In this document: piece by piece, positions 1 through 64,000 of the stretch | Position numbering within the stretch: position 1 is the stretch's first letter | Layout of the letters: each line of letters begins with the position of its first letter | From: Paracoccus sp. MA | GTDB lineage: Bacteria; Pseudomonadota; Alphaproteobacteria; Rhodobacterales; Rhodobacteraceae | Direction: 5' to 3' | Length of the DNA stretch: 64,000 nt | Assembly (NCBI RefSeq): GCF_020990385.1 | Contig: NZ_CP087598.1 | Location: forward strand, 1 to 64,000 | Notes under the pieces: generated by a model | Seen by the model: the letters and a program-made list of their open reading frames with translations, nothing else | Database searches by the model: none | What the model was told of the DNA's origin: nothing | Translations under genes and position numbers: made by a program

Positions 1-1800
1 GACGCCGCGATCAGCGCCCGCATCACCGATGCCATCCGCACCCGTTCGGAAGGCAAGAGCCTGCTGTCGGCGGTGACCGCGCGGCTGACCGGCGCCCGCG
101 CCGCCCCGGCGCGCGCCGAGCCGCCGCTGAGCGCCGAGGAGGACGAGGACGAGGATTTCGCCGAACCCGTCAGCGCCGCGCCCTTCGGCGCAGAAACGCC
201 GCGCGTCGTGGTGCCGCCGAAGAAACCCGCCCCCTCGCGGCAGGCGCAGTCCGAGGCGCAGCCGGCGCTGCGCTTCGACGAATCGGCCAGCCATTACGAG
301 CATCCGCCGCTGTCGCTGCTGACCGCGCCGACCACCGTCGAGCGTCACCAGCTGTCGCAAGAGGCGCTGATGGAAAACGCCCGCATGCTGGAAGCGGTGC
401 TGGACGATTACGGCGTCAAGGGCCAGATCACCGAGGTCCGCCCCGGCCCGGTGGTCACGCTTTACGAGCTGGAGCCGGCGCCGGGGCTGAAGGCCAGCCG
501 GGTGATCGGCCTGGCCGACGACATCGCGCGCAGCATGTCGGCGCTGTCGGCGCGCGTCTCGACCGTGCCCGGCCGCTCGGTGATCGGCATCGAGCTGCCC
601 AATGCCCGCCGCGAGAAGGTGGTGCTGCGCGAGATCCTGGCCTCCAAGGCCTATGGCGACGGCACCCAGCCGCTGCCGCTGGCGCTTGGCAAGGATATCG
701 GCGGCGGGCCGGTGGTGGCGAACCTGGCCAAGATGCCGCACCTCTTGATCGCCGGGACCACCGGCTCGGGCAAGTCGGTGGCGATCAACACCATGATCCT
801 GTCGCTGCTCTACAAGCTGACGCCCGAGGAATGCCGGCTCATCATGATCGACCCCAAGATGCTGGAACTGTCGGTCTATGACGGCATCCCGCATCTGCTT
901 TCCCCCGTCGTCACCGATCCCAAGAAGGCGGTCGTCGCCCTGAAATGGGTCGTGGGCGAGATGGAGGAACGCTATCGCAAGATGTCCAAGATGGGTGTGC
1001 GCAACATCGAGGGCTATAACGGCCGCGTGCGCGAGGCGCTGGACAAGGGCGAGCTGTTCAAGCGCACCGTGCAGACCGGCTTCGACGAGGACACCGGCGA
1101 GCCGGTCTTCGAGACCGAGGAATTCCAGCCCGAGACCTTCCCCTATATCGTCGTCATCGTGGACGAGATGGCCGACCTGATGATGGTGGCCGGCAAGGAG
1201 ATCGAGGCCTGCATCCAGCGTCTGGCGCAGATGGCGCGGGCCTCGGGCATCCACCTGATCATGGCGACGCAGCGGCCCTCGGTCGATGTCATCACCGGCA
1301 CGATCAAGGCGAACTTCCCGACCCGGATCAGCTTCCAGGTCACCTCCAAGATCGACAGCCGCACCATCCTGGGCGAGCAGGGCGCCGAGCAGTTGCTGGG
1401 CCAGGGCGACATGCTCTACATGGCCGGCGGCTCGCGCATCACCCGCGTCCACGGGCCTTTCGTCAGCGACGAGGAGGTCGAGGAGGTGGTGAACCACCTG
1501 AAAAGCTTCGGCCCGCCCAGCTACATGTCCGGCGTGGTCGAGGGCCCGGACGAGGAGCGCGCCGACAGCATCGACCAGGTGCTGGGGCTCAGCACCGGCG
1601 AGGGCGGCGATGCCGAGCTTTACGACATGGCCGTCGCCATCGTCGCCAAGGACCGCAAATGCTCGACCTCCTACATCCAGAGGAAGCTCGCCATCGGCTA
1701 CAACAAGGCCGCGCGGCTGGTCGAGCAGATGGAAGAGCAGGGCGTCGTCAGCCCGGCGAACCATGTCGGCAAGCGCGAGGTCCTGGTGCCGGAGGTCTGA
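1..1800 (+). CDS. ftsK: DNA translocase FtsK, C-terminal part (5' end outside window)
   Basis: The frame is open from base 1, so the true start lies upstream; 599 residues are visible. FtsK is the membrane-anchored motor that pumps DNA through the division septum and helps resolve chromosome dimers at dif. An acidic, Ala/Pro-rich linker comes first (bases 100-290). The RecA-like motor follows, with Walker A GTTGSGKS near 754-777 and Walker [10 protein letters not shown] near 1150-1176. The C-terminal winged-helix gamma domain (about 1610-1797) carries the usual [19 protein letters not shown] pattern that reads KOPS sites. The membrane segments are not in the window. A strong terminator follows directly. 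Confidence 0.96.
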
Positions 1801-1823
1801 GGCCGGCCGCATATCGGAATCGG

Positions 1824-1850
1824 GGCCGGGCCGCTGCGCCCGGCCTTTTT
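1824..1850 (+). terminator. Rho-independent terminator of ftsK
   Basis: A perfect 8-bp GC stem (1824-1831 with 1838-1845, loop of 6) is followed at once by five T. It lies 24 bases after the ftsK stop and is the clearest intrinsic terminator in the window. Confidence 0.85.
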
Positions 1851-1913
1851 CATGCCTCTGGCCGGTGCGCCGGGGCCCTGCTAGAAAAGCTTGGCAGCGA
1901 AACGGGATGCATC

Positions 1914-2372
1914 ATGCGGATTGGCACGACGAACGAAATATGGGCGCTGTGCCGGCAGCGCAGGCTGCGCATCCCCGAGATCGGCCAGGCCGCCGCCGCG
2001 CTGGCGCCCGAGATCGAGCAGCAGAGGGAACGGCAGGGATTGCAGGCCGGCGGGCCCTGGCACTTCATCTCTCGCGGCCTGCCGAAGGATGGCGAAACCC
2101 TCTTCGACTGGTCGATCTGCCGCCCCGTCATCCGGGCAAGGCAGGAGAACGGCGCGGCCGGGCTTTGCCATCTGCCGGCCGTCCCCGTGGCCAGCCTGAT
2201 CCATGCCGGGCCGCTGGCGACCCTGTTCGGCGAAGGCTACGCCCCGCTTCTGGCGGCGATCCGTGAATCCGGCCGGACGCTGACGGGCGAAAGCCGCGAG
2301 GTCTATCACGACTGGACAGGGGCCGGCGAGGACCGCCAGACCATCGAAATCCAGTTCTGCCTGGCCGATTGA
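1914..2372 (+). CDS. GyrI-like / effector-binding domain protein
   Basis: 152 residues, single domain. The C-terminal half resembles the stand-alone GyrI-like (AraC/MerR effector-binding) fold: an LPAVPVASLIHAGP stretch, then a helix ending GESREVYHDW, then a final strand TIEIQFCL. Such proteins bind small hydrophobic ligands, and some inhibit gyrase or hydrolyse thioethers. There is no DNA-binding domain, so it is not itself a regulator of the MerR type. The ATG at 1914 has a GGGA six bases upstream. It is convergent with the efflux operon, with 27 bases between the stops. A link to drug sensing is possible but unproven. Confidence 0.7.
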   Translation: MRIGTTNEIWALCRQRRLRIPEIGQAAAALAPEIEQQRERQGLQAGGPWHFISRGLPKDGETLFDWSICRPVIRARQENGAAGLCHLPAVPVASLIHAGPLATLFGEGYAPLLAAIRESGRTLTGESREVYHDWTGAGEDRQTIEIQFCLAD

Positions 2373-2399
2373 GCGGGAGGCGGGCAGGCCGGGCCGCCC

Positions 2400-3488
2400 C
2401 TATCCCGCATGACCCATGATCAGCGGCGCGGCGCTGGCAGAGTGCTCCTGCGCGGCCGAACCCTCGTCCACGGTGACCACCACCGACAGGCCGGGCTCCA
2501 GATAATCCGCCATCTCCTGCCCCGGGTCGATGCTGATGCGCACCGGCAGGCGCTGCGCCACCTTGGTGAAATTGCCGGTGGCGTTTGACGCGGACAGCAG
2601 GCTGAACTCGGAGGCCGTGGCCGGCGAGAACGCCTCGACGCGGCCGGTGAAGCTGCGATGCCGCATCGCGTCCACGGTGAAGGTGGCACGGTCGCCGACG
2701 CGCATGCCATGCAGCTCGGTCTCGCGGAAATTGGCGATGACCCAGACCTCGGGGCCGACATGGCTGACCAGCGCGGTGCCGGCGGTCACATACTGGCCCA
2801 GCCGCACCCCGACCTGACCCAGCCGCCCGTCCGAGGGCGCGCGGATCACCGTGTTGTCCAGGTCGATCTGCGCCAGTTCCACCGCCGCCCTGGCCGAGGC
2901 GATCTCGGCGCGTTTCGCGGCCAGCCCGACCTCGGCGCCGGCGACGTTCTCGCGCGCGACCGCGATGGCGCTTTCGGCCTGGGTGACGGCGGCTTCGGCC
3001 TGACGCAGCGCCAGTTCGGTTTGGTCGGCCGAGCTTTGCGCGGTCACGCCGCGCGATTGCAGGGCCTGCGCCCGGTCCCATGTCGATGCCGCCGTGTCCC
3101 GGGCCGCCTGCGCCGCGGAAAGCGCCGCCTCGGCCGAGTGCTGGCTGGCGCGGGCGGATTGGACGCTCTGCTCCTGGATCTTCAGCGCCGCCTCGGCGCC
3201 TTGCAGGCTGGCCTGGGCCTGGGCCAGCTTCTGGCGATACTGCCGGTCGTCGAGCCGGGCGATGACCTGGCCCCGGGTCACCGGCTGGAAGTCCCGCACC
3301 TCGACCGCCGCCACATAGCCCGAAAGCTGCGGCGCGATGGTGGTCAGCTGGCCGCGGATATAGGCGTTCTCGGTCTGCGGATGCGCCGGGCGAAACGGCG
3401 GCAGGTGCCAGGCGTAAAGCACGATCAGCAGGCCGGCCAGGCCGGCGGCAAGGGCGATCAAGGTCGGGACAAGGTGGTTTCTGGTCAT
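2400..3488 (-). CDS. HlyD/EmrA-family membrane fusion protein
   Basis: 362 residues. A single N-terminal membrane anchor (about residues 5-27) is followed by a lipoyl-like half domain, a long alternating Ala/Gln/Glu coiled coil (about 85-200), the second lipoyl half (NTVIRAPSDGRLGQ) and a beta-barrel domain. This is the usual EmrA layout, which links an inner-membrane MFS pump to an outer-membrane channel. The ATG at 3488 overlaps the stop of the upstream transporter (ATGA, 3485-3488), which fixes the start; the frame runs open further upstream but only inside that gene. It is the last gene of the marR-emrB-emrA-like operon. Substrates are unknown. Confidence 0.88.
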   Translation of the reverse strand: MTRNHLVPTLIALAAGLAGLLIVLYAWHLPPFRPAHPQTENAYIRGQLTTIAPQLSGYVAAVEVRDFQPVTRGQVIARLDDRQYRQKLAQAQASLQGAEAALKIQEQSVQSARASQHSAEAALSAAQAARDTAASTWDRAQALQSRGVTAQSSADQTELALRQAEAAVTQAESAIAVARENVAGAEVGLAAKRAEIASARAAVELAQIDLDNTVIRAPSDGRLGQVGVRLGQYVTAGTALVSHVGPEVWVIANFRETELHGMRVGDRATFTVDAMRHRSFTGRVEAFSPATASEFSLLSASNATGNFTKVAQRLPVRISIDPGQEMADYLEPGLSVVVTVDEGSAAQEHSASAAPLIMGHAG

Positions 3489-5134
3489 GATGTCTTGGGC
3501 TCGGAAAGGGGCTGGGCGACAGCCGGCAGCGGCGCGCGGCGCGCCACCAGCCAGTCGCGGAACAGGTGCAGGAGCAGCGCGCAAAGCGCCGCCGCCGCGA
3601 CGAGGAAGGTCAGGAAATAGGCGTCGTTATAGGCCATGACATAGGCCTGCGCGCCGGCGTCCTGGGCGATCTGCGCCACCGCCTGCGCCTGGCGCTGCGC
3701 GGCATCGGCGATCTGCGGCGCCAGCGCCATGCTGCGCTGCGCGATCTCGGCCGCGGTCAGCGGGTCGGCGGCGGTCAGCTCCTCGCGCAGCACCTGCAGG
3801 TGCAGGGCCTGACGGTGATTGATGAGGGTCGAGAACAGGCCGGACCCCACGGCCCCGCCCAGCGATTGCGTGGACAGAAAGACGATCACGAAGGACAGGA
3901 TGTAGTTCGGCCCGCGCGCCAGGGCCGAAAGCAGCCCGCGCATCATCGCCGGCGCCAGGAAGAACGAGCCGGCAAAGGCGATCATCGCTTGGCTCAGCAT
4001 CATCTGCGCCGGCCGGGTGTCGATGGTGGCATGGCTGTCCATGAAGGCGCCGGCGGCGATCAGCGCCAGCGCGATGATGTGGAACAGCGGCACGCGCTCG
4101 GGCTTCATGAAGGGGATCAGCGCCAGCCCGCCCAGCACCGTCGCGGCCGAGATCAGCGCGAAAAGCGGCACCAGCTGGTCCTGCGTCACGCCCAGCACCT
4201 GGAACATGCGCGGCGCGCCCGAGCTCTGCTCGGACAGCACCAGCCGGAAGATCAGCAGCGTCGCCGTCAGGTGCAGCATGGCCGGGCTGGCCAGCCAGCG
4301 GATGTCCAGAAGCGGCGCCTTGCGGTGCAGCTCGATCACCACGGCCAGCGTCAGCGCCACGATGGCCAGCGCCAGCACCCAGCCCAGCCAGGCGACATCG
4401 GTCCACCAGTAGATCGAGCCCATGACGAAGGCCACCGTCAGCCCGCCGAATCCGGTGGCGATCAGCAGCCAGCTGACCAGGTCCATCGCGGCGATCACCT
4501 TGACGCGCGGCTGCGAGGCCAGCGGCAGGGCATAGACCAGCCCCAGCGAGACCGCCGCCATGCCAAGCGCCATGACATGCAGCCCGTCCCAGCCGTGATC
4601 GCCCATCAAAGCGGGCGAGATCACCCGCGCCAGCATCGGCCCGGCGGCGACCATGGCCAGCACCATCGGCAGGCCCAGCCGCATCTTCCAGGCCGGCGGC
4701 AGCGGCTCCAGCATATACATGAAGGCCAGCGTCGACAGCGGCGCCGAGGCCATGCCGGCGAAGAACTGCACCATCACCGCCGAGCGCAGGTCCGAGATGG
4801 CGAAGGCCGCCAGCGAGACCGCCAGATAGACCAGGATCGCCACCTCGGCAAAGCGGCGCAGGCCGAACTGGGTGCGGATCTTGATCAGCAAGATCGGCAT
4901 CGAGGCGCGCGGGATCATGAAGGCCGCCATCAGCCAGCTCGCCTGTGTGGTGGTGGCGCCCAGGTCGCCGGCGATCTGCGGGATGTTGGTGCTGACGAAG
5001 CCCTGCGCCAGACCCTGCGTCAGGCCGATGGTCACCGAGGCGCCGATATAGCCCAGCGTCGCCGGCCAGGACATCGGCACGAAGGGCGGCGGCGCGGGCG
5101 CGGCCGGGGCAGGGTCGGCGGCGGGCTGGCTCAT
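3485..5134 (-). CDS. MFS drug exporter, DHA2 (EmrB/QacA) family
   Basis: 549 residues with about 14 hydrophobic segments, the size and topology of DHA2 proton antiporters. The N-terminus is a short Pro/Ala-rich cytosolic tail before the first membrane segment. The last helix lies near the C-terminus and ends in a short basic tail. It probably exports toxic organic compounds together with the HlyD-like partner. It is coupled on both sides by ATGA overlaps: with marR upstream (5131-5134) and with the fusion protein downstream (3485-3488). A coding-frame extension of the HlyD gene into this region is a shadow. Confidence 0.9.
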   Translation of the reverse strand: MSQPAADPAPAAPAPPPFVPMSWPATLGYIGASVTIGLTQGLAQGFVSTNIPQIAGDLGATTTQASWLMAAFMIPRASMPILLIKIRTQFGLRRFAEVAILVYLAVSLAAFAISDLRSAVMVQFFAGMASAPLSTLAFMYMLEPLPPAWKMRLGLPMVLAMVAAGPMLARVISPALMGDHGWDGLHVMALGMAAVSLGLVYALPLASQPRVKVIAAMDLVSWLLIATGFGGLTVAFVMGSIYWWTDVAWLGWVLALAIVALTLAVVIELHRKAPLLDIRWLASPAMLHLTATLLIFRLVLSEQSSGAPRMFQVLGVTQDQLVPLFALISAATVLGGLALIPFMKPERVPLFHIIALALIAAGAFMDSHATIDTRPAQMMLSQAMIAFAGSFFLAPAMMRGLLSALARGPNYILSFVIVFLSTQSLGGAVGSGLFSTLINHRQALHLQVLREELTAADPLTAAEIAQRSMALAPQIADAAQRQAQAVAQIAQDAGAQAYVMAYNDAYFLTFLVAAAALCALLLHLFRDWLVARRAPLPAVAQPLSEPKTS

Positions 5135-5562
5135 GCCTGCCTCAGCTTTTCCGCATTCAGCGCCATCTGCGCCAGCGTGCGGCGCGTCGCCGCCAGATCC
5201 TCGGGCGGGATGCCCTCGGCCAGCGCGGCATCGACCTCGGCACGGAAGCCCAGCAGCGGCTCGATGCGCGCCGCCTCGGTCAGGAAGATGGCGTGCTTGC
5301 GGCCGTCCTCGGGGATCGGGCGGCGTTCGGCCAGGCCCTGATCCTCCAGCGCGTCCAGCAGGCGCTTCAGCGTCGGCGTCTCGATGCCGAGGATGGCGGC
5401 AAGCTCGGCCTGGCTCGCGCCCTCGTTCCGGCCGATGGTGGTCAGGAGCCGGGCGCGGGCAAAGGTCAGCCCGTGTTGTTCGACGCGGTTCTCGAAGGCC
5501 GAGCGCAGCGTCTGGGTCAGGGCGATCAGCGATTCCAAAAGGGTGAAGGAACGGTCTGGCAT
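5131..5562 (-). CDS. MarR-family transcriptional regulator
   Basis: 143 residues from the ATG at 5562, which has AGGA seven bases upstream. A longer start at 5586 is possible but would sit inside the palindrome at 5585-5598, so I prefer the inner one. Winged-helix features are clear: SQAELAAILGIETPTLKRLLDALEDQGLAERR is the recognition region (residues about 50-80), followed by the DGRKHAIFLT wing. It is the first gene of the efflux operon and very likely represses it, releasing DNA when a drug-like ligand binds. The role is inferred from position and family. Confidence 0.88.
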   Translation of the reverse strand: MPDRSFTLLESLIALTQTLRSAFENRVEQHGLTFARARLLTTIGRNEGASQAELAAILGIETPTLKRLLDALEDQGLAERRPIPEDGRKHAIFLTEAARIEPLLGFRAEVDAALAEGIPPEDLAATRRTLAQMALNAEKLRQA

Positions 5563-5584
5563 GGAATGTCCTGGGGCAAATTTC

Positions 5585-5598
5585 ATTAGCTAGCTAAT
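5585..5598. promoter_or_regulatory. Candidate MarR operator (perfect 14-bp palindrome)
   Basis: ATTAGCTAGCTAAT is its own reverse complement. It lies 23 bases upstream of the preferred marR start in an AT-rich patch of otherwise GC-rich DNA. The flanking TT/AA pairs extend the symmetry to 20 bp with one mismatched pair. Size and position fit an autoregulatory MarR site covering the promoter. Confidence 0.6.
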
Positions 5599-5619
5599 AA
5601 ACTCGCCGCAGTTATTCAA

Positions 5620-5648
5620 GACCCCGCCGCGCGGCTGCGGGCGGGGTC
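5620..5648 (-). terminator. Probable terminator of tamA-tamB
   Basis: A perfect 9-bp inverted repeat (5620-5628 with 5640-5648, 11-base loop) lies just past the tamB stop, between tamB and the marR operator. The T tract on the minus strand is poor (CTTGAATAA), so termination strength is uncertain. Confidence 0.5.
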
Positions 5649-5674
5649 CATCGCTGCGGCCTGCGGAACAGGCA

Positions 5675-8600
5675 TCAGTAGTCGCGCTCGTAGAACAGGC
5701 CGATGGTGCTTTCGCCTTCGCTGTCCACCGAGCCGCGGGCGGTCAGGGTCTGCGAGATGTCAAGGTTCAGGTTCAGCTTGGTCTTGCCGTCGCCGCCGAC
5801 CTGCACGTCGGTATAGAGATTTTCGGAGAGATACTTGCCCGCCCGGACCGAGACATTGCCCTGATCGTCCGTCGCCAGGTCCAGGTCGTCAAGCCCGGTC
5901 GAGGCGCGCAGCCGCCCGACGATCCCCTCGCCGCCACGGCCGGCCAGGGTCGCCACGGCGCTGGCCAGCTGCGCGGCCTGCAGCGCGCTGATATTGTCGA
6001 GGCCGCGCCCGAACAGCAGCTGCGACAGCACCTCTTCCTGCGGCATGTCGGGCGAGGATTCGAAGGTGATCTCGGGATCCTGCGCCTCGCCGTCGATGAT
6101 GATGCGGGTGGTGATGCCGTCCTGCACCGTCTCGGCCACCAGCCGGATCACCGGGATCAGGCTGCCCTGCAGCTCGATCAGCCCCTCGGTCATGTCGAAC
6201 CGCTTGCCCAGCAGGTCGACGCGGCCGCGGATCAGCTCCAGCTGGCCGATGGGGACGGGCTGGCGGGCATTGCCGGTCAGGCGCAGCTCGCCGCCCAGTT
6301 CGGCATCGACGCCGCGGCCGCGCACAAAGACCTGCGAGGGGGCCGAGATCAGCAGGTCGAAGCGCGCCGGATTGGCCGGCGGCGTCGCCGGCGGCGCGGC
6401 CATCCCGGCCTGGCGCGAGGCTTCGCTGGGATATTCCAGCAGCCCGGCCTTGGCGCGGGTCTGGCGCTGCGGCGGGCGTTCGGAACGGTGGATGATGTCC
6501 GGGATCGCCTTGGCGCCGCCCAGCCCGGTCGAGGGGATGCGCAATTCGGTATGGCCGACATCGATGCGGCCCGAGACCATCGGCCCCTGCCCCACCGTGC
6601 CGGCGACGTTGATCGCGCCGTTCACCAGCGTCTGGTAAAGATTCGGGTCGCGCAGCACCACGTCGGACAGCCGCACGTCCAGGTTCATCTGCCGGTCGCC
6701 GACCAGATTGACCGGGCCGCTGACGGTGATGATGCCGCCGGCCTCGACCGCGCCGCGCAGATCGACGGCGATGCGCCCGCCGTTGAAATCGGCATTGGCG
6801 TTCAGGCTGCCGACCGTCAGGCCGAAGCGCGGCTCGGCCAGCCGGCCATTCGTCAGCGCCACCCGGCCCGAGAGCGATTCCAGCGCCGGCCGGCCGTTCA
6901 GGCGCAGGTCGAAGCTCAGCGGCCCCTCGATCGAGCGGGTGCGCAGGAAGGGGTTCGCCGCGGCGGCGTTGCTGCTGCCGCTGACCGCGATATCGGCGGT
7001 CGAAAGATCCGTCGCCGCCGTGCCGGTCACCCTTGCCTGGGTATTGCCCGGCCCGGTCGCGGTCAGGTTCACGTCATAGGCGCGGCCGGTGTTGCGGACA
7101 GTGCCGGCAACGGTGGCCGGTCCGGGAAAGCCCTGCACCAGCAGGCCCAGGTCGTTCAGCCGGGCATCGAGGTTCAGCCCCTCGGTCGGGTTGCCATCCC
7201 CGGTGATGCTGAACTGGCCGTTGCCGGCGCGCAGCCGGCTGACGGTCAGGCTGCCGTCCGGGCGCTGCGCGGCGGCAAGGTCGAAGCTGGTTTCGCCCGC
7301 CAGCACGGCATCGGCCTGCGGGTTGCCGATGCCCAGGCCGCGCGCGGCGCCGCTGGCGGTGATCTGCCGCCCGCCGCCCTGCTGGTCCTGGACATGGCCC
7401 GAGGCATTGACCGCGCCCCGGAAGCCGCGGCCCAGAAAGCGCAGGTCGTCGGCGCGCAGGGTCGCGGTCAGGTCGGTGGCGCCCTGGCCGACGCGGCCCT
7501 CGGCGCCCAGGTTCAGGCGCGGGTTGTCGACCGTCGCGGTCTCGATGGAAAACACCCCGTCCCGCTCGACGCCGTGCAGGGCCAGCCGGGTTTCGCCGGC
7601 CAGCGCGCCATCGACCTGCGCCTGGCCAAAGGAGAGGTCGGTACCGGTGCCGGTCACGTCCAGCCGCCGCGCGCCCGAACCGTCGTCCTTGAAGCTGCCC
7701 TGCGCGTTCAGCGCACCGCGCCAGCCGCGGCCGAAACTGGCCAGAGAGCGGATCTCGACCCGGCCCTCCATGTCGGTGCCGCTGGGCGCGATGCGGCCCT
7801 GCGCGGTCGCCAGCATCTGCTGGTTGGTCAGGTTGAAACCGTGCACGGTGATCTCGTCGCCGCGCTGCTCGGCCGAGAGCCGCAGGTCGGTCACGCCGGT
7901 CAGCGCCCCGTCCACGTCCTGCTGACCGAAGCGCAGGTCGGTGCCGCGCCCGGTCAGCTCGATCCGGCGGGCGCCGTCCTGTTCCACCGCCGTCGCCTCG
8001 GCGGTCAGCCCGCCCGAGAAGCCGCGCCCCAGCACCGCGAGGTCGGGCATCGACAGGTTCAGCGTCGCATCCATCGCGCCCTGCGCGAAATTGCCCCGGC
8101 CCTCGGCATCCAGCTGCGGGTTGGTCAGCCGCAAGGTCTGCACCTCGAAGCTGCCCTGCGTCTCGGCGGCCTCGACCAGCAGGTCGGTTTCGCCCTTCAG
8201 CGCGCCGTCGAGCTCGGCGATGCCGGTGACGAGGTCCTGCGCCTTGCCGGTCAGGGTGATCTTGCGCGTGCCGGCAGCGCCGGTGACGCGGGCCTCGGTG
8301 CGGACGCTGCCCGCCATGTCCGGGTCCGCGACCGACAGGTCGGGCATGGCGATGGTCGCGGTCAGGGTGCTGGAAAAGCTGTCCAGCCGGCCCTGCGCCT
8401 CGGCCGTCAGGTTCCGGGCGTTCACCGTCAGCTTGCGCAGGTTGATGCCCGCAGTGTCGCGCCGGGCGCTCAGCTCGATGCGCGACTGGCCGGCCAGCAT
8501 GCGGTCGGCGTGCTCCTGCCCGATGCGGATGTCGTTGCCCTGCACCTCTGCCTCGACGTCGAATCCCTTGCCCAGCAGCGCGTAGCGGCCCTTGATATGC

Positions 8601-10180
8601 GCGTCGGCGGTGCCGCCCAGCTCGCGCCCGGCCAGGGTCGAGAAGCGCCCGACATTGCGGTGCTGCGCGGTGATGTCGCCCGACAGGGTGATGCCGGTCC
8701 GCAGGCCCGAGACGGTCGTCTCGCCCCTGAAGCCGAAATCCTCGCCGTTGATGTTCATGCCCCACAGCCGCAGCGCATTGCCGGGGGTGAAGGCGAAGTT
8801 GAGGCCGCCGTTCAGCGTGTCACCCAGCGCCTGCGCCAGTCCGGGATCGGCCGGCGCCAGGTCGTCCATGCCGAAGGCGATCCAGCCGCGCACCTCCTCC
8901 AGCGCCTGCTCGGGGGTCAGCGCGATGCGGCCGCGCCCGTCCATCCGCAGCTCGGACAGCGCGATGTCGTCGCGGGAAATGTCGCCCACCACGCCCTTGA
9001 GCACCCAGCCCGAGCCCTGCGCCGCGTCGTAATCCAGCCGCAGGCTGCCCGAGCGCACGGTGGTCGGCCTGTCGGCCCAGGGCAGCCGCACCGGCAGTTG
9101 CGCAGCCCCCGCATCCTCGCCCAGCAGCAGCGTCAGATGCGCGCTTTCCGGCGCGCCGCGGCTGGTGGTGGCCAGGTTGCCGTCCAGCCGCAGCGCCTCG
9201 GTCGCCAGCCGCAGCGTCGGAATCACCAGCCGCCCGTCCTGCCCGCGCCAGCCCTCGGCCACCAGCTGGGACTGCGTGCCGAAAAAGGCGCGATGCTGCG
9301 GCGGGGCCAGCGCGGCCACATCGCCGCCCAGCTCGGCACGGAAGGCGGTGCCGGCAGCGCCGTCGCGCTCCTCTGCATCGACCGAGACGGTGCCGGTCAC
9401 GCGCGGCTGGCCGTCGGTCGCCAGCTGGATATCGGCGGCGAAATCCGACATCGGCCCTTCGCCGGTGATCTCGGCCCGCACGGCGGGGCGGTCGTGCAGC
9501 TTGACCGCATTCGCGAACAGCCCGTTGCGATCCTCGTCCAGCTTGAGATCGAAGCGCAGCACCCGGGTCTCGTTGGAAAAGCCCGCATCCAGCGCGAATT
9601 CGCCGCGCGGCCCATCCACGCGGTTGATCGTCAGCCTGGTCTCGCCCTCGCCGCCCGAGAGGTTCATCGAGCCGTCGATGGAGATCACCGCTTCCTGCCC
9701 GATCACCGGCTGGCCAAGCTCGACCCGGCCGACGGCGATGCGGGCGATGTTCACCCCCACCGGCAGCTGCGGCAGGGAAAATTCCCGCGCCTCGGCCTGC
9801 GGCGCGCTTTCGCCGGTGCCGGGCAGGCGCGGCAGGATGATGCGCTCGGCCGAAAGCTCGTTGATCTCGACCCGGCGGGCCAGCAGCGCCGAGCGGGTCC
9901 ATTGCATGGCGCCGTTTTCCAGGGTGATCCAGACGCCGTCGTCGTCGGCGATGGTCATGCGGTCGAAGGTGGCGCGCGAGGACAGCGCGCCGCGAAAGCC
10001 CTCGATCACCACCTGCCGGCCGGCGCCCGACAGCTTTTCCTCGAGGAAGCGGGTGATGAAGCCGCGGTCGTCCTCGACCTCCTGCGAGATCTCGGCGGCG
10101 GTATCCTGCGCCAGCGCGGCCAGGGGCGCGGCCAGCACGAGGCAGAAGGCAAGGATGAGCCGATAAGCCAGATCACGCAT
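5675..10180 (-). CDS. tamB: Translocation and assembly module protein TamB
   Basis: 1501 residues. An N-terminal hydrophobic segment (about 8-25) could be an uncleaved anchor or a signal peptide ending in ALAQ. The long middle is beta-rich, as in the AsmA-like/TamB tube that spans the periplasm and carries lipids or outer-membrane substrates. The last about 350 residues form the conserved DUF490 domain, ending in NLYTDVQVGG..GLFYERDY. Residues about 640-1035 hold four tandem units of about 99 residues (separate entry). It overlaps the stop of tamA (ATGA, 10180), so the two are co-translated and act as a pair. Confidence 0.93.
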   Translation of the reverse strand: MRDLAYRLILAFCLVLAAPLAALAQDTAAEISQEVEDDRGFITRFLEEKLSGAGRQVVIEGFRGALSSRATFDRMTIADDDGVWITLENGAMQWTRSALLARRVEINELSAERIILPRLPGTGESAPQAEAREFSLPQLPVGVNIARIAVGRVELGQPVIGQEAVISIDGSMNLSGGEGETRLTINRVDGPRGEFALDAGFSNETRVLRFDLKLDEDRNGLFANAVKLHDRPAVRAEITGEGPMSDFAADIQLATDGQPRVTGTVSVDAEERDGAAGTAFRAELGGDVAALAPPQHRAFFGTQSQLVAEGWRGQDGRLVIPTLRLATEALRLDGNLATTSRGAPESAHLTLLLGEDAGAAQLPVRLPWADRPTTVRSGSLRLDYDAAQGSGWVLKGVVGDISRDDIALSELRMDGRGRIALTPEQALEEVRGWIAFGMDDLAPADPGLAQALGDTLNGGLNFAFTPGNALRLWGMNINGEDFGFRGETTVSGLRTGITLSGDITAQHRNVGRFSTLAGRELGGTADAHIKGRYALLGKGFDVEAEVQGNDIRIGQEHADRMLAGQSRIELSARRDTAGINLRKLTVNARNLTAEAQGRLDSFSSTLTATIAMPDLSVADPDMAGSVRTEARVTGAAGTRKITLTGKAQDLVTGIAELDGALKGETDLLVEAAETQGSFEVQTLRLTNPQLDAEGRGNFAQGAMDATLNLSMPDLAVLGRGFSGGLTAEATAVEQDGARRIELTGRGTDLRFGQQDVDGALTGVTDLRLSAEQRGDEITVHGFNLTNQQMLATAQGRIAPSGTDMEGRVEIRSLASFGRGWRGALNAQGSFKDDGSGARRLDVTGTGTDLSFGQAQVDGALAGETRLALHGVERDGVFSIETATVDNPRLNLGAEGRVGQGATDLTATLRADDLRFLGRGFRGAVNASGHVQDQQGGGRQITASGAARGLGIGNPQADAVLAGETSFDLAAAQRPDGSLTVSRLRAGNGQFSITGDGNPTEGLNLDARLNDLGLLVQGFPGPATVAGTVRNTGRAYDVNLTATGPGNTQARVTGTAATDLSTADIAVSGSSNAAAANPFLRTRSIEGPLSFDLRLNGRPALESLSGRVALTNGRLAEPRFGLTVGSLNANADFNGGRIAVDLRGAVEAGGIITVSGPVNLVGDRQMNLDVRLSDVVLRDPNLYQTLVNGAINVAGTVGQGPMVSGRIDVGHTELRIPSTGLGGAKAIPDIIHRSERPPQRQTRAKAGLLEYPSEASRQAGMAAPPATPPANPARFDLLISAPSQVFVRGRGVDAELGGELRLTGNARQPVPIGQLELIRGRVDLLGKRFDMTEGLIELQGSLIPVIRLVAETVQDGITTRIIIDGEAQDPEITFESSPDMPQEEVLSQLLFGRGLDNISALQAAQLASAVATLAGRGGEGIVGRLRASTGLDDLDLATDDQGNVSVRAGKYLSENLYTDVQVGGDGKTKLNLNLDISQTLTARGSVDSEGESTIGLFYERDY
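7075..8262 (-). repeat. Four tandem units of about 99 residues inside TamB
   Basis: Each unit of about 297 bp reads roughly: TGxxxDLxxGxxxxDGxLxGET, a beta stretch, then DLxxLGRGFxGxxxAxxxV and a charged turn. Boundaries are near 8262, 7970, 7668 and 7366, and the last unit is the most divergent. A partial further unit lies before the first (near 8530-8262). The DNA copies are diverged, so this is an old protein-level duplication. Confidence 0.65.
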
Positions 10181-12066
10181 CAGAAAGCCTGCCCCAGACC
10201 GATATAGAGCTGCACCCCGCCCCCGTCGCCATCGCCGCCGCCGACCGGCGTGGCAATGTCGAAGCGCAACGGTCCGACCGGGGTGCGATAGCGGATGCCC
10301 GCCCCGGCCCCGGCCTGCCAGCCGCTGGCGCCGGACCAGGCGCTGTCTTCCCAGACCCGGCCGGCATCGGCAAAGACCGCCAGCCCGATGCGCTCGCGGA
10401 CCTGGATGCGGGCCTCGGCGGTCAGGGTGGCGATGGACATGCCGCCGGTGCGCACCGGGCCCTCCGGGCCCTGGATCGCCTCGACGCCCAGCGATTCATA
10501 GGAATGCCCGCGCACCGTGCCGCCGCCGCCGGACCAGAACAGATAGTCGCGCGGCGTTTCCTCGATCTCGGGGCCGACCACGGTGCCCAGCCGCGCGCGG
10601 CCCGCCAGGGTGAAGCGGTCATCGCGGCCGAAGCTGTAATAGGCCCGGCCCTCGGCCAGGATCTGCGCGCCCGAGCCGGTTTCCTCCTGCAGGCCGACGA
10701 AGGGGGTGATGCCGCCCGACAGCCAATAGCCGCGCTTGGCGTCGTTCGGCTCGTCCCGCTTGTCCCAGATGACCGAGGCAGGCAGCGCGAAAAGCCGGAA
10801 ATCGGTGCGGCCGCTGTCGTCGTCCACCCGCAGCGCCCGGTATTGCAGGGCGATGTCGGCAGTCAGCTCGTCGCTGGGGATCCAGGTGAAGCCCAGGCCG
10901 AAGGTGCCGGACTTGAGGTCGTAATCCTCTTCCTGCAGGCTTTCGACCTTGGCCAGCACATAGCCGGTGGTGTCGGCGGTGATGGTGGCGGGCCGGTCGA
11001 GGCGCAGTCCCAGGCTGTAGTCGCGCCCGGTATCGCCGCCGATATCCGAGACGCTGGCATCGACGCGCAGCCGCTCGCCGCCGCGGAACAGGTTGCGGTT
11101 GATCCAGTAGCCGGTCAGCGACAGCCCGTCGGTGCTGGAATATTCGAAGCCGGCGCCCAACCGGCGCAGCTTCTGCTCGACCACCAGCAGGTCCACGTCC
11201 AGCGTGTTGCCGGGGCCGATGTAATCCGCCTCGGTCAGGGTGATGGCCGAGAACACGCCCGAGCGGCGCAGGCGCTTCCTGACATCCTCGAGCTTCTCGG
11301 GGTCGAAACGCTCGCCCTCGGGGAAGCCGGCGATCTTGCGCAGCCGGCGCGGGTCCATGCGCTGGTAGCCGCGGATGGTCAGCTGGCCGAAGCGCAGCTC
11401 GGGGCCCGGCGCCAGGCGGATGCGGCTGTCGATCAGGTTGGTGGCGTGATCGGCGATGATCTGGGTATCGGCCACCTCGGCCTTGGCATGGCCGACATCG
11501 CGCCAGCCGGCGACGCCAGCGGTCGCGGCATTCTTCATGTCGCCGGTGCGGGCGATCTCGCCCCGGCGATAGTCGCGCGGCAGCTCGGTCCCCGGCGCCA
11601 CCGGCGCGATCTCGGCCCGGCTGTAGCGGAAGCGCGGTCCCGGCTGGACCGAGACCACCACCTTGCGCACCTCTCTGGGCGCATCGAGCGGCGCGATGCT
11701 GGCCGCCTCGACCCCGTCCAGGGTGATGTCGATGATGCCCGAGTAATAGCCCTGATCGTAGAGCACGCCCAGGATGCGGGCGTAATCGCCGCGCGCCGCG
11801 GCCAGCATGTCCTGCCCGGTCACCCGCCCCTCGTCCTGGGCGCTGACCAGAAGCGAGGTCTGCCGGATCGCCGGAAGCAGGGCGTCGTCGCCGCCATGCA
11901 CCTGAAAATCCAGATCGACGGGCGAGCGGTCATTGCGGTCGCCGCCGCCGAACCAGCCCGAGAAGGGCGAGGAGGAGGGCGAGGCCGAGGATTGCGCCCA
12001 GACCATGCCCGCGCCGGTTCCCAGCATGATTGCGGCAGCCGTTCCTGCCTTGATCCAGCTTTTCAT
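10180..12066 (-). CDS. tamA: Outer membrane assembly protein TamA (BamA/Omp85 family)
   Basis: 628 residues. A signal peptide covers about residues 1-24 (ending VWAQ). Periplasmic POTRA-type domains follow to about residue 270, for example LRRSGVFSAITLTEADY. A 16-strand Omp85 barrel then runs to a terminal Phe (GLGQAF), the usual outer-membrane signature. With TamB it helps insert autotransporters and other beta-barrel proteins and may move phospholipid. It is the first gene of a two-gene operon and ends in an ATGA overlap with tamB. The 91 bases upstream, up to the glk stop, hold no clear promoter. Confidence 0.92.
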   Translation of the reverse strand: MKSWIKAGTAAAIMLGTGAGMVWAQSSASPSSSPFSGWFGGGDRNDRSPVDLDFQVHGGDDALLPAIRQTSLLVSAQDEGRVTGQDMLAAARGDYARILGVLYDQGYYSGIIDITLDGVEAASIAPLDAPREVRKVVVSVQPGPRFRYSRAEIAPVAPGTELPRDYRRGEIARTGDMKNAATAGVAGWRDVGHAKAEVADTQIIADHATNLIDSRIRLAPGPELRFGQLTIRGYQRMDPRRLRKIAGFPEGERFDPEKLEDVRKRLRRSGVFSAITLTEADYIGPGNTLDVDLLVVEQKLRRLGAGFEYSSTDGLSLTGYWINRNLFRGGERLRVDASVSDIGGDTGRDYSLGLRLDRPATITADTTGYVLAKVESLQEEDYDLKSGTFGLGFTWIPSDELTADIALQYRALRVDDDSGRTDFRLFALPASVIWDKRDEPNDAKRGYWLSGGITPFVGLQEETGSGAQILAEGRAYYSFGRDDRFTLAGRARLGTVVGPEIEETPRDYLFWSGGGGTVRGHSYESLGVEAIQGPEGPVRTGGMSIATLTAEARIQVRERIGLAVFADAGRVWEDSAWSGASGWQAGAGAGIRYRTPVGPLRFDIATPVGGGDGDGGGVQLYIGLGQAF

Positions 12067-12157
12067 TGCCTGACTGCCCTGCTTCTGGCGGTTTTGCCGA
12101 AAGCATTGCAGGCCGCGTTAACAAAATCCAGCATCCCCGCCCGAATCCGGGCATTTT

Positions 12158-13081
12158 TCAGCGGATTGCGGCCAGACAGCCATGCAGCGCGGCCATGTCG
12201 TCCCGGATCACCCCGACCGGAACCGCCTGCGGAATCCGCGCCATCAGCGGGTCGGACAGGAAGGCCGCCTCGAAGATCTCGAAGCGGTCGGTGCAGGAAC
12301 GCGCCACGCTGCCGGCCAGGAACATCCCGTCCATCGGCATGAATCGCAAGGCAAGTTCGCGGCAGAACAGCCCGAACAGCCGGGCATAGAGCGCCAGCGT
12401 TTCCTCGGCCGCGCCATCGCCTTCGGCGGCGGCCGCGACCACGGCTTCCGCCCGGCCCTGGGCGCCGCCCATGCGCAATGCGTGCAGCCGGGCGAGACCG
12501 CGGCCGGCGAAAAGCTCCTCGACCGAATCGATGGCGCGGCCGGGCTCGCCCAGCGCCTCGGCCAGCGGAGCGGCCACCGAAAGCGGCAGGCGGGTATGGC
12601 CCTCTTCGGCCTCCAGGCAGGCGATGCCGCCGTCCGGCAGAACCTTGACCGCGCAGACGTTGAAGCCGGTGCCGGCATTCACCACCAGCCGCTGGCCGTT
12701 CGACAGCGCGCCCTGGGGCGCCGCGCGCAGGAAACCCGCCGCCTCGCCGTCCAGCGCCGGCGTGGCATAACCCAGCGCGATCAGGTCGTTGATCAGCCGG
12801 GCGCGCGGGGCGCCGGACAGCGCGCAAAGCCGCGCCTCGGAAAAGGTCCAGTCGCGGTTGGTCAGCCGCGCCTCGTCGCCCCAGACCGGGCCGGCGACGG
12901 CGACGCAGACCGCCTCGATCTGCGGGCTGCCCTGCTGGGCCAGGAACCTCGTCACCACCTCGTCGAAACTGGCATGGTCGTCGCCGCGAAACCGGGTGAT
13001 GGTCCCGGTCGCAAGCGCGCCGTCCCGCGCCAGCGCCATCCGCGCATTGGTGCCGCCCACATCCGCCAACAGGATCGCCAT
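12158..13081 (-). CDS. glk: Glucokinase
   Basis: 307 residues, close to the usual size for the Glk family (about 320). It phosphorylates glucose with ATP, feeding the Entner-Doudoroff pathway that is typical of these bacteria. The N-terminal phosphate-binding motif LLADVGGTNAR starts at residue 4. RLINDLIALGY carries the catalytic Asp, VNAGTGFN is the second phosphate loop, and MDGMFLAGSVARS lies near the C-terminus. No sugar transporter or regulator is adjacent; it stands between tamA and a secreted protein. A 5-bp hairpin at 12139-12152 follows the stop, but its T run is on the wrong side for glk. Confidence 0.92.
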   Translation of the reverse strand: MAILLADVGGTNARMALARDGALATGTITRFRGDDHASFDEVVTRFLAQQGSPQIEAVCVAVAGPVWGDEARLTNRDWTFSEARLCALSGAPRARLINDLIALGYATPALDGEAAGFLRAAPQGALSNGQRLVVNAGTGFNVCAVKVLPDGGIACLEAEEGHTRLPLSVAAPLAEALGEPGRAIDSVEELFAGRGLARLHALRMGGAQGRAEAVVAAAAEGDGAAEETLALYARLFGLFCRELALRFMPMDGMFLAGSVARSCTDRFEIFEAAFLSDPLMARIPQAVPVGVIRDDMAALHGCLAAIR

Positions 13082-13231
13082 GCTGCCTTCCCCCTTCGCC
13101 CGGCCTTGGTTCCGGTCCTTCTAAGCCATTCCAGCGAAAGCTGCTACCGCTCACATTCGCGGTCGGATCGGAACCTTTCGCGAACCCCGGCGGTTTTCCC
13201 TCGTCACCTGCGCAAGCGAAAGGTTGAGGCG

Positions 13232-13675
13232 ATGAAAACGACCCTGATCCCCCGCATCGCGCCCGTGCTTCTGGCGGGGCTTCTGGCCCTGCCGGCCCTG
13301 TCCGCGCAGGCCGCGATCCAGACCCGCGAGGAGAACGCCGCCAATCCGCGCGGCTGGTCCGCGGTCGCCGGCATGGACCCGCGCGCCGTGCGCGAGCTGG
13401 CCCGCACCCTGCCGCTGTCCGACGAGGCGGTGGACGACCAGCCCTGGTGCGACCGCAAGGCCGCGATCGAGGCGACCCTGCGCCACGATTTCGGCGAGAG
13501 CAGAATCGCCAGCGGCAGCCAGGGCACCACGCTGTGGGGCTCGGACCTGATGGGCACCTGGACGGTGGTCTTCGAGCGCCCGGACGCGACCAGCTGCGTG
13601 ATCGCCTCGGGGATCGGCTTCAGCGACCAGACCAGCCCGCAGGTCTTCTTCGTCAAGGCCGGGCTCAACGGCTGA
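13232..13675 (+). CDS. Secreted protein of unknown function
   Basis: 147 residues. A signal peptide is clear (basic MKTTLIPR, hydrophobic core, cleavage after LSAQAA near residue 27), so the mature protein is periplasmic or exported. Two Cys remain, in DDQPWCDRK and TSCVIASG, and could form one disulphide. The C-terminal half alternates beta-like strands (TWTVVFERP, VFFVKAGL). The ATG at 13232 has GAGG seven bases upstream. I do not recognise a domain. It is divergent from glk and 69 bases ahead of ahcY in the same direction. Confidence 0.75.
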   Translation: MKTTLIPRIAPVLLAGLLALPALSAQAAIQTREENAANPRGWSAVAGMDPRAVRELARTLPLSDEAVDDQPWCDRKAAIEATLRHDFGESRIASGSQGTTLWGSDLMGTWTVVFERPDATSCVIASGIGFSDQTSPQVFFVKAGLNG

Positions 13676-13685
13676 CCGCTTCGGT

Positions 13686-13714
13686 TTGCAGGACCGCGCC
13701 GGGAATGCTAAGGC
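13686..13714 (+). promoter_or_regulatory. Possible ahcY promoter
   Basis: TTGCAG at 13686-13691 and TAAGGC at 13709-13714 are separated by 17 bases, 30 bases ahead of the ahcY start. The -10 match is weak. The 69-base gap showed no fold I could recognise as an SAH or SAM riboswitch. Confidence 0.3.
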
Positions 13715-13744
13715 CGCGCCAACAGCACAAGGCGCGAGGGCCCC

Positions 13745-15136
13745 ATGACCGATTCCATCATCCGAGACATCGCCCTGGCCGATTACGGCCGCAAGGAGCT
13801 GGACATCGCCGAAACCGAGATGCCCGGCCTGATGGCGTTGCGCGCGGAATATGGCGAAGCGAAGCCGCTGAAGGGCGCCCGCATCGCCGGCAGCCTGCAC
13901 ATGACCGTGCAGACCGCCGTGCTGATCGAGACGCTGGTGGCCTTGGGCGCCGAGGTCCGCTGGGCCTCGTGCAACATCTTCTCGACCCAGGACCATGCGG
14001 CGGCGGCCATCGCCAAGGCCGGCATCCCGGTCTTTGCCGTCAAGGGCGAGACGCTGCCGGAATACTGGTCCTATACCGACCAGATCTTCCAGTTCCCGGA
14101 AGGCACGGCGAACATGATCCTGGACGACGGCGGCGACGCAACCATGTATGTGCTGCTGGGCGCGCGGGTCGAGGCGGGCGAGACCGGGCTGATCGACGTG
14201 CCGACCAGCGAGGAGGAAGAGGCGCTGTTCGCCCAGGTCAGGACGCGGCTGGACGCCTCGCCCGGCTGGTTCACCCGGCAGCGCGACGCGATCCGGGGCG
14301 TCTCCGAGGAGACGACGACCGGGGTGCATCGGCTTTACGACCTGCACCGGAAGGGGCTTCTGCCCTTCCCGGCGATCAACGTGAACGACAGCGTCACCAA
14401 GTCGAAATTCGACAACAAATACGGCTGCAAGGAATCGCTGGTGGACGGTATCCGCCGCGCCACCGACGTGATGATGGCCGGCAAGGTCGCCGTGGTCTGC
14501 GGCTATGGCGACGTGGGCAAGGGCTGCGCGGCCAGCCTTCAGGGCGCCGGCGCGCGGGTGAAGGTGACCGAGGTCGACCCGATCTGCGCGCTGCAGGCCG
14601 CCATGGACGGGTTCGAGGTGGTGCTGCTGGAGGACGTGGTCTCGACGGCGGACATCTTCGTCACCACCACCGGCAACAAGGACGTGATCCGCATCGAGCA
14701 CATGCGCGAGATGAAGGACATGGCCATCGTCGGCAATATCGGCCATTTCGACAACGAGATCCAGGTCGCCGCCCTGCGCAACCACAAATGGACCAATGTC
14801 AAGGACCAGGTGGACATGATCGAGATGCCCTCGGGCAATCGCATCATCCTGCTGTCCGAGGGCCGGCTGCTGAACCTCGGCAACGCCACCGGGCACCCCA
14901 GCTTCGTGATGTCCGCCAGCTTCACCAACCAGGTGCTGGCCCAGATCGAGCTGTGGACCAAGGCGGCGGAATACCGGCCCGGCGTCTATATCCTGCCCAA
15001 GGCGCTGGACGAGAAGGTCGCCCGGCTGCATCTGGACAAGATCGGCGTCAAGCTGACCACGCTGTCCAGGGAGCAGGCCGACTATATCGGCGTGACGCCG
15101 GAAGGCCCGTTCAAGTCCGAACATTACCGCTACTGA
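13745..15136 (+). CDS. ahcY: Adenosylhomocysteinase (SAH hydrolase)
   Basis: 463 residues, full length. It splits S-adenosylhomocysteine into adenosine and homocysteine using bound NAD, clearing the product inhibitor of methyltransferases. [20 protein letters not shown] is in the catalytic and domain-hinge region. The Rossmann motif [12 protein letters not shown] lies at about residues 256-267 and [10 protein letters not shown] follows. The C-terminus ends in the conserved KSEHYRY that completes the NAD site of the neighbouring subunit. The following HIT gene starts 30 bases after the stop and may share the transcript. Confidence 0.97.
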
Positions 15137-15166
15137 ACTGGCGTGATCAGCCGGGGGGATGCCTGC

Positions 15167-15601
15167 ATGTCCGACGATTGCCTGTTCTGTCGCATCGCGC
15201 GCGGCGAATTGCCGGCGCATCGCGTGCATGAGGACGACGAGATCCTGGCCTTCCTGGACCTGCATCCCATCCGCCCCGGCCATTGCCTGATCATCCCCAG
15301 GCGGCATTACCCTTGGTTCGAGGACCTGCCCGAACCGCTGGCCACCCGCATCACCAGCTGCGCGCAGCGCCTCGCCCGCCACATGAAGGCGCTTTACGCG
15401 GTCGAGCGGGTGGCGCTGTTCTATACCGGCATCCATGTCCCCCATGCCCATGCCCATGTGGTGCCGATGCATCATGTGCATGACGTCTCGTCGCAGGCCT
15501 ATCTGCAGGACGGCAGCGGCAGCTTCTCGGCCCCGCCGCAGCTGCCGGCCGAGGAGGGCGAGCGGATCGCGGCGGCCCTGGCCCCGGCCTTCGCCGTCTA
15601 G
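15167..15601 (+). CDS. HIT-family hydrolase
   Basis: 144 residues. The histidine-triad motif HVPHAHAHVVPMH is complete (residues about 91-103), and the N-terminus DCLFCRIARGELPAHRVHED is typical of the HINT branch. Such enzymes hydrolyse nucleoside phosphoramidates or related nucleotides. I chose the ATG at 15167, which has a run of six G upstream, over a GTG at 15143. It lies 30 bases after ahcY; a link to adenosine metabolism is plausible but not shown. Confidence 0.9.
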   Translation: MSDDCLFCRIARGELPAHRVHEDDEILAFLDLHPIRPGHCLIIPRRHYPWFEDLPEPLATRITSCAQRLARHMKALYAVERVALFYTGIHVPHAHAHVVPMHHVHDVSSQAYLQDGSGSFSAPPQLPAEEGERIAAALAPAFAV

Positions 15602-15625
15602 GACCGCGCAAGCGCGCGGTTTCGG

Positions 15626-15653
15626 TTGATATTTGTCAGTCCGGCGCTAGGCT
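15626..15653 (+). promoter_or_regulatory. Candidate sigma-70 promoter for the DUF2853 gene
   Basis: TTGATA at 15626-15631, a 16-base spacer and TAGGCT at 15648-15653 lie 38 bases before the start. The -10 element matches that of two other candidates in this window (near 33298 and 35586). Confidence 0.45.
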
Positions 15654-15690
15654 TCCCCTCGGGATGAAACAGACCCGAGGGGGACGGAGC

Positions 15691-16032
15691 ATGAGCAAGC
15701 GCGACGATCTGATCGCCAAATACGCCGCCGACATGAAGGAAAAGCTGGGCGTCACGCCCGACATGGAGCTGCTGACCAAGGTGGTCATCGGCTGCGGGCC
15801 TTCGATCTACAATGCCGATGGCGAGACCGTGGCCGCATCCGACAAGGCGGAACTGGAGCGGATCAGGACCAACTACCTGGTGAAAAAACTGGGCCTGCCC
15901 GACGGTCCCGAGCTTTCCGCCGCCATCGACGAGGTGGTGGCGCAATATGGCAGCGCGAACCGCAACAAGTATCGCGCGGTGGTCTATTACCAGCTCTGCA
16001 CGCATTTCGGCAAACAGAGCGCCTATGCCTGA
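15691..16032 (+). CDS. DUF2853 family protein
   Basis: 113 residues, all-helical by appearance, without signal peptide or membrane segment. It matches the small DUF2853 family: MSKRDDLIAKYAADMKEKLG at the start, LLTKVVIGCGPSIYN in the middle, and NRNKYRAVVYYQLCTHFGK at the end. Function is unknown. ATG at 15691 preceded by GACGGAG. It has its own promoter-like sequence and is convergent with the hydratase-fold gene, with 78 bases between the stops and no obvious terminator. Confidence 0.85.
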   Translation: MSKRDDLIAKYAADMKEKLGVTPDMELLTKVVIGCGPSIYNADGETVAASDKAELERIRTNYLVKKLGLPDGPELSAAIDEVVAQYGSANRNKYRAVVYYQLCTHFGKQSAYA

Positions 16033-16110
16033 ACCTTGTGACGCAACGTCACGGCGGGGCCGGCGCGGCGGCTGAAACCGGTCCGCGCGCCGGCAGCGCC
16101 GGGGCTGGCG

Positions 16111-16728
16111 TCAGTCCAGCATCCGCTTGATCGCCGCGACCTGCTCGGCGCCGGCGGCGCTTGCATCCGCAGCCAGGGCCGCGGCCTCGTCCAGCAGCGC
16201 CTCGGGCGCGACCAGCCGGTCCACCAGCCCCCAGGCCAGCGCCTCCTCGGCGGGGATCTTCTGGCCGGCCATCAGGATCATCTTCGCCCGCGACGGCCCG
16301 ACCAGCGCCCGCAGGCGCGGCGGGTCGCTGGGCTGGGGCAGGAAGCCCAAGCGCATGACCGGATAGAGGAATTTCGCCCCCGGCACCGCCAGCCGCAGGT
16401 CGCAGGCCAGCACCATGCCCATGGCGCCCCCGGCCACTGTGCCGTTCAGCGCGGCGATGGTCAGGCAGGGCATCGCCGCGACGCGGGACGATAGCCGCTC
16501 CCATTCCGGGGACAGGGCCAGCCCGGCGCGGGCCTCGTCCAGATCGGCCCCGGCCGAGAAGACCGCGCCCTCGCCGGTCAGGATGACGGCGCGCAGGCCG
16601 GGCTCGGCGGCAAGGGCGTCGAAGGCGGCCGTCAACTCCGCCAGCATGGCGCCGGTCAGCGAATTCGCCTTGGCCGGGCGCGCGATGGTGATGCGCCCGA
16701 TTGCGCCGGTGAATTCCCTTGCGATCAT
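16111..16728 (-). CDS. Short enoyl-CoA hydratase/isomerase-fold protein, catalytically atypical
   Basis: 205 residues; the crotonase family is usually about 255-260. The crotonase core is clear: ARPAKANSLTGAML, VFSAGADLDEAR, AALNGTVAGGAMGMVLACDLR and AEEALAWGLVDRLV. The two catalytic Glu of true hydratases fall at GGAMGM and YPVMRLG and are not present. The protein ends at AAIKRMLD and lacks most of the C-terminal helical part. It may be another crotonase-fold activity. The start is the second of two adjacent ATGs; AAGGAGG lies five bases ahead of it. Confidence 0.75.
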   Translation of the reverse strand: MIAREFTGAIGRITIARPAKANSLTGAMLAELTAAFDALAAEPGLRAVILTGEGAVFSAGADLDEARAGLALSPEWERLSSRVAAMPCLTIAALNGTVAGGAMGMVLACDLRLAVPGAKFLYPVMRLGFLPQPSDPPRLRALVGPSRAKMILMAGQKIPAEEALAWGLVDRLVAPEALLDEAAALAADASAAGAEQVAAIKRMLD

Positions 16729-16815
16729 CATTCCCTCCTTGGACCCGCGCGCCGGCTGTGGCAGAAACCGGGCTGGCGTTTCAAAAGCAATTCTCGCCCG
16801 GAAAGGTGTTATGAA

Positions 16816-18375
16816 ATGAACCTGCGACTGACAAGCTCGGCCCTGGCACTGGCCGCGATGACCGCCCCGGCCCTTGCCGACGTGACCTCGGAACAGGTGT
16901 GGCAGTCCTGGGTCGATTACTACCAGTCGCTCGGCTACAGCGTGACCGAGGGCAAGCGCGACAAGGCCGGCGACACGCTGACCCTCAGCGATGTCGCCAT
17001 CAGCGGCGGCATGCCCGAAAGCCAGGTCAGCTTCAGCATCCCCCAGGTCACGCTGAGCGACAGCGGCGACGGCAAGGTCAGGACGGTCTTTGCCGACCAG
17101 ATGACCGGCGAGGCGCATGGCACCGATCCCGAGGGGCAAAGCTACAGCCTGCCCTTTACCGTGGACATGCCGGGCAACGTCATCGTCACCTCGGGCGCGC
17201 CCGAGGACATGACGCATGATTTCGACTATCCCGCGATGGATTTCACCCTGACCACGATCAAGAGCGGCGACAAGGAAACCCCGCTTCCGATCAAGGTGGG
17301 GGTGGCGGATTCGACCGGCACCTTCCACATCGTCGCCGGATCGCCGGCGAAATACGACTATGCGATGAAGTCGGGCAGGATCACCTTCAGCGGCGACGTG
17401 ACCGCCGAGGAATCCGACAAGGTCAAGTTCGAGGGCAGCATCGACGGCGCCGAGACCACGGGCGAAATGGCCGTGCCAGGCGGCGCGAAGATCGAAGAGG
17501 ACATGAACGCGGCGCTGAAGGCCGGGCTGGCCATGAACGGCGTGCTCAAGGCCGGGGCGCTGGTCGCCAGCTTCGACTTCGCCGGCACGGACGAGGAAGG
17601 CCAGGCCACCAGCGGCGCGGGCAAATACGACGGCAAGGGCTTCGAGCTGAGCTATGCGCTGTCGCAGGACGGCATGTCCTACCAGGCCGGTTCGGACGCC
17701 GGCAGCTTCGAGCTGACCAGCAGCGACCTGGCCTTCCCGATCAACTACGCCATCGAAAGCGGCAGCTTCGACATGCAGCTGCCGGTGATGCAGTCGGACG
17801 AGGCGCAGCCCTTCAAGTTCGCCTATTCGCTGGCCGGGCTGACGCTGGGCGATGCGATCTGGAACCTGTTCGACGCCGAGGGCCAGCTGCCGCGCGACCC
17901 GGCCTCGCTGGATCTGGACGTGACCGGCACCATGAAGGTCCTCAAGGACATCTTCGACCCCGCCGCCATGGCGCCGCCGGCAGAGGAGCCGGCCGAGGAC
18001 GGAGAGGCCGACGGAACCGGGGACATGGAGGCGGATGCCGCGCCGCAGCCCTTCGAGCCGCTTGAGGTCGCGATCAACCAGTTCGCGCTGAACGCGCTCG
18101 GCGCCAAGGTGAATGCCGAGGGCGCGCTGCAGGCGCCCGAGGGCGGCGACATGACCGCCCCGGTCGGCGAGATCCACGCCACCTATGAGGGCGTGAACGC
18201 GCTGATCGACAAGCTGGGCGCCATGGGCCTGATCCCCGAAGATCAGCTCATGGGCGTGCGCATGATGATGGCCATGTTCGCCAAGCCGGTCGCCGAGGGC
18301 GAGGACAAGCTGGAAACCCGGCTGGAGTTCAAGGAAGGCGGCTCGATCTTTGCCAACGGCCAGCAGATCAAGTAA
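16816..18375 (+). CDS. DUF2125 domain-containing exported protein
   Basis: 519 residues with an N-terminal signal peptide (cleavage after ALAD, near residue 22). The rest is beta-rich with repeated short strands separated by Gly/Asp turns, and a Glu/Asp/Pro-rich insert (residues about 390-415) before the last domain. It fits DUF2125, a periplasmic or outer-membrane-associated family of unknown function in alphaproteobacteria. A GGAAAGGTG sequence lies ahead of the ATG. It is divergent from the hydratase-fold gene and followed by a hairpin terminator. Confidence 0.82.
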   Translation: MNLRLTSSALALAAMTAPALADVTSEQVWQSWVDYYQSLGYSVTEGKRDKAGDTLTLSDVAISGGMPESQVSFSIPQVTLSDSGDGKVRTVFADQMTGEAHGTDPEGQSYSLPFTVDMPGNVIVTSGAPEDMTHDFDYPAMDFTLTTIKSGDKETPLPIKVGVADSTGTFHIVAGSPAKYDYAMKSGRITFSGDVTAEESDKVKFEGSIDGAETTGEMAVPGGAKIEEDMNAALKAGLAMNGVLKAGALVASFDFAGTDEEGQATSGAGKYDGKGFELSYALSQDGMSYQAGSDAGSFELTSSDLAFPINYAIESGSFDMQLPVMQSDEAQPFKFAYSLAGLTLGDAIWNLFDAEGQLPRDPASLDLDVTGTMKVLKDIFDPAAMAPPAEEPAEDGEADGTGDMEADAAPQPFEPLEVAINQFALNALGAKVNAEGALQAPEGGDMTAPVGEIHATYEGVNALIDKLGAMGLIPEDQLMGVRMMMAMFAKPVAEGEDKLETRLEFKEGGSIFANGQQIK

Positions 18376-18418
18376 TCCCGTCCGGCGCGGCGTCCGCGCG
18401 CCCTGACGGATCGTATCG

Positions 18419-18455
18419 CGGGGGCCGGGCGTTGACGTCGCGGCCCCCGTTCTTG
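18419..18455 (+). terminator. Hairpin terminator after the DUF2125 gene
   Basis: A perfect 9-bp stem (18419-18427 with 18441-18449, 13-base loop) is followed by TTCTTGT. The T tract is interrupted, so this is a moderate call. Confidence 0.5.
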
Positions 18456-18470
18456 TCCAAGGTGAACCGC

Positions 18471-19823
18471 ATGTCCGAATTCCATCGACTCGAGGCCCTG
18501 ACCCAGCAGCTTCTGGCGGCGGCGCGCAAGGCCGGCGCCGACCAGGCCGATGCCGTGGCGCTGGAGGCCGCCGCCGTCTCGGTCGATGTGCGCGCCGGCC
18601 ATCTGGAGCATGCCGAGCGCGCCGAGGGGGTCGAGATCGGGCTGCGGGTGCTGATCGGCGGGCGGCAGGCCTGCGTCTCGGCCTCGGACCGCTCGCAGCG
18701 CACCATCGAGGAGATGGCGGCCCGCGCCGTCGCCATGGCCCGCGAGGCGCCGGTGGACGACACGCTGGGCCTGGCCGAACCCGGACAGCTGGCCCGCGAC
18801 ACCGACAGCGCCCGGCTGGACCTTTGCGACCACGGCCCCGAGCCGAGCCCCGAGGCGCTGCAGGAGCTGGCGCTGCGCGCCGAGGCCGCGGCGCTGGCGG
18901 TCGAGGGCGTCTCGCAGATCGAATCCGCCAGCGCCGGCCATTCGCAGCGCCGCATGTGGCTGGCGGCCAGCAACGGCTTCTCGGCCGGCTACGGGCGCAG
19001 CGGCCACAGCCTGTCCACCGTCGCCATCACCGGCGAGGGGCTGGGGATGGAGCGCGACTGGGCCGGCGAGAGCCGCGTCCATGCCGCCGACATGCCCGCG
19101 CCCGAGGAGATCGGCCGGCTTGCGGCCGAGCGCACCGTCGCCCGGCGCGGCGCGCGGAAGCCGCCCACCGGCGCCTTCCCGATCCTTTACGACGAGCGCG
19201 TGGCCTCGGGGCTGATCGGCCATCTGGTCGGCGCGGTGAACGGCGCCTCGGTGGCGCGCGGCGCCAGCTGGCTGCGCGACGCGCTGGGGGAACAGATCCT
19301 GCCCAGGGGGTTCGAGCTGCGCGAGGACCCGCACCGGCCCCGCTATGGCTCGTCGCGCCTGTTCGACGGCGAGGGGCTGGCGACCGCGCCGCGGCTGATC
19401 GTGGCCGACGGCGTCTTGCAGGGCTGGACCCTGGACCTGGCCACCGGGCGCAAGCTCGGCATGGACTCGACCGCCAGCGCCATGCGCGGCGCCGGCCAGC
19501 CGCCCTCGCCCGGCGTGACCAATCTGGAACTGACCGCTGGCGACAGGACCCGCGAGGAGCTGATCCGCGAGATGGGGCGCGGGCTGGTCGTGACCTCGAT
19601 GCTGGGCGCCTCGATCAACGGCACGACCGGGGATTATTCGCGCGGCGCCGGCGGCTTCTGGGTCGAGAACGGCGAGATCGCCTATCCGGTCAACGAATGC
19701 ACCATCGCCGGCAACCTGCGCGACATGCTGCTGCGGGTGACAGCGGCGAACGACCTGCCCGACTGGCGGGGAATGCGCGTGCCCAGCCTGCTGGTCGAGG
19801 GGATGACCGTTGCCGGCGAGTGA
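18471..19823 (+). CDS. pmbA: TldE/PmbA metallopeptidase subunit
   Basis: 450 residues from the ATG at 18471; an upstream TTG is also in frame. The N-terminal domain (ADQADAVALEAAAVSVDVRAGH) and the C-terminal beta domain (LGASINGTTGDYSRGAGGFWVENGEI) identify the TldD/PmbA family. The HExxxH metal motif of TldD is absent, and SVARGASWL stands in the middle region, so this is the TldE/PmbA partner rather than TldD. With TldD, which is not in this window, it degrades unfolded peptides and matures some modified peptides. Its end overlaps the next gene by 14 bases. Confidence 0.9.
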   Translation: MSEFHRLEALTQQLLAAARKAGADQADAVALEAAAVSVDVRAGHLEHAERAEGVEIGLRVLIGGRQACVSASDRSQRTIEEMAARAVAMAREAPVDDTLGLAEPGQLARDTDSARLDLCDHGPEPSPEALQELALRAEAAALAVEGVSQIESASAGHSQRRMWLAASNGFSAGYGRSGHSLSTVAITGEGLGMERDWAGESRVHAADMPAPEEIGRLAAERTVARRGARKPPTGAFPILYDERVASGLIGHLVGAVNGASVARGASWLRDALGEQILPRGFELREDPHRPRYGSSRLFDGEGLATAPRLIVADGVLQGWTLDLATGRKLGMDSTASAMRGAGQPPSPGVTNLELTAGDRTREELIREMGRGLVVTSMLGASINGTTGDYSRGAGGFWVENGEIAYPVNECTIAGNLRDMLLRVTAANDLPDWRGMRVPSLLVEGMTVAGE

Positions 19824-20631
19824 CCTTGCGCTTCTGGAACAGGCCGCGCAGGAGGCCGGAGAAATCGCGCTGCGCTACTGGCGGCGCGATCCCCGGGTCT
19901 GGGACAAGGGCGACGGCGCCGGCCCGGTGACCGAGGCCGACCTGGCGGTCAACGCGCATCTGGAGCGCCTGCTGCGCGCCGCGCGGCCCGATTACGGCTG
20001 GCTCAGCGAGGAAAGCGCCGACGATCCGGCGCGGCTTCAGGCCGAGCATTGCTTCATCATCGACCCGATCGACGGCACCCGCGCCTTCATCGACGGGCAG
20101 GTCGGATTTTCCCATGCGCTGGCGATCGCGCGCGGCGACCGGGTGGTGGCGGGCGTGGTGCATCTGCCGGCGCAGCGCACGACCTATGCCGCCTCGGCCG
20201 ATGGGCCGGCGCTGCGCGACGGCAAGCCCATCGCCCCCTCGACGCATGGCCTGACGGGCGCGCGCGTGCTGACCAGCAAGGCCGGGCTCGACCCCACGCA
20301 TTGGCGGGGCGCGCCGCCGCCGGTCAGGCGCAGCTTCCGCCCCTCGCTGGCCTGGCGGCTTTGCCTGGTGGCGGACGGGCAGTTCGACGCGACGCTGTCC
20401 GTCAGGCCGGCCTGGGAATGGGACGTGGCGGCGGGCAGCCTGATCGCCGCCCGTGCCGGCTGCCTGGCCAGCGACCTGACCGGCGCGGCGATGCGCTTCA
20501 ACGCCGCCCGGCCGCTGACCGACGGGCTGGTGGTGGCGGCGCCCGCCCTGCACGGGCAGCTGATCGCCGCCATGACCCCGCGGATGGCGATGCCCGGCGG
20601 TCGGGTTGATGCGCCGCCGCCCGCCGACTAA
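19810..20631 (+). CDS. Inositol monophosphatase / CysQ-family phosphatase
   Basis: 273 residues. The Mg-dependent phosphatase motifs are all present: GPVTEADLAVN, WLSEESADD, the DPIDGTRAFIDG signature (residues about 84-95) and WEWDVAAGSLI. Substrate could be inositol phosphate or 3'-phosphoadenosine 5'-phosphate (CysQ); the sequence alone does not decide. The start is TTG at 19810, the only start after an in-frame stop at 19804, with GAGGGG upstream inside pmbA. It is therefore translationally coupled to pmbA. The C-terminal tail (PGGRVDAPPPAD) is disordered. Confidence 0.87.
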   Translation: MPASDLALLEQAAQEAGEIALRYWRRDPRVWDKGDGAGPVTEADLAVNAHLERLLRAARPDYGWLSEESADDPARLQAEHCFIIDPIDGTRAFIDGQVGFSHALAIARGDRVVAGVVHLPAQRTTYAASADGPALRDGKPIAPSTHGLTGARVLTSKAGLDPTHWRGAPPPVRRSFRPSLAWRLCLVADGQFDATLSVRPAWEWDVAAGSLIAARAGCLASDLTGAAMRFNAARPLTDGLVVAAPALHGQLIAAMTPRMAMPGGRVDAPPPAD

Positions 20632-20676
20632 GAAGGGGCAAAGGCCGGAACCGCTCTGGCCATGTCCCGCAGATGA

Positions 20677-21234
<558 letters not shown>

Positions 21235-21240
21235 GCCGGG

Positions 21241-21717
21241 CTAGCCGCGCATCAGCCGGCGCAGCATGGCGCGCACGATCAGCCGATGCGCCGGCCCCAC
21301 CACCAGCATATAGGCCCGGCCGAAGCGATTATGCGTCACCACCGAGGAGGTGATCGCCAGCTCTGCCCCGCGGGTCGAGATGCAGGTCATCACGTCCAGA
21401 TGCCGGTCGCGCTCGGTCAGCACCAGCAGGTCGGGCGCGGCATGCTCGACCAGAAAGAAGTCCAGCCGCTGACCGGCGCGCACGCTGTCGCTGGGCACCT
21501 TGCCCAGCCCGCCGATGCGCCGCACGCCGAACCGCGCCGACACCGCGTCGCGAATGCGGAAGGCCAGGCCCAGCAGGGGCAAGGGGCGGCTGCGGATACG
21601 GTTCCATGCCTCCAGCGGGGTGATCGGCGCCGGCAGCAGCACCGTTTGCCGGTCGAGAAAGTCCAGCCGCCCGGGCGGCGCCAGCAGCGGCACCCCTTGG
21701 ATCTGATCGGCCTGCAT
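21241..21717 (-). CDS. DUF2867 family protein
   Basis: 158 residues, no signal peptide. It resembles DUF2867: TPLEAWNRIRSRPLPLLGLAFRIRDAVSARFG, a basic middle, DRHLDVMTCIS, and a C-terminal ITSSVVTHNRFGRAYMLVVGPAHRLIVRAML. The family is found alone or fused to NAD-binding domains, and its fold is related to START/SRPBCC-type proteins; function unknown. GGAGG lies six bases ahead of the ATG. It is followed at a distance of 78 bases, on the opposite side of its start, by the pqi operon end. Confidence 0.8.
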   Translation of the reverse strand: MQADQIQGVPLLAPPGRLDFLDRQTVLLPAPITPLEAWNRIRSRPLPLLGLAFRIRDAVSARFGVRRIGGLGKVPSDSVRAGQRLDFFLVEHAAPDLLVLTERDRHLDVMTCISTRGAELAITSSVVTHNRFGRAYMLVVGPAHRLIVRAMLRRLMRG

Positions 21718-21795
21718 TTCACCTCCGCTGCCGGGATGGGCGCAGTCTAGGCGGGGGCGGGAAGGCGGAAAGCCGTCAAACTGTCGCAGCCGGGC

Positions 21796-22446
21796 TCAGC
21801 TGCCCTCCAGCGGCGGCAGCGGCTGCGAGAAGATGTCGTCGATCCGCGGCAGCGGTGCGGTGCTGGTGCGGATCGACCGGCCCGGCCCGGACAGCGTGGC
21901 GATCTGCCGGGCAAGCTGGGCGATGGCCTGCGACTGCGCCCGGGCGATGGCGGCGGGGTTCTGGTCGGCAAGCGGCACGGAAATGTCGAAGCCGCGCGCC
22001 TGGTTGGCGCCCCCCGCCCCCTCGTCCGAGACGAAATAGCGCCCGGTCAGGCGATAAAGCCCGTCGGCCTGCGCCAGCGCCTTTTCGACACGCACCTCCA
22101 GCCGGCGACGCGGCGGCTCGGCCAGCGGCCAGGGCTCGGCGATCACCGTGGCGCCCGAGAGGTCCGAGATGCTGCGCGCCAGCGTCAGCGTGAAGGCCCG
22201 CTGCGGGTCGTCCGCCCAAAGCTGTTTCGTGTTCGAGCGCACCGCCCCGTCCCCGGTCTGCCAGCTGACCTCGCCGCCCGAGGCATATTCCGGCAAGGAC
22301 ACGTCCTTGAGCTCCGCCGTGCCCAGCCGGTCGGCGACGCGCTCGCCCGTGGCCGGCGGGTCGATCAGGTAGCGCGCGGTCTTTTCGCCGTTCGAGCAGG
22401 CGCCGAGCAGGGAAAGACAGGCGACGGAGGCAAGGATCAGGCGCAT
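21796..22446 (-). CDS. pqiC: PqiC-like lipoprotein (ABC transport auxiliary component)
   Basis: 216 residues. A lipoprotein signal with lipobox LGAC places the lipidated Cys at residue 17. The rest matches the PqiC/YmbA (DUF330) family: RYLIDPPATGERVADRLGTAELKDVSLPEY and a late DISVPLADQ..AAIARAQSQAIAQLARQIA. In E. coli PqiC is an outer-membrane lipoprotein that docks the PqiB needle. Start at 22446 lies one base after the pqiB stop, so it is co-translated. A longer frame into pqiB is a shadow. Confidence 0.87.
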   Translation of the reverse strand: MRLILASVACLSLLGACSNGEKTARYLIDPPATGERVADRLGTAELKDVSLPEYASGGEVSWQTGDGAVRSNTKQLWADDPQRAFTLTLARSISDLSGATVIAEPWPLAEPPRRRLEVRVEKALAQADGLYRLTGRYFVSDEGAGGANQARGFDISVPLADQNPAAIARAQSQAIAQLARQIATLSGPGRSIRTSTAPLPRIDDIFSQPLPPLEGS

Positions 22447-22447
22447 C

Positions 22448-24514
22448 TTATCGTCCCAGGATGAAGGCTTGCGGATTGCGTTCGATGGTCCGGGCCAGGC
22501 TGCCGAAGGCATTGGCGGCGCGGCGCATCTCGCGCATCAGGTTGATGGTTTCGGTGTTGAAGCTGGAACGGTCGCCATAGGCGGCGATCACCGCATCGGC
22601 GCGCGCCGCCAGGGCTTCCAGGCGCGCGGAAAGCTGCGGCAGGCGCTTCGCCGCGTCCGAAACATCCTGCGCCGCCGTGCTGGCCGAGGCGAGCGCATTG
22701 TTCAGGCTGCCCGCCGCATTGCCGTCGCGCAGGTCGTTCAAGAGGCCGGAGGCGGATTTCAGCGTCTCGGACAGGTTCTTGGGCAGTTGCTCGGCATCCT
22801 CGGTGCCCAGAAGCGCGCGCACGTCCTTGAGGATGCCCTCGGCCTCGGCGCCGATGGCAGCATAGTCCACCGCCTCGATCTTGACGGCGGCGGCGTCGAT
22901 CTGGTCGACCATGGCCGGCACGTCGGCGGCGGCGAGCTTGACCGCCTCGGCGGCGGCGGCGGCCTCGTCCACCATGCGGCGCAGCTGGCCCACGGCGCCG
23001 GATTCGCGCAGCTCGGTGGTGACCTGCCGGATCTCGCCGGCGGCGGCCTGCGCATCCTCCAGCGTGCCGCGCAGCGCGCCGGGGATGGCGCGGGTGTCCT
23101 CGCTGCTGGCGATGGCGGTGACGCTGTTCATCATGTCGGTGACGGATTTCAGCACCTCCTCGATGGGCAGGTTGCCGACCCGCGCCAGGAAGCCCTGCGC
23201 CGTCTCGCTGAAATCGGAAATATCGCCGGGGACCGAGGGGATGACCGGGTAGGGCTTGGCGGTGCGGTCCAGCTCGGCCGGTTCTGCGCCGGGCAGGTCG
23301 ACCAGCTCGACCTGCAGCGAGGTGCCGAAGAAGCCGGCGCTGGCGATGCGGGCGCGCAACCCGGCCCGGACCTGCCCGGCGATGAAATCCAGCGCCTCTT
23401 CCGGGGTCGCCTCGCCCGACAGACCCATCCGCTCGGGCGTGACGGCCAGCGTCACCTCCTGTTCGACATGGTCCTGTCCGTCCGCGCCCCGGACCACCCG
23501 CGCGGCAAGGCTGGTGACCCGCCCGACGGTCAGGCCCATAAACTGCACATCGGCCCCGGTCTCCAGCCCGCGCACCGATTCGTCGACCAGCATGGTCAGG
23601 CGCAGCGCCTTGCTTTCGTCGGCAAACAGGTTCGCCTCGGCCGCGCCCCGGTCGGGCTGCAGGGAAAAGACATGCCCGTCCTCGACCGGGGCCCCGCCCG
23701 AGGTCAGCGTGGCGAATTCCGCGCCGCCCTGCAGCACCGAGGCCAGCGAGTTCACGTTCAGCGACAGCCCCTGCGCCCCCAGCGAGACCGAGAAGCCCGA
23801 GGTGTCCCAGAACACCGTGTTCGTGGTCAGGAGCTGGTCATAGGGCGCGGCGATGAACACATCGGTCAGCACCCCCTCGTCATTCTCGGAAAGCCGCAGG
23901 TTCTGCATCCGCCCGACCGGCAGGCCGCGGAACAGCACCGGCGCGCCCTCGGTCATGCCGCGCGAGCGTTCGGCCGCCAGCACGATCCAGGTGCCCTGCT
24001 CGCCGAAGCTGGTCAGCGGCGGCTTGTCGAGGCCCTGGAACCGCGTCTGCGGCCCGTCCACCTTGTCGTCCCAATAGCCCTCGACGAAGGAGCCGGTCAG
24101 CACCGTGTCCAGCCGCGAAATGCCCTGGGCCGAGACCTGCGGCCGCACGATCCAGAACTGCGCATCCTTGTCGATATAGGGCGCCAGGTCCTTGTCCACG
24201 CGCATGTTCACCTCGACCTGCTGCAGGTCCTCGGTGAAGCGGACGGATTCCACCTTGCCGACGGTGATCTCGCGGAATTTCAGCGCCGTCTCTCCGGGCG
24301 TGATGCCGGTCGCGTCCTTGAAGGCGACCGAGATCAGCGTGCCGCGGCTGGCGATCATGTTCCAGCCCACGCCCAGCGTCACGATCAGCGCCGCGATGGG
24401 CACCAGCCAGATCAGCGGCAGCCCGGCCCGCACGGCGCGGGCCGCGGGCTTGCGGGCGGGTTCGGCTGGCTTCAGGGGGGTGTCGCTGCGCTCGGGCGAG
24501 GGCCTGTCGGTCAT
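22448..24514 (-). CDS. pqiB: PqiB, MCE-domain intermembrane lipid transport protein
   Basis: 688 residues. One membrane segment (about 28-48) is followed by three MCE domains, with cores near residues 55-90 (ITPGETALKFREITVGKVES), 183-200 (GAPVLFRGLPVGRMQNL) and 305-325 (GADVQFMGLTVGRVTSL). A long Ala-rich helical C-terminal part (about 430-688) follows. PqiB forms a hexameric tube between inner and outer membrane. Length and three MCE domains match PqiB (about 546) with a longer C-terminal helix. It overlaps the upstream pqiA half by ATGA (24511-24514). Confidence 0.92.
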   Translation of the reverse strand: MTDRPSPERSDTPLKPAEPARKPAARAVRAGLPLIWLVPIAALIVTLGVGWNMIASRGTLISVAFKDATGITPGETALKFREITVGKVESVRFTEDLQQVEVNMRVDKDLAPYIDKDAQFWIVRPQVSAQGISRLDTVLTGSFVEGYWDDKVDGPQTRFQGLDKPPLTSFGEQGTWIVLAAERSRGMTEGAPVLFRGLPVGRMQNLRLSENDEGVLTDVFIAAPYDQLLTTNTVFWDTSGFSVSLGAQGLSLNVNSLASVLQGGAEFATLTSGGAPVEDGHVFSLQPDRGAAEANLFADESKALRLTMLVDESVRGLETGADVQFMGLTVGRVTSLAARVVRGADGQDHVEQEVTLAVTPERMGLSGEATPEEALDFIAGQVRAGLRARIASAGFFGTSLQVELVDLPGAEPAELDRTAKPYPVIPSVPGDISDFSETAQGFLARVGNLPIEEVLKSVTDMMNSVTAIASSEDTRAIPGALRGTLEDAQAAAGEIRQVTTELRESGAVGQLRRMVDEAAAAAEAVKLAAADVPAMVDQIDAAAVKIEAVDYAAIGAEAEGILKDVRALLGTEDAEQLPKNLSETLKSASGLLNDLRDGNAAGSLNNALASASTAAQDVSDAAKRLPQLSARLEALAARADAVIAAYGDRSSFNTETINLMREMRRAANAFGSLARTIERNPQAFILGR

Positions 24515-25167
24515 TCATGGTCCTTGCGGCTGCGCAGCGGAAGGCCGCGCCAGATCAATCTCGGATCGAAGCTTTGCGCGGAAAGCATGGTGAAGGCAAC
24601 CGACAGCGCAAATGACACCGCGGCAGGCCCGGGATGGATCGAGGCGACGAAGCCCAGCTGCACCAGCGCCGACAGGATCGCCACGATGAACACGTCGATC
24701 ATCGACCAGCGGCCGATGAATTCGACCACCTCGTAAAGATGCAGCCGCTTGTGGGCGGCCCTGACCGTCGCCGGCCGCCCCGCGACCAGCGCCAGCCAGC
24801 TGATGGCGATGAACTTGCCGATCGGCACCACGATCGAGGCCAGAAAGACGATCGCCGCAACGCCGTAATTGCCGTAATGCATCAGCTCGACCACGCCGCC
24901 GAGGATGGTGGCTTCGCTGTTGCCGCGCAGCCCGCCGAAGGTCGAGGTCTTCAGCATCGGGAACAGGTTCGCCGGAATGTAGAAGACGAAGCCCGCCGCC
25001 AGCCAGGCCCAGACCGCGTTCAAGCAGCGCCGGTCGGGCGGCACCAGCGCGCCGCCGCAGCGGCTGCAGATCGTCTCGGTCTCCGGCCAGACCCGGCCGC
25101 AGCCGCGGCAGCCGACCAGCCCGGCGCGATGCGCGGTCAGGACGGGCGCGTCCGAAGGCGCGTTCAT
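24511..25167 (-). CDS. pqiA: PqiA-family membrane protein, second half
   Basis: 218 residues. A zinc-ribbon-like CRGCGRVW..CSRCG pair (residues about 18-36) precedes four membrane segments with PANLFPMLKTSTFGG and GRWSMIDVFIVAILSALVQL, typical of PqiA. E. coli PqiA (about 417 residues) carries two such halves in one chain; here the halves are separate genes. ATG at 25167 overlaps the stop of the first half (25164-25167), and its end overlaps pqiB. It is predicted to sit in the inner membrane under the PqiB tube. Confidence 0.88.
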   Translation of the reverse strand: MNAPSDAPVLTAHRAGLVGCRGCGRVWPETETICSRCGGALVPPDRRCLNAVWAWLAAGFVFYIPANLFPMLKTSTFGGLRGNSEATILGGVVELMHYGNYGVAAIVFLASIVVPIGKFIAISWLALVAGRPATVRAAHKRLHLYEVVEFIGRWSMIDVFIVAILSALVQLGFVASIHPGPAAVSFALSVAFTMLSAQSFDPRLIWRGLPLRSRKDHE

Positions 25168-25844
25168 GCCCGGCTCTCCGGCACGATCTCGCGCCCGTCG
25201 GTGGCCATGCCGGCATCCTCGATGGCGTCCCAGATCGTGGTGGCGCTGGTAAAGGCATTGCTGGCCGCGTTCACCACGATCAGCCCGCAAAACGCCCAGA
25301 AGGCCGGGCCAAGGCTGATATTCGCCAGCCCCGCCACCTTGACCAGGGCGATGGCGGTGCCGATGACGAAGATCTCGGCCATGGACCAGGGCCGCAGCGC
25401 CTCGGACAGGCGAAAGGCCGGCACGGCATGGGCATAGGGCGCCCGGTTCCGCGACAGGGGCAGCAGGGTATAGACCAGCAGCAGCGCCCGCAGCACCGGC
25501 AGCCCGACGATCATGCCCAGCACCGCCACGGTCAGCGGCATCAGGGCGCCATGCGAAAAGGCCAGCGCCACCCCGAAAAGCGAGGTCTGGTTGCCGAAAC
25601 CCATGCGCGAGATTTCCAGGAAGGGAAAGAACACCGCCCCGACCATCAGCACCAGCGAGGTGAAGGACAGCGCGATGATCCGGGTGAAGGCGCCGGCGCG
25701 CGGACTGGCCAGCAGGGTGTTGCAGCGCACGCAGCGCGCGGTCTCGCCCGGCTCCAGCTCGCGCTCGACATGCAGCGCGTCGCAGCGCGGACAGGCGATC
25801 AGCCCCGCGCCGGTGGTCAGGTCATATTCGCCCTCGGTCTGCAT
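25164..25844 (-). CDS. pqiA: PqiA-family membrane protein, first half
   Basis: 226 residues. CPRCDALH and CVRCNTLL give a four-Cys zinc-ribbon (residues about 18-42), then four membrane segments with the PqiA signatures FFPFLEISRMG and LRPWSMAEIFVIGTAIALVKVAGLA. It is the first gene of the pqiA-pqiA-pqiB-pqiC operon. In E. coli the operon responds to paraquat through SoxRS; I see no such site here. It is divergent from motB over a 288-base gap. Confidence 0.88.
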   Translation of the reverse strand: MQTEGEYDLTTGAGLIACPRCDALHVERELEPGETARCVRCNTLLASPRAGAFTRIIALSFTSLVLMVGAVFFPFLEISRMGFGNQTSLFGVALAFSHGALMPLTVAVLGMIVGLPVLRALLLVYTLLPLSRNRAPYAHAVPAFRLSEALRPWSMAEIFVIGTAIALVKVAGLANISLGPAFWAFCGLIVVNAASNAFTSATTIWDAIEDAGMATDGREIVPESRA

Positions 25845-26070
25845 GGGTGCAGAATATCGGGGCCCGGGTCGGGCGCAAGATGCCGCATCCGATGATTCGT
25901 CCGGGTCCGGTTAGGGTCCCCTCGCCTGCGGCGGCCGGCTTTCAGCAGGGCCAGCCCGAACGGTCTGTCCTCCGGCTGGTCCTTGCGATGTGCTGTATTT
26001 CGTTTTATTTCAACATGATGACCCTGAATGCCATGCTGCTTTCCGGGTGAAATATGCGGCATTTGAGCCG

Positions 26071-26085
26071 TTAACTGGAAATTAG
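26071..26085. promoter_or_regulatory. Possible CtrA box upstream of motB
   Basis: The sequence TTAA, seven bases, TTAG matches the alphaproteobacterial CtrA consensus TTAA-N7-TTAA with one mismatch. It lies 48 bases before motB, the first gene of the flagellar cluster, and flagellar genes are a usual CtrA target. The gap 25845-26132 that holds it is less GC-rich than its surroundings and contains no gene that I can support. Confidence 0.5.
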
Positions 26086-26132
26086 CCGCGCGCCGCTAGA
26101 CCTTTCGGACAGGGCAACGAAAGGAATGGCTC

Positions 26133-26933
26133 ATGGCCGGGAACGGGGGCGGCGCCCCGATCATCATCAAGCGGGTCCAGGCCGGGGGCGGCGGCGGTCA
26201 TCACGGCGGCGCCTGGAAGGTCGCCTATGCCGATTTCGTGACCGCAATGATGGCATTCTTCCTGCTCATGTGGCTGCTCAACGCCACCACGGAAAAGCAG
26301 CGGCAGGGCCTGGCGGATTATTTCAACCCGACCCTGATCCAATCCACCCGCAGCGGCCATGACGGCCCCTTCGGCGGCGAGGTGCAGGATGCCGAGACGA
26401 ATTCCGGCAAGGGCGCCGGCGCCTCGCGCGATACCCTTGCCGCGCGGGCACGCGAGGGACAGGAATCCGGTTTCGAGGAAGTGGTCCGGCACATCCAGGA
26501 CCAGCTGACCGGCAGCGGCGCGGAATCGATGCAAAAGGTCAACCTGCTGCGCCATGTAGTGACCCGCATGACCGATGAGGGGCTGGTCATCGAACTGACC
26601 GATCTGATGGACGAGCCGCTTTTCGTCGGCGACAGCGCCCAGCCCACCCCGGCCATGAAGGAGCTGGCCGGGATTTTGTCGGGCGTGCTGGGACGGGTCA
26701 AGAACGAGCTCGCGCTGACCGGCCATGTCAGGGCCTATCCGGAGATGCTGATCCAGTCGCCGGTCTGGGCGCTCTCGGATGCCCGGGCCCATGCGCTGCG
26801 CAACCTGCTGGAGGGGACTGGTTTCGACAGCACCCGCATCCAGCGCGTCACCGCCTTTGCCGACCGGCGCAACCGGTCGGTCAACCCCATGGATCCGAAC
26901 AACAACCGGATCGAAGTGATTTTACTGAGATAG
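26133..26933 (+). CDS. motB: Flagellar motor stator protein MotB
   Basis: 266 residues. A Gly/His-rich cytosolic leader is followed by a single membrane helix in AWKVAYADFVTAMMAFFLLMW, with the proton-path Asp at residue 34. A linker and an OmpA/MotB-like peptidoglycan-binding domain (about 160-266) end in DPNNNRIEVILLR. The ATG at 26133 has AAGGA seven bases upstream, preferred over an ATG at 26126. motA is not adjacent and not elsewhere in the window, which is unusual. It leads the flagellar gene set and is 87 bases before flgE. Confidence 0.93.
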   Translation: MAGNGGGAPIIIKRVQAGGGGGHHGGAWKVAYADFVTAMMAFFLLMWLLNATTEKQRQGLADYFNPTLIQSTRSGHDGPFGGEVQDAETNSGKGAGASRDTLAARAREGQESGFEEVVRHIQDQLTGSGAESMQKVNLLRHVVTRMTDEGLVIELTDLMDEPLFVGDSAQPTPAMKELAGILSGVLGRVKNELALTGHVRAYPEMLIQSPVWALSDARAHALRNLLEGTGFDSTRIQRVTAFADRRNRSVNPMDPNNNRIEVILLR

Positions 26934-27020
26934 CCGGCCGGGAACTGCCGCCGTTATCGGCATCTTAACCCCCCGGCCGCAGACTTGACGCAACAGCGAC
27001 TCACATAGGGTGACAACGAT

Positions 27021-28361
27021 ATGTCGATCTCATCTGCCCTCAGCGCCGGGGTGTCCGGGCTGGCCGCGAATTCGACGCGCCTGGCCAACATCTCGGACAA
27101 TATCGCGAATTCCAGCACCTATGGCTACAAGCGGGTGGATACCAGCTTCGAAAGCATGGTGATCAACCAGGCGCGCGGCGGTGGGACATATACGGCCGGC
27201 GGTGTCCGGGCCACCACCAGCCGGGTCGTCGATCAGCGCGGCAACCTCGTCAGCACCTCGCATCCGCTGGACATCGCCATCTCCGGCCGGGGCATGCTTC
27301 CGGTCGTCAGTTCCGCGACGCTGCTTTCCGGTCCGACCACGCCGCGCGACCTGACCATGACGACCACCGGCTCATTCCGCACCGACGACCAGGGTTATCT
27401 GCGCACCAGCTCTGGCCTGGTCCTGATGGGCTGGCCGGCAAATGCCGACGGCACCATCCCCAGCCAGCCGCGCGATTCCGCCAACGGGCTGCAGCCCATC
27501 CTGATCAATCCCAGCCAGACGGCGGCGGATCCGACGACACGGATCAACCTGCGCGTCAACCTGCCCGCCAACGACGCCGTCGGCGGCGCTGTCGGCGACG
27601 CCCGAGAGATGGAGGTCGAATATTTCGGCAATCTCGGCAACTCCGAACGGATGACGATTACCTTCACGCCGGATGTCGCCGGCGCTGCCGGCGTGCGATC
27701 GAACAGCTGGACCATGGAAATCCGCGATTCGGCTATCATCGACGATCCTGCGACAGCCGAGGATGAATCGCTGATCGGCACCTATACGCTGGACTTCAAC
27801 GACAGCCAGGCAGGCGGCGGGACCCTGGCCAACGTCACCGCGGTGAGCGGGGGCGCTTATGACCCGGCGACCGGCCTGCTGACGGTTCCCGGCGCAAACG
27901 GGCCCATGACCATCAATCTCGGTCGCTATGGCGACAGCCAGGGAATCACCCAGCTCAGCGCCGGGTTCTCACCGGCCAACGTCACCAAGAACGGCTCTCC
28001 GGTCGGCAACCTGACTGGACTTCAGATCGACGAGAACGGCTATCTTCAGGCGACTTATGACACCGGCTTCACCCGCACCCTGTATCAGGTGCCGCTGGTG
28101 GATGTCCCCAATCCCAATGGCCTGATCGCCATGGACAACCAGACCTACAAGGTCTCGCCCCAATCCGGTGCGTTCTATCTCTGGAACGCCGGTGATGGTC
28201 CGACCGGTGCGGTTGCCGGCTATTCGCGCGAGGCATCGACCACCGATGTCGCCGCCGAACTGACCGATCTGATCCAGACACAGCGTGCCTATACCTCGAA
28301 CGCCAAGGTTATCCAGACGGTTGATGAGATGCTGCAGGAAACGGCCAATCTCAAACGCTGA
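27021..28361 (+). CDS. flgE: Flagellar hook protein FlgE
   Basis: 446 residues. The N-terminal rod/hook motif (SALSAGVSGLAANSTRLANI, then NSSTYGYKRVD) and the C-terminal NAKVIQTVDEMLQETANLKR are diagnostic of the FlgE/FlgF/FlgG family. The length and the large beta domain in between fit the hook protein. FlgE is secreted by the flagellar export system and polymerises into the hook. AGGGTGA lies seven bases ahead of the ATG. A TTGACG at 26985-26990 has no good -10 partner. The flgK start lies 54 bases downstream. Confidence 0.94.
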   Translation: MSISSALSAGVSGLAANSTRLANISDNIANSSTYGYKRVDTSFESMVINQARGGGTYTAGGVRATTSRVVDQRGNLVSTSHPLDIAISGRGMLPVVSSATLLSGPTTPRDLTMTTTGSFRTDDQGYLRTSSGLVLMGWPANADGTIPSQPRDSANGLQPILINPSQTAADPTTRINLRVNLPANDAVGGAVGDAREMEVEYFGNLGNSERMTITFTPDVAGAAGVRSNSWTMEIRDSAIIDDPATAEDESLIGTYTLDFNDSQAGGGTLANVTAVSGGAYDPATGLLTVPGANGPMTINLGRYGDSQGITQLSAGFSPANVTKNGSPVGNLTGLQIDENGYLQATYDTGFTRTLYQVPLVDVPNPNGLIAMDNQTYKVSPQSGAFYLWNAGDGPTGAVAGYSREASTTDVAAELTDLIQTQRAYTSNAKVIQTVDEMLQETANLKR

Positions 28362-28415
28362 CATTGACCGGGGCAGCGCCAGGCCGCCCCGCATGCAGAA
28401 ATCCAGGGCATCTCC

Positions 28416-29873
28416 ATGAGCATTTCATCCGCCATCTCCAATGCCGTTTCCGGCCTGACCGCAACCTCGCGCGGCACCGAGATCGTATCGTCGAACATTG
28501 CGAACGCCCTGACACCTGGCTACGCCCGGCGCGAACTCGACCTGTCGCCCCGCCTGCTCGAGCGCGGCGGCGGGGTCAGCATTGATGGCGTCAGCCGGAT
28601 GATCACGACCGGACTGCTGGCTGACCACCGATTGGCCGCGGCCAATGTCGGTGCCTCGCAAGCGACGGCTGCCTTTCACGCAACGATGGAAAAAGTCTTT
28701 GGTATTGGCACCGAAGCATCCGCGCTGGGGCAGGTCCTGACCGATTTCGAAAGCGCCCTGACAAGCGCAGCATCCCGCCCGGACAGCGAAATCCGATTGT
28801 CCACCGTACTCGAGACCGCTTCGGCTCTGGCGCAGAAGATCAGCGGCATCTCCACCGCGATCCAAGCCGAGCGCAGCAAGGCCGAACAGACAATCCAGAA
28901 GGATGTCACGCGCCTGAACGCCGCGCTGGAGCAAGTGGCAAAGCTGAACACCCAGATCGTCACCACATCGGCACAAGGCAAAGACGCCTCCTCCCTGATC
29001 GACGCGCGTCAGGCAGTGATAGACGGCATCTCTGATATCATGCCGATCAAGGAGGTACCGCGAGAAAACGGCCGCATCGCTCTTTTCACTTCGGGCGGCG
29101 CAATTCTTCTGGATGGTACTGAGCCGGCCAGAATCGAGTTCGGCGCTGTCGCCGGCATTACCGCCGACATGTCCGTGGCCAGCGGCGCGCTTTCCGTGCT
29201 GACCTTCAACGGCAAGCCCCTGACCAATACGCAGCAAGCCATGCTGGACGGGGGAACCCTGAGCGCAAGCTTCGCCATTCGCGATCAGCTTGCCCCTGCC
29301 TACCAGCAGCAAATCGACGCTTTTGCTTACGACCTCTATGCGCGGTTCTCCGATCCTGTGATCGATCCATCGCTGAATGCCGGCGGGCCAGGGTTGTTCA
29401 CCGACGCCCAAGGCGCCTTCGATCCCGCAGACGAAACCGGTCTGGCCGGACGAATTGCGGTGAACGCATTGGTCGATCCCGACGCCGGGGGACAATTGTG
29501 GCGCATCCGCGCCGGCATCAATGCAGCTGACGCGGGAGATGCGGGCGAAAGCGCATTGCTGGCGCGCTTGGGCTCTGCGATCTCGGCTTCGCGTATTCCG
29601 GTCTCGGCGAATCTTTCTGACGCACCGGGAAGCTTGCAGACGCTTGCCGCGGATCTCTCCTCCAAGGCTGCTACCAATCGCCTTCGCTCCCAGGCGATCG
29701 CGCTGCAAGACAGTTCCCAGCAGGTGGGTCTCAAGACGGCCCTGCTGGCCGAGGGAGTCGACACCGACAAGGAAATGGAAAGCCTGCTGGCGCTGGAACG
29801 TGCCTATGCCGCAAACGCAAAGGTCTTTCAGACCGCAAATGACATGCTTGACGCTATCCTGAGGCTGACATGA
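28416..29873 (+). CDS. flgK: Flagellar hook-associated protein 1 FlgK
   Basis: 485 residues. It begins SISSAISNAVSGLTATSRGTEI with NALTPGYARREL, and ends DKEMESLLALERAYAANAKVFQTANDMLDAI, the pair of helices that HAP1 shares with other axial proteins. FlgK sits between hook and filament. The gene shows more A and T at third codon positions than the envelope genes around it. The stop overlaps the flgL start by ATGA (29870-29873). Confidence 0.92.
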   Translation: MSISSAISNAVSGLTATSRGTEIVSSNIANALTPGYARRELDLSPRLLERGGGVSIDGVSRMITTGLLADHRLAAANVGASQATAAFHATMEKVFGIGTEASALGQVLTDFESALTSAASRPDSEIRLSTVLETASALAQKISGISTAIQAERSKAEQTIQKDVTRLNAALEQVAKLNTQIVTTSAQGKDASSLIDARQAVIDGISDIMPIKEVPRENGRIALFTSGGAILLDGTEPARIEFGAVAGITADMSVASGALSVLTFNGKPLTNTQQAMLDGGTLSASFAIRDQLAPAYQQQIDAFAYDLYARFSDPVIDPSLNAGGPGLFTDAQGAFDPADETGLAGRIAVNALVDPDAGGQLWRIRAGINAADAGDAGESALLARLGSAISASRIPVSANLSDAPGSLQTLAADLSSKAATNRLRSQAIALQDSSQQVGLKTALLAEGVDTDKEMESLLALERAYAANAKVFQTANDMLDAILRLT

Positions 29874-30887
29874 GTTCTTTCAATTCCATCGGAGACCTTT
29901 CCCGTTCCTACCAGCTTCGGCTTGGCCAGTATGGGCTGAAAACCAGACTGGACCGCCTGACCCAGGAAGTAATGACAGGCATCAAATCAGACATTCCCAA
30001 GGCGCTCGGCGGAGATGTCTCGGGAATCGCGCATATAGACTCGCGACTGAAGATGTTGGCCACGTTCCAGCAGAACGCATCGGAAGCGCATGGCCGTTTC
30101 GCAGGGATGCAGGCGGCTGTCGAGCAGATCCAGACCTTGGTCGAGGACCTCGGCCCCAAATTGCTTAGTGAGCCGAATAACCTGAGCGAAGGCGACCTGC
30201 GCGCACGAACTGCTGACATTACACGAAGTTTCAGGCTGATGTTCAATACATTGAACACCAATATCGGCGGCCGTTTCCTTTTCGCGGGCAGCAGGGCCGA
30301 CACTGCGCCTCTGGGCAGCTTTGACGCGATGCTCGCCGAGTTGGGGAATGTGACAGCCGGCGCCGCAACCGCTGCAGATATCGCGAGCAGTATTGACGCG
30401 TGGTTCGATGCTCCGGCGGGCGCAGGTGGCTTTGCCGACACGATCTACATGGGCGCGCATACCGGCAGCACGCAGTTCTCGGTTTCGCCCGATCATCAGA
30501 CCGGCAGCCCTCTCACTGCGAATGCCGCGGAATTGCGCGATACGCTCAAGGGAATGGCAATCATGGCTCATGCTTCCGCAGCCGGCGCGGCAATCGACGA
30601 GGCAACCTTGCGGGAGTTGTTTTCCGAGGCGGGCGCGCGGCTTGTCAAGGCCACCGCCGGACTGACACATGCCCAGGTCGATCTGGGACAGCGGCAGGCC
30701 GTGGTCACCCAGGCCCAGACGCGAAATGCCGCCGAGGTGGCAACACTTTCCATCGCCCGCCTGAACCTGATCGGGGCTGACCCCTATGAAGCCGCGACCG
30801 CCCTGCAGGAAACCGAGACCGGCATTCAAAGTCTATGCCCTCACGGCTCGGCTTTCCCGTCTCACCCTGACGGATTATCTGTCATGA
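29870..30887 (+). CDS. flgL: Flagellar hook-associated protein 3 FlgL, frameshifted near its 3' end
   Basis: The first 320 residues match FlgL: flagellin-like helix RSYQLRLGQYGLKTRLDRLTQEV, middle domain with NTNIGGRFLFAGSRADTAPL, and a late QTRNAAEVATLSIARLNLIGADPYEAATALQETE. Near 30827-30836 the frame changes. From 30834, in the +1 frame, the bases read YALTARLSRLTLTDYLS then TGA (30885-30887), the expected flagellin-type C-terminus. Without the shift, translation continues in frame into flgI. The repaired protein would be about 338 residues, the normal size. The true stop overlaps the flgI ATG. It could be a mutation, a sequencing error or recoding. Confidence 0.82.
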
Positions 30888-31984
30888 GGTTCCTTTGCCT
30901 TCTTCTGCTCCTGATCGGGCTGGCAGCCCCCAGCACGGCCGCGCCGGTCCGCATCAAGGATCTGGCCAATATTGACGGCGTCCGAGGCAACGATCTGGTC
31001 GGCTATGGCCTTGTCGTCGGGCTCAACGGTTCCGGCGACAGCCTGCGGAATGCGCCATTCACCGAAGCGATCATGGCAGGGCTGCTGGAAAGGCTTGGCG
31101 TGAACGTAACTGACGAGGCTTTTCGCCCCAAGAACGTCGCGGCAGTGATCGTCACCGCAACTTTGCCGCCCTTTGCCCGGGCGGGTTCCCAGATCAACGT
31201 GAATGTGGCCGCTATCGGGGACGCAAAAAGCCTGCTCGGCGGCACATTGGTGATGACACCGCTGAATGCCGCCGACGGAGAGGTCTATGCCGTTGCCCAA
31301 GGCGCGGTTCTGGCTGGGGGCGCAGAGGCCTCGGGCGCTGCGGCTTCCGTGGTCCAGGGCGTTCCCACCACGGGCACCATTCCCTCGGGTGCCAGGGTCG
31401 AACGGGAGGTCGCCTTCGACTTTTCCCAGATGACCAACTTGCGGCTGGCGCTCAGGAGCCCGGATTTTACCACGGCCGCCCGCGTCGAGGCAGCAATCAA
31501 TCGCACGCTCGGCCGCGGCCTGGCCGAGCTTATCGATTCAGGCACCATTGCCATCAACACCAATGCGCTTGGCCGGGTGAACCCGGCGCGACTGATGGGA
31601 CAGATCGAAAACATCACCGTCGAGCCGGAGGCCGTGGCGCGCGTCGTGATCGATCATAAATCCGGGACCATCGTCATGGGCGAGGACGTCCGCGTCTCTC
31701 GCGTGGCCGTCTCACAAGGCAATCTGACCCTGCGGGTCCGTGAAACGCCGGTGGTCTCGCAGCCCAACCCGTTCTCCCCCGGCGAAACCGTGGTGGTGCC
31801 CCGGACCCAGGCCGAGATCACGCAGGAACCGGGCATCGGCTTTGCCGAGGTGGCCGGCGAATCCTCGCTGTCGGATGTGGTGGCGGGCCTGAATGCCCTG
31901 GGTATCCGGCCCCGGGACATGATCGACATCCTCAAGGCCGTCCATGCCGCCGGCGCGCTGCATGCCGAGTTCATCGTGAACTGA
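30884..31984 (+). CDS. flgI: Flagellar P-ring protein FlgI
   Basis: 366 residues from the ATG at 30884, the normal length of FlgI. The signal peptide (MRFLCLLLLLIGLAAPSTAA) sends it to the periplasm, where it forms the P ring around the rod. Conserved parts are VRIKDLANIDGVRGNDLVGYGLVVGLNGSGD at the mature N-terminus, NPARLMGQIENITV, and the end GIRPRDMIDILKAVHAAGALHAEF. The ATG overlaps the TGA of the restored flgL frame. A 704-residue reading that joins flgL and flgI exists only because of the upstream frameshift, and the internal signal peptide argues against a real fusion. Confidence 0.92.
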   Translation: MRFLCLLLLLIGLAAPSTAAPVRIKDLANIDGVRGNDLVGYGLVVGLNGSGDSLRNAPFTEAIMAGLLERLGVNVTDEAFRPKNVAAVIVTATLPPFARAGSQINVNVAAIGDAKSLLGGTLVMTPLNAADGEVYAVAQGAVLAGGAEASGAAASVVQGVPTTGTIPSGARVEREVAFDFSQMTNLRLALRSPDFTTAARVEAAINRTLGRGLAELIDSGTIAINTNALGRVNPARLMGQIENITVEPEAVARVVIDHKSGTIVMGEDVRVSRVAVSQGNLTLRVRETPVVSQPNPFSPGETVVVPRTQAEITQEPGIGFAEVAGESSLSDVVAGLNALGIRPRDMIDILKAVHAAGALHAEFIVN

Positions 31985-32091
31985 GTCCGAAACAGCTACC
32001 CATGCAGACAAAGGTTCACCCCGGACCTCGTGCGACAGTCATCCGCCGGGCCTGGTTGCTGGAATGATCGTGGCCGAGCCGCCCCGGAGGC

Positions 32092-32742
32092 TCAGATGAT
32101 CGGCGCGAAGCTCTCGACCTGGTTGTCGTATTGCTCGAGCGTTCCTTCGGCGATATCGTGCAAAACCCCGTGCAGAGACAGGTTTCCTGCCTCGACCGCG
32201 GATTTCACGAAGGGAAAGCTCATCAGGTTCTCGAGCGAAACAAGCACCGCCTGCCGCTCGAGCTCGCGGATCTGCTGTTCTGGCGGCAGCGAGACCACCC
32301 GCTCATATCCCGGCCGCAGAATATCCATCCAACGGCCGACGAAGCTGGATTTTTCCTCAAGCTCGGGCGCGTGCCCCGAGCACATGGCATGGCAGCCCTG
32401 CACGCCGCCGCAATTCGTATGCCCGACGACCACCACATGAGCGACCTTGAGCGTGTTCACCGCATATTCGACCGCGGCCGAGGTGCCGTGCTGCTCGCCA
32501 TCCGGCGCATAGGGCGGCACCAGGTTTGCGATATTGCGATGAATGAAAAACTCGCCGGTATCGGCGCCGAAGATCGAGGTCACATGCACCCGCGAATCGC
32601 AACAGGCAATGACCATGGCACGGGGATGCTGGCCCCCCTCGGCCAGACGACGATACCAGGCCCGATTCTCAACGAAGGCCGTCGCGCGCCAGCCGTGATA
32701 GCGCTGGACCAGATACTGCGGCAGTGGACGTGCTTCTCTCAT
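32092..32742 (-). CDS. Beta-class carbonic anhydrase
   Basis: 216 residues, the usual size. It interconverts CO2 and bicarbonate. The zinc ligands are Cys47 and, in the family pattern CxDSR, Asp49 nearby, then His108 and Cys111 in GHTNCGG. IACCDSRV, FFIHRNIANLVPPY and SAAVEYAVNTLKVAHVVVVGH are all well conserved, so it should be active. There is no signal peptide, so it is cytosolic. It is convergent with flgI, with 107 bases between the stops and no clear terminator, and has no functional tie to the flagellar genes. Confidence 0.94.
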   Translation of the reverse strand: MREARPLPQYLVQRYHGWRATAFVENRAWYRRLAEGGQHPRAMVIACCDSRVHVTSIFGADTGEFFIHRNIANLVPPYAPDGEQHGTSAAVEYAVNTLKVAHVVVVGHTNCGGVQGCHAMCSGHAPELEEKSSFVGRWMDILRPGYERVVSLPPEQQIRELERQAVLVSLENLMSFPFVKSAVEAGNLSLHGVLHDIAEGTLEQYDNQVESFAPII

Positions 32743-32885
32743 TGATCCCTCATCTACCGTTCGCGAGTGTGATAGCCGCTGAACCGATAAAGTTCGAGAG
32801 GTTTAGCAGGCGCCGCATAACCTTTTCTTGAGGCATTGGTGCCAGTTTGCGCCTCAGTGCGGCTAGGGCCCAAGATGGAGCAGGG

Positions 32886-33263
32886 ATGACCAAGATTGCG
32901 ATTCTGGCTGTGGACGAAACCGTCCGGATCGACTTGCAAAGGCTTGAACAGATCATCGGCGAACTGGGCGAGGCCACGGCCGTGCAGGTCATCGGGGCGG
33001 CGCTGGAGCAGCTGGCGCTGGCCCTGCGCCGCACGCTGGCCGCGTCGCGGCAGGGCGATCTGGGCGCTGCCGTCAGCAATGCCGACCAGCTTTCGCGGCT
33101 GGCCTGGCAGGTGGGGCTTGTCACCCTGGCGGGCGTGGCCATCGATGTCGGGGCCTGCGCGGAACGGCGCGACCGCCCGGCGCTGGCCGCCACCACCCGC
33201 CGGCTGGAGCGGATCGGCAACCGCTCGCTGACCGAGCTGTGGGATGTGCCGGAGAATTCCTAG
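32886..33263 (+). CDS. Small helical protein, HPt-like, of unknown function
   Basis: 125 residues, predicted almost all helical, cytosolic. The helix spacing and the run ADQLSRLAWQVGLVTLA followed by ERRDRPALAATTRRLERI look like a histidine phosphotransfer domain. The position of the phospho-His in the HxLKG pattern is Asp67 here and the Lys is Ser70. If it is an HPt fold it cannot relay phosphate in the usual way. The ATG at 32886 has GGAGCAGGG upstream. It lies between the carbonic anhydrase (divergent) and the aminopeptidase. The assignment is tentative. Confidence 0.55.
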   Translation: MTKIAILAVDETVRIDLQRLEQIIGELGEATAVQVIGAALEQLALALRRTLAASRQGDLGAAVSNADQLSRLAWQVGLVTLAGVAIDVGACAERRDRPALAATTRRLERIGNRSLTELWDVPENS

Positions 33264-33275
33264 CAGGACCCGCCC

Positions 33276-33303
33276 TTGCAGCCTTCGGCGCGGGCGCTAG
33301 GCT
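33276..33303 (+). promoter_or_regulatory. Candidate promoter for the M17 aminopeptidase operon
   Basis: TTGCAG at 33276-33281, a 16-base spacer and TAGGCT at 33298-33303 lie 24 bases before the start. The -10 sequence is the same as in the candidate at 15648. Confidence 0.4.
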
Positions 33304-33327
33304 GCGACCCGGAAAACAGACAAGAGC

Positions 33328-34737
33328 ATGCCGATGATTCCCGAATTCGCCGATCCCGATGCGCCTTCGCTGCCCCTCTGGCTGGTCCGGCAGGGCGAGG
33401 CCGAGCCGGAGCTGCCGCCCGAGATCGGCCCCGTCGCGGCGAACTGGGCCAGGACGCAGAAATTCTCGGCCAAGCCGGGCCAGCTCTGCCTGCTGCCTTC
33501 GGCCGAAGGCGGGCTGAGCGGGGCGTTGTTCGGCATCGGCCCGGAGGCGAAGCCGGCAGATCGGCCGCCCCGCGAGCGCTTCTTGCTGGCGCGGGCGGCC
33601 GAAACCCTGCCCGCAGGCAGCTGGCATCTGGCGAATCACCCGGAGGGCTTCGACCTGGCGCTGGGCGCCCTTGGCTGGCTGTTCGCGCAATACCGTTTCG
33701 ACCGCTACAAGCGCGTCGAGGCGCCGCAGGCCCGGCTGGTCTGCCCGGAAGCCCTTGACCGCGAGCGGCTCGCCGCCATGGCGGCCGGCGAATATCTGGC
33801 GCGCGACCTGATCAACACTCCCGCCTCGGACCTGGGGCCGGACGAACTGGAACAGGCCGCCCGGGACCTGGCCCGGCGGCATGGCGCCTCGGTCGAGGTC
33901 ATCCGCGGGGACGCGCTGATCGCCCGCAACTTCCCCATGATCCATGCCGTCGGCCGGGCGGGCGCACAGGCGCCGCGGCTCATCGACCTGCGCTTTCCCG
34001 GCGAGGGTCCGCGGCTGACGCTGGTCGGCAAGGGGGTCTGCTTCGACACCGGCGGGCTGGACATCAAGCCGGCCGCCTCGATGGCGCTGATGAAAAAGGA
34101 CATGGGCGGCGCGGCCAATGTGCTGGGCCTGGCCGAGACCCTGGCGCGACTGCGCCTGACCGCGGGCATCCGGCTGCGGGTCCTGATTCCGGCGGTCGAG
34201 AACGCCATTTCCGCCAATGCCTTCCGCCCCGGCGACATCCTGACCAGCCGCAAGGGGCTGACGGTCGAGGTCAACAATACCGATGCCGAGGGCCGGCTGG
34301 TGCTGGCCGATGCGCTGGCGCTGGCGGAGGAAGAGGCGCCGGATCTGCTGATCTCGATGGCGACGCTGACCGGCGCCGCCCGCGTCGCGCTTGGCCCGGA
34401 CCTGCCGCCGTTCTTCTGCGACGACGACGCGCTGGCCGCCGCGATCCAGGCCGCGGGCCGCGCCCATGCCGACCCGGTCTGGCGCCTGCCCTTCTGGGAG
34501 CCCTACGAGGCGATGATCGAGCCGGCGATCGCCGATCTGGACAACGCCCCCTCGGGCGGGTTCGCCGGGGCGATCACCGCGGCGCTGTTCCTGCGTCGCT
34601 TTGCCGGCCAGGCGCGGGCCTATGCGCATTTCGACATCTATGGCTGGCAGCCCGCCGCCGCGCCCGGCCGGCCCAAGGGCGGCGTGGGCCAGGGCATGCG
34701 CGCCATCCTTCTCGCCCTGCCGGATATCCTGCCATGA
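33328..34737 (+). CDS. M17 leucyl aminopeptidase-family protein
   Basis: 469 residues. The C-terminal catalytic domain carries the family signature NNTDAEGRLVLADAL, with the metal and active-site run GKGVCFDTGGLDIKP and MKKDMGGAANVLG before it. All metal ligands of the leucyl aminopeptidase family appear present. It removes N-terminal residues from peptides in the cytosol. The N-terminal domain (1-165) is more variable. Either of two ATGs (33328 or 33334) could start it. It overlaps the next gene by ATGA (34734-34737). Confidence 0.9.
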   Translation: MPMIPEFADPDAPSLPLWLVRQGEAEPELPPEIGPVAANWARTQKFSAKPGQLCLLPSAEGGLSGALFGIGPEAKPADRPPRERFLLARAAETLPAGSWHLANHPEGFDLALGALGWLFAQYRFDRYKRVEAPQARLVCPEALDRERLAAMAAGEYLARDLINTPASDLGPDELEQAARDLARRHGASVEVIRGDALIARNFPMIHAVGRAGAQAPRLIDLRFPGEGPRLTLVGKGVCFDTGGLDIKPAASMALMKKDMGGAANVLGLAETLARLRLTAGIRLRVLIPAVENAISANAFRPGDILTSRKGLTVEVNNTDAEGRLVLADALALAEEEAPDLLISMATLTGAARVALGPDLPPFFCDDDALAAAIQAAGRAHADPVWRLPFWEPYEAMIEPAIADLDNAPSGGFAGAITAALFLRRFAGQARAYAHFDIYGWQPAAAPGRPKGGVGQGMRAILLALPDILP

Positions 34738-35588
34738 CCGCGCCCATGACCGACCGCCGCCTGACCCCGGCCACCGAGCGCGTCGCCCTGGAATCGCTGC
34801 GCGGCATCCTGCAGCGCCCCGCCTATACGCCCGGCCGCCCGGTGCGGCTGGCGGCGCCGCTGGCCGATCTGTGCCGCGCACCCCAGGGCGCCCGCGACCG
34901 GCAGCTGAATTTCGGTGCCGACCTGACGCTGCTGGACCAGCTGGAGGGCTGGGCTTTCGTCCAGGCCGCCGCGGATGGCTATTGCGGCTGGCTGCGGGCC
35001 GACGGGCTGAGCCAGCAGATGCCGGAGATCACGCATCGCGTCAGCGCCCCCGCCACCCATGTCTATGCCGAGCCGGACATGAAGACCCCCGAGCTGATGC
35101 GCCTGTCGCTGGGCGCGCGGCTGTCGGTCGCCGCCATGCAGGGCAATTTCGCCCGTCTGGCGCAGGGCGGCTGGGTGCCTGCGCAGCATATCTCGGACCG
35201 GCCCGGCGGCGATCCGGCCGCGGTGGCCGAGCTTTTCCTGGGCACGCCCTATCTGTGGGGCGGCAACAGCCGCTGCGGCATCGACTGCTCGGGCCTGGTG
35301 CAGGCGGCGCTGGGGGCCTGTGCCCTGCCCTGCCCCGGCGACAGCGACATGCAGGAATCCGCCTTCCCCGCGGCCGGCGACGGCATCCGCCGCAACGACC
35401 TGCTGTTCTGGCCCGGCCATGTCGGCATGGCGCTGGACGGCGAGCGCATGATCCACGCCACCGCCTCGGCCATGGCGGTGATCGTCGAGCCCATCGCGCA
35501 GGCCATCGCCCGGATCGAGGCCGCCGGGCAGGGCCCGTTCCGCGGCGCGCGGCGGCCCTCGCTTGCCGCGCGGACCCCGTTCCCCTAG
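34734..35588 (+). CDS. NlpC/P60-family peptidase with bacterial SH3 domains
   Basis: 284 residues. Two SH3-like domains (about 30-85 and 100-155) precede an NlpC/P60 domain with the catalytic Cys in RCGIDCSGLVQ, the His in FWPGHVGMAL and a final polar residue in MIHATAS. Such enzymes cut peptide crosslinks in the cell wall, often gamma-D-Glu to diamino acid bonds. No signal peptide is visible, so it may act on recycled murein peptides in the cytosol. That would fit its coupling to the M17 aminopeptidase through an ATGA overlap. Confidence 0.9.
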   Translation: MTAPMTDRRLTPATERVALESLRGILQRPAYTPGRPVRLAAPLADLCRAPQGARDRQLNFGADLTLLDQLEGWAFVQAAADGYCGWLRADGLSQQMPEITHRVSAPATHVYAEPDMKTPELMRLSLGARLSVAAMQGNFARLAQGGWVPAQHISDRPGGDPAAVAELFLGTPYLWGGNSRCGIDCSGLVQAALGACALPCPGDSDMQESAFPAAGDGIRRNDLLFWPGHVGMALDGERMIHATASAMAVIVEPIAQAIARIEAAGQGPFRGARRPSLAARTPFP

Positions 35589-35591
35589 CCT
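35563..35591 (+). promoter_or_regulatory. Candidate promoter for the saccharopine dehydrogenase gene
   Basis: TTGCCG at 35563-35568, a 17-base spacer and TAGCCT at 35586-35591 lie 17 bases ahead of the start. Because it lies partly within the previous gene's end, it is an internal promoter if real. Confidence 0.35.
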
Positions 35592-35608
35592 GACGGAAGG
35601 AGGCCTGC

Positions 35609-36667
35609 ATGGTTCATCTCTGGCTCCGCGCGGAAAGCCGCGCCAACGAGCGGCGCGCCGGCCTGACCCCGGCCGGCCTGCGCGATCTGGTGGCGCAGGG
35701 TTTCCGCGTCACCGTCGAGGAAAGCCCGCATCGCGTCCTGCCCCCCGGCGATTACGCCGCCGCCGGGGGCGAGATCGCGCCCGAGGGCTCCTGGCCCGAC
35801 GCCCCGGCCGAGGCGATCATCTTCGGCCTCAAGGAGCTGCCGGCGGACGGCACGCCGCTGCGCCATCGCCACATCATGTTCGGCCATGCCTACAAGGGCC
35901 AGCCCGCCGGGCTGGCGCTGCTGCGCCGCTTTCGCGACGGCGGCGGCACGCTCTACGACCTGGAATACCTGACCGACGAGAACGGCCGCCGGCTGGCGGC
36001 CTTCGGCTACTGGGCCGGTTTCGCCGGGGCGGCCGTCTCGCTCAAGGCCTGGGCGGCCCAGCGGCGCGGCGGCATCTGCGGCCCGGTCGCGGCCTGGCCC
36101 TCGCAGGAGGCGCTGCTGACCGAGCTGCGGGCCGAGCTGGACGCCACCGGCGCGCAGCGCCCGCATGCCATCGTCGTGGGCGCGCTGGGACGGGTCGGCA
36201 GCGGCGCCTCGGACCTGCTGACCGCCATGGGCGTGCCGGTCACGAAATGGGACATGGCCGAGACCGCCGGCGGCGGCCCCTTCCCCGAGATCCTGGCGCA
36301 TGAGCTGTTCGTCAACTGCGTCCTCGCCGGGCCGCACACCCCGGTCCTGCTGCCGCCCGAGGCGGTCAATCCCGGCCGGCTGCTGACCGTGATCGGCGAT
36401 GTCGCCTGTGACCCCTCCAGCGATTTCAACCCGGTCAAGGTCTACGACCGGGCCACCGAATGGGCGCAGCCGGCGATCCGCGTCGCCGAAGGGCCGCCGC
36501 TGGACGTCATGGCGATCGACAACCTGCCCTCGTTGCTGCCGCGCGAAAGCACGCTGGACTATGCCTGGCAATTGCTGCCGGTGCTGAAGGCGCTCGACCG
36601 CATCGACGAGGGGGCCTGGGCCCGGGCGCAGGCGCACTTCGCCACGCATCTGGCCGCATTGGACTGA
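35609..36667 (+). CDS. Saccharopine dehydrogenase (NAD+, L-lysine-forming) type
   Basis: 352 residues, the size of the LYS1-type enzyme. The N-terminus SRANERRAGLTPAGLRDLVAQG and HIMFGHAYKGQPAGLALLRRF match the AlaDH/PNT-like fold, and HAIVVGALGRVGSGASDLL is a Rossmann-type nucleotide site. DVACDPSSDFNPVKVYDRAT is a well conserved stretch. The enzyme interconverts saccharopine with lysine and 2-oxoglutarate, using NAD. Bacterial members lie in lysine breakdown or in other routes, and no lysine-pathway partner is adjacent. GGAGGC lies six to eight bases ahead of the ATG. Confidence 0.87.
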   Translation: MVHLWLRAESRANERRAGLTPAGLRDLVAQGFRVTVEESPHRVLPPGDYAAAGGEIAPEGSWPDAPAEAIIFGLKELPADGTPLRHRHIMFGHAYKGQPAGLALLRRFRDGGGTLYDLEYLTDENGRRLAAFGYWAGFAGAAVSLKAWAAQRRGGICGPVAAWPSQEALLTELRAELDATGAQRPHAIVVGALGRVGSGASDLLTAMGVPVTKWDMAETAGGGPFPEILAHELFVNCVLAGPHTPVLLPPEAVNPGRLLTVIGDVACDPSSDFNPVKVYDRATEWAQPAIRVAEGPPLDVMAIDNLPSLLPRESTLDYAWQLLPVLKALDRIDEGAWARAQAHFATHLAALD

Positions 36668-36676
36668 AATCCGCGG

Positions 36677-36706
36677 CCGCGCCGGAACAAGCCGGGGCCG
36701 GCGCGG
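36677..36706 (+). terminator. Possible terminator after saccharopine dehydrogenase
   Basis: A perfect 9-bp inverted repeat (36677-36685 with 36698-36706, 12-base loop) follows the stop by ten bases. No T tract follows (GTTGGG), so the call is weak. Confidence 0.35.
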
Positions 36707-36788
36707 GTTGGGCCCCGAACGCCCATCGCGACGCCCCGGCCGGTATCCGCCCGCGCGCCGGGCGACGCCCAGTGACGGACCCGATGCC

Positions 36789-37988
36789 ATGACGCCCTTT
36801 CGATCCCTTGCCGCCGCCCTGCCCCTGATGCTGGCCGGATCGGCCGCCCTGGCCGATTTCAACGATGCGCCGCCCAATGCCCGGGGCCAGACCCCCGCCT
36901 TTCAGGGCCAGACCCGCGCGCCGGTGATCCAGCAGGCGGTGCCCCTGGTCCGCATGCCGCTGGTCGAGGGGCTGCGCAATCCCTGGGGCATGGCGCTGCT
37001 GCCCGATGGCGGGCTGCTGATCACCGAAAAGGCCGGCACCATGCGGATCTATCGCGAGGGCGCGCTTTCGGCGCCGCTGAAGGGCCTGCCCAAGGTCGAT
37101 GCGCGCGGGCAGGGCGGGCTGCTGGACGTGGCCGTCGCCCGGGATTTCGCCAGCACCCGGCAGGTCTGGTTCAGCTTCTCGGAACCGCGGGACGGGGGGC
37201 GGAACGCCACCGCGGTCGGCACCGGCCGGCTGTCGGCGGACGGCACCGCGCTCGAGGAGGTGCGGACCATCTTCCGGCAGGAGCCGGCCTGGGCCTCGAC
37301 CCTGCATTTCGGCTCGCGCCTGGTCTTCGACCCGCAGGGCCGGCTTTTCGTCACCACCGGGGAACGCTCGCGGCCGGAACCCCGGCAACTGGCGCAGGAC
37401 CTGGGCACGCATCTGGGCAAGGTGCTGCGCATCGACCCCGCCAGCGGCGGACCGGCGCCCGGCAACCCCTTCGCACCCGGCCAGGCGCGGCCGGAGATCT
37501 GGTCCTACGGCCACCGCAACATCCAGTCCGCCGCGCTGGACCCGCAGGGCCGGCTGTGGACGGTCGAGCATGGGCCGCAGGGCGGGGACGAGCTGAACCG
37601 CCCGGAACCGGGCCGCAACTACGGCTGGCCGGTCATCACCTATGGCCAGGATTACAGCGGCGCCCCCATCGGCCAGGGCATCACCAGCCGCGAGGGGATG
37701 GAGCAGCCGGTCTATTACTGGGACCCGGTGATCGCCCCCAGCGGCATGGTGTTCTATGACGGGCCGATGTTCCCGGAATGGCGCGGCGACGCGCTGATCG
37801 GCGGGCTGCGCGCCCAGGCGGTGGTGCGGCTGAAGATCGAGGGCGACCGCGTCACCGCAGAGCAGCGGCTGGCCGAGGGCATCGGCCGGGTGCGCGACAT
37901 CGAGGTGGCCCCCGACGGCGCGCTGCTGGTGCTGATCGACGGCGAGCGCGGCTCGCTGGTCCGGCTGGCCCGCGAGGCGCAGCCCTGA
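36789..37988 (+). CDS. PQQ-dependent sugar dehydrogenase (soluble aldose type)
   Basis: 399 residues. A signal peptide (cleavage after GSAALA) places it in the periplasm. The six-blade propeller of the GDH-B/YliI family is visible: LVEGLRNPWGMALLPDGGLLITEKAG at the start, SRLVFDPQGRLFVTTGERS, GHRNIQSAALDPQGRLWTVEHGPQGGDELN, and YYWDPVIAPSGMVFYDG. It oxidises aldoses to lactones with PQQ as cofactor. No PQQ biosynthesis genes are in the window. It is convergent with the DUF3775 gene, with 13 bases between the stops. Confidence 0.9.
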   Translation: MTPFRSLAAALPLMLAGSAALADFNDAPPNARGQTPAFQGQTRAPVIQQAVPLVRMPLVEGLRNPWGMALLPDGGLLITEKAGTMRIYREGALSAPLKGLPKVDARGQGGLLDVAVARDFASTRQVWFSFSEPRDGGRNATAVGTGRLSADGTALEEVRTIFRQEPAWASTLHFGSRLVFDPQGRLFVTTGERSRPEPRQLAQDLGTHLGKVLRIDPASGGPAPGNPFAPGQARPEIWSYGHRNIQSAALDPQGRLWTVEHGPQGGDELNRPEPGRNYGWPVITYGQDYSGAPIGQGITSREGMEQPVYYWDPVIAPSGMVFYDGPMFPEWRGDALIGGLRAQAVVRLKIEGDRVTAEQRLAEGIGRVRDIEVAPDGALLVLIDGERGSLVRLAREAQP

Positions 37989-38001
37989 CAGTCGGCGAGG
38001 C

Positions 38002-38373
38002 TCAGACCGGGCGGTGCAGGTCGTCCTCGACCTCCTCGGGGGAAATGCCCAGGGCCTCCATCCCGGCTTCGAGGTAATCGGCCAGCTGCGGCTCGCCCAT
38101 CAGGTAATCCTCGGTCGGAGAGCTGCGCTCGGCCTTGGCGGTCTCGATCGCCTCGTCCAGGTCCTCGGGGCCGAAGGTGTCGCGGCCGATCCACATCACC
38201 GCCACCAGGCTGGCCTGTTCGTCCTCGTTCAGGCTGGCGATGAATTCGGCCAGCTCGGTCTGGGTGCCATGGCCCTTGCGGTGCCCGCTATGCGCCCAGG
38301 CGTTCACGCCGCTGTCGTATTCGCGGGCGCGGATGATGACATGGGCGATCTTTTCGGGACTGATTTCCAGCAT
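38002..38373 (-). CDS. DUF3775 domain-containing protein
   Basis: 123 residues, acidic, cytosolic. It matches DUF3775: MLEISPEKIAHVIIRAREYDS at the start, EFIASLNEDEQASLVAVMWIGRDTF in the middle, and QLADYLEAGMEALGISPEEVE at the end. Function is unknown. The family is common and conserved in alphaproteobacteria. It lies 49 bases after the sulfotransferase gene on the same strand and may be co-transcribed. The start is the ATG at 38373. Confidence 0.85.
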   Translation of the reverse strand: MLEISPEKIAHVIIRAREYDSGVNAWAHSGHRKGHGTQTELAEFIASLNEDEQASLVAVMWIGRDTFGPEDLDEAIETAKAERSSPTEDYLMGEPQLADYLEAGMEALGISPEEVEDDLHRPV

Positions 38374-38422
38374 GGCGGCACCTCCGGCGTCTGTCCATTT
38401 GTCGCCCCGACGAAGGCCGCGG

Positions 38423-39070
38423 TCAATGCGCATCGAAGCGATAGCCGAAACGGGCGATGTCCTCGGCCGCGAGCCGCGCGATGAGCGCGGCGCCGTCATC
38501 GTCATAGGCAGCGCGCCAGTCGCCGCCGGCCGAGCGGTTCTCATGCGGCAGCGGACGCAGGGAAAAGCCCAGCCGGGCCTCCAGCTCCGGCAGGTCCTCG
38601 TCAAGATGCTCCAGCCGCAGATAGAGTCCCGGCCGCTCGCCCGCCGAGCCGGTCAGGTAATGCCGCGCCGGCACGGAAAGCTGCGCCTGCGTCATCGGGT
38701 CGCGCAGGAAATCGGCGAAGCCCGTCGCCCTGGCCAGCCGGACCGAGGGGTGGTCGAAGCTCTGGTCCCGCAGCCAGCGGTGATAGCTGACCGCCCGCGC
38801 CCAGGGGTTGCGCACCAGCGTGAAGGGCAGGTAGCCCGCCAGCAGCTCGGGCGCCACCAGCCCTTCGATATCGGCCAGCGTCGAATGCTTCCACAGCCGG
38901 CCCCGCGCCGCCGCGCCCCTGACCCGGCGGCGGCGGTTGCGGCCCTTGGGCGTGTCGGACAGGATGATGTCGTCGCGGCCGACCCGCGATTCCAGCGCCA
39001 GCGTCAGCGAGGTGCCGCCGGTCTTGGGGATATGGACAAAGACATAGCGGTGCCGGTGCGAGACGATCAT
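38423..39070 (-). CDS. Sulfotransferase-family protein
   Basis: 215 residues. The N-terminal [16 protein letters not shown] is the 5'-phosphosulfate-binding loop and [20 protein letters not shown] is the 3'-phosphate-binding region, so PAPS binding is likely. It belongs to the short sulfotransferase family of bacterial surface-polysaccharide and other carbohydrate sulfation systems; the acceptor is unknown. The ATG at 39070 overlaps the mutL stop by ATGA, so translation is coupled to a mismatch-repair gene, which is odd. No polysaccharide locus is nearby. Confidence 0.85.
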
Positions 39071-40887
39071 CGCCCGAAAAGCCGCTCGATATCCGCCAGC
39101 TTCAGCTCGATCCAGGTCGGGCGGCCGTGGTTGCACTGGCCGGATTTCGGCACCCGCTCCATCTCGCGCAAGAGCGCGTTCATCTCGTCCGCCGACATGC
39201 GCCGGCCCGAGCGCACCGAGCCGTGGCAGGCCATCGAGGACAGCACCGCATCGACCCGCGCCCGCAGCCGGTCCGATGCGCCCTGATCGTCCAGGTCGTC
39301 CAGGATGTCGCGGATCAGGGCCGCGGCGTTCAGGCGCTGGATCAGCGCCGGCACCTCGCGCACCGCCACGGCGCCGCCGCCGAAGGGCTCGATCACCAGC
39401 CCCAGCGCCGCCAGTTCCTCGGCGATGGCGAGGATGCGATGGGCCTCGGCTTCGGACAGCTCGACGATCTCGGGGATCAGCAGAGCCTGGCTGGCGATGC
39501 CGTTCGCGTCAAGCTGCGCCTTCAGCCGCTCGTAGACCAGCCGTTCATGCGCGGCATGCTGGTCGACGATGACGATGCCGTCGGCGGTCTGGGCGATGAT
39601 CCAGTTCTCGTGCAGCTGCGCGCGGGCGGCACCCAGCGGCGCCTCGGCAGGCTGGGGCTGGGAATCGGGCTCGGGCTCGACCCGGGCGGTCGGCGCCTCG
39701 GCAAAGCCCGGCGCCTGAAAGGCCAGGCTGGCGGCGATGGCCGGGGCCGAGGGGCGGGCGGGGCCGTAATGCGCCTGATAGCGGCGCGGCGGCTCGGAAA
39801 CGGGCTCCGCCCGCGCCACCCCCAGCGCCGCCGTCGCCACGGTCGAGGAGGCGCGATGCCCCGCCCCCGCCAGCGCATGGCGCAGCGCCGAAACCACCAG
39901 CCCGCGGGCGATGTCGGGTTCGCGGAACCGGACCTCGGCCTTGGCGGGATGCACGTTCACGTCGACCTGATGCGGGTCGCAGGTCAGGAACAGCACCGCC
40001 GCCGGATGCCGGCCCGAGGCCAGCACGTCCATATAGCCCGCCCGCAGCGCCCCGGTCAGCAGCTTGTCGCGCACCGGCCGGCCGTTGACGTAAAGATGCT
40101 GCGCCACCGCCGCGCCGCGCGAATAGGTCGGCAGGGCGGCAAAACCGGTCAGGGTGATGCCGTCGCGCGTCGCGTCGATCGGCAGGGCGTTGTCGATGAA
40201 ATCGCGGCCCATGACGCGCGCGAGCCGGGTCTGCAGGGCGCCGAACAGCTCGCCCTGCTCGGCATCGGCGCGGAACAGCACCCGGCCCTCGTCCTCGTCG
40301 GTCAGGGTGAAGCCGACATAGGGCTCGACCATGGCTAGGCGGCGGATCACCTCGGTCACGGCCTGGGTCTCGGCCCGGTCGCTGCGCAGGAATTTCAGCC
40401 GCGCCGGGGTGGCGAAGAACAGGTCGCGCAGCTCGACCACGGTGCCGCGATTGCCGGCCGCCGGCTTGACCGCGCCGATGCGCCCGCCCGAGACGGCGAT
40501 CTGCGCAGCCTCGAAACCGGCGGCGCGGCTTGTGATCACAAGCCGTCCGACGGCGCCCAGGCTGGGCAGCGCCTCGCCGCGAAAACCGAAGCTGCGGATG
40601 TCCAGAAGGTCGCTGCCGTCGATCTTGCTGGTGGCATGGCGGGCCAGCGCCAGCGGCAGGTCCTCGGCGGTCATGCCGCAGCCGTCGTCGCCGACCCGGA
40701 TCAGCGCCTTGCCGCCCTTGACGATGGCGACGTCCACCCGCGTCGCGCCGGCATCCAGCGCGTTCTCGACCAGTTCCTTGACCGCCGAGGCCGGGCGCTC
40801 GACCACCTCGCCGGCGGCGATGCGGTTGGCGGCGGCCTCGTCCAGTTGCCGGATAATCGGGCGCATCTTGGGGGCATGAGTGTTCAT
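39067..40887 (-). CDS. mutL: DNA mismatch repair protein MutL
   Basis: 606 residues. The N-terminal GHKL ATPase carries [36 protein letters not shown], and DDGCGM, then [11 protein letters not shown]. The C-terminal dimerisation domain (about 420-606) ends with [21 protein letters not shown]. The endonuclease motif DQHA(X)2E(X)4E appears as [14 protein letters not shown], which matches the general motif of MutL proteins that nick DNA. ATG at 40887 has GGGGGA ahead; a TTTTCC-N17-TAGATC pair at 40895-40923 could be its promoter. Confidence 0.95.
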
Positions 40888-40930
40888 TCCCCCAGATCTA
40901 GCATTTCCCGACGCGCCGGAAAAGGATTCG

Positions 40931-42244
40931 TCAATTGGTGGCGTCTATGCCCTCGGGCCGGCCGACCAGCACGAAGCGGATCTGGTCGGCATGCAGCAGG
41001 CGCTGCGCGACGCGCTGCACGTCCTCGGCCGTCACCGCCTCGATCTGGGCATTGCGGGTGTTGACGTAATCCGCCGGCAGGCCGATCAGCTGCATCCCGG
41101 CCAGGATGCCGGCGATCTTGCCGTTGCCGTCGAAGCGCAGCGCATATTCGCCGGTCAGATAGGTCTTGGCGTCGGCCAATTCCTTTTCCGTGACGCCGCC
41201 CTCGGCGAGACGGTCCCATTCGCTGCGGATCAGTCCCACCGCCTCGGCCACCTTGTCATTGGCGCTGGCCATGCCGCCCTGCCAGGTCTCGCCGTAAAGC
41301 CCGTTCGACAGGCCGGTGGCGACGCCATAGGTCAGGCCGCGCTTTTCGCGGATCTCGTCCATCAGGCGCGAGGAAAACCCGCCGCCGCCCAGGATGTGGT
41401 TGGCCACGAAGGCGGCGAAATAATCCGGGTCGGACATCGGCAGGCCCGCCTGGGCGAAGCTGACCACCGTCTGCGGGCTGTCCCAGTCGATCGCCGTCAC
41501 CCCGCCGGTCAGCTGCAGCTCGGCCGGCTGCGGCAGCGGGGCCGAGCCCTGCTCGGGCAGGTCGCCCAGAATCGTGTCGATCAGCCTGCCCAGCTCTTCG
41601 GCGGTGATGTCGCCCGCCGCCGCCACCACCACGCGGTCGCGGGCCAGCACCCGGTCCTTGGCGGCGATCAGGTCCTCGCGGGTCAGCGCCGCCACCGAAT
41701 CGCGCGTGCCGCTGATCGAGGTCGCATAGGGATGCTCGCCCCAGGCCAGCCGCGCCAGCTCCTTGCTGGCGATGGCGTTCGGATCGGTCGCCTCGGAGCG
41801 GATCACCGCCTGCACCTGCGCCCGCACCCGCTCGACGGCGTCGGGGTCGAAGCGCGGCTCGGCCAGCGCCTGGCGCAGCAGCGCGGCGGCCTGATCGCGA
41901 TTCTCGGTCAGCATGCGGGCGTTCACGGTCAGCGCGTCGTCGCCGACATCGAAGCGGTTCTGCGCCCCCAGCGCCTCGACCGCCTCGGCATATTGCACCG
42001 AATCCATCTCGCCCGAGCCTTCCTCAAGCAACGCGGTCATCAGGTTCATCTCGCCGCGCTTTCCGGGCGCGTCGAGGCTCGCGCCGCCCTTGAACATCAG
42101 CGAAAGCGCGGTGAAGGGGATCGAATGGTCCTCGACCAGCCAGGCCTGGATGCCGCCGGGCGAGGTGATCTGCTGGATCTCGATGGCGCGCGCCGGCAGC
42201 GCGGCCAGCAGGGCGAAGGCAAGGGTGGCAAGGGCGCGGATCAT
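40931..42244 (-). CDS. M16-family protein, non-catalytic partner
   Basis: 437 residues. A signal peptide (about 1-20, ending PARA) suggests a periplasmic location. The M16 fold is clear, but the zinc motif HxxEH is replaced by [10 protein letters not shown], so it lacks the metal site. The C-terminal half keeps the R/Y substrate-binding run [17 protein letters not shown]. It matches the inactive half of two-chain M16B peptidases. It overlaps the catalytic gene upstream by ATGA (42241-42244) and probably forms a dimer with it. Confidence 0.87.
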
Positions 42245-43674
42245 TCGACTTCCCCCGGATTGGCGGTTTCGGGTCTGGAGGCATCGGCCGAGGCGGGTTG
42301 CGGCGCGGCGGCCGCTGCATCGGCCCCGGCTTCGGCCGGCGCGTCCGGCGCCGGCAGCAGCCAGCCGGTGACGGGGGCCGGGTTTTCCAGCACCAGTTTC
42401 GCGGCGGCGCGGATGTCCTCGGGCGTGACGGCGGCCAGGATGTCGGGCCAGTCGTTCACATCCTCGATGGTCAGGCCGGTGGCCAGGCCCTGGCCATAGT
42501 CATAGGCGCGGCCATGCGCCGAATCCTGGGAATAGACGCGGGCGGCGCGGATCCGGGTCTTGACCCGTTCCAGCTGCGCCGCGTCGGGACCGTCCTTCAG
42601 GAATTGCGCCAGCGCCGCGTCCAGCGCCGCCTCGGCATCCTCGTTGCTGACGCCGGGCGCCGGCACCATCGAGAGGCCGAAGGTGGTCGGATCGACCGAG
42701 AACCCGTCATAGGAAGCGTTGACGTAAAGCGCCTTGCCGGTCAGCACCAGATCGCGGGCCAGGACCGAGGTCTGGCTGGAGCCCGCCAGCAGCTCCGCCA
42801 GCACCGTCAGCGCCGCGGCGGTCTGCTGCTCGCCCCGGTTGCGTTCGGGCGCGATCACGCTGCGGATCATCACCGGCTGGGCGACGCGCGGGTCCACCCG
42901 CTCCATCCGCCGGGGCGAGCGCTGGATCGGCTCCTGCGGGCGCGGCTTGCGGGCGGCATCGGGCTTGGGCGGCACGGGACCGTAATATGTCTCGGCCAGT
43001 TCGCGCACGTCTTCGGCCGTCACGTCGCCGGCGATGACCAGAACCGCGGCGTTCGGGGCGTAATGCGCGTCATACCAGGCGATGGCGTCCTCGCGGGTCA
43101 GGCCCTCCATCTCTTGCCGCCAGCCGATCACCGGGCGGCCGTAGGGATGGTTGTAGAACTGCACCGCGCTGCGTTCTTCCGAGAACTGCGCGCCGGGATC
43201 GCTGTCGATGCGCTGCGAGCGTTCCTCCAGCACCACCTGCCGCTCGGCCTGCCAGTCGTCCTCGCCGATGCGCAGGTTGGCCATGCGGTCGGCCTCCATC
43301 TCCATGATCAGCGGCAGCCGGTCGCTGGCGATGCGCTGGAAATAGGTGGTGAAGTCATAGCTGGTGAAGGCGTTGTCCCGGCCGCCATTCGCGGTCACGG
43401 TCTTGGAAAGCTCGCCCGGTCCCAGCTTGTCGGTGCCCTTGAACATCAGGTGTTCCAAGTAATGCGCGATGCCGGATTTGCCCGGCTGCTCATCGGCCGA
43501 TCCGATCCGATACCACAGCATCTGCACCACGACCGGGGCGCGGTGATCCTCGATCACCACGGCCTCAAGGCCGTTATCCAGGGTGAAATGGCTGATTCCC
43601 TTGGGCATCTCGGCCAGCGCGGGGGTCGCGGCCAGCACCAGCGCAAGGGGCGCAAGGCGGGTCAGGATGGTCAT
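42241..43674 (-). CDS. M16-family zinc peptidase, catalytic subunit
   Basis: 477 residues with a signal peptide (MTILTRLAPLALVLAATPALA). The inverted zinc motif HYLEH (His71, Glu74, His75) is in SGIAHYLEHLMFKGTDK. The downstream Glu ligand falls in QAERQVVLEERS. The C-terminus has a Pro/Ala-rich tail (about 440-477). Expected to degrade peptides in the periplasm with the partner protein encoded downstream. Separated from the DUF3035 gene by 101 bases that include a strong hairpin. Confidence 0.9.
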   Translation of the reverse strand: MTILTRLAPLALVLAATPALAEMPKGISHFTLDNGLEAVVIEDHRAPVVVQMLWYRIGSADEQPGKSGIAHYLEHLMFKGTDKLGPGELSKTVTANGGRDNAFTSYDFTTYFQRIASDRLPLIMEMEADRMANLRIGEDDWQAERQVVLEERSQRIDSDPGAQFSEERSAVQFYNHPYGRPVIGWRQEMEGLTREDAIAWYDAHYAPNAAVLVIAGDVTAEDVRELAETYYGPVPPKPDAARKPRPQEPIQRSPRRMERVDPRVAQPVMIRSVIAPERNRGEQQTAAALTVLAELLAGSSQTSVLARDLVLTGKALYVNASYDGFSVDPTTFGLSMVPAPGVSNEDAEAALDAALAQFLKDGPDAAQLERVKTRIRAARVYSQDSAHGRAYDYGQGLATGLTIEDVNDWPDILAAVTPEDIRAAAKLVLENPAPVTGWLLPAPDAPAEAGADAAAAAPQPASADASRPETANPGEVE

Positions 43675-43711
43675 GGCAGGCTCCGGTTCCGGGTCGCGCC
43701 CAGACCCTGCC

Positions 43712-43733
43712 CTTGCGCGCGGGCGCGCGCAAG
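43712..43733 (-). terminator. Strong hairpin between the DUF3035 and M16 genes
   Basis: A perfect 9-bp stem (43712-43720 with 43725-43733) closes a loop of four. The stem is CTTGCGCGC with GCGCGCAAG. It is not followed by a T run on either strand, so it may be a weak terminator, an attenuator or an mRNA stability element. Confidence 0.35.
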
Positions 43734-43775
43734 CCTGCCGTCCCTCATCTAAGCGTGATCGAGGCGCGAGGCGGG

Positions 43776-44342
43776 TCAGTGGCCGCGCAGCACCGGCGCC
43801 TGATCCGCCGCGCGCGGCGCCGCCTGGGCGCCGCCCCGGTCGCGCGGCGGCGCGGCGGGCAATTGCACGCCGGTCGGGCGCCAGCGCTCCAGCTCGGCCC
43901 AGCTGTCCAGGGTCATCGGCTCATAGGCGCGGTAATAGACATTCGTCCGCGCCAGCACCTCAAGCAGGCGGCGCGAGTGGCGGCTGCGCCATTCGACGTC
44001 CTCCTGCGCGGTGGTCTGGCGGATCGCCGGATCGCGGCCCAGGCGCGAGGCATGGGCGATCAGCGCGCCGTCCGCCGCGCCGACGCCCTGCGCGGAAAGC
44101 TGCGCCGGATTGCCGCCCAGCGCCGCCACCGCATCGGCCTGCGGCGTCGGATCGGTGATGTTCGCCCCGCCCGGCGTCGGCGCCGGCAGCGCGTTCAGGT
44201 CCGAGGGCATCTGCAGCGGCTTGGTCGGCAGGATGGCGAATTCGTCCGGGCTGCTGCGGCCGGCGCTGACGTTCATCAGATGCGGATCGGTGCTGCAGGC
44301 GGCAAGGCCCAGCATGGTCAAGGTCAGCGCGATCGCCCGCAT
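43776..44342 (-). CDS. DUF3035 lipoprotein
   Basis: 188 residues. A lipobox LAAC near residue 16 makes it a lipoprotein. It matches DUF3035, for example [47 protein letters not shown] in the first half and [26 protein letters not shown] near the end. Function is unknown; probably anchored in the outer or inner membrane, facing the periplasm. The next gene upstream is lspA, whose product processes such lipoproteins, 32 bases away on the same strand. Confidence 0.87.
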
Positions 44343-44374
44343 CTTCCGTCCCTCACGTTCTTCTGGCGCCGTTC

Positions 44375-45058
44375 TTAGCGCGTATTGCCGGCCTCGTCAC
44401 GGGTCTTGTCGTCCAAAGCCAGCTGGCCCTGCGCCTCGGGACGCGGCTGCGGCTCGGACGCGCGGGGTTTTGCCGACCGGGGCCGCGACGGGCTCTTGCG
44501 CCGCTTCGTCGGCGTCTTCCTTTCCGGCGGCAGCAGCACCAGCCCCATCGCGCCCAGGAAGATGGCGATATCCGCCACGTTGAAGCTGTAGGGGTTGCGC
44601 CAGCCGGGCAGCGACATGTTCAGGAAATCCGCCACCGCGCCATAGACCAGCCGATCCACGACATTGCCCAGCGCGCCGCCGATCAGCAGCCCGGCCGAGA
44701 CCTGCGCAAAGCGCGTCGGCTTGGCGCGGCCGATCCAGACCGCCACCCACAGGCAGACCGCCAGGGCAATGCCGATCAGCACCCAGCGCATCACCTCGAC
44801 GTCGCTGGCGAACAGGCCGAAATTCATGCCCTGGTTCCAGGCCATGCGCAGGTTCAGCCAGGGGTCGAGCAGGTCGATCTCGCGCACCCGGTCCAGCCGC
44901 ATGACATGCACGACCAGATATTTCAGCGCCTGATCCAGCAGGAAGATCAGCCCGGCCGTCAGCAGGACCGGCCGCCAGACCCGCGGCGGCGGCTTTTTCG
45001 CGCGCCGCCGGGGGGCCGCCGGGCTTTTCCGCGGCTTGGGGGTCGCGGTCTCGGCCAT
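44375..45058 (-). CDS. lspA: Lipoprotein signal peptidase LspA with basic extensions
   Basis: 227 residues; the usual LspA is about 160-170. The core (about 28-172) has four membrane segments, QALKYLVV near the start, [10 protein letters not shown], and the two catalytic Asp regions [15 protein letters not shown] and [11 protein letters not shown]. It removes the signal peptide from prolipoproteins after lipidation. The extra parts are an N-terminal Lys/Arg/Pro-rich tail of about 26 residues and a C-terminal Lys/Arg/Pro-rich tail of about 55. It starts within the purH stop (TGATG, sharing one base), so translation is coupled. Confidence 0.93.
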
Positions 45059-46647
45059 CAGTGCCGGAAATGCCGCTGGCCGGTAAAGACCATGGCCAGG
45101 CCCAGGCGGTCGGCGGCCGCGATCACCTCGTCGTCGCGCATCGAGCCGCCGGGCTGGATCACCGCCCGCGCGCCCGCCGCCGCCAGCGCCTCGACCCCGT
45201 CGGCGAAGGGGAAGAAGGCATCCGAGGCGACCGAGGAGCCGATGGTCAGCGCCTGCGCCAGGCCCAGCGCCTCGGCCATGTCCTCGGACTTGCGCTTGCC
45301 GATGCGGGTCGAATCGACGCGGCTCATCTGGCCGGCGCCGATGCCGACCGTCGCCAGCTCGCGCGCATAGACGATGGCGTTCGACTTCACATGCTTGGCC
45401 ACGGTCCAGGCGAAAAGCAGGTCGGCCAGTTCCTGGTCGGTCGGCTGGCGTTTCGTCACCACCTTCAGGTCGGCGGGCAGGATCACGCCGTTGTCGCGGC
45501 CCTGCACCAGGAAGCCGCCGGCGACCTGGCGGAAGGCCAGGCCCGGCGCCCGGGGATCGGGCAGCCCGCCGGTGGTCAGCAGGCGCAGGTTCTTCTTGGC
45601 GGCGAAGATCTGCTTCGCCTCGTCACTGGCCTCGGGGGCGATGACCACCTCGGTGAAGATCTCGGTGATCGCCTGCGCCGTCTCGGCGTCGAGCGTGGTG
45701 TTCAGCGCGATGATGCCGCCGAAGGCCGAGGTGCGGTCGCAGTCGAAGGCGCGCCGATAGGCATCGACGGCGCTGTCGCCGCGGGCCACGCCGCAGGGAT
45801 TGGCGTGCTTGATGATCGCCACCGCCGGGCCCTCGGCCGGGTCGAACTCGGCCACCAGCTCGAAGGCCGCGTCGGTGTCGTTGATGTTGTTGTAGCTGAG
45901 CTCCTTGCCCTGCCATTGCCGTGCCGTGGCGACGCCCGGGCGGTCCGAGCCGTCCTTGTAGAAGGCGGCGGACTGGTGCGGGTTCTCGCCGTAGCGCAGG
46001 GTCTGCGCCAAGGTGCCCGAGAAGCTGCGGCGGCGCGGCGTTTCCTCGCCGATGGCCTGCGCCATCCAGGTCGAGACCGCGGCGTCATAGGCGGCGGTGC
46101 GGGCATAGGCGATCTGCGCCTGCCGCTGGCGGAAGGCATAGGTCGTGGTGTCGTCGTTGGCGTCGAGTTCCGCCAGCACGGCAGCGTAATCCTGCACGTC
46201 CACCACCACGGTCACGAAGGCGTGGTTCTTGGACGCCGCGCGGATCATCGCCGGGCCGCCGATGTCGATATTCTCGATGCAATCGTCATAGGCCGCGCCC
46301 TTGGCCACCGTCGCCTCGAACGGGTAGAGGTTCACGACCAGCAGGTCGATCATGCCGATCCGGTGCGATTTCGCAGCGGCCATGTGCTCTTCGTTGTCGC
46401 GCAGCGCCAGCAGGCCGCCATGCACCACCGGATGCAGGGTCTTGACCCGGCCGTCCATCATTTCCGGAAAGCCGGTCACCTCGGCCACGTCCACCACGCT
46501 CAGCCCGGCCTCGCGCAGCGCCTTGGCGGTGCCGCCCGTCGACAGGATCTCGACGCCCCGCGCCGAAAGCGCCCGCGCGAAGTCGATCAGCCCGGTCTTG
46601 TCGGAAACGGAAATCAGCGCGCGCTTCAGCGGAATGCGGTCGGTCAT
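45058..46647 (-). CDS. purH: Bifunctional AICAR transformylase / IMP cyclohydrolase PurH
   Basis: 529 residues, full length. It catalyses the last two steps of IMP synthesis. The N-terminal MGS-like cyclohydrolase domain shows [37 protein letters not shown], and [16 protein letters not shown]. The C-terminal transformylase domain has [14 protein letters not shown], and the catalytic stretch [12 protein letters not shown] with Lys and His. [15 protein letters not shown] and [17 protein letters not shown] ends follow. The ATG at 46647 is 39 bases after the heparinase-like stop, probably in one operon with lspA. Confidence 0.96.
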
Positions 46648-46686
46648 CGGTCGGGGCCCCGTGCGGTGGATGGCGGATTTGGCCCG

Positions 46687-48336
46687 TCACCTACCCCCGG
46701 AACGCGCCAAGGTCCAGCCGATCTGGATGGCGCGGCCCTGCAGATGGGCGGAAATCACCATCTGGCGCGAGGGGCGCGGCTCGGCCAGCGCCCGATCGAG
46801 CAGGCAGGACGCCTCGAGCCGCAGCTGGCCCACGCCGTCATGGGCAAAGAGCCATTCATCGCCGGTGGGCAGGGTCAGCCGGATCTCCTGCCCCTGCTGG
46901 CGGGCCTGGATCTCGGGGTGCAGGTGGAAGCGGATGTCGAAGGCCAGCCCTTCGTCAGGGCGGATCTGGTCCAGCCGCGCCTGGGCGCTGGCATCCAGCG
47001 CCGCCAGCGAATCCTCGCCCCTCAGGCCCATGCCGTCGGGATCGAGCCAGAGCTCGCGTAGATGCGTCAGCCCGTGGCTGGCCAGCCAGCCGTCATGGCC
47101 GGCCAGCAGATGCGCCGGTTCCGGGGAATGCACCGGGCCGCAATCCGGCGCGGTCAGGTTGCCCAGGGCGTCGCAATCCCCGGCCCAGACCAGGTCGGGA
47201 CGCTCGGTCAGGATGTCGGGCTCGCCCTCCTGCCGGTTCGGGTTCAGCCGCGAGGACGAAAGGCCGGCCAGGCACAGCGCCGAATGGCAGGGCGTGGCGC
47301 GGCTGGCCTTGGCCCAGAGCGGGCCGAAACCGTCGCCGGGGCCGCAATTCACGATCAGCGGCTGGCGCGCCACGGTCAGCTCGAAGGCCAGGGTCGAGGC
47401 ATGGGCGCGGACCGCCGCCGGACCGCCGGGCGGCGGCGCGGCATCCAGGATCAGCGTGCTGCGCGCCCGCGCCATGCGGGCAAAGCCCATGGCCAGCCCG
47501 CCGACCGGCAGGGCCGGCCCTTCCGCCGCGCGCAGGCAGCGGTCGAGCCGCCCGGCCGCGCCGCGCCCGCCGCCGTGGAAACAGGGCAGCGCCCCGTCGG
47601 CATGGCGCAGCGCCCGCAGGATCGGCGCGATGGCGGCGATGATGGCGGGCAGTTCGGGGGGCAAGTCCAGCCCCGCCTCCTCCGCGACCTCCCGCGCCCA
47701 GACCAGCAGCGCCATGGCTTCCAGCAGCGCCTCGGGCGAACGGGCCTCGGACAGGGTGTCGATGCCCATGGCATCGGCTTCCTCGGCCAGGGCGATCAGC
47801 GCCGGCGCCGCCATGGTCTGGCGGTCGCGCAGCGACATGGCGCCGATGGCGAGCCCGGCCAGCGCCTCGAGCCGGCACAGCCCGTCCTCGCTGTCATACC
47901 AGCTGTCGCGCAGATGGTTCAGGTGCTGGTCGAGGGCGCGGAAATACGGCCCCGCCCCGTCGCGGTCGAGACCCGGCAGGATCATCCCGGCATGGAAGAT
48001 CCAGCGCAGCACCCGCCGCCCGGCGACCTCGGGCATCCATTCCGGCGTGCCGGCCACGGGCTCGCGATGGCGGCGCAGCCAGCGCAGGACGTGGTCCTGG
48101 GCGATGGCGCGGGCCCGCGGCGTGCCGACGGCGGCCAGGTCGTCGAGCCAGCCGAAGCCGTGCAGCTCGGCCGCCACCGTGGGCGGCAGGTCGGCAGCGA
48201 AGAAATCGCCCGACAGGGTGATGCCGCCCAGATGCAGCGTGCCGTCGACGATCTGCTCGCCGCGACCGGGATGGCCGATGGCCTTGGGTTCGGGGCGGCG
48301 CAGGAATCCCCGGGGCGCGACGGTGCTATCGGTCAT
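46687..48336 (-). CDS. Heparinase II/III-family protein
   Basis: 549 residues. The first half is an alpha/alpha toroid (RWIFHAGMILPGLDRDGAGPYF, ALDQHLNHLRDSWYDSEDGLCRLEALAGLAIGAM). The second half is beta-rich (HASTLAFELTVARQPLIVNCGPGDGF, FDIRFHLHPEIQ). Family members cleave acidic polysaccharides, but this one has no signal peptide and so no obvious access to such substrates. Function is uncertain. ATG at 48336 preferred over a TTG at 48342. It lies between rsmB (30 bases upstream) and purH. Confidence 0.85.
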   Translation of the reverse strand: MTDSTVAPRGFLRRPEPKAIGHPGRGEQIVDGTLHLGGITLSGDFFAADLPPTVAAELHGFGWLDDLAAVGTPRARAIAQDHVLRWLRRHREPVAGTPEWMPEVAGRRVLRWIFHAGMILPGLDRDGAGPYFRALDQHLNHLRDSWYDSEDGLCRLEALAGLAIGAMSLRDRQTMAAPALIALAEEADAMGIDTLSEARSPEALLEAMALLVWAREVAEEAGLDLPPELPAIIAAIAPILRALRHADGALPCFHGGGRGAAGRLDRCLRAAEGPALPVGGLAMGFARMARARSTLILDAAPPPGGPAAVRAHASTLAFELTVARQPLIVNCGPGDGFGPLWAKASRATPCHSALCLAGLSSSRLNPNRQEGEPDILTERPDLVWAGDCDALGNLTAPDCGPVHSPEPAHLLAGHDGWLASHGLTHLRELWLDPDGMGLRGEDSLAALDASAQARLDQIRPDEGLAFDIRFHLHPEIQARQQGQEIRLTLPTGDEWLFAHDGVGQLRLEASCLLDRALAEPRPSRQMVISAHLQGRAIQIGWTLARSGGR

Positions 48337-48366
48337 GGACAACGCATTGACTTAGGACGCACAACC

Positions 48367-49596
48367 TTAGGTCCGCCCAACGGTTTTCCGCAAGCGCGCG
48401 ATGAAGAACCCGTCCATACCGCCGCGTTCCGGCCACAGGTCCGGGCGCAGCCGCAAACCGCCCTGCGGGGTGATCCAGCCCGGCTCGATGCCCGCGGCCT
48501 GCGGCGGCTCGACCGTCAGGCCGGGATGGCGGGCCAGCGCGGCGGCGAACTGATCCTCGCCCTCGGCCGGCAGCAGCGAGCAGGTGGCATAGACCAGCCG
48601 GCCGCCGGGCTTGAGCAGCGTGAGCGCGTGGTCGATCAGCCGCGCCTGCAATCCGGTCAGCTCGGCCAGCCCCGCGCCGTCGCGGATGCGCGGCAGTTCC
48701 GGGTGGCGGCGGATGGTGCCGGTGGCCGAGCAGGGGGCATCCAGCAGCACCGCGTCCAGCGGCTGGTCGGGCCGCCAGTCCAGCGCATCCGCCGCGACCA
48801 GCCGGGCGGAAAGCCGGCAGCGGGAAAGGTTCTCGGCCACGCGGGCGAGGCGCGGCTCGGAAATGTCCAGCGCCGTGACCTCGGCCCCGGCGGCGGCGAG
48901 TTGCAGCGTCTTGCCGCCCGGCGCCGCGCAAAGATCGGCGATGCGCTCGCCCGGACGCGGGTCGAGCAGCCGCGCCGCCAGCGCCGCGGCGGCGTCCTGC
49001 ACCCACCATTCACCCGCCTCATAGCCCGGCAGGGCCGAGACCTGGGTGCCGGCGGGCAGCCGGTGCGAACCGGTGGGCAGCGCCTCGCCCGGGCAATCCG
49101 CGCCCTTCGGCGTCAGGTCGAGGGGCGCGCCGGCCTCATGCGCGGCCTCGATGGCGCGGGCGACCTCCTCGCCCCAGGCGGCGACGATGGGGCCGCGCAG
49201 CCAGGGCGGCAGCTTCTGCGGCGAAAGCCGCGCCCAGGGCTCGGCCGCGCCGGCGATCTTGCGCAGCACCGCGTTCACCATGCCGGCGGCGGCCTGGCCC
49301 TTTTGCCCCGAGGCGCGGGCCAGCGCCACGGCGGCATTGACCGCGCCATGCGGCGCCTCGGCCAGCGCCAGCATCTCGACGGTGGCGAGGCGCAGGATGC
49401 GCATGATCTCGGGGCGCGGGCGGCGGGCCAGCATCGGCGCCAGCAGCAGGTCGGCGCGGCCCTCGCGCCGCAGCACCTCCAGCGCCAGGCGGCGGGCGCG
49501 AGCGCGGTCGGGGGGCGGCAGGCGCTCGGTCAGCGCGGCGGCCTCGTCCAGCGTCGCGCCTTCGTCGACCGCGGCCAGCAGGCGCAGGGCGCCCAT
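48367..49596 (-). CDS. rsmB: RsmB/NOP-family 16S rRNA m5C methyltransferase
   Basis: 409 residues. The N-terminal NusB-like helical domain (to about 135) precedes a SAM methyltransferase domain with LCAAPGGKTLQLAAAGAEVTALD, the motif IV Cys in DAPCSATG, and the motif VI Cys in VYATCSLLPAEGEDQ. Both cysteines needed for m5C catalysis are present. Expected target is C967 of 16S rRNA by family; related specificities are possible. ATG at 49596 is conservative. A TTG at 49638 has a better upstream GGGG and would extend the first helix by 14 residues. Confidence 0.88.
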   Translation of the reverse strand: MGALRLLAAVDEGATLDEAAALTERLPPPDRARARRLALEVLRREGRADLLLAPMLARRPRPEIMRILRLATVEMLALAEAPHGAVNAAVALARASGQKGQAAAGMVNAVLRKIAGAAEPWARLSPQKLPPWLRGPIVAAWGEEVARAIEAAHEAGAPLDLTPKGADCPGEALPTGSHRLPAGTQVSALPGYEAGEWWVQDAAAALAARLLDPRPGERIADLCAAPGGKTLQLAAAGAEVTALDISEPRLARVAENLSRCRLSARLVAADALDWRPDQPLDAVLLDAPCSATGTIRRHPELPRIRDGAGLAELTGLQARLIDHALTLLKPGGRLVYATCSLLPAEGEDQFAAALARHPGLTVEPPQAAGIEPGWITPQGGLRLRPDLWPERGGMDGFFIARLRKTVGRT

Positions 49597-49630
49597 GCGT
49601 GCCGCATCCTTGACCGTTCTGCCGCGTGAC

Positions 49631-49659
49631 TTGTCCAAAGCCTGCCCCTTGCCTAGATT
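49631..49659 (+). promoter_or_regulatory. Candidate promoter for the SDHAF4-like gene
   Basis: TTGTCC at 49631-49636, a 17-base spacer and TAGATT at 49654-49659 lie 33 bases ahead of the start, overlapping the start region of rsmB on the opposite strand. Confidence 0.45.
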
Positions 49660-49692
49660 GGCTTGGTCTAGCGCGAAGCAGGGGAAACCGCC

Positions 49693-49881
49693 ATGACCGA
49701 CCGCAAGGATCTGCCGCCCGCCGATCTTCCGCCCGCCGCGCAGCGCGCGCTGGCCGAGGCCGAGGAGCGCCGCCGCAAGGCAAAGCCGCTGGACCTGCCG
49801 GTCGAACTGGGCGGCCGCGACGGGCCCGAGCCGGTGCGCTACGGCGATTACGAGAAAAAGGGCATCTGCGTCGATTTCTGA
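49693..49881 (+). CDS. DUF1674 / SDHAF4-like succinate dehydrogenase assembly factor
   Basis: 62 residues. A charged N-terminal helix (AQRALAEAEERRRKAKPLD) is followed by the family signature RDGPEPVRYGDYEKKGICVDF at the end. This is the bacterial DUF1674 family, homologous to SDHAF4, which aids maturation of the flavoprotein subunit of succinate dehydrogenase. The assignment rests on the C-terminal signature. It is divergent from rsmB; sdh genes are not in the window. GGGG lies nine bases ahead of the ATG. Confidence 0.88.
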   Translation: MTDRKDLPPADLPPAAQRALAEAEERRRKAKPLDLPVELGGRDGPEPVRYGDYEKKGICVDF

Positions 49882-50039
49882 GCCGCCGCGCCCGCGCGCG
49901 CAGCCGCACGAGTATCTGCAGAACCGAGAAGACCGGGCCTGCTGGCGAATCCGTGATCGGCGATGCCTGCCCCGTTTACTTGCCATTGGGGTTTGCCGTC
50001 TAAAGAATGCGCCAACCATCAAACCGCAAGGAACGGCAG

Positions 50040-51221
50040 ATGACCTCCGGGCAGGGGATTTTGAGATGCGCGGCGCTGGCGCTGCTTCTGGCGGCACAGC
50101 CATGGGGACAGGCAGCGGCCCAGGAGGGGGCCGGGCGACGCGGATCGCAGGGCCCGACCGAGGTCGGCGTGATGACCACCGCCGAGGAGGACGTGCCCTA
50201 TACCGTCACCCTGCCCGGCCGCGCCATCGCCTACCAGCAGACCGGTATCCGGCCGCAGGTCGGCGGCGAAGTGCTTGAAATCGCCTATGATCCCGGCAAG
50301 CCCGTCAAGGCGGGCGACGTGCTGTTCCGGCTGGACCCCGAGACGCTGGCCGCGGCGCTTTCCGCGGCCGAGGCCGCGGTGGCGGGGGCCGAGGCCAGCC
50401 TGACCCAGGCGCAGAACACCGTCACCCGCTATCGCCGGCTGGAAGGCTCGGGCGTCTCGGCGGTGGAGCGGGCCAATGCCGAGGTGGCGCTGAAACAGGC
50501 CGAGGCGGACCTGAAATCGGCGGAAGCCGCGCGGGACGCGGCGCGGCTGTCGCTGCAGCGGACCGAGATCAAGAGCCCGCTGGACGGCATGGCGGATGTC
50601 GCGGCGGTCTCGGTCGGGGATCTGGTGACGGCGAACCAGTCCGAATCGCTGACCACCATCACCCAGCTCGACCCGATCTATGTCGATGTCTCGGAATCCA
50701 GCGCCCGCATGCTGCGCAACCGGGCGCGCATCACGGCCGGCCAGCTGGTGGTCAACGGCGGCGTGCAGACCCAGCTGATCCTGGAGACCGGCGAGGAATA
50801 TCGCGGCGAGGGGCGCATCGTCAGCCCCGGCATCGCCGTGTCGCCCACCACCGGCACCGTGCCGATCCGGCTGCGATTCGACAATCCCGACGGGATGATC
50901 CTGCCCGGCCAATTCCTGCGCGTGAAGCTGACGCTGGGCACCACCCGCGCCGTGCTGGTGCCGCAGCGCGCCACCAGCCGCGCCTCGGACGGCACGCTGA
51001 CCGCCTTCGTCGCCCGCGACGGCAAGGCCCAGCAGGTCACGCTGAGCGAGCAGGGCAGCTATCGCAACAGCTGGATCGTCACCCAGGGCATCAGCCCGGG
51101 CGAGCAGCTGATCCTGGACGGGCTGGAGAACCTGCGCGCCGGCACCGAGGTCACCACCGTTCCCGTCACCATCGACGCCCAGGGCGTCGTGCGCGAGGCC
51201 AACGGGCGCGGGGAAGGCTAG
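50040..51221 (+). CDS. RND efflux pump periplasmic adaptor (MexA/AcrA family)
   Basis: 393 residues from the ATG at 50040 with AAGGA seven bases upstream. A signal peptide ends near AAAQ (residue 28) without a lipobox. The lipoyl, hairpin and beta-barrel domains are in order: GIRPQVGGEVLEIAYDPGKPVKAGD, an Ala-rich hairpin at about 95-175, TEIKSPLDGMADVAAVSVGDLV, and DNPDGMILPGQFLRVKL. It bridges the inner-membrane RND pump to an outer-membrane channel. A weak TTTACT-N18-TCTAAA pair at 49975-50004 could be its promoter. The pump gene follows after three bases. Confidence 0.92.
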   Translation: MTSGQGILRCAALALLLAAQPWGQAAAQEGAGRRGSQGPTEVGVMTTAEEDVPYTVTLPGRAIAYQQTGIRPQVGGEVLEIAYDPGKPVKAGDVLFRLDPETLAAALSAAEAAVAGAEASLTQAQNTVTRYRRLEGSGVSAVERANAEVALKQAEADLKSAEAARDAARLSLQRTEIKSPLDGMADVAAVSVGDLVTANQSESLTTITQLDPIYVDVSESSARMLRNRARITAGQLVVNGGVQTQLILETGEEYRGEGRIVSPGIAVSPTTGTVPIRLRFDNPDGMILPGQFLRVKLTLGTTRAVLVPQRATSRASDGTLTAFVARDGKAQQVTLSEQGSYRNSWIVTQGISPGEQLILDGLENLRAGTEVTTVPVTIDAQGVVREANGRGEG

Positions 51222-51224
51222 GCC

Positions 51225-54200
51225 ATGGCGCGCTTCTTCATTCACCGCCCGGTCTTTGCCTGGGTGCTGGCCATCGTGACCATGCTGATCGGCGGCTGGT
51301 CGCTGATCAACCTGCCGGTCTCGCAATATCCCGACATCGCGCCGACCACGATCCGGATCACCTCCAGCTATTCGGGGGCGACGGCGCGGGCGGTGCAGAA
51401 TTCGGTGACCACGCCGATCGAGGACGCGCTGACCGGGCTGGAGGGGCTGCTCTACACCGTGTCCTCCTCCTCGACCGGGCGCAGCGTCATCACCCTGACC
51501 TTCGACGACAGCGCCGACCCGGTCGATGCGCTGAACGAGGTGCAGTCCAAGGTCCGCTCGGTCGAAAGCCGCCTGCCCGGCCCGGTGCAAAGCAACGGCG
51601 TCTCGGTCACCCGCTCGTCCTCGTCGATCCTGATGGTGGGCTCGCTGGTCTCGACCACCGGGCAGCATTCCACCATCGAGCTGGGCAACCTGCTGGAGCA
51701 GGTGGTCGAGGGCCCGGTCAAGCGCACCGAGGGCGTGGGCGGGGTCGATGTCTTCGGCTCGGGCTATGCCATGCGGATCTGGATGGACCCGCTGCGGCTG
51801 GCGCAGTTCCAGCTGACCCCCACCGACCTGACCACCGCCGTGGCGCAGCAGAACAGCACCGTCTCGGTCGGGGCGCTGGGCGAGCAGCCGGTGGTGGCGG
51901 GCCAGCAGTTCACCGCCAACATCACCGCGCAAAGCCAGCTGACCTCGGTCGAGGATTTCCGCAACATCCTGCTCAAGACCGGCGAGGACGGCGCCGCCGT
52001 GCGGCTGGGCGACGTGGCCGAGGTCGAGATCGGCCAGACCCGCTATGGCCGCGATTCGCGCTTCAACGGCATGAACGCTTCGGGCTTCGCGGTGAACCTG
52101 GCCACCGGCGCCAATGCGGTCGAGACGGCGAATGCCGTGCGCGCCACGCTGGAGGGGCTGAAGAACGCCCTGCCCGAAGGGGTCGAGGTGCATATCGCCT
52201 ATGACACCGCGCCTTTCGTCGAGCTGTCGATCGAGAAGGTCTATCACACGCTGGTCGAGGCCATCGCGCTGGTCTTCCTGGTGATCCTGCTGTTCCTGCA
52301 GAACTGGCGGGCGACGCTGATCCCGATCATCGCCATCCCGGTGGTGCTGCTCGGCACCTTCGGCATGCTGGCGGCGCTGGGCTATTCGGTCAACACCCTG
52401 ACCATGTTCGCCATGGTGCTGGCCATCGGCCTGCTGGTGGACGACGCCATCGTCGTGGTCGAGAACGTCGAGCGGGTGATGGAGGAGGACCGGCTCGGCC
52501 CGGTCGAGGCCACGGAAAAGAGCATGGGCCAGATCAGCGGCGCGCTGATCGGCATCGCGCTGGTCCTGTCGGCGGTGTTCCTGCCCATGGGCTTCATGCC
52601 CGGCTCGACCGGGGTGATCTATCGCCAGTTCTCGGTCACCATCATCACCGCCATGGTGCTGTCCCTGCTGGTGGCGCTGATCCTGACGCCGGCCATGTGC
52701 GCCAGCCTCTTGCGGCAAAGCCACGGCCCGGCGCGCTTCGCCCCGGCCCGCTGGTTCAATGCCGGCTTCGACCGGGTGACGCGCGGCTATTCCGCCACCG
52801 TGCGCCGCAGCCTGCGCCGGCCGATGCTGGTCATGCTGCTGCTGGCCGCGATCAGCTACGGCGCGACCGATCTCTTCGGCCGCATGCACACCACCTTCAT
52901 CCCCGGCGAGGACCAGGGCGTGCTGCAATCGCGCATCTCGCTGACCGAGGGCTCGACCGCGCAGCAGACCGCCGCCGTGGTGCAGGAGATCGAGGACTAC
53001 ATGCTGACCGAGGAAAAGGCGGCGGTGGATTCGGTCTTCGTCGCCATGGGCTTCGGCTTTTCCGGCACCTCGCAAAGCCGGGCCATGGTCTTCGTCAAGC
53101 TGCGCGATTTCGACCAGCGCAAGGACCCCGCGCTTTCGGCCAGCGCCGTCGCCTCGCGCGCCAACGAGCGGTTCCAGAACCACCGGGCGGGCCGCATCAC
53201 CTTCCTGCAGCCGCCGGCGATTCCCCGGCTGGGCAATGCAGCGGGGTTCAGCATGTTCCTGCTGGACCAGACCGGCGGCGGAACCGAGGCGCTGACCCAG
53301 GCCGCCAAGGCGCTGGAACAGGCCGCGGCCGAGGACCCGCGCCTGCAGAGCGTCGAAAGCAGCGGCACCGAGACCGAGGCCGCGCTGAGGATCGATATCG
53401 ACCAGCAGAAGGCGGAAAGCTTCGGCGTCAGCCTGTCGGGGGTGAACGCCATGCTCTCGACCATCTTCGCCGGGACCGAGGTGAACGATTTCGCGCTTGG
53501 CGCGCAGCTGCGCCCGGTGATTGTGCAGGCCGCGGCGGCGAACCGCATGCAGCCCGAGGACGTGGACAGCTGGTATGCCCGCAATTCCGACGGCGAGATG
53601 GTGCCCTTCACCGCCTTCATGACCACCCGCTGGGAGCCGGTCGAGCCCAGCCTGTCGCGCATGGACGGCATCGACGCCATCGAGGTCACCGGCCAGCAGA
53701 GCGACAGCGCCAGCTCGGGCGAGGCGATGGCGGCCATGGAGGAGCTGGTGGCGCAGCTGCCCGGCGGCTATGGCACCGCCTGGACCGGGCTGTCCTATCA
53801 GGAGCGGCAGTCGGGCAACCAGGCGCCCTGGCTTTTCGCCCTGTCCGCGCTGGTGGTGTTCCTGTCGCTGGCGGCGCTTTACGAAAGCTGGTCGATCCCG
53901 TTCTCGGTCATGCTGGCGGTGCCGGTGGGGGTGCTGGGCGCGGTGGTGGCGGCGCTGACCTTCGGCCAGGCCAATGACGTCTATTTCAAGGTCGGCATCC
54001 TGACCACCATCGGCCTTGCCGCCAAGAACGCCATCCTGATCGTCGAATTCGCCCGCGACCTGGAACGGTCCGGCCGCGCCACCGTCGCGGCGGCGGTCGA
54101 GGCGGCGCGGCTGCGGCTGCGGCCGATCCTGATGACCTCGCTGGCCTTCATCCTGGGCGTGCTGCCGCTGGCCATCGCCACCGGGGCGGGGGCGGCGGCG

Positions 54201-54323
54201 CAGAACTCGATCGGCATCGGGGTGATGGGCGGCATGATCGCCGCGACCTTCCTCGGCATCTTCATGGTCCCGGCATTCTACGTTACCGTGCGCCGGCTGA
54301 CCGACAGGAGAGCCCGGACATGA
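51225..54323 (+). CDS. RND multidrug efflux transporter (AcrB/MexB, HAE1 family)
   Basis: 1032 residues, the usual size, with 12 membrane segments. It starts [20 protein letters not shown] and has the proton-relay pair in [18 protein letters not shown] and the matching Lys in [17 protein letters not shown]. Porter and funnel domains lie between helices 1-2 and 7-8. It exports hydrophobic drugs from the periplasm, powered by proton influx. It is the middle gene of adaptor-pump-selD and ends in an ATGA overlap with selD (54320-54323). A TolC protein is encoded 3.5 kb downstream but not in this operon. Confidence 0.95.
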
Positions 54324-55363
54324 ACGACCAACCCCGACTGACCTCGCTGGCGCATGGCGGCGGCTGCGGCTGCAAGCTGGCGCCCTCGGTTCTGCGCGAA
54401 CTCTTGGCCGATCAGCCCATGGCGCAGGCGTTCCCGCAATTGCTGGTCGGGACCGAGACCTCGGACGACGCGGCGGTGTATCAGGTGGACGACAACACCT
54501 GCGTCATCGCCACCACCGATTTCTTCATGCCGATGGTGGACGATCCGCGCGCCTTCGGCCGCATCGCCGCGACGAATGCGATTTCCGACATCTACGCCAT
54601 GGGCGGGCGGCCGATCATGGCGCTGGCGATCCTGGGCATGCCCATCGACAAGCTGGCGCCGGACCAGATCCGCGAGATCCTGGAGGGCGGACGCGAGATC
54701 TGCCATCAGGCCGGCATCCCGGTCGCCGGCGGCCATTCCATCGACGCGCCCGAGCCGATCTATGGCCTGGCGGTGATCGGCCTCTGCCACCCGTCCGAGC
54801 TGCGCCGCAATGCCGATGCGCGGCCGGGCGACGCGCTGATCCTGACCAAGGGGCTGGGCGTCGGCATCTATTCCGCCGCCATCAAGAAGGGCGCCCTGGA
54901 CCAGGCCGGCATCGACGAGATGGTCGCCTCGGCCACCACGCTGAACAGGGTCGGCGCTGATCTGGCGAAACGGGCCGATGTGCATGCCATCACCGACGTG
55001 ACCGGCTTCGGCATCCTGGGCCACGGGCTGGAGATCGCCCGCGGCGCCGGGCTGCGCCTGCGGCTGGAGCAGGCGGCGCTGCCGCTTCTGTCGCGCGCGG
55101 CGGCGCTGGCCGAGGCGGGATTCGTCACCGGCGCCTCGCTGCGGAACTGGACCGCCTATGGCGCCGAGGTGGCGCTGCCCGAGGGGCTGCCCGATTGGCG
55201 TCGCCACCTGCTGACCGATCCGCAGACCTCGGGCGGGCTGCTGGTCGCCGTGGCCCCCGAGGCGGCCGAGGAGGTTCTGGCGCAGATTCGCGCCGCCGGT
55301 CATCCGCTGGCCGCCGTGGTCGGGCATTGCGCGGCGGGCGAGCCGGGAATCGCCGTCGCCTGA
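54320..55363 (+). CDS. selD: Selenide, water dikinase SelD
   Basis: 347 residues, full length. It makes monoselenophosphate from selenide and ATP, the selenium donor for selenocysteine and selenouridine. The active-site motif [12 protein letters not shown] holds Cys16 and Lys19, equal to Cys17 and Lys20 in E. coli. [33 protein letters not shown] and [19 protein letters not shown] are well conserved. The catalytic position is Cys and not Sec, so no recoding is needed. The ATG overlaps the RND pump stop. No selA, selB or mnmH is in the window. Confidence 0.95.
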
Positions 55364-55366
55364 CGG

Positions 55367-55393
55367 TTCTTTGGGTATTTGAGGGGCAAAGAA
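55367..55393. other. Hairpin after selD with a CTTTGGGTATTT loop strand
   Basis: TTCTTTG (55367-55373) pairs with CAAAGAA (55387-55393) around a 13-base loop, four bases past the selD stop. I recall similar CTTTGGGTATTTG sequences after genes in other Rhodobacteraceae, from memory only. No T run follows, so the role is open. Confidence 0.4.
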
Positions 55394-55457
55394 GTCCGGC
55401 CGGGGGCAGGAACCGCCGCCGCCAGCCGGCGTTGGGCCGGCAGGAGGATGCAGCCCC

Positions 55458-55814
55458 ATGTCGCAGATTTCCCTGATCCGTATCGCCGTGCTGGGCCTGA
55501 CGCTGGCCTGGCCGGCCCTGCCGGTATCGGCCCAGACCGCCCCCGCCGGGGATGAAAAGCCGGCCCAGGCCGTCGCCGGGGCCGGCGAATGCCCGCCCGC
55601 CGCGACCCAGGCAGAACCGGCCACGCCCGAGACGGCCTCGGCCGACGGCACGGCGCCGGCCAATTCCGGCTCGACCGGCTGGACCGGCGGCACCGGCGGA
55701 TCGCTGATCGGCACCAACCCGTCCGGCGCGAATCACGCCACCAAAACCTGGCAGCCCGCCACCGCCCGCGGCCTCGATCTGGCGGGGCGGCCGGAACCGG
55801 CCCCGGCCTGCTGA
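55458..55814 (+). CDS. Small secreted Gly/Thr-rich protein, unknown function
   Basis: 118 residues. The signal peptide ends near VSAQ (residue 26). The mature part is Ala/Pro/Thr-rich and disordered-looking, with two Cys (GECPPA and the final Cys). A Gly-rich core STGWTGGTGGSLIGTNPSGA is followed by ATKTWQPATARGLDLAG. I have seen similar short proteins in Paracoccus-type genomes, from memory, without a known role. The ATG at 55458 has AGGAGG nine bases upstream. A copper- or periplasm-stress role is possible but unsupported. Confidence 0.7.
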   Translation: MSQISLIRIAVLGLTLAWPALPVSAQTAPAGDEKPAQAVAGAGECPPAATQAEPATPETASADGTAPANSGSTGWTGGTGGSLIGTNPSGANHATKTWQPATARGLDLAGRPEPAPAC

Positions 55815-55877
55815 GACGGCGGGGCGATTGACGCCGCCCCCCTCGCCGCCGAAGATGCGGGCAAAAGGGGGACCGCC

Positions 55878-56297
55878 TTGGACGACAGCCCGATTTCCGC
55901 CTCGATCGAGGCGCATTCGCCCTATTCCGAATCACTGGGGATGGAGGTGGTCGCCGCGACGCGCGACGCGGTCGTGCTGCGCATGCCGGTGACCCGGGCG
56001 CTGACCAACCGCAACGGCGTGCTGCATGGCGGCGCGATCATGAGCCTGGCCGATCATGCCGCCGGCACCGCCACCCATCTGCGGCTGCCGCCGGGCGCCG
56101 CGACCACGACGCTGGAAAGCAAGACCAATTTCCTGCGCCCGATCCGATTGGGCGACGTGGCCGAGGCGCGGCCCGCGGCCCTGCATCTGGGCCGCACCAC
56201 CATGGTCTGGCAGACCACGATCACCCGCCGGGACGGCAAGGTGGCGGCCGTCGTCACCCAGACCCAGCTGGTGCTGGAATGGAAGGATCCCGACTGA
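55878..56297 (+). CDS. PaaI-family acyl-CoA thioesterase (hotdog fold)
   Basis: 139 residues. The hotdog thioesterase core is clear: GVLHGGAIMSLADHAAGTATHL with the conserved His-Gly-Gly and the acidic residue of the active-site helix, then TTLESKTNFLRPIRLGDVAEA. It hydrolyses acyl-CoA, with PaaI-type enzymes acting on aromatic acyl-CoAs; the true substrate is unknown. The start is TTG at 55878, three bases after GGGGGACC. Its TGA stop is directly adjacent to the TGA stop of the convergent FAH-family gene (TGATCA at 56295-56300). Confidence 0.87.
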   Translation: MDDSPISASIEAHSPYSESLGMEVVAATRDAVVLRMPVTRALTNRNGVLHGGAIMSLADHAAGTATHLRLPPGAATTTLESKTNFLRPIRLGDVAEARPAALHLGRTTMVWQTTITRRDGKVAAVVTQTQLVLEWKDPD

Positions 56298-57760
<1,463 letters not shown>

Positions 57761-57783
57761 CTGCCGACAGGAAAGGCCATGGG

Positions 57784-59178
57784 ATGTTTCGCAGAACGCT
57801 GAGAACCCTGCGCCGCCCGCTGATCGCGGCGCTGCTCGCGGGGGTGACGGCCCTGCCGGCAAGCGCCGAGACCCTGGCCGACGCCATGGTCGCGGCCTAT
57901 CGCCATTCGGCATTGCTGGACCAGAACCGCGCCGTGCTGCGCGCTGCGGACGAGGACGCGGCCACGGCGCTGGCCCAGCTGCGCCCGGTCGTGCAATGGA
58001 TCGCCGAGCACGGCTTCCAGAAGATCGAGGGCAATATCGGCCGCTCGACCAGCATCGGGCTGCAGGCGCAGGTCACGCTTTACGACTGGGGCCGCAACGC
58101 CATCGCCATCGACGCCGCCAAGGAGACCGTTCTGGCCACCCGCGCCGCGCTGGTCGGGGTCGAGCAGGACGTGCTTCTGGGCGCGGTGCAGGCCTATCTG
58201 GACGTGCGCAGCGCCACCGAGCAGGTCGACCTGCAGGCCAATTCCGTACGGGTGATCGGCCAGGAACAGCAGGCCGCCTCGGACCGGTTCGAGGTGGGCG
58301 AGATCACCCAGACCGACGTGTCGCAGGCCGATGCCGCCCTGGCAGCCGCCCGGGCCAGCCTGGCCGCGGCGCAGGGCAATCTGGAAATCGCCCGCGAAAG
58401 CTATCGCGCCGCGACCGGCCGGGCGCCGGGCACCTTGGCCCCGCCGCCGCCCACGCCGGCGCTGCCCGCCTCGCTGGAGGCTGCGCGCCAGATCGGCCAG
58501 CGCAGCCACCCGGCGATTCGCCAGGCGCAGCGCCTGGCCGCCGCCGCCGAGCTGGGCGTGGCCGCCGCCGCCGCCGAGCGCAATCCGACGCTGACCGGCC
58601 AGGCCAGCATCGGCCGGTCGCGCGAGCTGTCGGCGCAGACGGGCCTCGAGGGGACCCGCGACAGCCTTGGCGCCTCGCTGAGCCTCTCGCAGACGATCTA
58701 TTCCGGCGGACGCCTGCCCTCGGCGCATCGCAAGGCCATGGCGCGGCGGGACGAGGCGCGGGGCGCGCTGCTGCATGTCTCGCGCCAGGTCGACGAGGCG
58801 GTCGGCAGGGCCTGGGCGGGAATCGACGTGGCGAGGGCGCAGATTCGCGCCATCGACGAGCAGATCGTCGCCGCGCAGCAGGCCTATGAAGGCGTGCGAG
58901 AGGAGGCGACGCTGGGCGCGCGCACCACTCTGGACGTGCTGGATGCCGAACAATCGCTGCTCGAGGCGCGGGCCGACAAGATTTCGGCCGAGGCCAATCT
59001 GCAATTAGCACATTATCAACTTCTGGCTGCTATGGGTTTGTTGACGGTGGAAAACCTGAAACTGGGGATACCGACCTATGACCCATCGGCCTATTACAAC
59101 GCGGTGCAGGACGCACCCTATACCAGCAGGCAGGGCGAAAGCCTCGACCGCGTGTTGCGCGCGATCGGCAGGGACTGA
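57784..59178 (+). CDS. tolC: TolC-family outer membrane channel
   Basis: 464 residues with a signal peptide (about 1-27, ending SASA). Two TolC repeats are visible with long Ala/Gln-rich coiled coils (about 135-235 and 340-420), and QADAALAAARASLAAAQGNLE and LGARTTLDVLDAEQSLLEARADKISAEANLQLA are hallmark runs. It forms the outer-membrane exit channel for RND and MFS pumps, and for type I secretion. No pump is in the same operon; the RND pump in this window is a possible partner. The ATG at 57784 has GGAAAGG upstream. Confidence 0.93.
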   Translation: MFRRTLRTLRRPLIAALLAGVTALPASAETLADAMVAAYRHSALLDQNRAVLRAADEDAATALAQLRPVVQWIAEHGFQKIEGNIGRSTSIGLQAQVTLYDWGRNAIAIDAAKETVLATRAALVGVEQDVLLGAVQAYLDVRSATEQVDLQANSVRVIGQEQQAASDRFEVGEITQTDVSQADAALAAARASLAAAQGNLEIARESYRAATGRAPGTLAPPPPTPALPASLEAARQIGQRSHPAIRQAQRLAAAAELGVAAAAAERNPTLTGQASIGRSRELSAQTGLEGTRDSLGASLSLSQTIYSGGRLPSAHRKAMARRDEARGALLHVSRQVDEAVGRAWAGIDVARAQIRAIDEQIVAAQQAYEGVREEATLGARTTLDVLDAEQSLLEARADKISAEANLQLAHYQLLAAMGLLTVENLKLGIPTYDPSAYYNAVQDAPYTSRQGESLDRVLRAIGRD

Positions 59179-59204
59179 CGCCGCCCTCGATCCGGGGGCG
59201 CATC

Positions 59205-60059
59205 ATGCAGCATGAAATGATGCGCCATCCGAACCCGCCCCCCGGGTCGGACAATGTCGGCGACGTGCTGGCCTCGATCCGCCGGCTCATCGCGCAGGAT
59301 GAGGTGGGCTGCCGCATCCCGAATCAGACGCTGAACACGCCGCCGCCCGCGGATGGCCCGCCGGAGGCGCGGATCGCGCCGGTCTTGGCCGGGCAGTCCG
59401 CATCCCCGGCGCGAATCACCCCCCTGGTGCTGGACAGCAGCACGCTGGTCGCGCGCGCCCCGGCGCAATCGGCCGAGGCCGGGCAGCCCCGGGCCGATGC
59501 AGACCGGTCCGATCCGGAACCGCAGGCGGCCGACGAGGAATCCCTGCCGTTCGGCGACTGGCTGCGCGAGCCGCCGCAAGAGGCGGCAGGCGAACCGCAT
59601 CCCAAACAGCCCGAGGCCCGCCCCGAAAAGGGCGCCGACGCAGAGCCGGCCCCGCCCGAGGCGGCGGAGGCTGAAGCGGCTGAGCCCGAAGCCCCCTTGC
59701 TGATGAGCTGGCCGGAGCCAGCGCAGACCCAACCCTTTGGCCCTTCGCTGGAAGAGCCTTCCCTTCCCACCGTGCAAATGGAGGAAACCATGCTGCATGC
59801 AAATGCTTCCGTGACCCCGATCAACCCCGCTGCCGAGGCGCAGGCCGCCGAGGCCATCGCCCGCGACTCGGGCGAGCCGCATCTCTTCGCGCCGCAGGAA
59901 AAGGACGCGCAAAAGGGCACGCATCTGCGCGGCATGATCCGCGAGGCGATCCGGCAGGAGCTGCAGGGCGAGATCGGCAACCGTCTCAGCCGCAACCTGC
60001 AGCAGATGATCCGCCACGAGATCGAGCTGGCCCTGCGCCAGATGTGCGAACAGGACTGA
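59205..60059 (+). CDS. PopZ-like polar organising protein (candidate)
   Basis: 284 residues, three-part. A short helix with SDNVGDVLASIRRLIAQDE (about 14-33) resembles the PopZ N-terminal binding helix. A Pro/Glu/Ala-rich acidic disordered stretch (about 45-200) follows. A C-terminal helical bundle HLRGMIREAIRQELQGEIG and RLSRNLQQMIRHEIELAL (about 240-284) resembles the PopZ oligomerisation region. In Caulobacter the order tolC-like, popZ, valS is known; here it follows a TolC gene by 26 bases, so synteny supports the call. PopZ anchors centromere complexes and cell-cycle proteins at the pole. Confidence 0.68.
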   Translation: MQHEMMRHPNPPPGSDNVGDVLASIRRLIAQDEVGCRIPNQTLNTPPPADGPPEARIAPVLAGQSASPARITPLVLDSSTLVARAPAQSAEAGQPRADADRSDPEPQAADEESLPFGDWLREPPQEAAGEPHPKQPEARPEKGADAEPAPPEAAEAEAAEPEAPLLMSWPEPAQTQPFGPSLEEPSLPTVQMEETMLHANASVTPINPAAEAQAAEAIARDSGEPHLFAPQEKDAQKGTHLRGMIREAIRQELQGEIGNRLSRNLQQMIRHEIELALRQMCEQD

Positions 60060-60136
60060 TCCGCGCGCCCGCGACCGGCCGGCGCCATGCCCCTGCATCG
60101 CGGCCGGCGGGTTCCGCGGCGGAAGCCCGGCTCGTC

Positions 60137-61297
60137 CTAGTTCAGGTATCTCTCGGGATCGACGCTGTCGAAACCGTTGCGGACCTCGAAATGGACGACG
60201 CCCTGGCTGCGGGTCTTGCCCAGGGGGGTGCCGGCGCTGACCGCCTGGCCCTTGCTGACGGCCACATCGTCCAGCCCGGCATAGACGGTCATCAGATTGC
60301 CGTCGTGCCGCACCACGATGATCGGCACCTGGTCGGTGTCGCGGGTGATCGCGGCGACCGTCCCGCTGCCGGCGGCCGAAACCGTGCTGCCCGGCGCCGC
60401 CGAGATGTCGATGCCGTCATTCCTGCCCTTTTGATAGGGGCGGATGATGGCACCGTCGGCGGGCATGCGGAACCTGCCGCTGCCCGAGGCGGCGGTGCGG
60501 GTCTTGCCCAGATCGGGGCTGGCCGGCTTGTCCACCGGGCTGGCGACGGGTTTCGTCTGCTCGTTCGGCAGCGGCTGGGCCGAAGAGGGCGGGCGCGGCG
60601 TCGGGCTGCCGCTGCCCGGCGCGGTGACGACCGCCGTGGCCGACGGGGCCTGTCCGGCGACCGGGATCAGCAGGCGCTGGCCGGTGCGCAGGGCCATGTT
60701 CTGCGACAGACCGTTCCACTGCGCCAGATCGTTGGCCGAGACGTTGTATTTGCGGGCGATGGACCAGGCCGTCTCTCCGGCCGCGACGACATGCTGCCTG
60801 GGCTGGCTCGACGCCGGCAGCGTGGTGCTGGTCACCGCCCCCGCCCCGGCCGGGGGCACGTCCGGCTGCCTGATGCCCTGGCCGGCAAAGGGATCGCTGA
60901 CCTGCCCGGTAGAGGAGGCGACCGCCGCCGGGGCGCCGCCCGCGACCCGGCGCGGCAGCGCGACCACCGCGCCCGGGTTCAGCACGGTATTGGCGCCGAT
61001 GGCGTTGTGGCTGGCCAGTTCGGCCGCATTCAGGCCCAGCCGGGCGGCGATGGTGGCCACGGTGTCGCCCTGCCGCGCAATGGCGACCTGATAGCCGGGA
61101 TAGGAGATCACCCCGCGCTGGTCCGGGGCCGGGCGGGGCTGGGCGCGTGCCGCCGCCCCGGCGGTGTCCAGCCCGCCGCCGCCCCAGCCGCGCAGGTCGG
61201 GGTCGAAATTGCTGAAATCCAGGCCGCCCTGCGGCCCGCAGGACGCCAGAATCGCCGCGGCGCCGGCGGCCATGGCCAACTGCCTGATCTTGATCAT
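60137..61297 (-). CDS. nlpD: NlpD-like LysM/LytM lipoprotein, degenerate peptidase domain
   Basis: 386 residues. A lipobox LASC places the lipidated Cys at residue 20. Two LysM domains (about 62-115 and 165-210) are followed by a Pro/Ser linker and an M23/LytM domain (about 285-386). In that domain the first zinc motif HxxxD appears as NDGID and the HxH appears as VVH, so two ligands are lost and it should not cut murein itself. Such proteins activate amidases at the septum, as NlpD and EnvC do in E. coli. It follows surE and pcm, the classic order. Confidence 0.85.
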   Translation of the reverse strand: MIKIRQLAMAAGAAAILASCGPQGGLDFSNFDPDLRGWGGGGLDTAGAAARAQPRPAPDQRGVISYPGYQVAIARQGDTVATIAARLGLNAAELASHNAIGANTVLNPGAVVALPRRVAGGAPAAVASSTGQVSDPFAGQGIRQPDVPPAGAGAVTSTTLPASSQPRQHVVAAGETAWSIARKYNVSANDLAQWNGLSQNMALRTGQRLLIPVAGQAPSATAVVTAPGSGSPTPRPPSSAQPLPNEQTKPVASPVDKPASPDLGKTRTAASGSGRFRMPADGAIIRPYQKGRNDGIDISAAPGSTVSAAGSGTVAAITRDTDQVPIIVVRHDGNLMTVYAGLDDVAVSKGQAVSAGTPLGKTRSQGVVHFEVRNGFDSVDPERYLN

Positions 61298-61328
61298 CTG
61301 CCCGTTCCTCACTCTGGACGGCCGGGGG

Positions 61329-61979
61329 TCATGTCTGTCCCAACCCCTCGACCAGCGGCACGAAGCGCACCTGCCGCAATTCGTCATAGTCAAAGCCGTT
61401 TTCGCCGCGGCGCACGCGGATCAGCGTCTGCACCGCATCCGACTGCCCGACCGGCACCACCATGATACCGCCGATCTTCAACTGCGCCAAGAGCGGGCCC
61501 GGAGGATCCTCGGCCGCCGCCGTCACCATGATGCGATCGAAGGGCGCCTGCTCGGGCAGCCCGCGCGAGCCGTCCGCGACCAGCGCGGTGATGTTGGTCA
61601 GGCCCAGGTCGCGGAACAGCGCCTCGGCCTCGGCCACCAGCCGGCGGTGGCGGTCGATGGTATAGACCCGCCGGCAGAGCAGCGACAGGACCGCCGCCTG
61701 GTAGCCCGAGCCGGTGCCGATCTCCAGCACCTTGTCGCGCGGCCCGACCTCCAGCGCCTGGGTCATCAGCCCCACCACCGAGGGCTGGCTGATGGTCTGG
61801 CCGCAGGGGATGGGCAGCGGCGTGTCGTCATAGGCGCGATCCTCGAAATGGCCGCGGACGAATTCGCCGCGGTCGATGCGCTCCATCGCCTCGAGCACGC
61901 GCGGATCGGTGACCCCGCGCTGCCGCAGCGCGAACAGGAAGCGCATCTTGCGTTCGGCCGTCTCGGGATCGTCGCTCAT
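61329..61979 (-). CDS. pcm: Protein-L-isoaspartate O-methyltransferase Pcm
   Basis: 216 residues, the usual length. The substrate and active-site loop [10 protein letters not shown], the SAM site [18 protein letters not shown] and a late [20 protein letters not shown] are all intact, so this is the true isoaspartate repair enzyme, unlike the homologue at 57107. It methylates damaged Asp and Asn sites so that they can revert. It starts eight bases after the surE stop and is 31 bases upstream of nlpD, so all three are one operon. Confidence 0.94.
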
Positions 61980-61987
61980 GCCCAGGT

Positions 61988-62782
61988 TCAGCCCTCCTCC
62001 AGCACGCCGCGCAGCTCGGCCAGGGTCTTGTGGCAGGTCAGGTCCGGCCGCATCGGCGTCAGCGAGATATAGTCGCGCATATTCGCGTCCACGTCACTCT
62101 CCGGCGTGGCCTGCGCCGTCTGCGAGCCGCCCAGCACCCACAGGAAGCGCCGGCCGTTCGGCGCGTGATAGGGCTCGACCTCGAAGCGCACGCCCTGGCG
62201 GCGGCCCTGGGGCGCGACGCGCGTGCCCTTGACCGAAGCCGCGTCGCAGGGCGGGAAGTTGATATTGTAGAACAGCCGGAAATCCTCGTCCGAGGTCCAG
62301 TCGCCGTAATCCAGCAATTGCCGGATCAGCCGCGGCCCGTGCGCGCGCGCCGCCTGGAACGGATCGTCCAGCACGGCGGTGCGTTGGCCCATGTATTGCG
62401 ACAGGGCGATGGCGGGCAGGCCCTGCAGCGCCGCCTCCATGGCGCCGCCGACCGTGCCGGAATACATCACGTTCTCGCCCGAATTGTTGCCGCGGTTCAC
62501 GCCCGACAGCACCAGGTCCGGCGGGCTCTCGCGCATCACGTCGGCGATGGCGGCCAGGACGCAATCGGCCGGCGTGCCCTCGGCGGCGAAGCGGCGCGGC
62601 CCCAGTTCGGCGATCAGCGTCGGATGGACATAGCTGATGCAATGCGCGACGCCCGACTGCTCGAAGGCGGGGGCGACGGTCCAGACCTCGCCCCCCGGGC
62701 CCGCGACCTCGGCCGCGATGGCCTCCAGCGCCTCGAGTCCCGGCGCGTTGATGCCGTCGTCATTGGTGATCAGAATGCGCAT
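61988..62782 (-). CDS. surE: 5'/3'-nucleotidase SurE
   Basis: 264 residues. The start [19 protein letters not shown] carries the metal-binding Asp pair, and [25 protein letters not shown] is the second signature. SurE removes phosphate from nucleoside monophosphates and short polyphosphate and is tied to stress and stationary phase survival. ATG at 62782; upstream coding-looking sequence is non-coding. It leads surE-pcm-nlpD, with a candidate promoter at 62862-62890, divergent from the exporter gene. Confidence 0.95.
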
Positions 62783-62861
62783 ATCCGTCCCTGTCCGGCC
62801 GCCGCGCGGGGCCACGTCTCGCGCCGCCCGCGCCCTTGCCGTTATCTGCCCGTCCCCTCAT

Positions 62862-62890
62862 GCTTTATCCGCGCCACAGCCTTGCGACAA
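62862..62890 (-). promoter_or_regulatory. Candidate promoter of surE-pcm-nlpD
   Basis: On the minus strand, TTGTCG (62890-62885), a 17-base spacer and TAAAGC (62867-62862) lie 79 bases before surE. The opposite strand has TTGACG at 62916-62921 with CAGCAT 17 bases on, a weaker candidate for the exporter gene. Confidence 0.45.
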
Positions 62891-62972
62891 CCCGCTCGAA
62901 GGGCCACGGAAGCGTTTGACGCCGGGCTGTTGCCGGGGCAGCATCGAGACAAGGCAATAAGCCGGGCAGGAC

Positions 62973-63896
62973 ATGCAGATCTATCTTCCCATTGCCGAGG
63001 TGGTGGTCAACGCGCTGGTGCTGATCGGACTCGGCGGCATCGTCGGGCTGATGTCCGGCCTGTTCGGCGTGGGCGGAGGTTTCCTGATCACGCCGCTGCT
63101 GTTCTTCATCGGCATTCCGCCGGCCATCGCGGTGGCGACCGGCGCCAACCAGGTCGTGGCCTCGTCCTTTTCCGGCGTGCTGGCGCATGTCAAGCGCAAG
63201 ACCGTCGACTTCCGCATGGGCTGGGTGCTGCTGGCGGGCGGGCTGGTCGGCTCGTCCGCGGGGGTGCTGCTGTTCAACATGCTGTCGCGGCTGGGTCAGG
63301 TCGATCTGGTGGTGCAGCTCTGCTACGTGATCTTCCTGGGCCTGATCGGCGCGATGATGCTGCAGGAAAGCCTGCGGGCGCTGCACCGCGCGCGCCGCAG
63401 CGGGCCGATCAAGCCGATGCGCCGCCACCAGCACGGCTGGGTGCACAAATGGCCGCTGAAGATGAAGTTCCGCGCCTCGGGCCTGTATATCAGCGCCATT
63501 CCTGTGCTGCTGGTCGGCGCGGCCGTCGGCGTGCTGGGCGCGCTGATGGGCGTGGGCGGCGGCTTCATCATGGTGCCGGCGATGATCTATCTGCTGGGCA
63601 TGCCGACCAAGGTGGTCATCGGCACCTCGCTGTTCCAGATCACCTTCCTGTCGGCCTATACCACGCTGATGCATGCCGTCTCGTCGAACACGGTGGACGT
63701 GATGCTGGCGGTGCTGCTGATCGTCGGCGGCGTCACCGGGGCGCAGATCGGCACGCATCTGGGCGCGCGGCTGCGGGCCGAGCAGCTGCGCATCCTGCTG
63801 GCGCTTCTGGTGCTGGCGGTCTGCGGCAAGCTGGCGCTGGACCTGTTCCTGCGCCCGGACGAGCTTTACTCGATCACGCCGGGGATCCTGCGATGA
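62973..63896 (+). CDS. TauE/SafE-family sulfite or organosulfonate exporter (TSUP)
   Basis: 307 residues with about eight hydrophobic segments. The family duplication is clear: SGLFGVGGGFLITPLLFFIGIP near residue 28 and GALMGVGGGFIMVPAMIYLLGMP near residue 190. TSUP proteins export sulfite, sulfoacetate and related anions, but the substrate cannot be read from the sequence. The ATG at 62973 is preceded by GGGCAGGAC. Its stop overlaps the next start by ATGA (63893-63896). Confidence 0.92.
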   Translation: MQIYLPIAEVVVNALVLIGLGGIVGLMSGLFGVGGGFLITPLLFFIGIPPAIAVATGANQVVASSFSGVLAHVKRKTVDFRMGWVLLAGGLVGSSAGVLLFNMLSRLGQVDLVVQLCYVIFLGLIGAMMLQESLRALHRARRSGPIKPMRRHQHGWVHKWPLKMKFRASGLYISAIPVLLVGAAVGVLGALMGVGGGFIMVPAMIYLLGMPTKVVIGTSLFQITFLSAYTTLMHAVSSNTVDVMLAVLLIVGGVTGAQIGTHLGARLRAEQLRILLALLVLAVCGKLALDLFLRPDELYSITPGILR

Positions 63897-64000
63897 GACG
63901 CGCGCTTGCCCCGCTGCTGGCCCTGATGCTGCTGGCCCTGCCGCTGGCCGCGCAGCAGCCGCCCCCTGCCCTGCCCTCCCCTGCTCTGCCGTCCGAGCAG
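63893..64000 (+). CDS. Exported protein, start only (3' end outside window)
   Basis: Only 36 residues are visible. MRRALAPLLALMLLALPLAA is a signal peptide, followed by a Pro-rich run. In related genomes a TIGR02186-type membrane protein often follows the TauE/SafE gene, from memory, but nothing in the visible part identifies it. The ATG overlaps the exporter stop, so the two are coupled. Confidence 0.6.
   Translation, partial: MRRALAPLLALMLLALPLAAQQPPPALPSPALPSEQ

Follow-up and report, generated by a model that had tools for sequence, protein, structure and literature searches.

Why should flgL, which specifies the hook-filament junction protein, run without a stop into flgI in Paracoccus sp. 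MA, so that the two genes are read as a single frame of 704 codons? The initial annotation of this DNA offered three causes: a genuine mutation in a strain whose flagellum is unused, a sequencing error, or programmed recoding. The window, by which we mean the whole 64-kb stretch analyzed, covers positions 1 to 64,000 of contig C2 (2.39 Mb) in a 4.47-Mb genome of three contigs whose completeness is given as 99.99%, and its nearest relatives are Paracoccus. A row of flagellar genes, motB, flgE, flgK, flgL, and flgI, occupies positions 26133-31984 and has the following features.

26133..26933, + strand: motB, intact
27021..28361, + strand: flgE, intact
28416..29873, + strand: flgK, intact, overlapping the start of flgL (ATGA)
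29870..31984, + strand: fused 704-codon frame, made up of flgL residues 1-322, 16 out-of-frame residues, and all of flgI from its Met (residue 339); domain matches to Pfam FlgI at 361-703, NCBIfam FlgI at 362-703, and an NCBIfam FlgL-type model at 6-320 (below cut-off)
29870..30835, + strand: in-frame part of flgL, 56-69% identical to eight Paracoccus FlgL proteins and 99% identical to the FlgL P0001
30829..30839, + strand: frame break, with a net two bases fewer than in the closest relatives
30834..30887, + strand: orphan flgL tail, read in the +1 frame as YALTARLSRLTLTDYLS followed by TGA at 30885, with 16 of 17 residues as in P0001
30884..31984, + strand: flgI, 366 aa, beginning at an ATG of its own and 89-93% identical to FlgI proteins from five Paracoccus; the start is signal-peptide-like, the signal peptide being judged by eye

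The flgL Frame Is Lost Near Its 3′ End

In frame 0 the junction reads ...ETETGIQSL, then CPHGSAFPSHPDGLSV, then the FlgI start MRFLC..., and the last 17-18 positions of FlgL are absent from it. The +1 frame at the end of flgL encodes YALTARLSRLTLTDYLS and arrives at a TGA (30885-30887) that overlaps the flgI ATG (30884-30886). The in-frame fusion, the normal flgL C-terminus lying in the +1 frame with its TGA at 30885, and the ATGA overlap of a normal flgL end with flgI had all been claimed from the letters alone; the first is confirmed by the 704-codon open reading frame (ORF) at 29870-31984, and the other two by reading the +1 frame. Codon-by-codon comparison with 14 relatives places the loss of the flgL frame at approximately 30829-30839, where, by eye, a net two bases are missing relative to the closest relatives. 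Of the "+1 or -2" change originally proposed near CAAAGTC (30827-30833), it is the net -2 alternative that stands, on that inspection, and the place is refined: the break falls at and just downstream of CAAAGTC. No homopolymer at the site exceeds three bases. The FlgL part of the window matches the NCBIfam model PRK06008 as far as profile position 330 of 348, and the matches of P0001 and of P. denitrificans FlgL extend to position 348, all of these matches being under the model's curated cut-off.

The alignment with relatives' flgL that the initial annotation had called for finds the relatives keeping one frame and the window alone shifted. All 14 relatives compared codon by codon hold a single frame through the place of the break, and the offset between the flgL and flgI frames is 1 in every one of 80 relatives' loci (the best 80 of 493, each confirmed) and 0 in the window; this count draws on one set of loci, a second set, in which some loci are reverse-oriented, having been left out. 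P0001 is an intact FlgL of 339 aa that differs from the window copy at 4 of 320 residues (99% identity); the two tails, that of the window being read in the +1 frame, have 16 of 17 residues in common. Because there are so few differences from P0001, and because the tail is nearly unchanged, the break looks recent. This is the pattern expected of a frameshift pseudogene: homologues keep one frame where the window copy shifts, and an intact, nearly identical copy exists. Among ten FlgL proteins, every pair apart from that of the window and P0001 is 54-85% identical, and the six FlgI proteins compared are 88-96% identical to one another; faster evolution of flgL in the window lineage only is not seen in this comparison. 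The 704-aa fused protein itself is absent from the best 120 of the 5632 matches past threshold.

That the break gives a 704-codon fusion and not a truncation is a consequence of how the two genes are arranged, since flgI starts within an ATGA overlap, in the other frame, and that frame is free of stops through the last stretch of flgL. Over the last 17 flgL codons, the flgI frame is stop-free in 64 of 80 loci (again the best 80 of 493); for the Paracoccus loci (L032-L052 and L095), the count is 13 of 22. With the flgI frame mostly open there, fusion is the usual outcome of such a break and is to be expected by chance, and the long ORF requires no special explanation.

No Flagellin Is Detected in Paracoccus sp. 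MA

The genome of Paracoccus sp. MA contains no match to PF00669 at E 0.001, and the same family was matched in 4 of 14 control genomes. The 280-aa FliC of a relative (G048) is also unmatched in it, in a search that included no known-positive genome and that alone shows nothing. PF00669 misses the strain's own FlgL too, yet it weakly matches the FlgL of many relatives. The lack of a detectable flagellin in both searches is what would be expected of a strain that builds no flagellum.

Flagellin was sought in 41 of the 60 same-genus genomes encountered. Within a sample of 36, a clear flagellin is present in 33; two more (G031 and G035) have a PF00669 match at the FlgL place only, one (G017) has none, and the completeness of these three is 79%, 88%, and 71%. 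Flagellin was found in all 29 of the sampled genomes that are at least 90% complete (weakest E 8.9e-19) and in six of six closer relatives, G011 being common to both sets; combined, the count is 34 of 34 distinct same-genus genomes at least 90% complete. P. denitrificans, P. versutus, and Paracoccus sp. MKU1 all have flagellin, the match in MKU1 lying at the same place as that in G058. P. thiocyanatus (L034 / G102) has a match at the FlgL place only, with flgL and flgI in their normal frames, and no flagellin was found on the one plasmid record of P. pantotrophus DSM 11072 that was searched. FlbT has no match in the genome of Paracoccus sp. MA; since FlbT is also missing from G057 and G058, both of which bear flagellin, its absence here says little. 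Several relatives have fliC and flgL on separate contigs, or have fliC on a plasmid-classed record. If a fourth replicon carrying fliC existed and were missing from the assembly, the main support for the explanation that we favor below would be gone.

Other Flagellar Genes

Two further regions of C2 hold flagellar genes.

C2:2,354.8-2,364.5 kb: flhB, fliR, flhA, motA, a gene with a match resembling the FliG middle domain, fliL, fliF, a gene with no Pfam match, fliN, and fliP
C2:1,754.8-1,760.3 kb: fliI, flgB, flgC, fliE, fliQ, flgF, flgG, and flgH; between flgG and flgH, a gene that matches relatives and was named by no family search

Gene order is part of the basis for the names fliI, flgB, flgC, flgF, and flgG. 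Intact genes in the first region are flhB, fliR, flhA, motA, fliL, fliF, fliN, and fliP; in the second, fliI, flgB, flgC, fliE, fliQ, flgF, flgG, and flgH; and in the window, flgE, flgK, motB, and flgI. No further broken flagellar gene was seen among those checked, fliM, fliG, fliK, flgD, and flgJ being outside the survey. Best-per-place gene lists for the window and the two C2 regions, inspected by eye, contain no other gene body broken relative to at least two relatives. They do contain frame crossings on which two relatives agree, for instance adjoining the glucokinase gene at 12161-13081 and the gene at 57107-57757, and we judge these to be relatives' ORFs that continue upstream of the gene start. 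Comparison with one relative suggested a stop in a gene following flgH; the cause was an ORF that extends upstream of a glycosyltransferase-like gene (a name given by eye, with no family search), which is itself intact. A gene-wide scan for frame breaks using all of the relatives' ORFs was swamped by antisense ORFs and upstream extensions, and its counts (32, 24, 17, and 9 crossings in G056, G011, G057, and G048, among 381, 354, 306, and 242 queries) were not used.

In one of these relatives, G056, there are apparent frame breaks in a PqiA-like gene (window position 25640) and in a gene matching 54320-55357 (window position 54667), as well as one TAG within the FlhA match where other relatives read through. 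The G056 assembly, or its genes, may carry lesions of their own.

Discussion

We think that flgL in Paracoccus sp. MA probably became a pseudogene recently, through an ordinary frameshift, and that the strain is probably unable to build a filament. A net two-base deletion near the 3′ end of the gene, most simply a product of replication slippage, would have replaced the last 17 residues of FlgL and, in the same step, placed flgL in frame with flgI. Flagellin-like axial proteins need their C-terminal helical region, and the last 17 residues of FlgL belong to it. Without a detectable flagellin, a hook-filament junction protein has nothing to join; selection on FlgL is therefore expected to be relaxed, and the loss of a protein that has no partner would cost the cell nothing. 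We infer that FlgL no longer functions, that the strain makes no filament and is non-motile, that selection is relaxed, and the order in which the events occurred. Since the other flagellar genes checked are intact, any decay can at most be just beginning, and P. thiocyanatus, in which flgL is intact despite the apparent absence of flagellin, suggests that losing flagellin does not promptly break flgL. The proposal that this is a real mutation in a strain not using its flagellum thus receives independent support in one respect, no detectable flagellin against 34 of 34 relatives, and receives none in another, further flagellar genes being unbroken. Among the three causes first put forward, we rank the unused flagellum as the best supported and sequencing error second, and we regard recoding as very unlikely.

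A sequencing or assembly error, in which the strain's own flgL would be intact and the break would exist in the record only, seems unlikely, but it survives better than any other alternative. It would sit comfortably with the normally constrained look of the orphan tail and of the rest of flgL (4 differences over 320 residues from the intact copy), with the integrity of the other flagellar genes checked, and with the fact that the frame break is known from one assembly. The typical long-read error, however, is a one-base slip in a homopolymer, and here the site contains no homopolymer run and the difference is of two bases. No other gene body in the window or the two C2 regions was seen by eye to be broken relative to at least two relatives, and, with no flagellin detected, a real lesion is readily believable.

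There is very little probability, in our estimation, that the 704-aa product is functional, whether because FlgI is freed by signal peptidase from what has become an internal signal sequence or because the fusion has a new role. The fused frame is open, FlgI is intact with a signal-like start, and another FlgL-FlgI reading frame does exist, P0095, of 699 aa. Like the window copy, P0095, which is known from one contig, loses the flgL frame before the 3′ end and runs on into flgI; unlike it, the break lies further upstream, and identity between the two is 50%. P0095 is, however, a single-member entry, the only one of the best 120 of 5632 matches to cover both halves, and its FlgL half ends in unrelated residues: the profile match stops at 285 of 348, and for this reason P0095 appears to be an independent frameshift. 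Moreover, FlgL and FlgI are exported by different routes, which argues against a working fusion. We give no more credence to the idea that the hook-basal body and export apparatus are kept for some other use, such as secretion or attachment, with the flgL frameshift being favored since it would end assembly at the hook and leave an export machine that has a FlgL-FlgI fusion and no filament.

Least probable of all is programmed ribosomal frameshifting at about 30830 to yield a normal FlgL together with a FlgL-FlgI product: the orphan tail is indeed well conserved in the +1 frame, but the shift occurs neither in any of 80 relatives' loci (the best 80 of 493) nor in the 99%-identical P0001, the break has by eye neither a slippery heptamer, as the initial annotation had also held for the CAAAGTC region, nor a stop codon of the kind found in prfB, and the 100 bases downstream (30834-30933) show no stimulating structure, their fold being unremarkable (z -0.53, with 58 of 200 shuffles equaling or exceeding it in stability, folded without pseudoknots). 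The prfB gene is read through a +1 programmed frameshift with a stop codon at the site; reaching the normal flgL tail would likewise need a shift in the +1 direction, but the window lacks the stop codon, the slippery codon, and the conservation. We found no paper on programmed frameshifting in flgL. Recoding and a functional fusion are, in our judgment, both very unlikely.

If flgL is a frameshift pseudogene, as we favor, the event looks ordinary in kind, the decay of an unused flagellum with no new mechanism. The Xanthomonas fuscans 4834-R study describes strains that are non-motile and carry deletions within the flagellar cluster, and it attributes most putative pseudogenizations, 81 of 137, to frameshifts from short indels (PMC3826837); this kind of event is well known. 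Both cases involve flagellar gene loss at the level of the strain, but in Xanthomonas, a plant pathogen, a large deletion of the cluster is reported (PMC3826837), whereas in this Paracoccus there is a single small deletion in flgL, no detectable flagellin, an incidental fusion to flgI, and no damage to the other genes checked. Work on P. aminophilus reports no rpoF equivalent in that species and includes motility among chromid gene functions, with no bearing on Paracoccus sp. MA (PMC3925955). Our literature searches returned no paper on flagellar genes, fliC, and non-motile Paracoccus, and none on flagellin in nonmotile Paracoccus; among the papers listed for Paracoccus, none has a title concerning motility in the genus.

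On this reading, the locus offers a modest but clear example of flagellar decay at an early stage, in which flagellin is undetected, the gene for the hook-filament junction is broken, and the other flagellar genes checked are intact. For annotators it carries a warning, as the 704-aa "FlgL-FlgI" protein is the product of a frame break. Should this order of loss, flagellin first and flgL afterward, prove general among strains, it would reveal the way in which Paracoccus becomes permanently non-motile.

The fliC Region of P. ferrooxidans and Insertion Sequences

A 19.9-kb stretch of P. ferrooxidans around fliC was compared with the genome of Paracoccus sp. MA, and 40 of 877 first-look candidates were scored; the statements in this paragraph apply to those 40. 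The first 2 kb of the stretch, an efflux/TetR flank, matches C1:755860-757932 at 90%. The other strong matches are to insertion-sequence repeats; the rest are one of 1.25 kb at 66% and short weak ones, and the flagellin gene is left uncovered among the matches listed. An empty fliC site was not located in Paracoccus sp. MA: one flank was found, and the neighboring flagellin side was not.

In P. ferrooxidans itself (CP038202.1; L199:25523-30028), transposase genes of the IS5 and IS3 families flank the flagellin gene, and a short gene annotated as FliK is close by; it is possible that this is a second decaying flagellin locus in Paracoccus. The genome of Paracoccus sp. MA (G000) has numerous insertion-sequence copies on contigs C1, C2, and C3: an IS5-family element of P. 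ferrooxidans is matched near-identically at least five times, over about 1,050 bases each, and an ISPme2-like element of P. ferrooxidans is matched at least 15 times at 76% identity.
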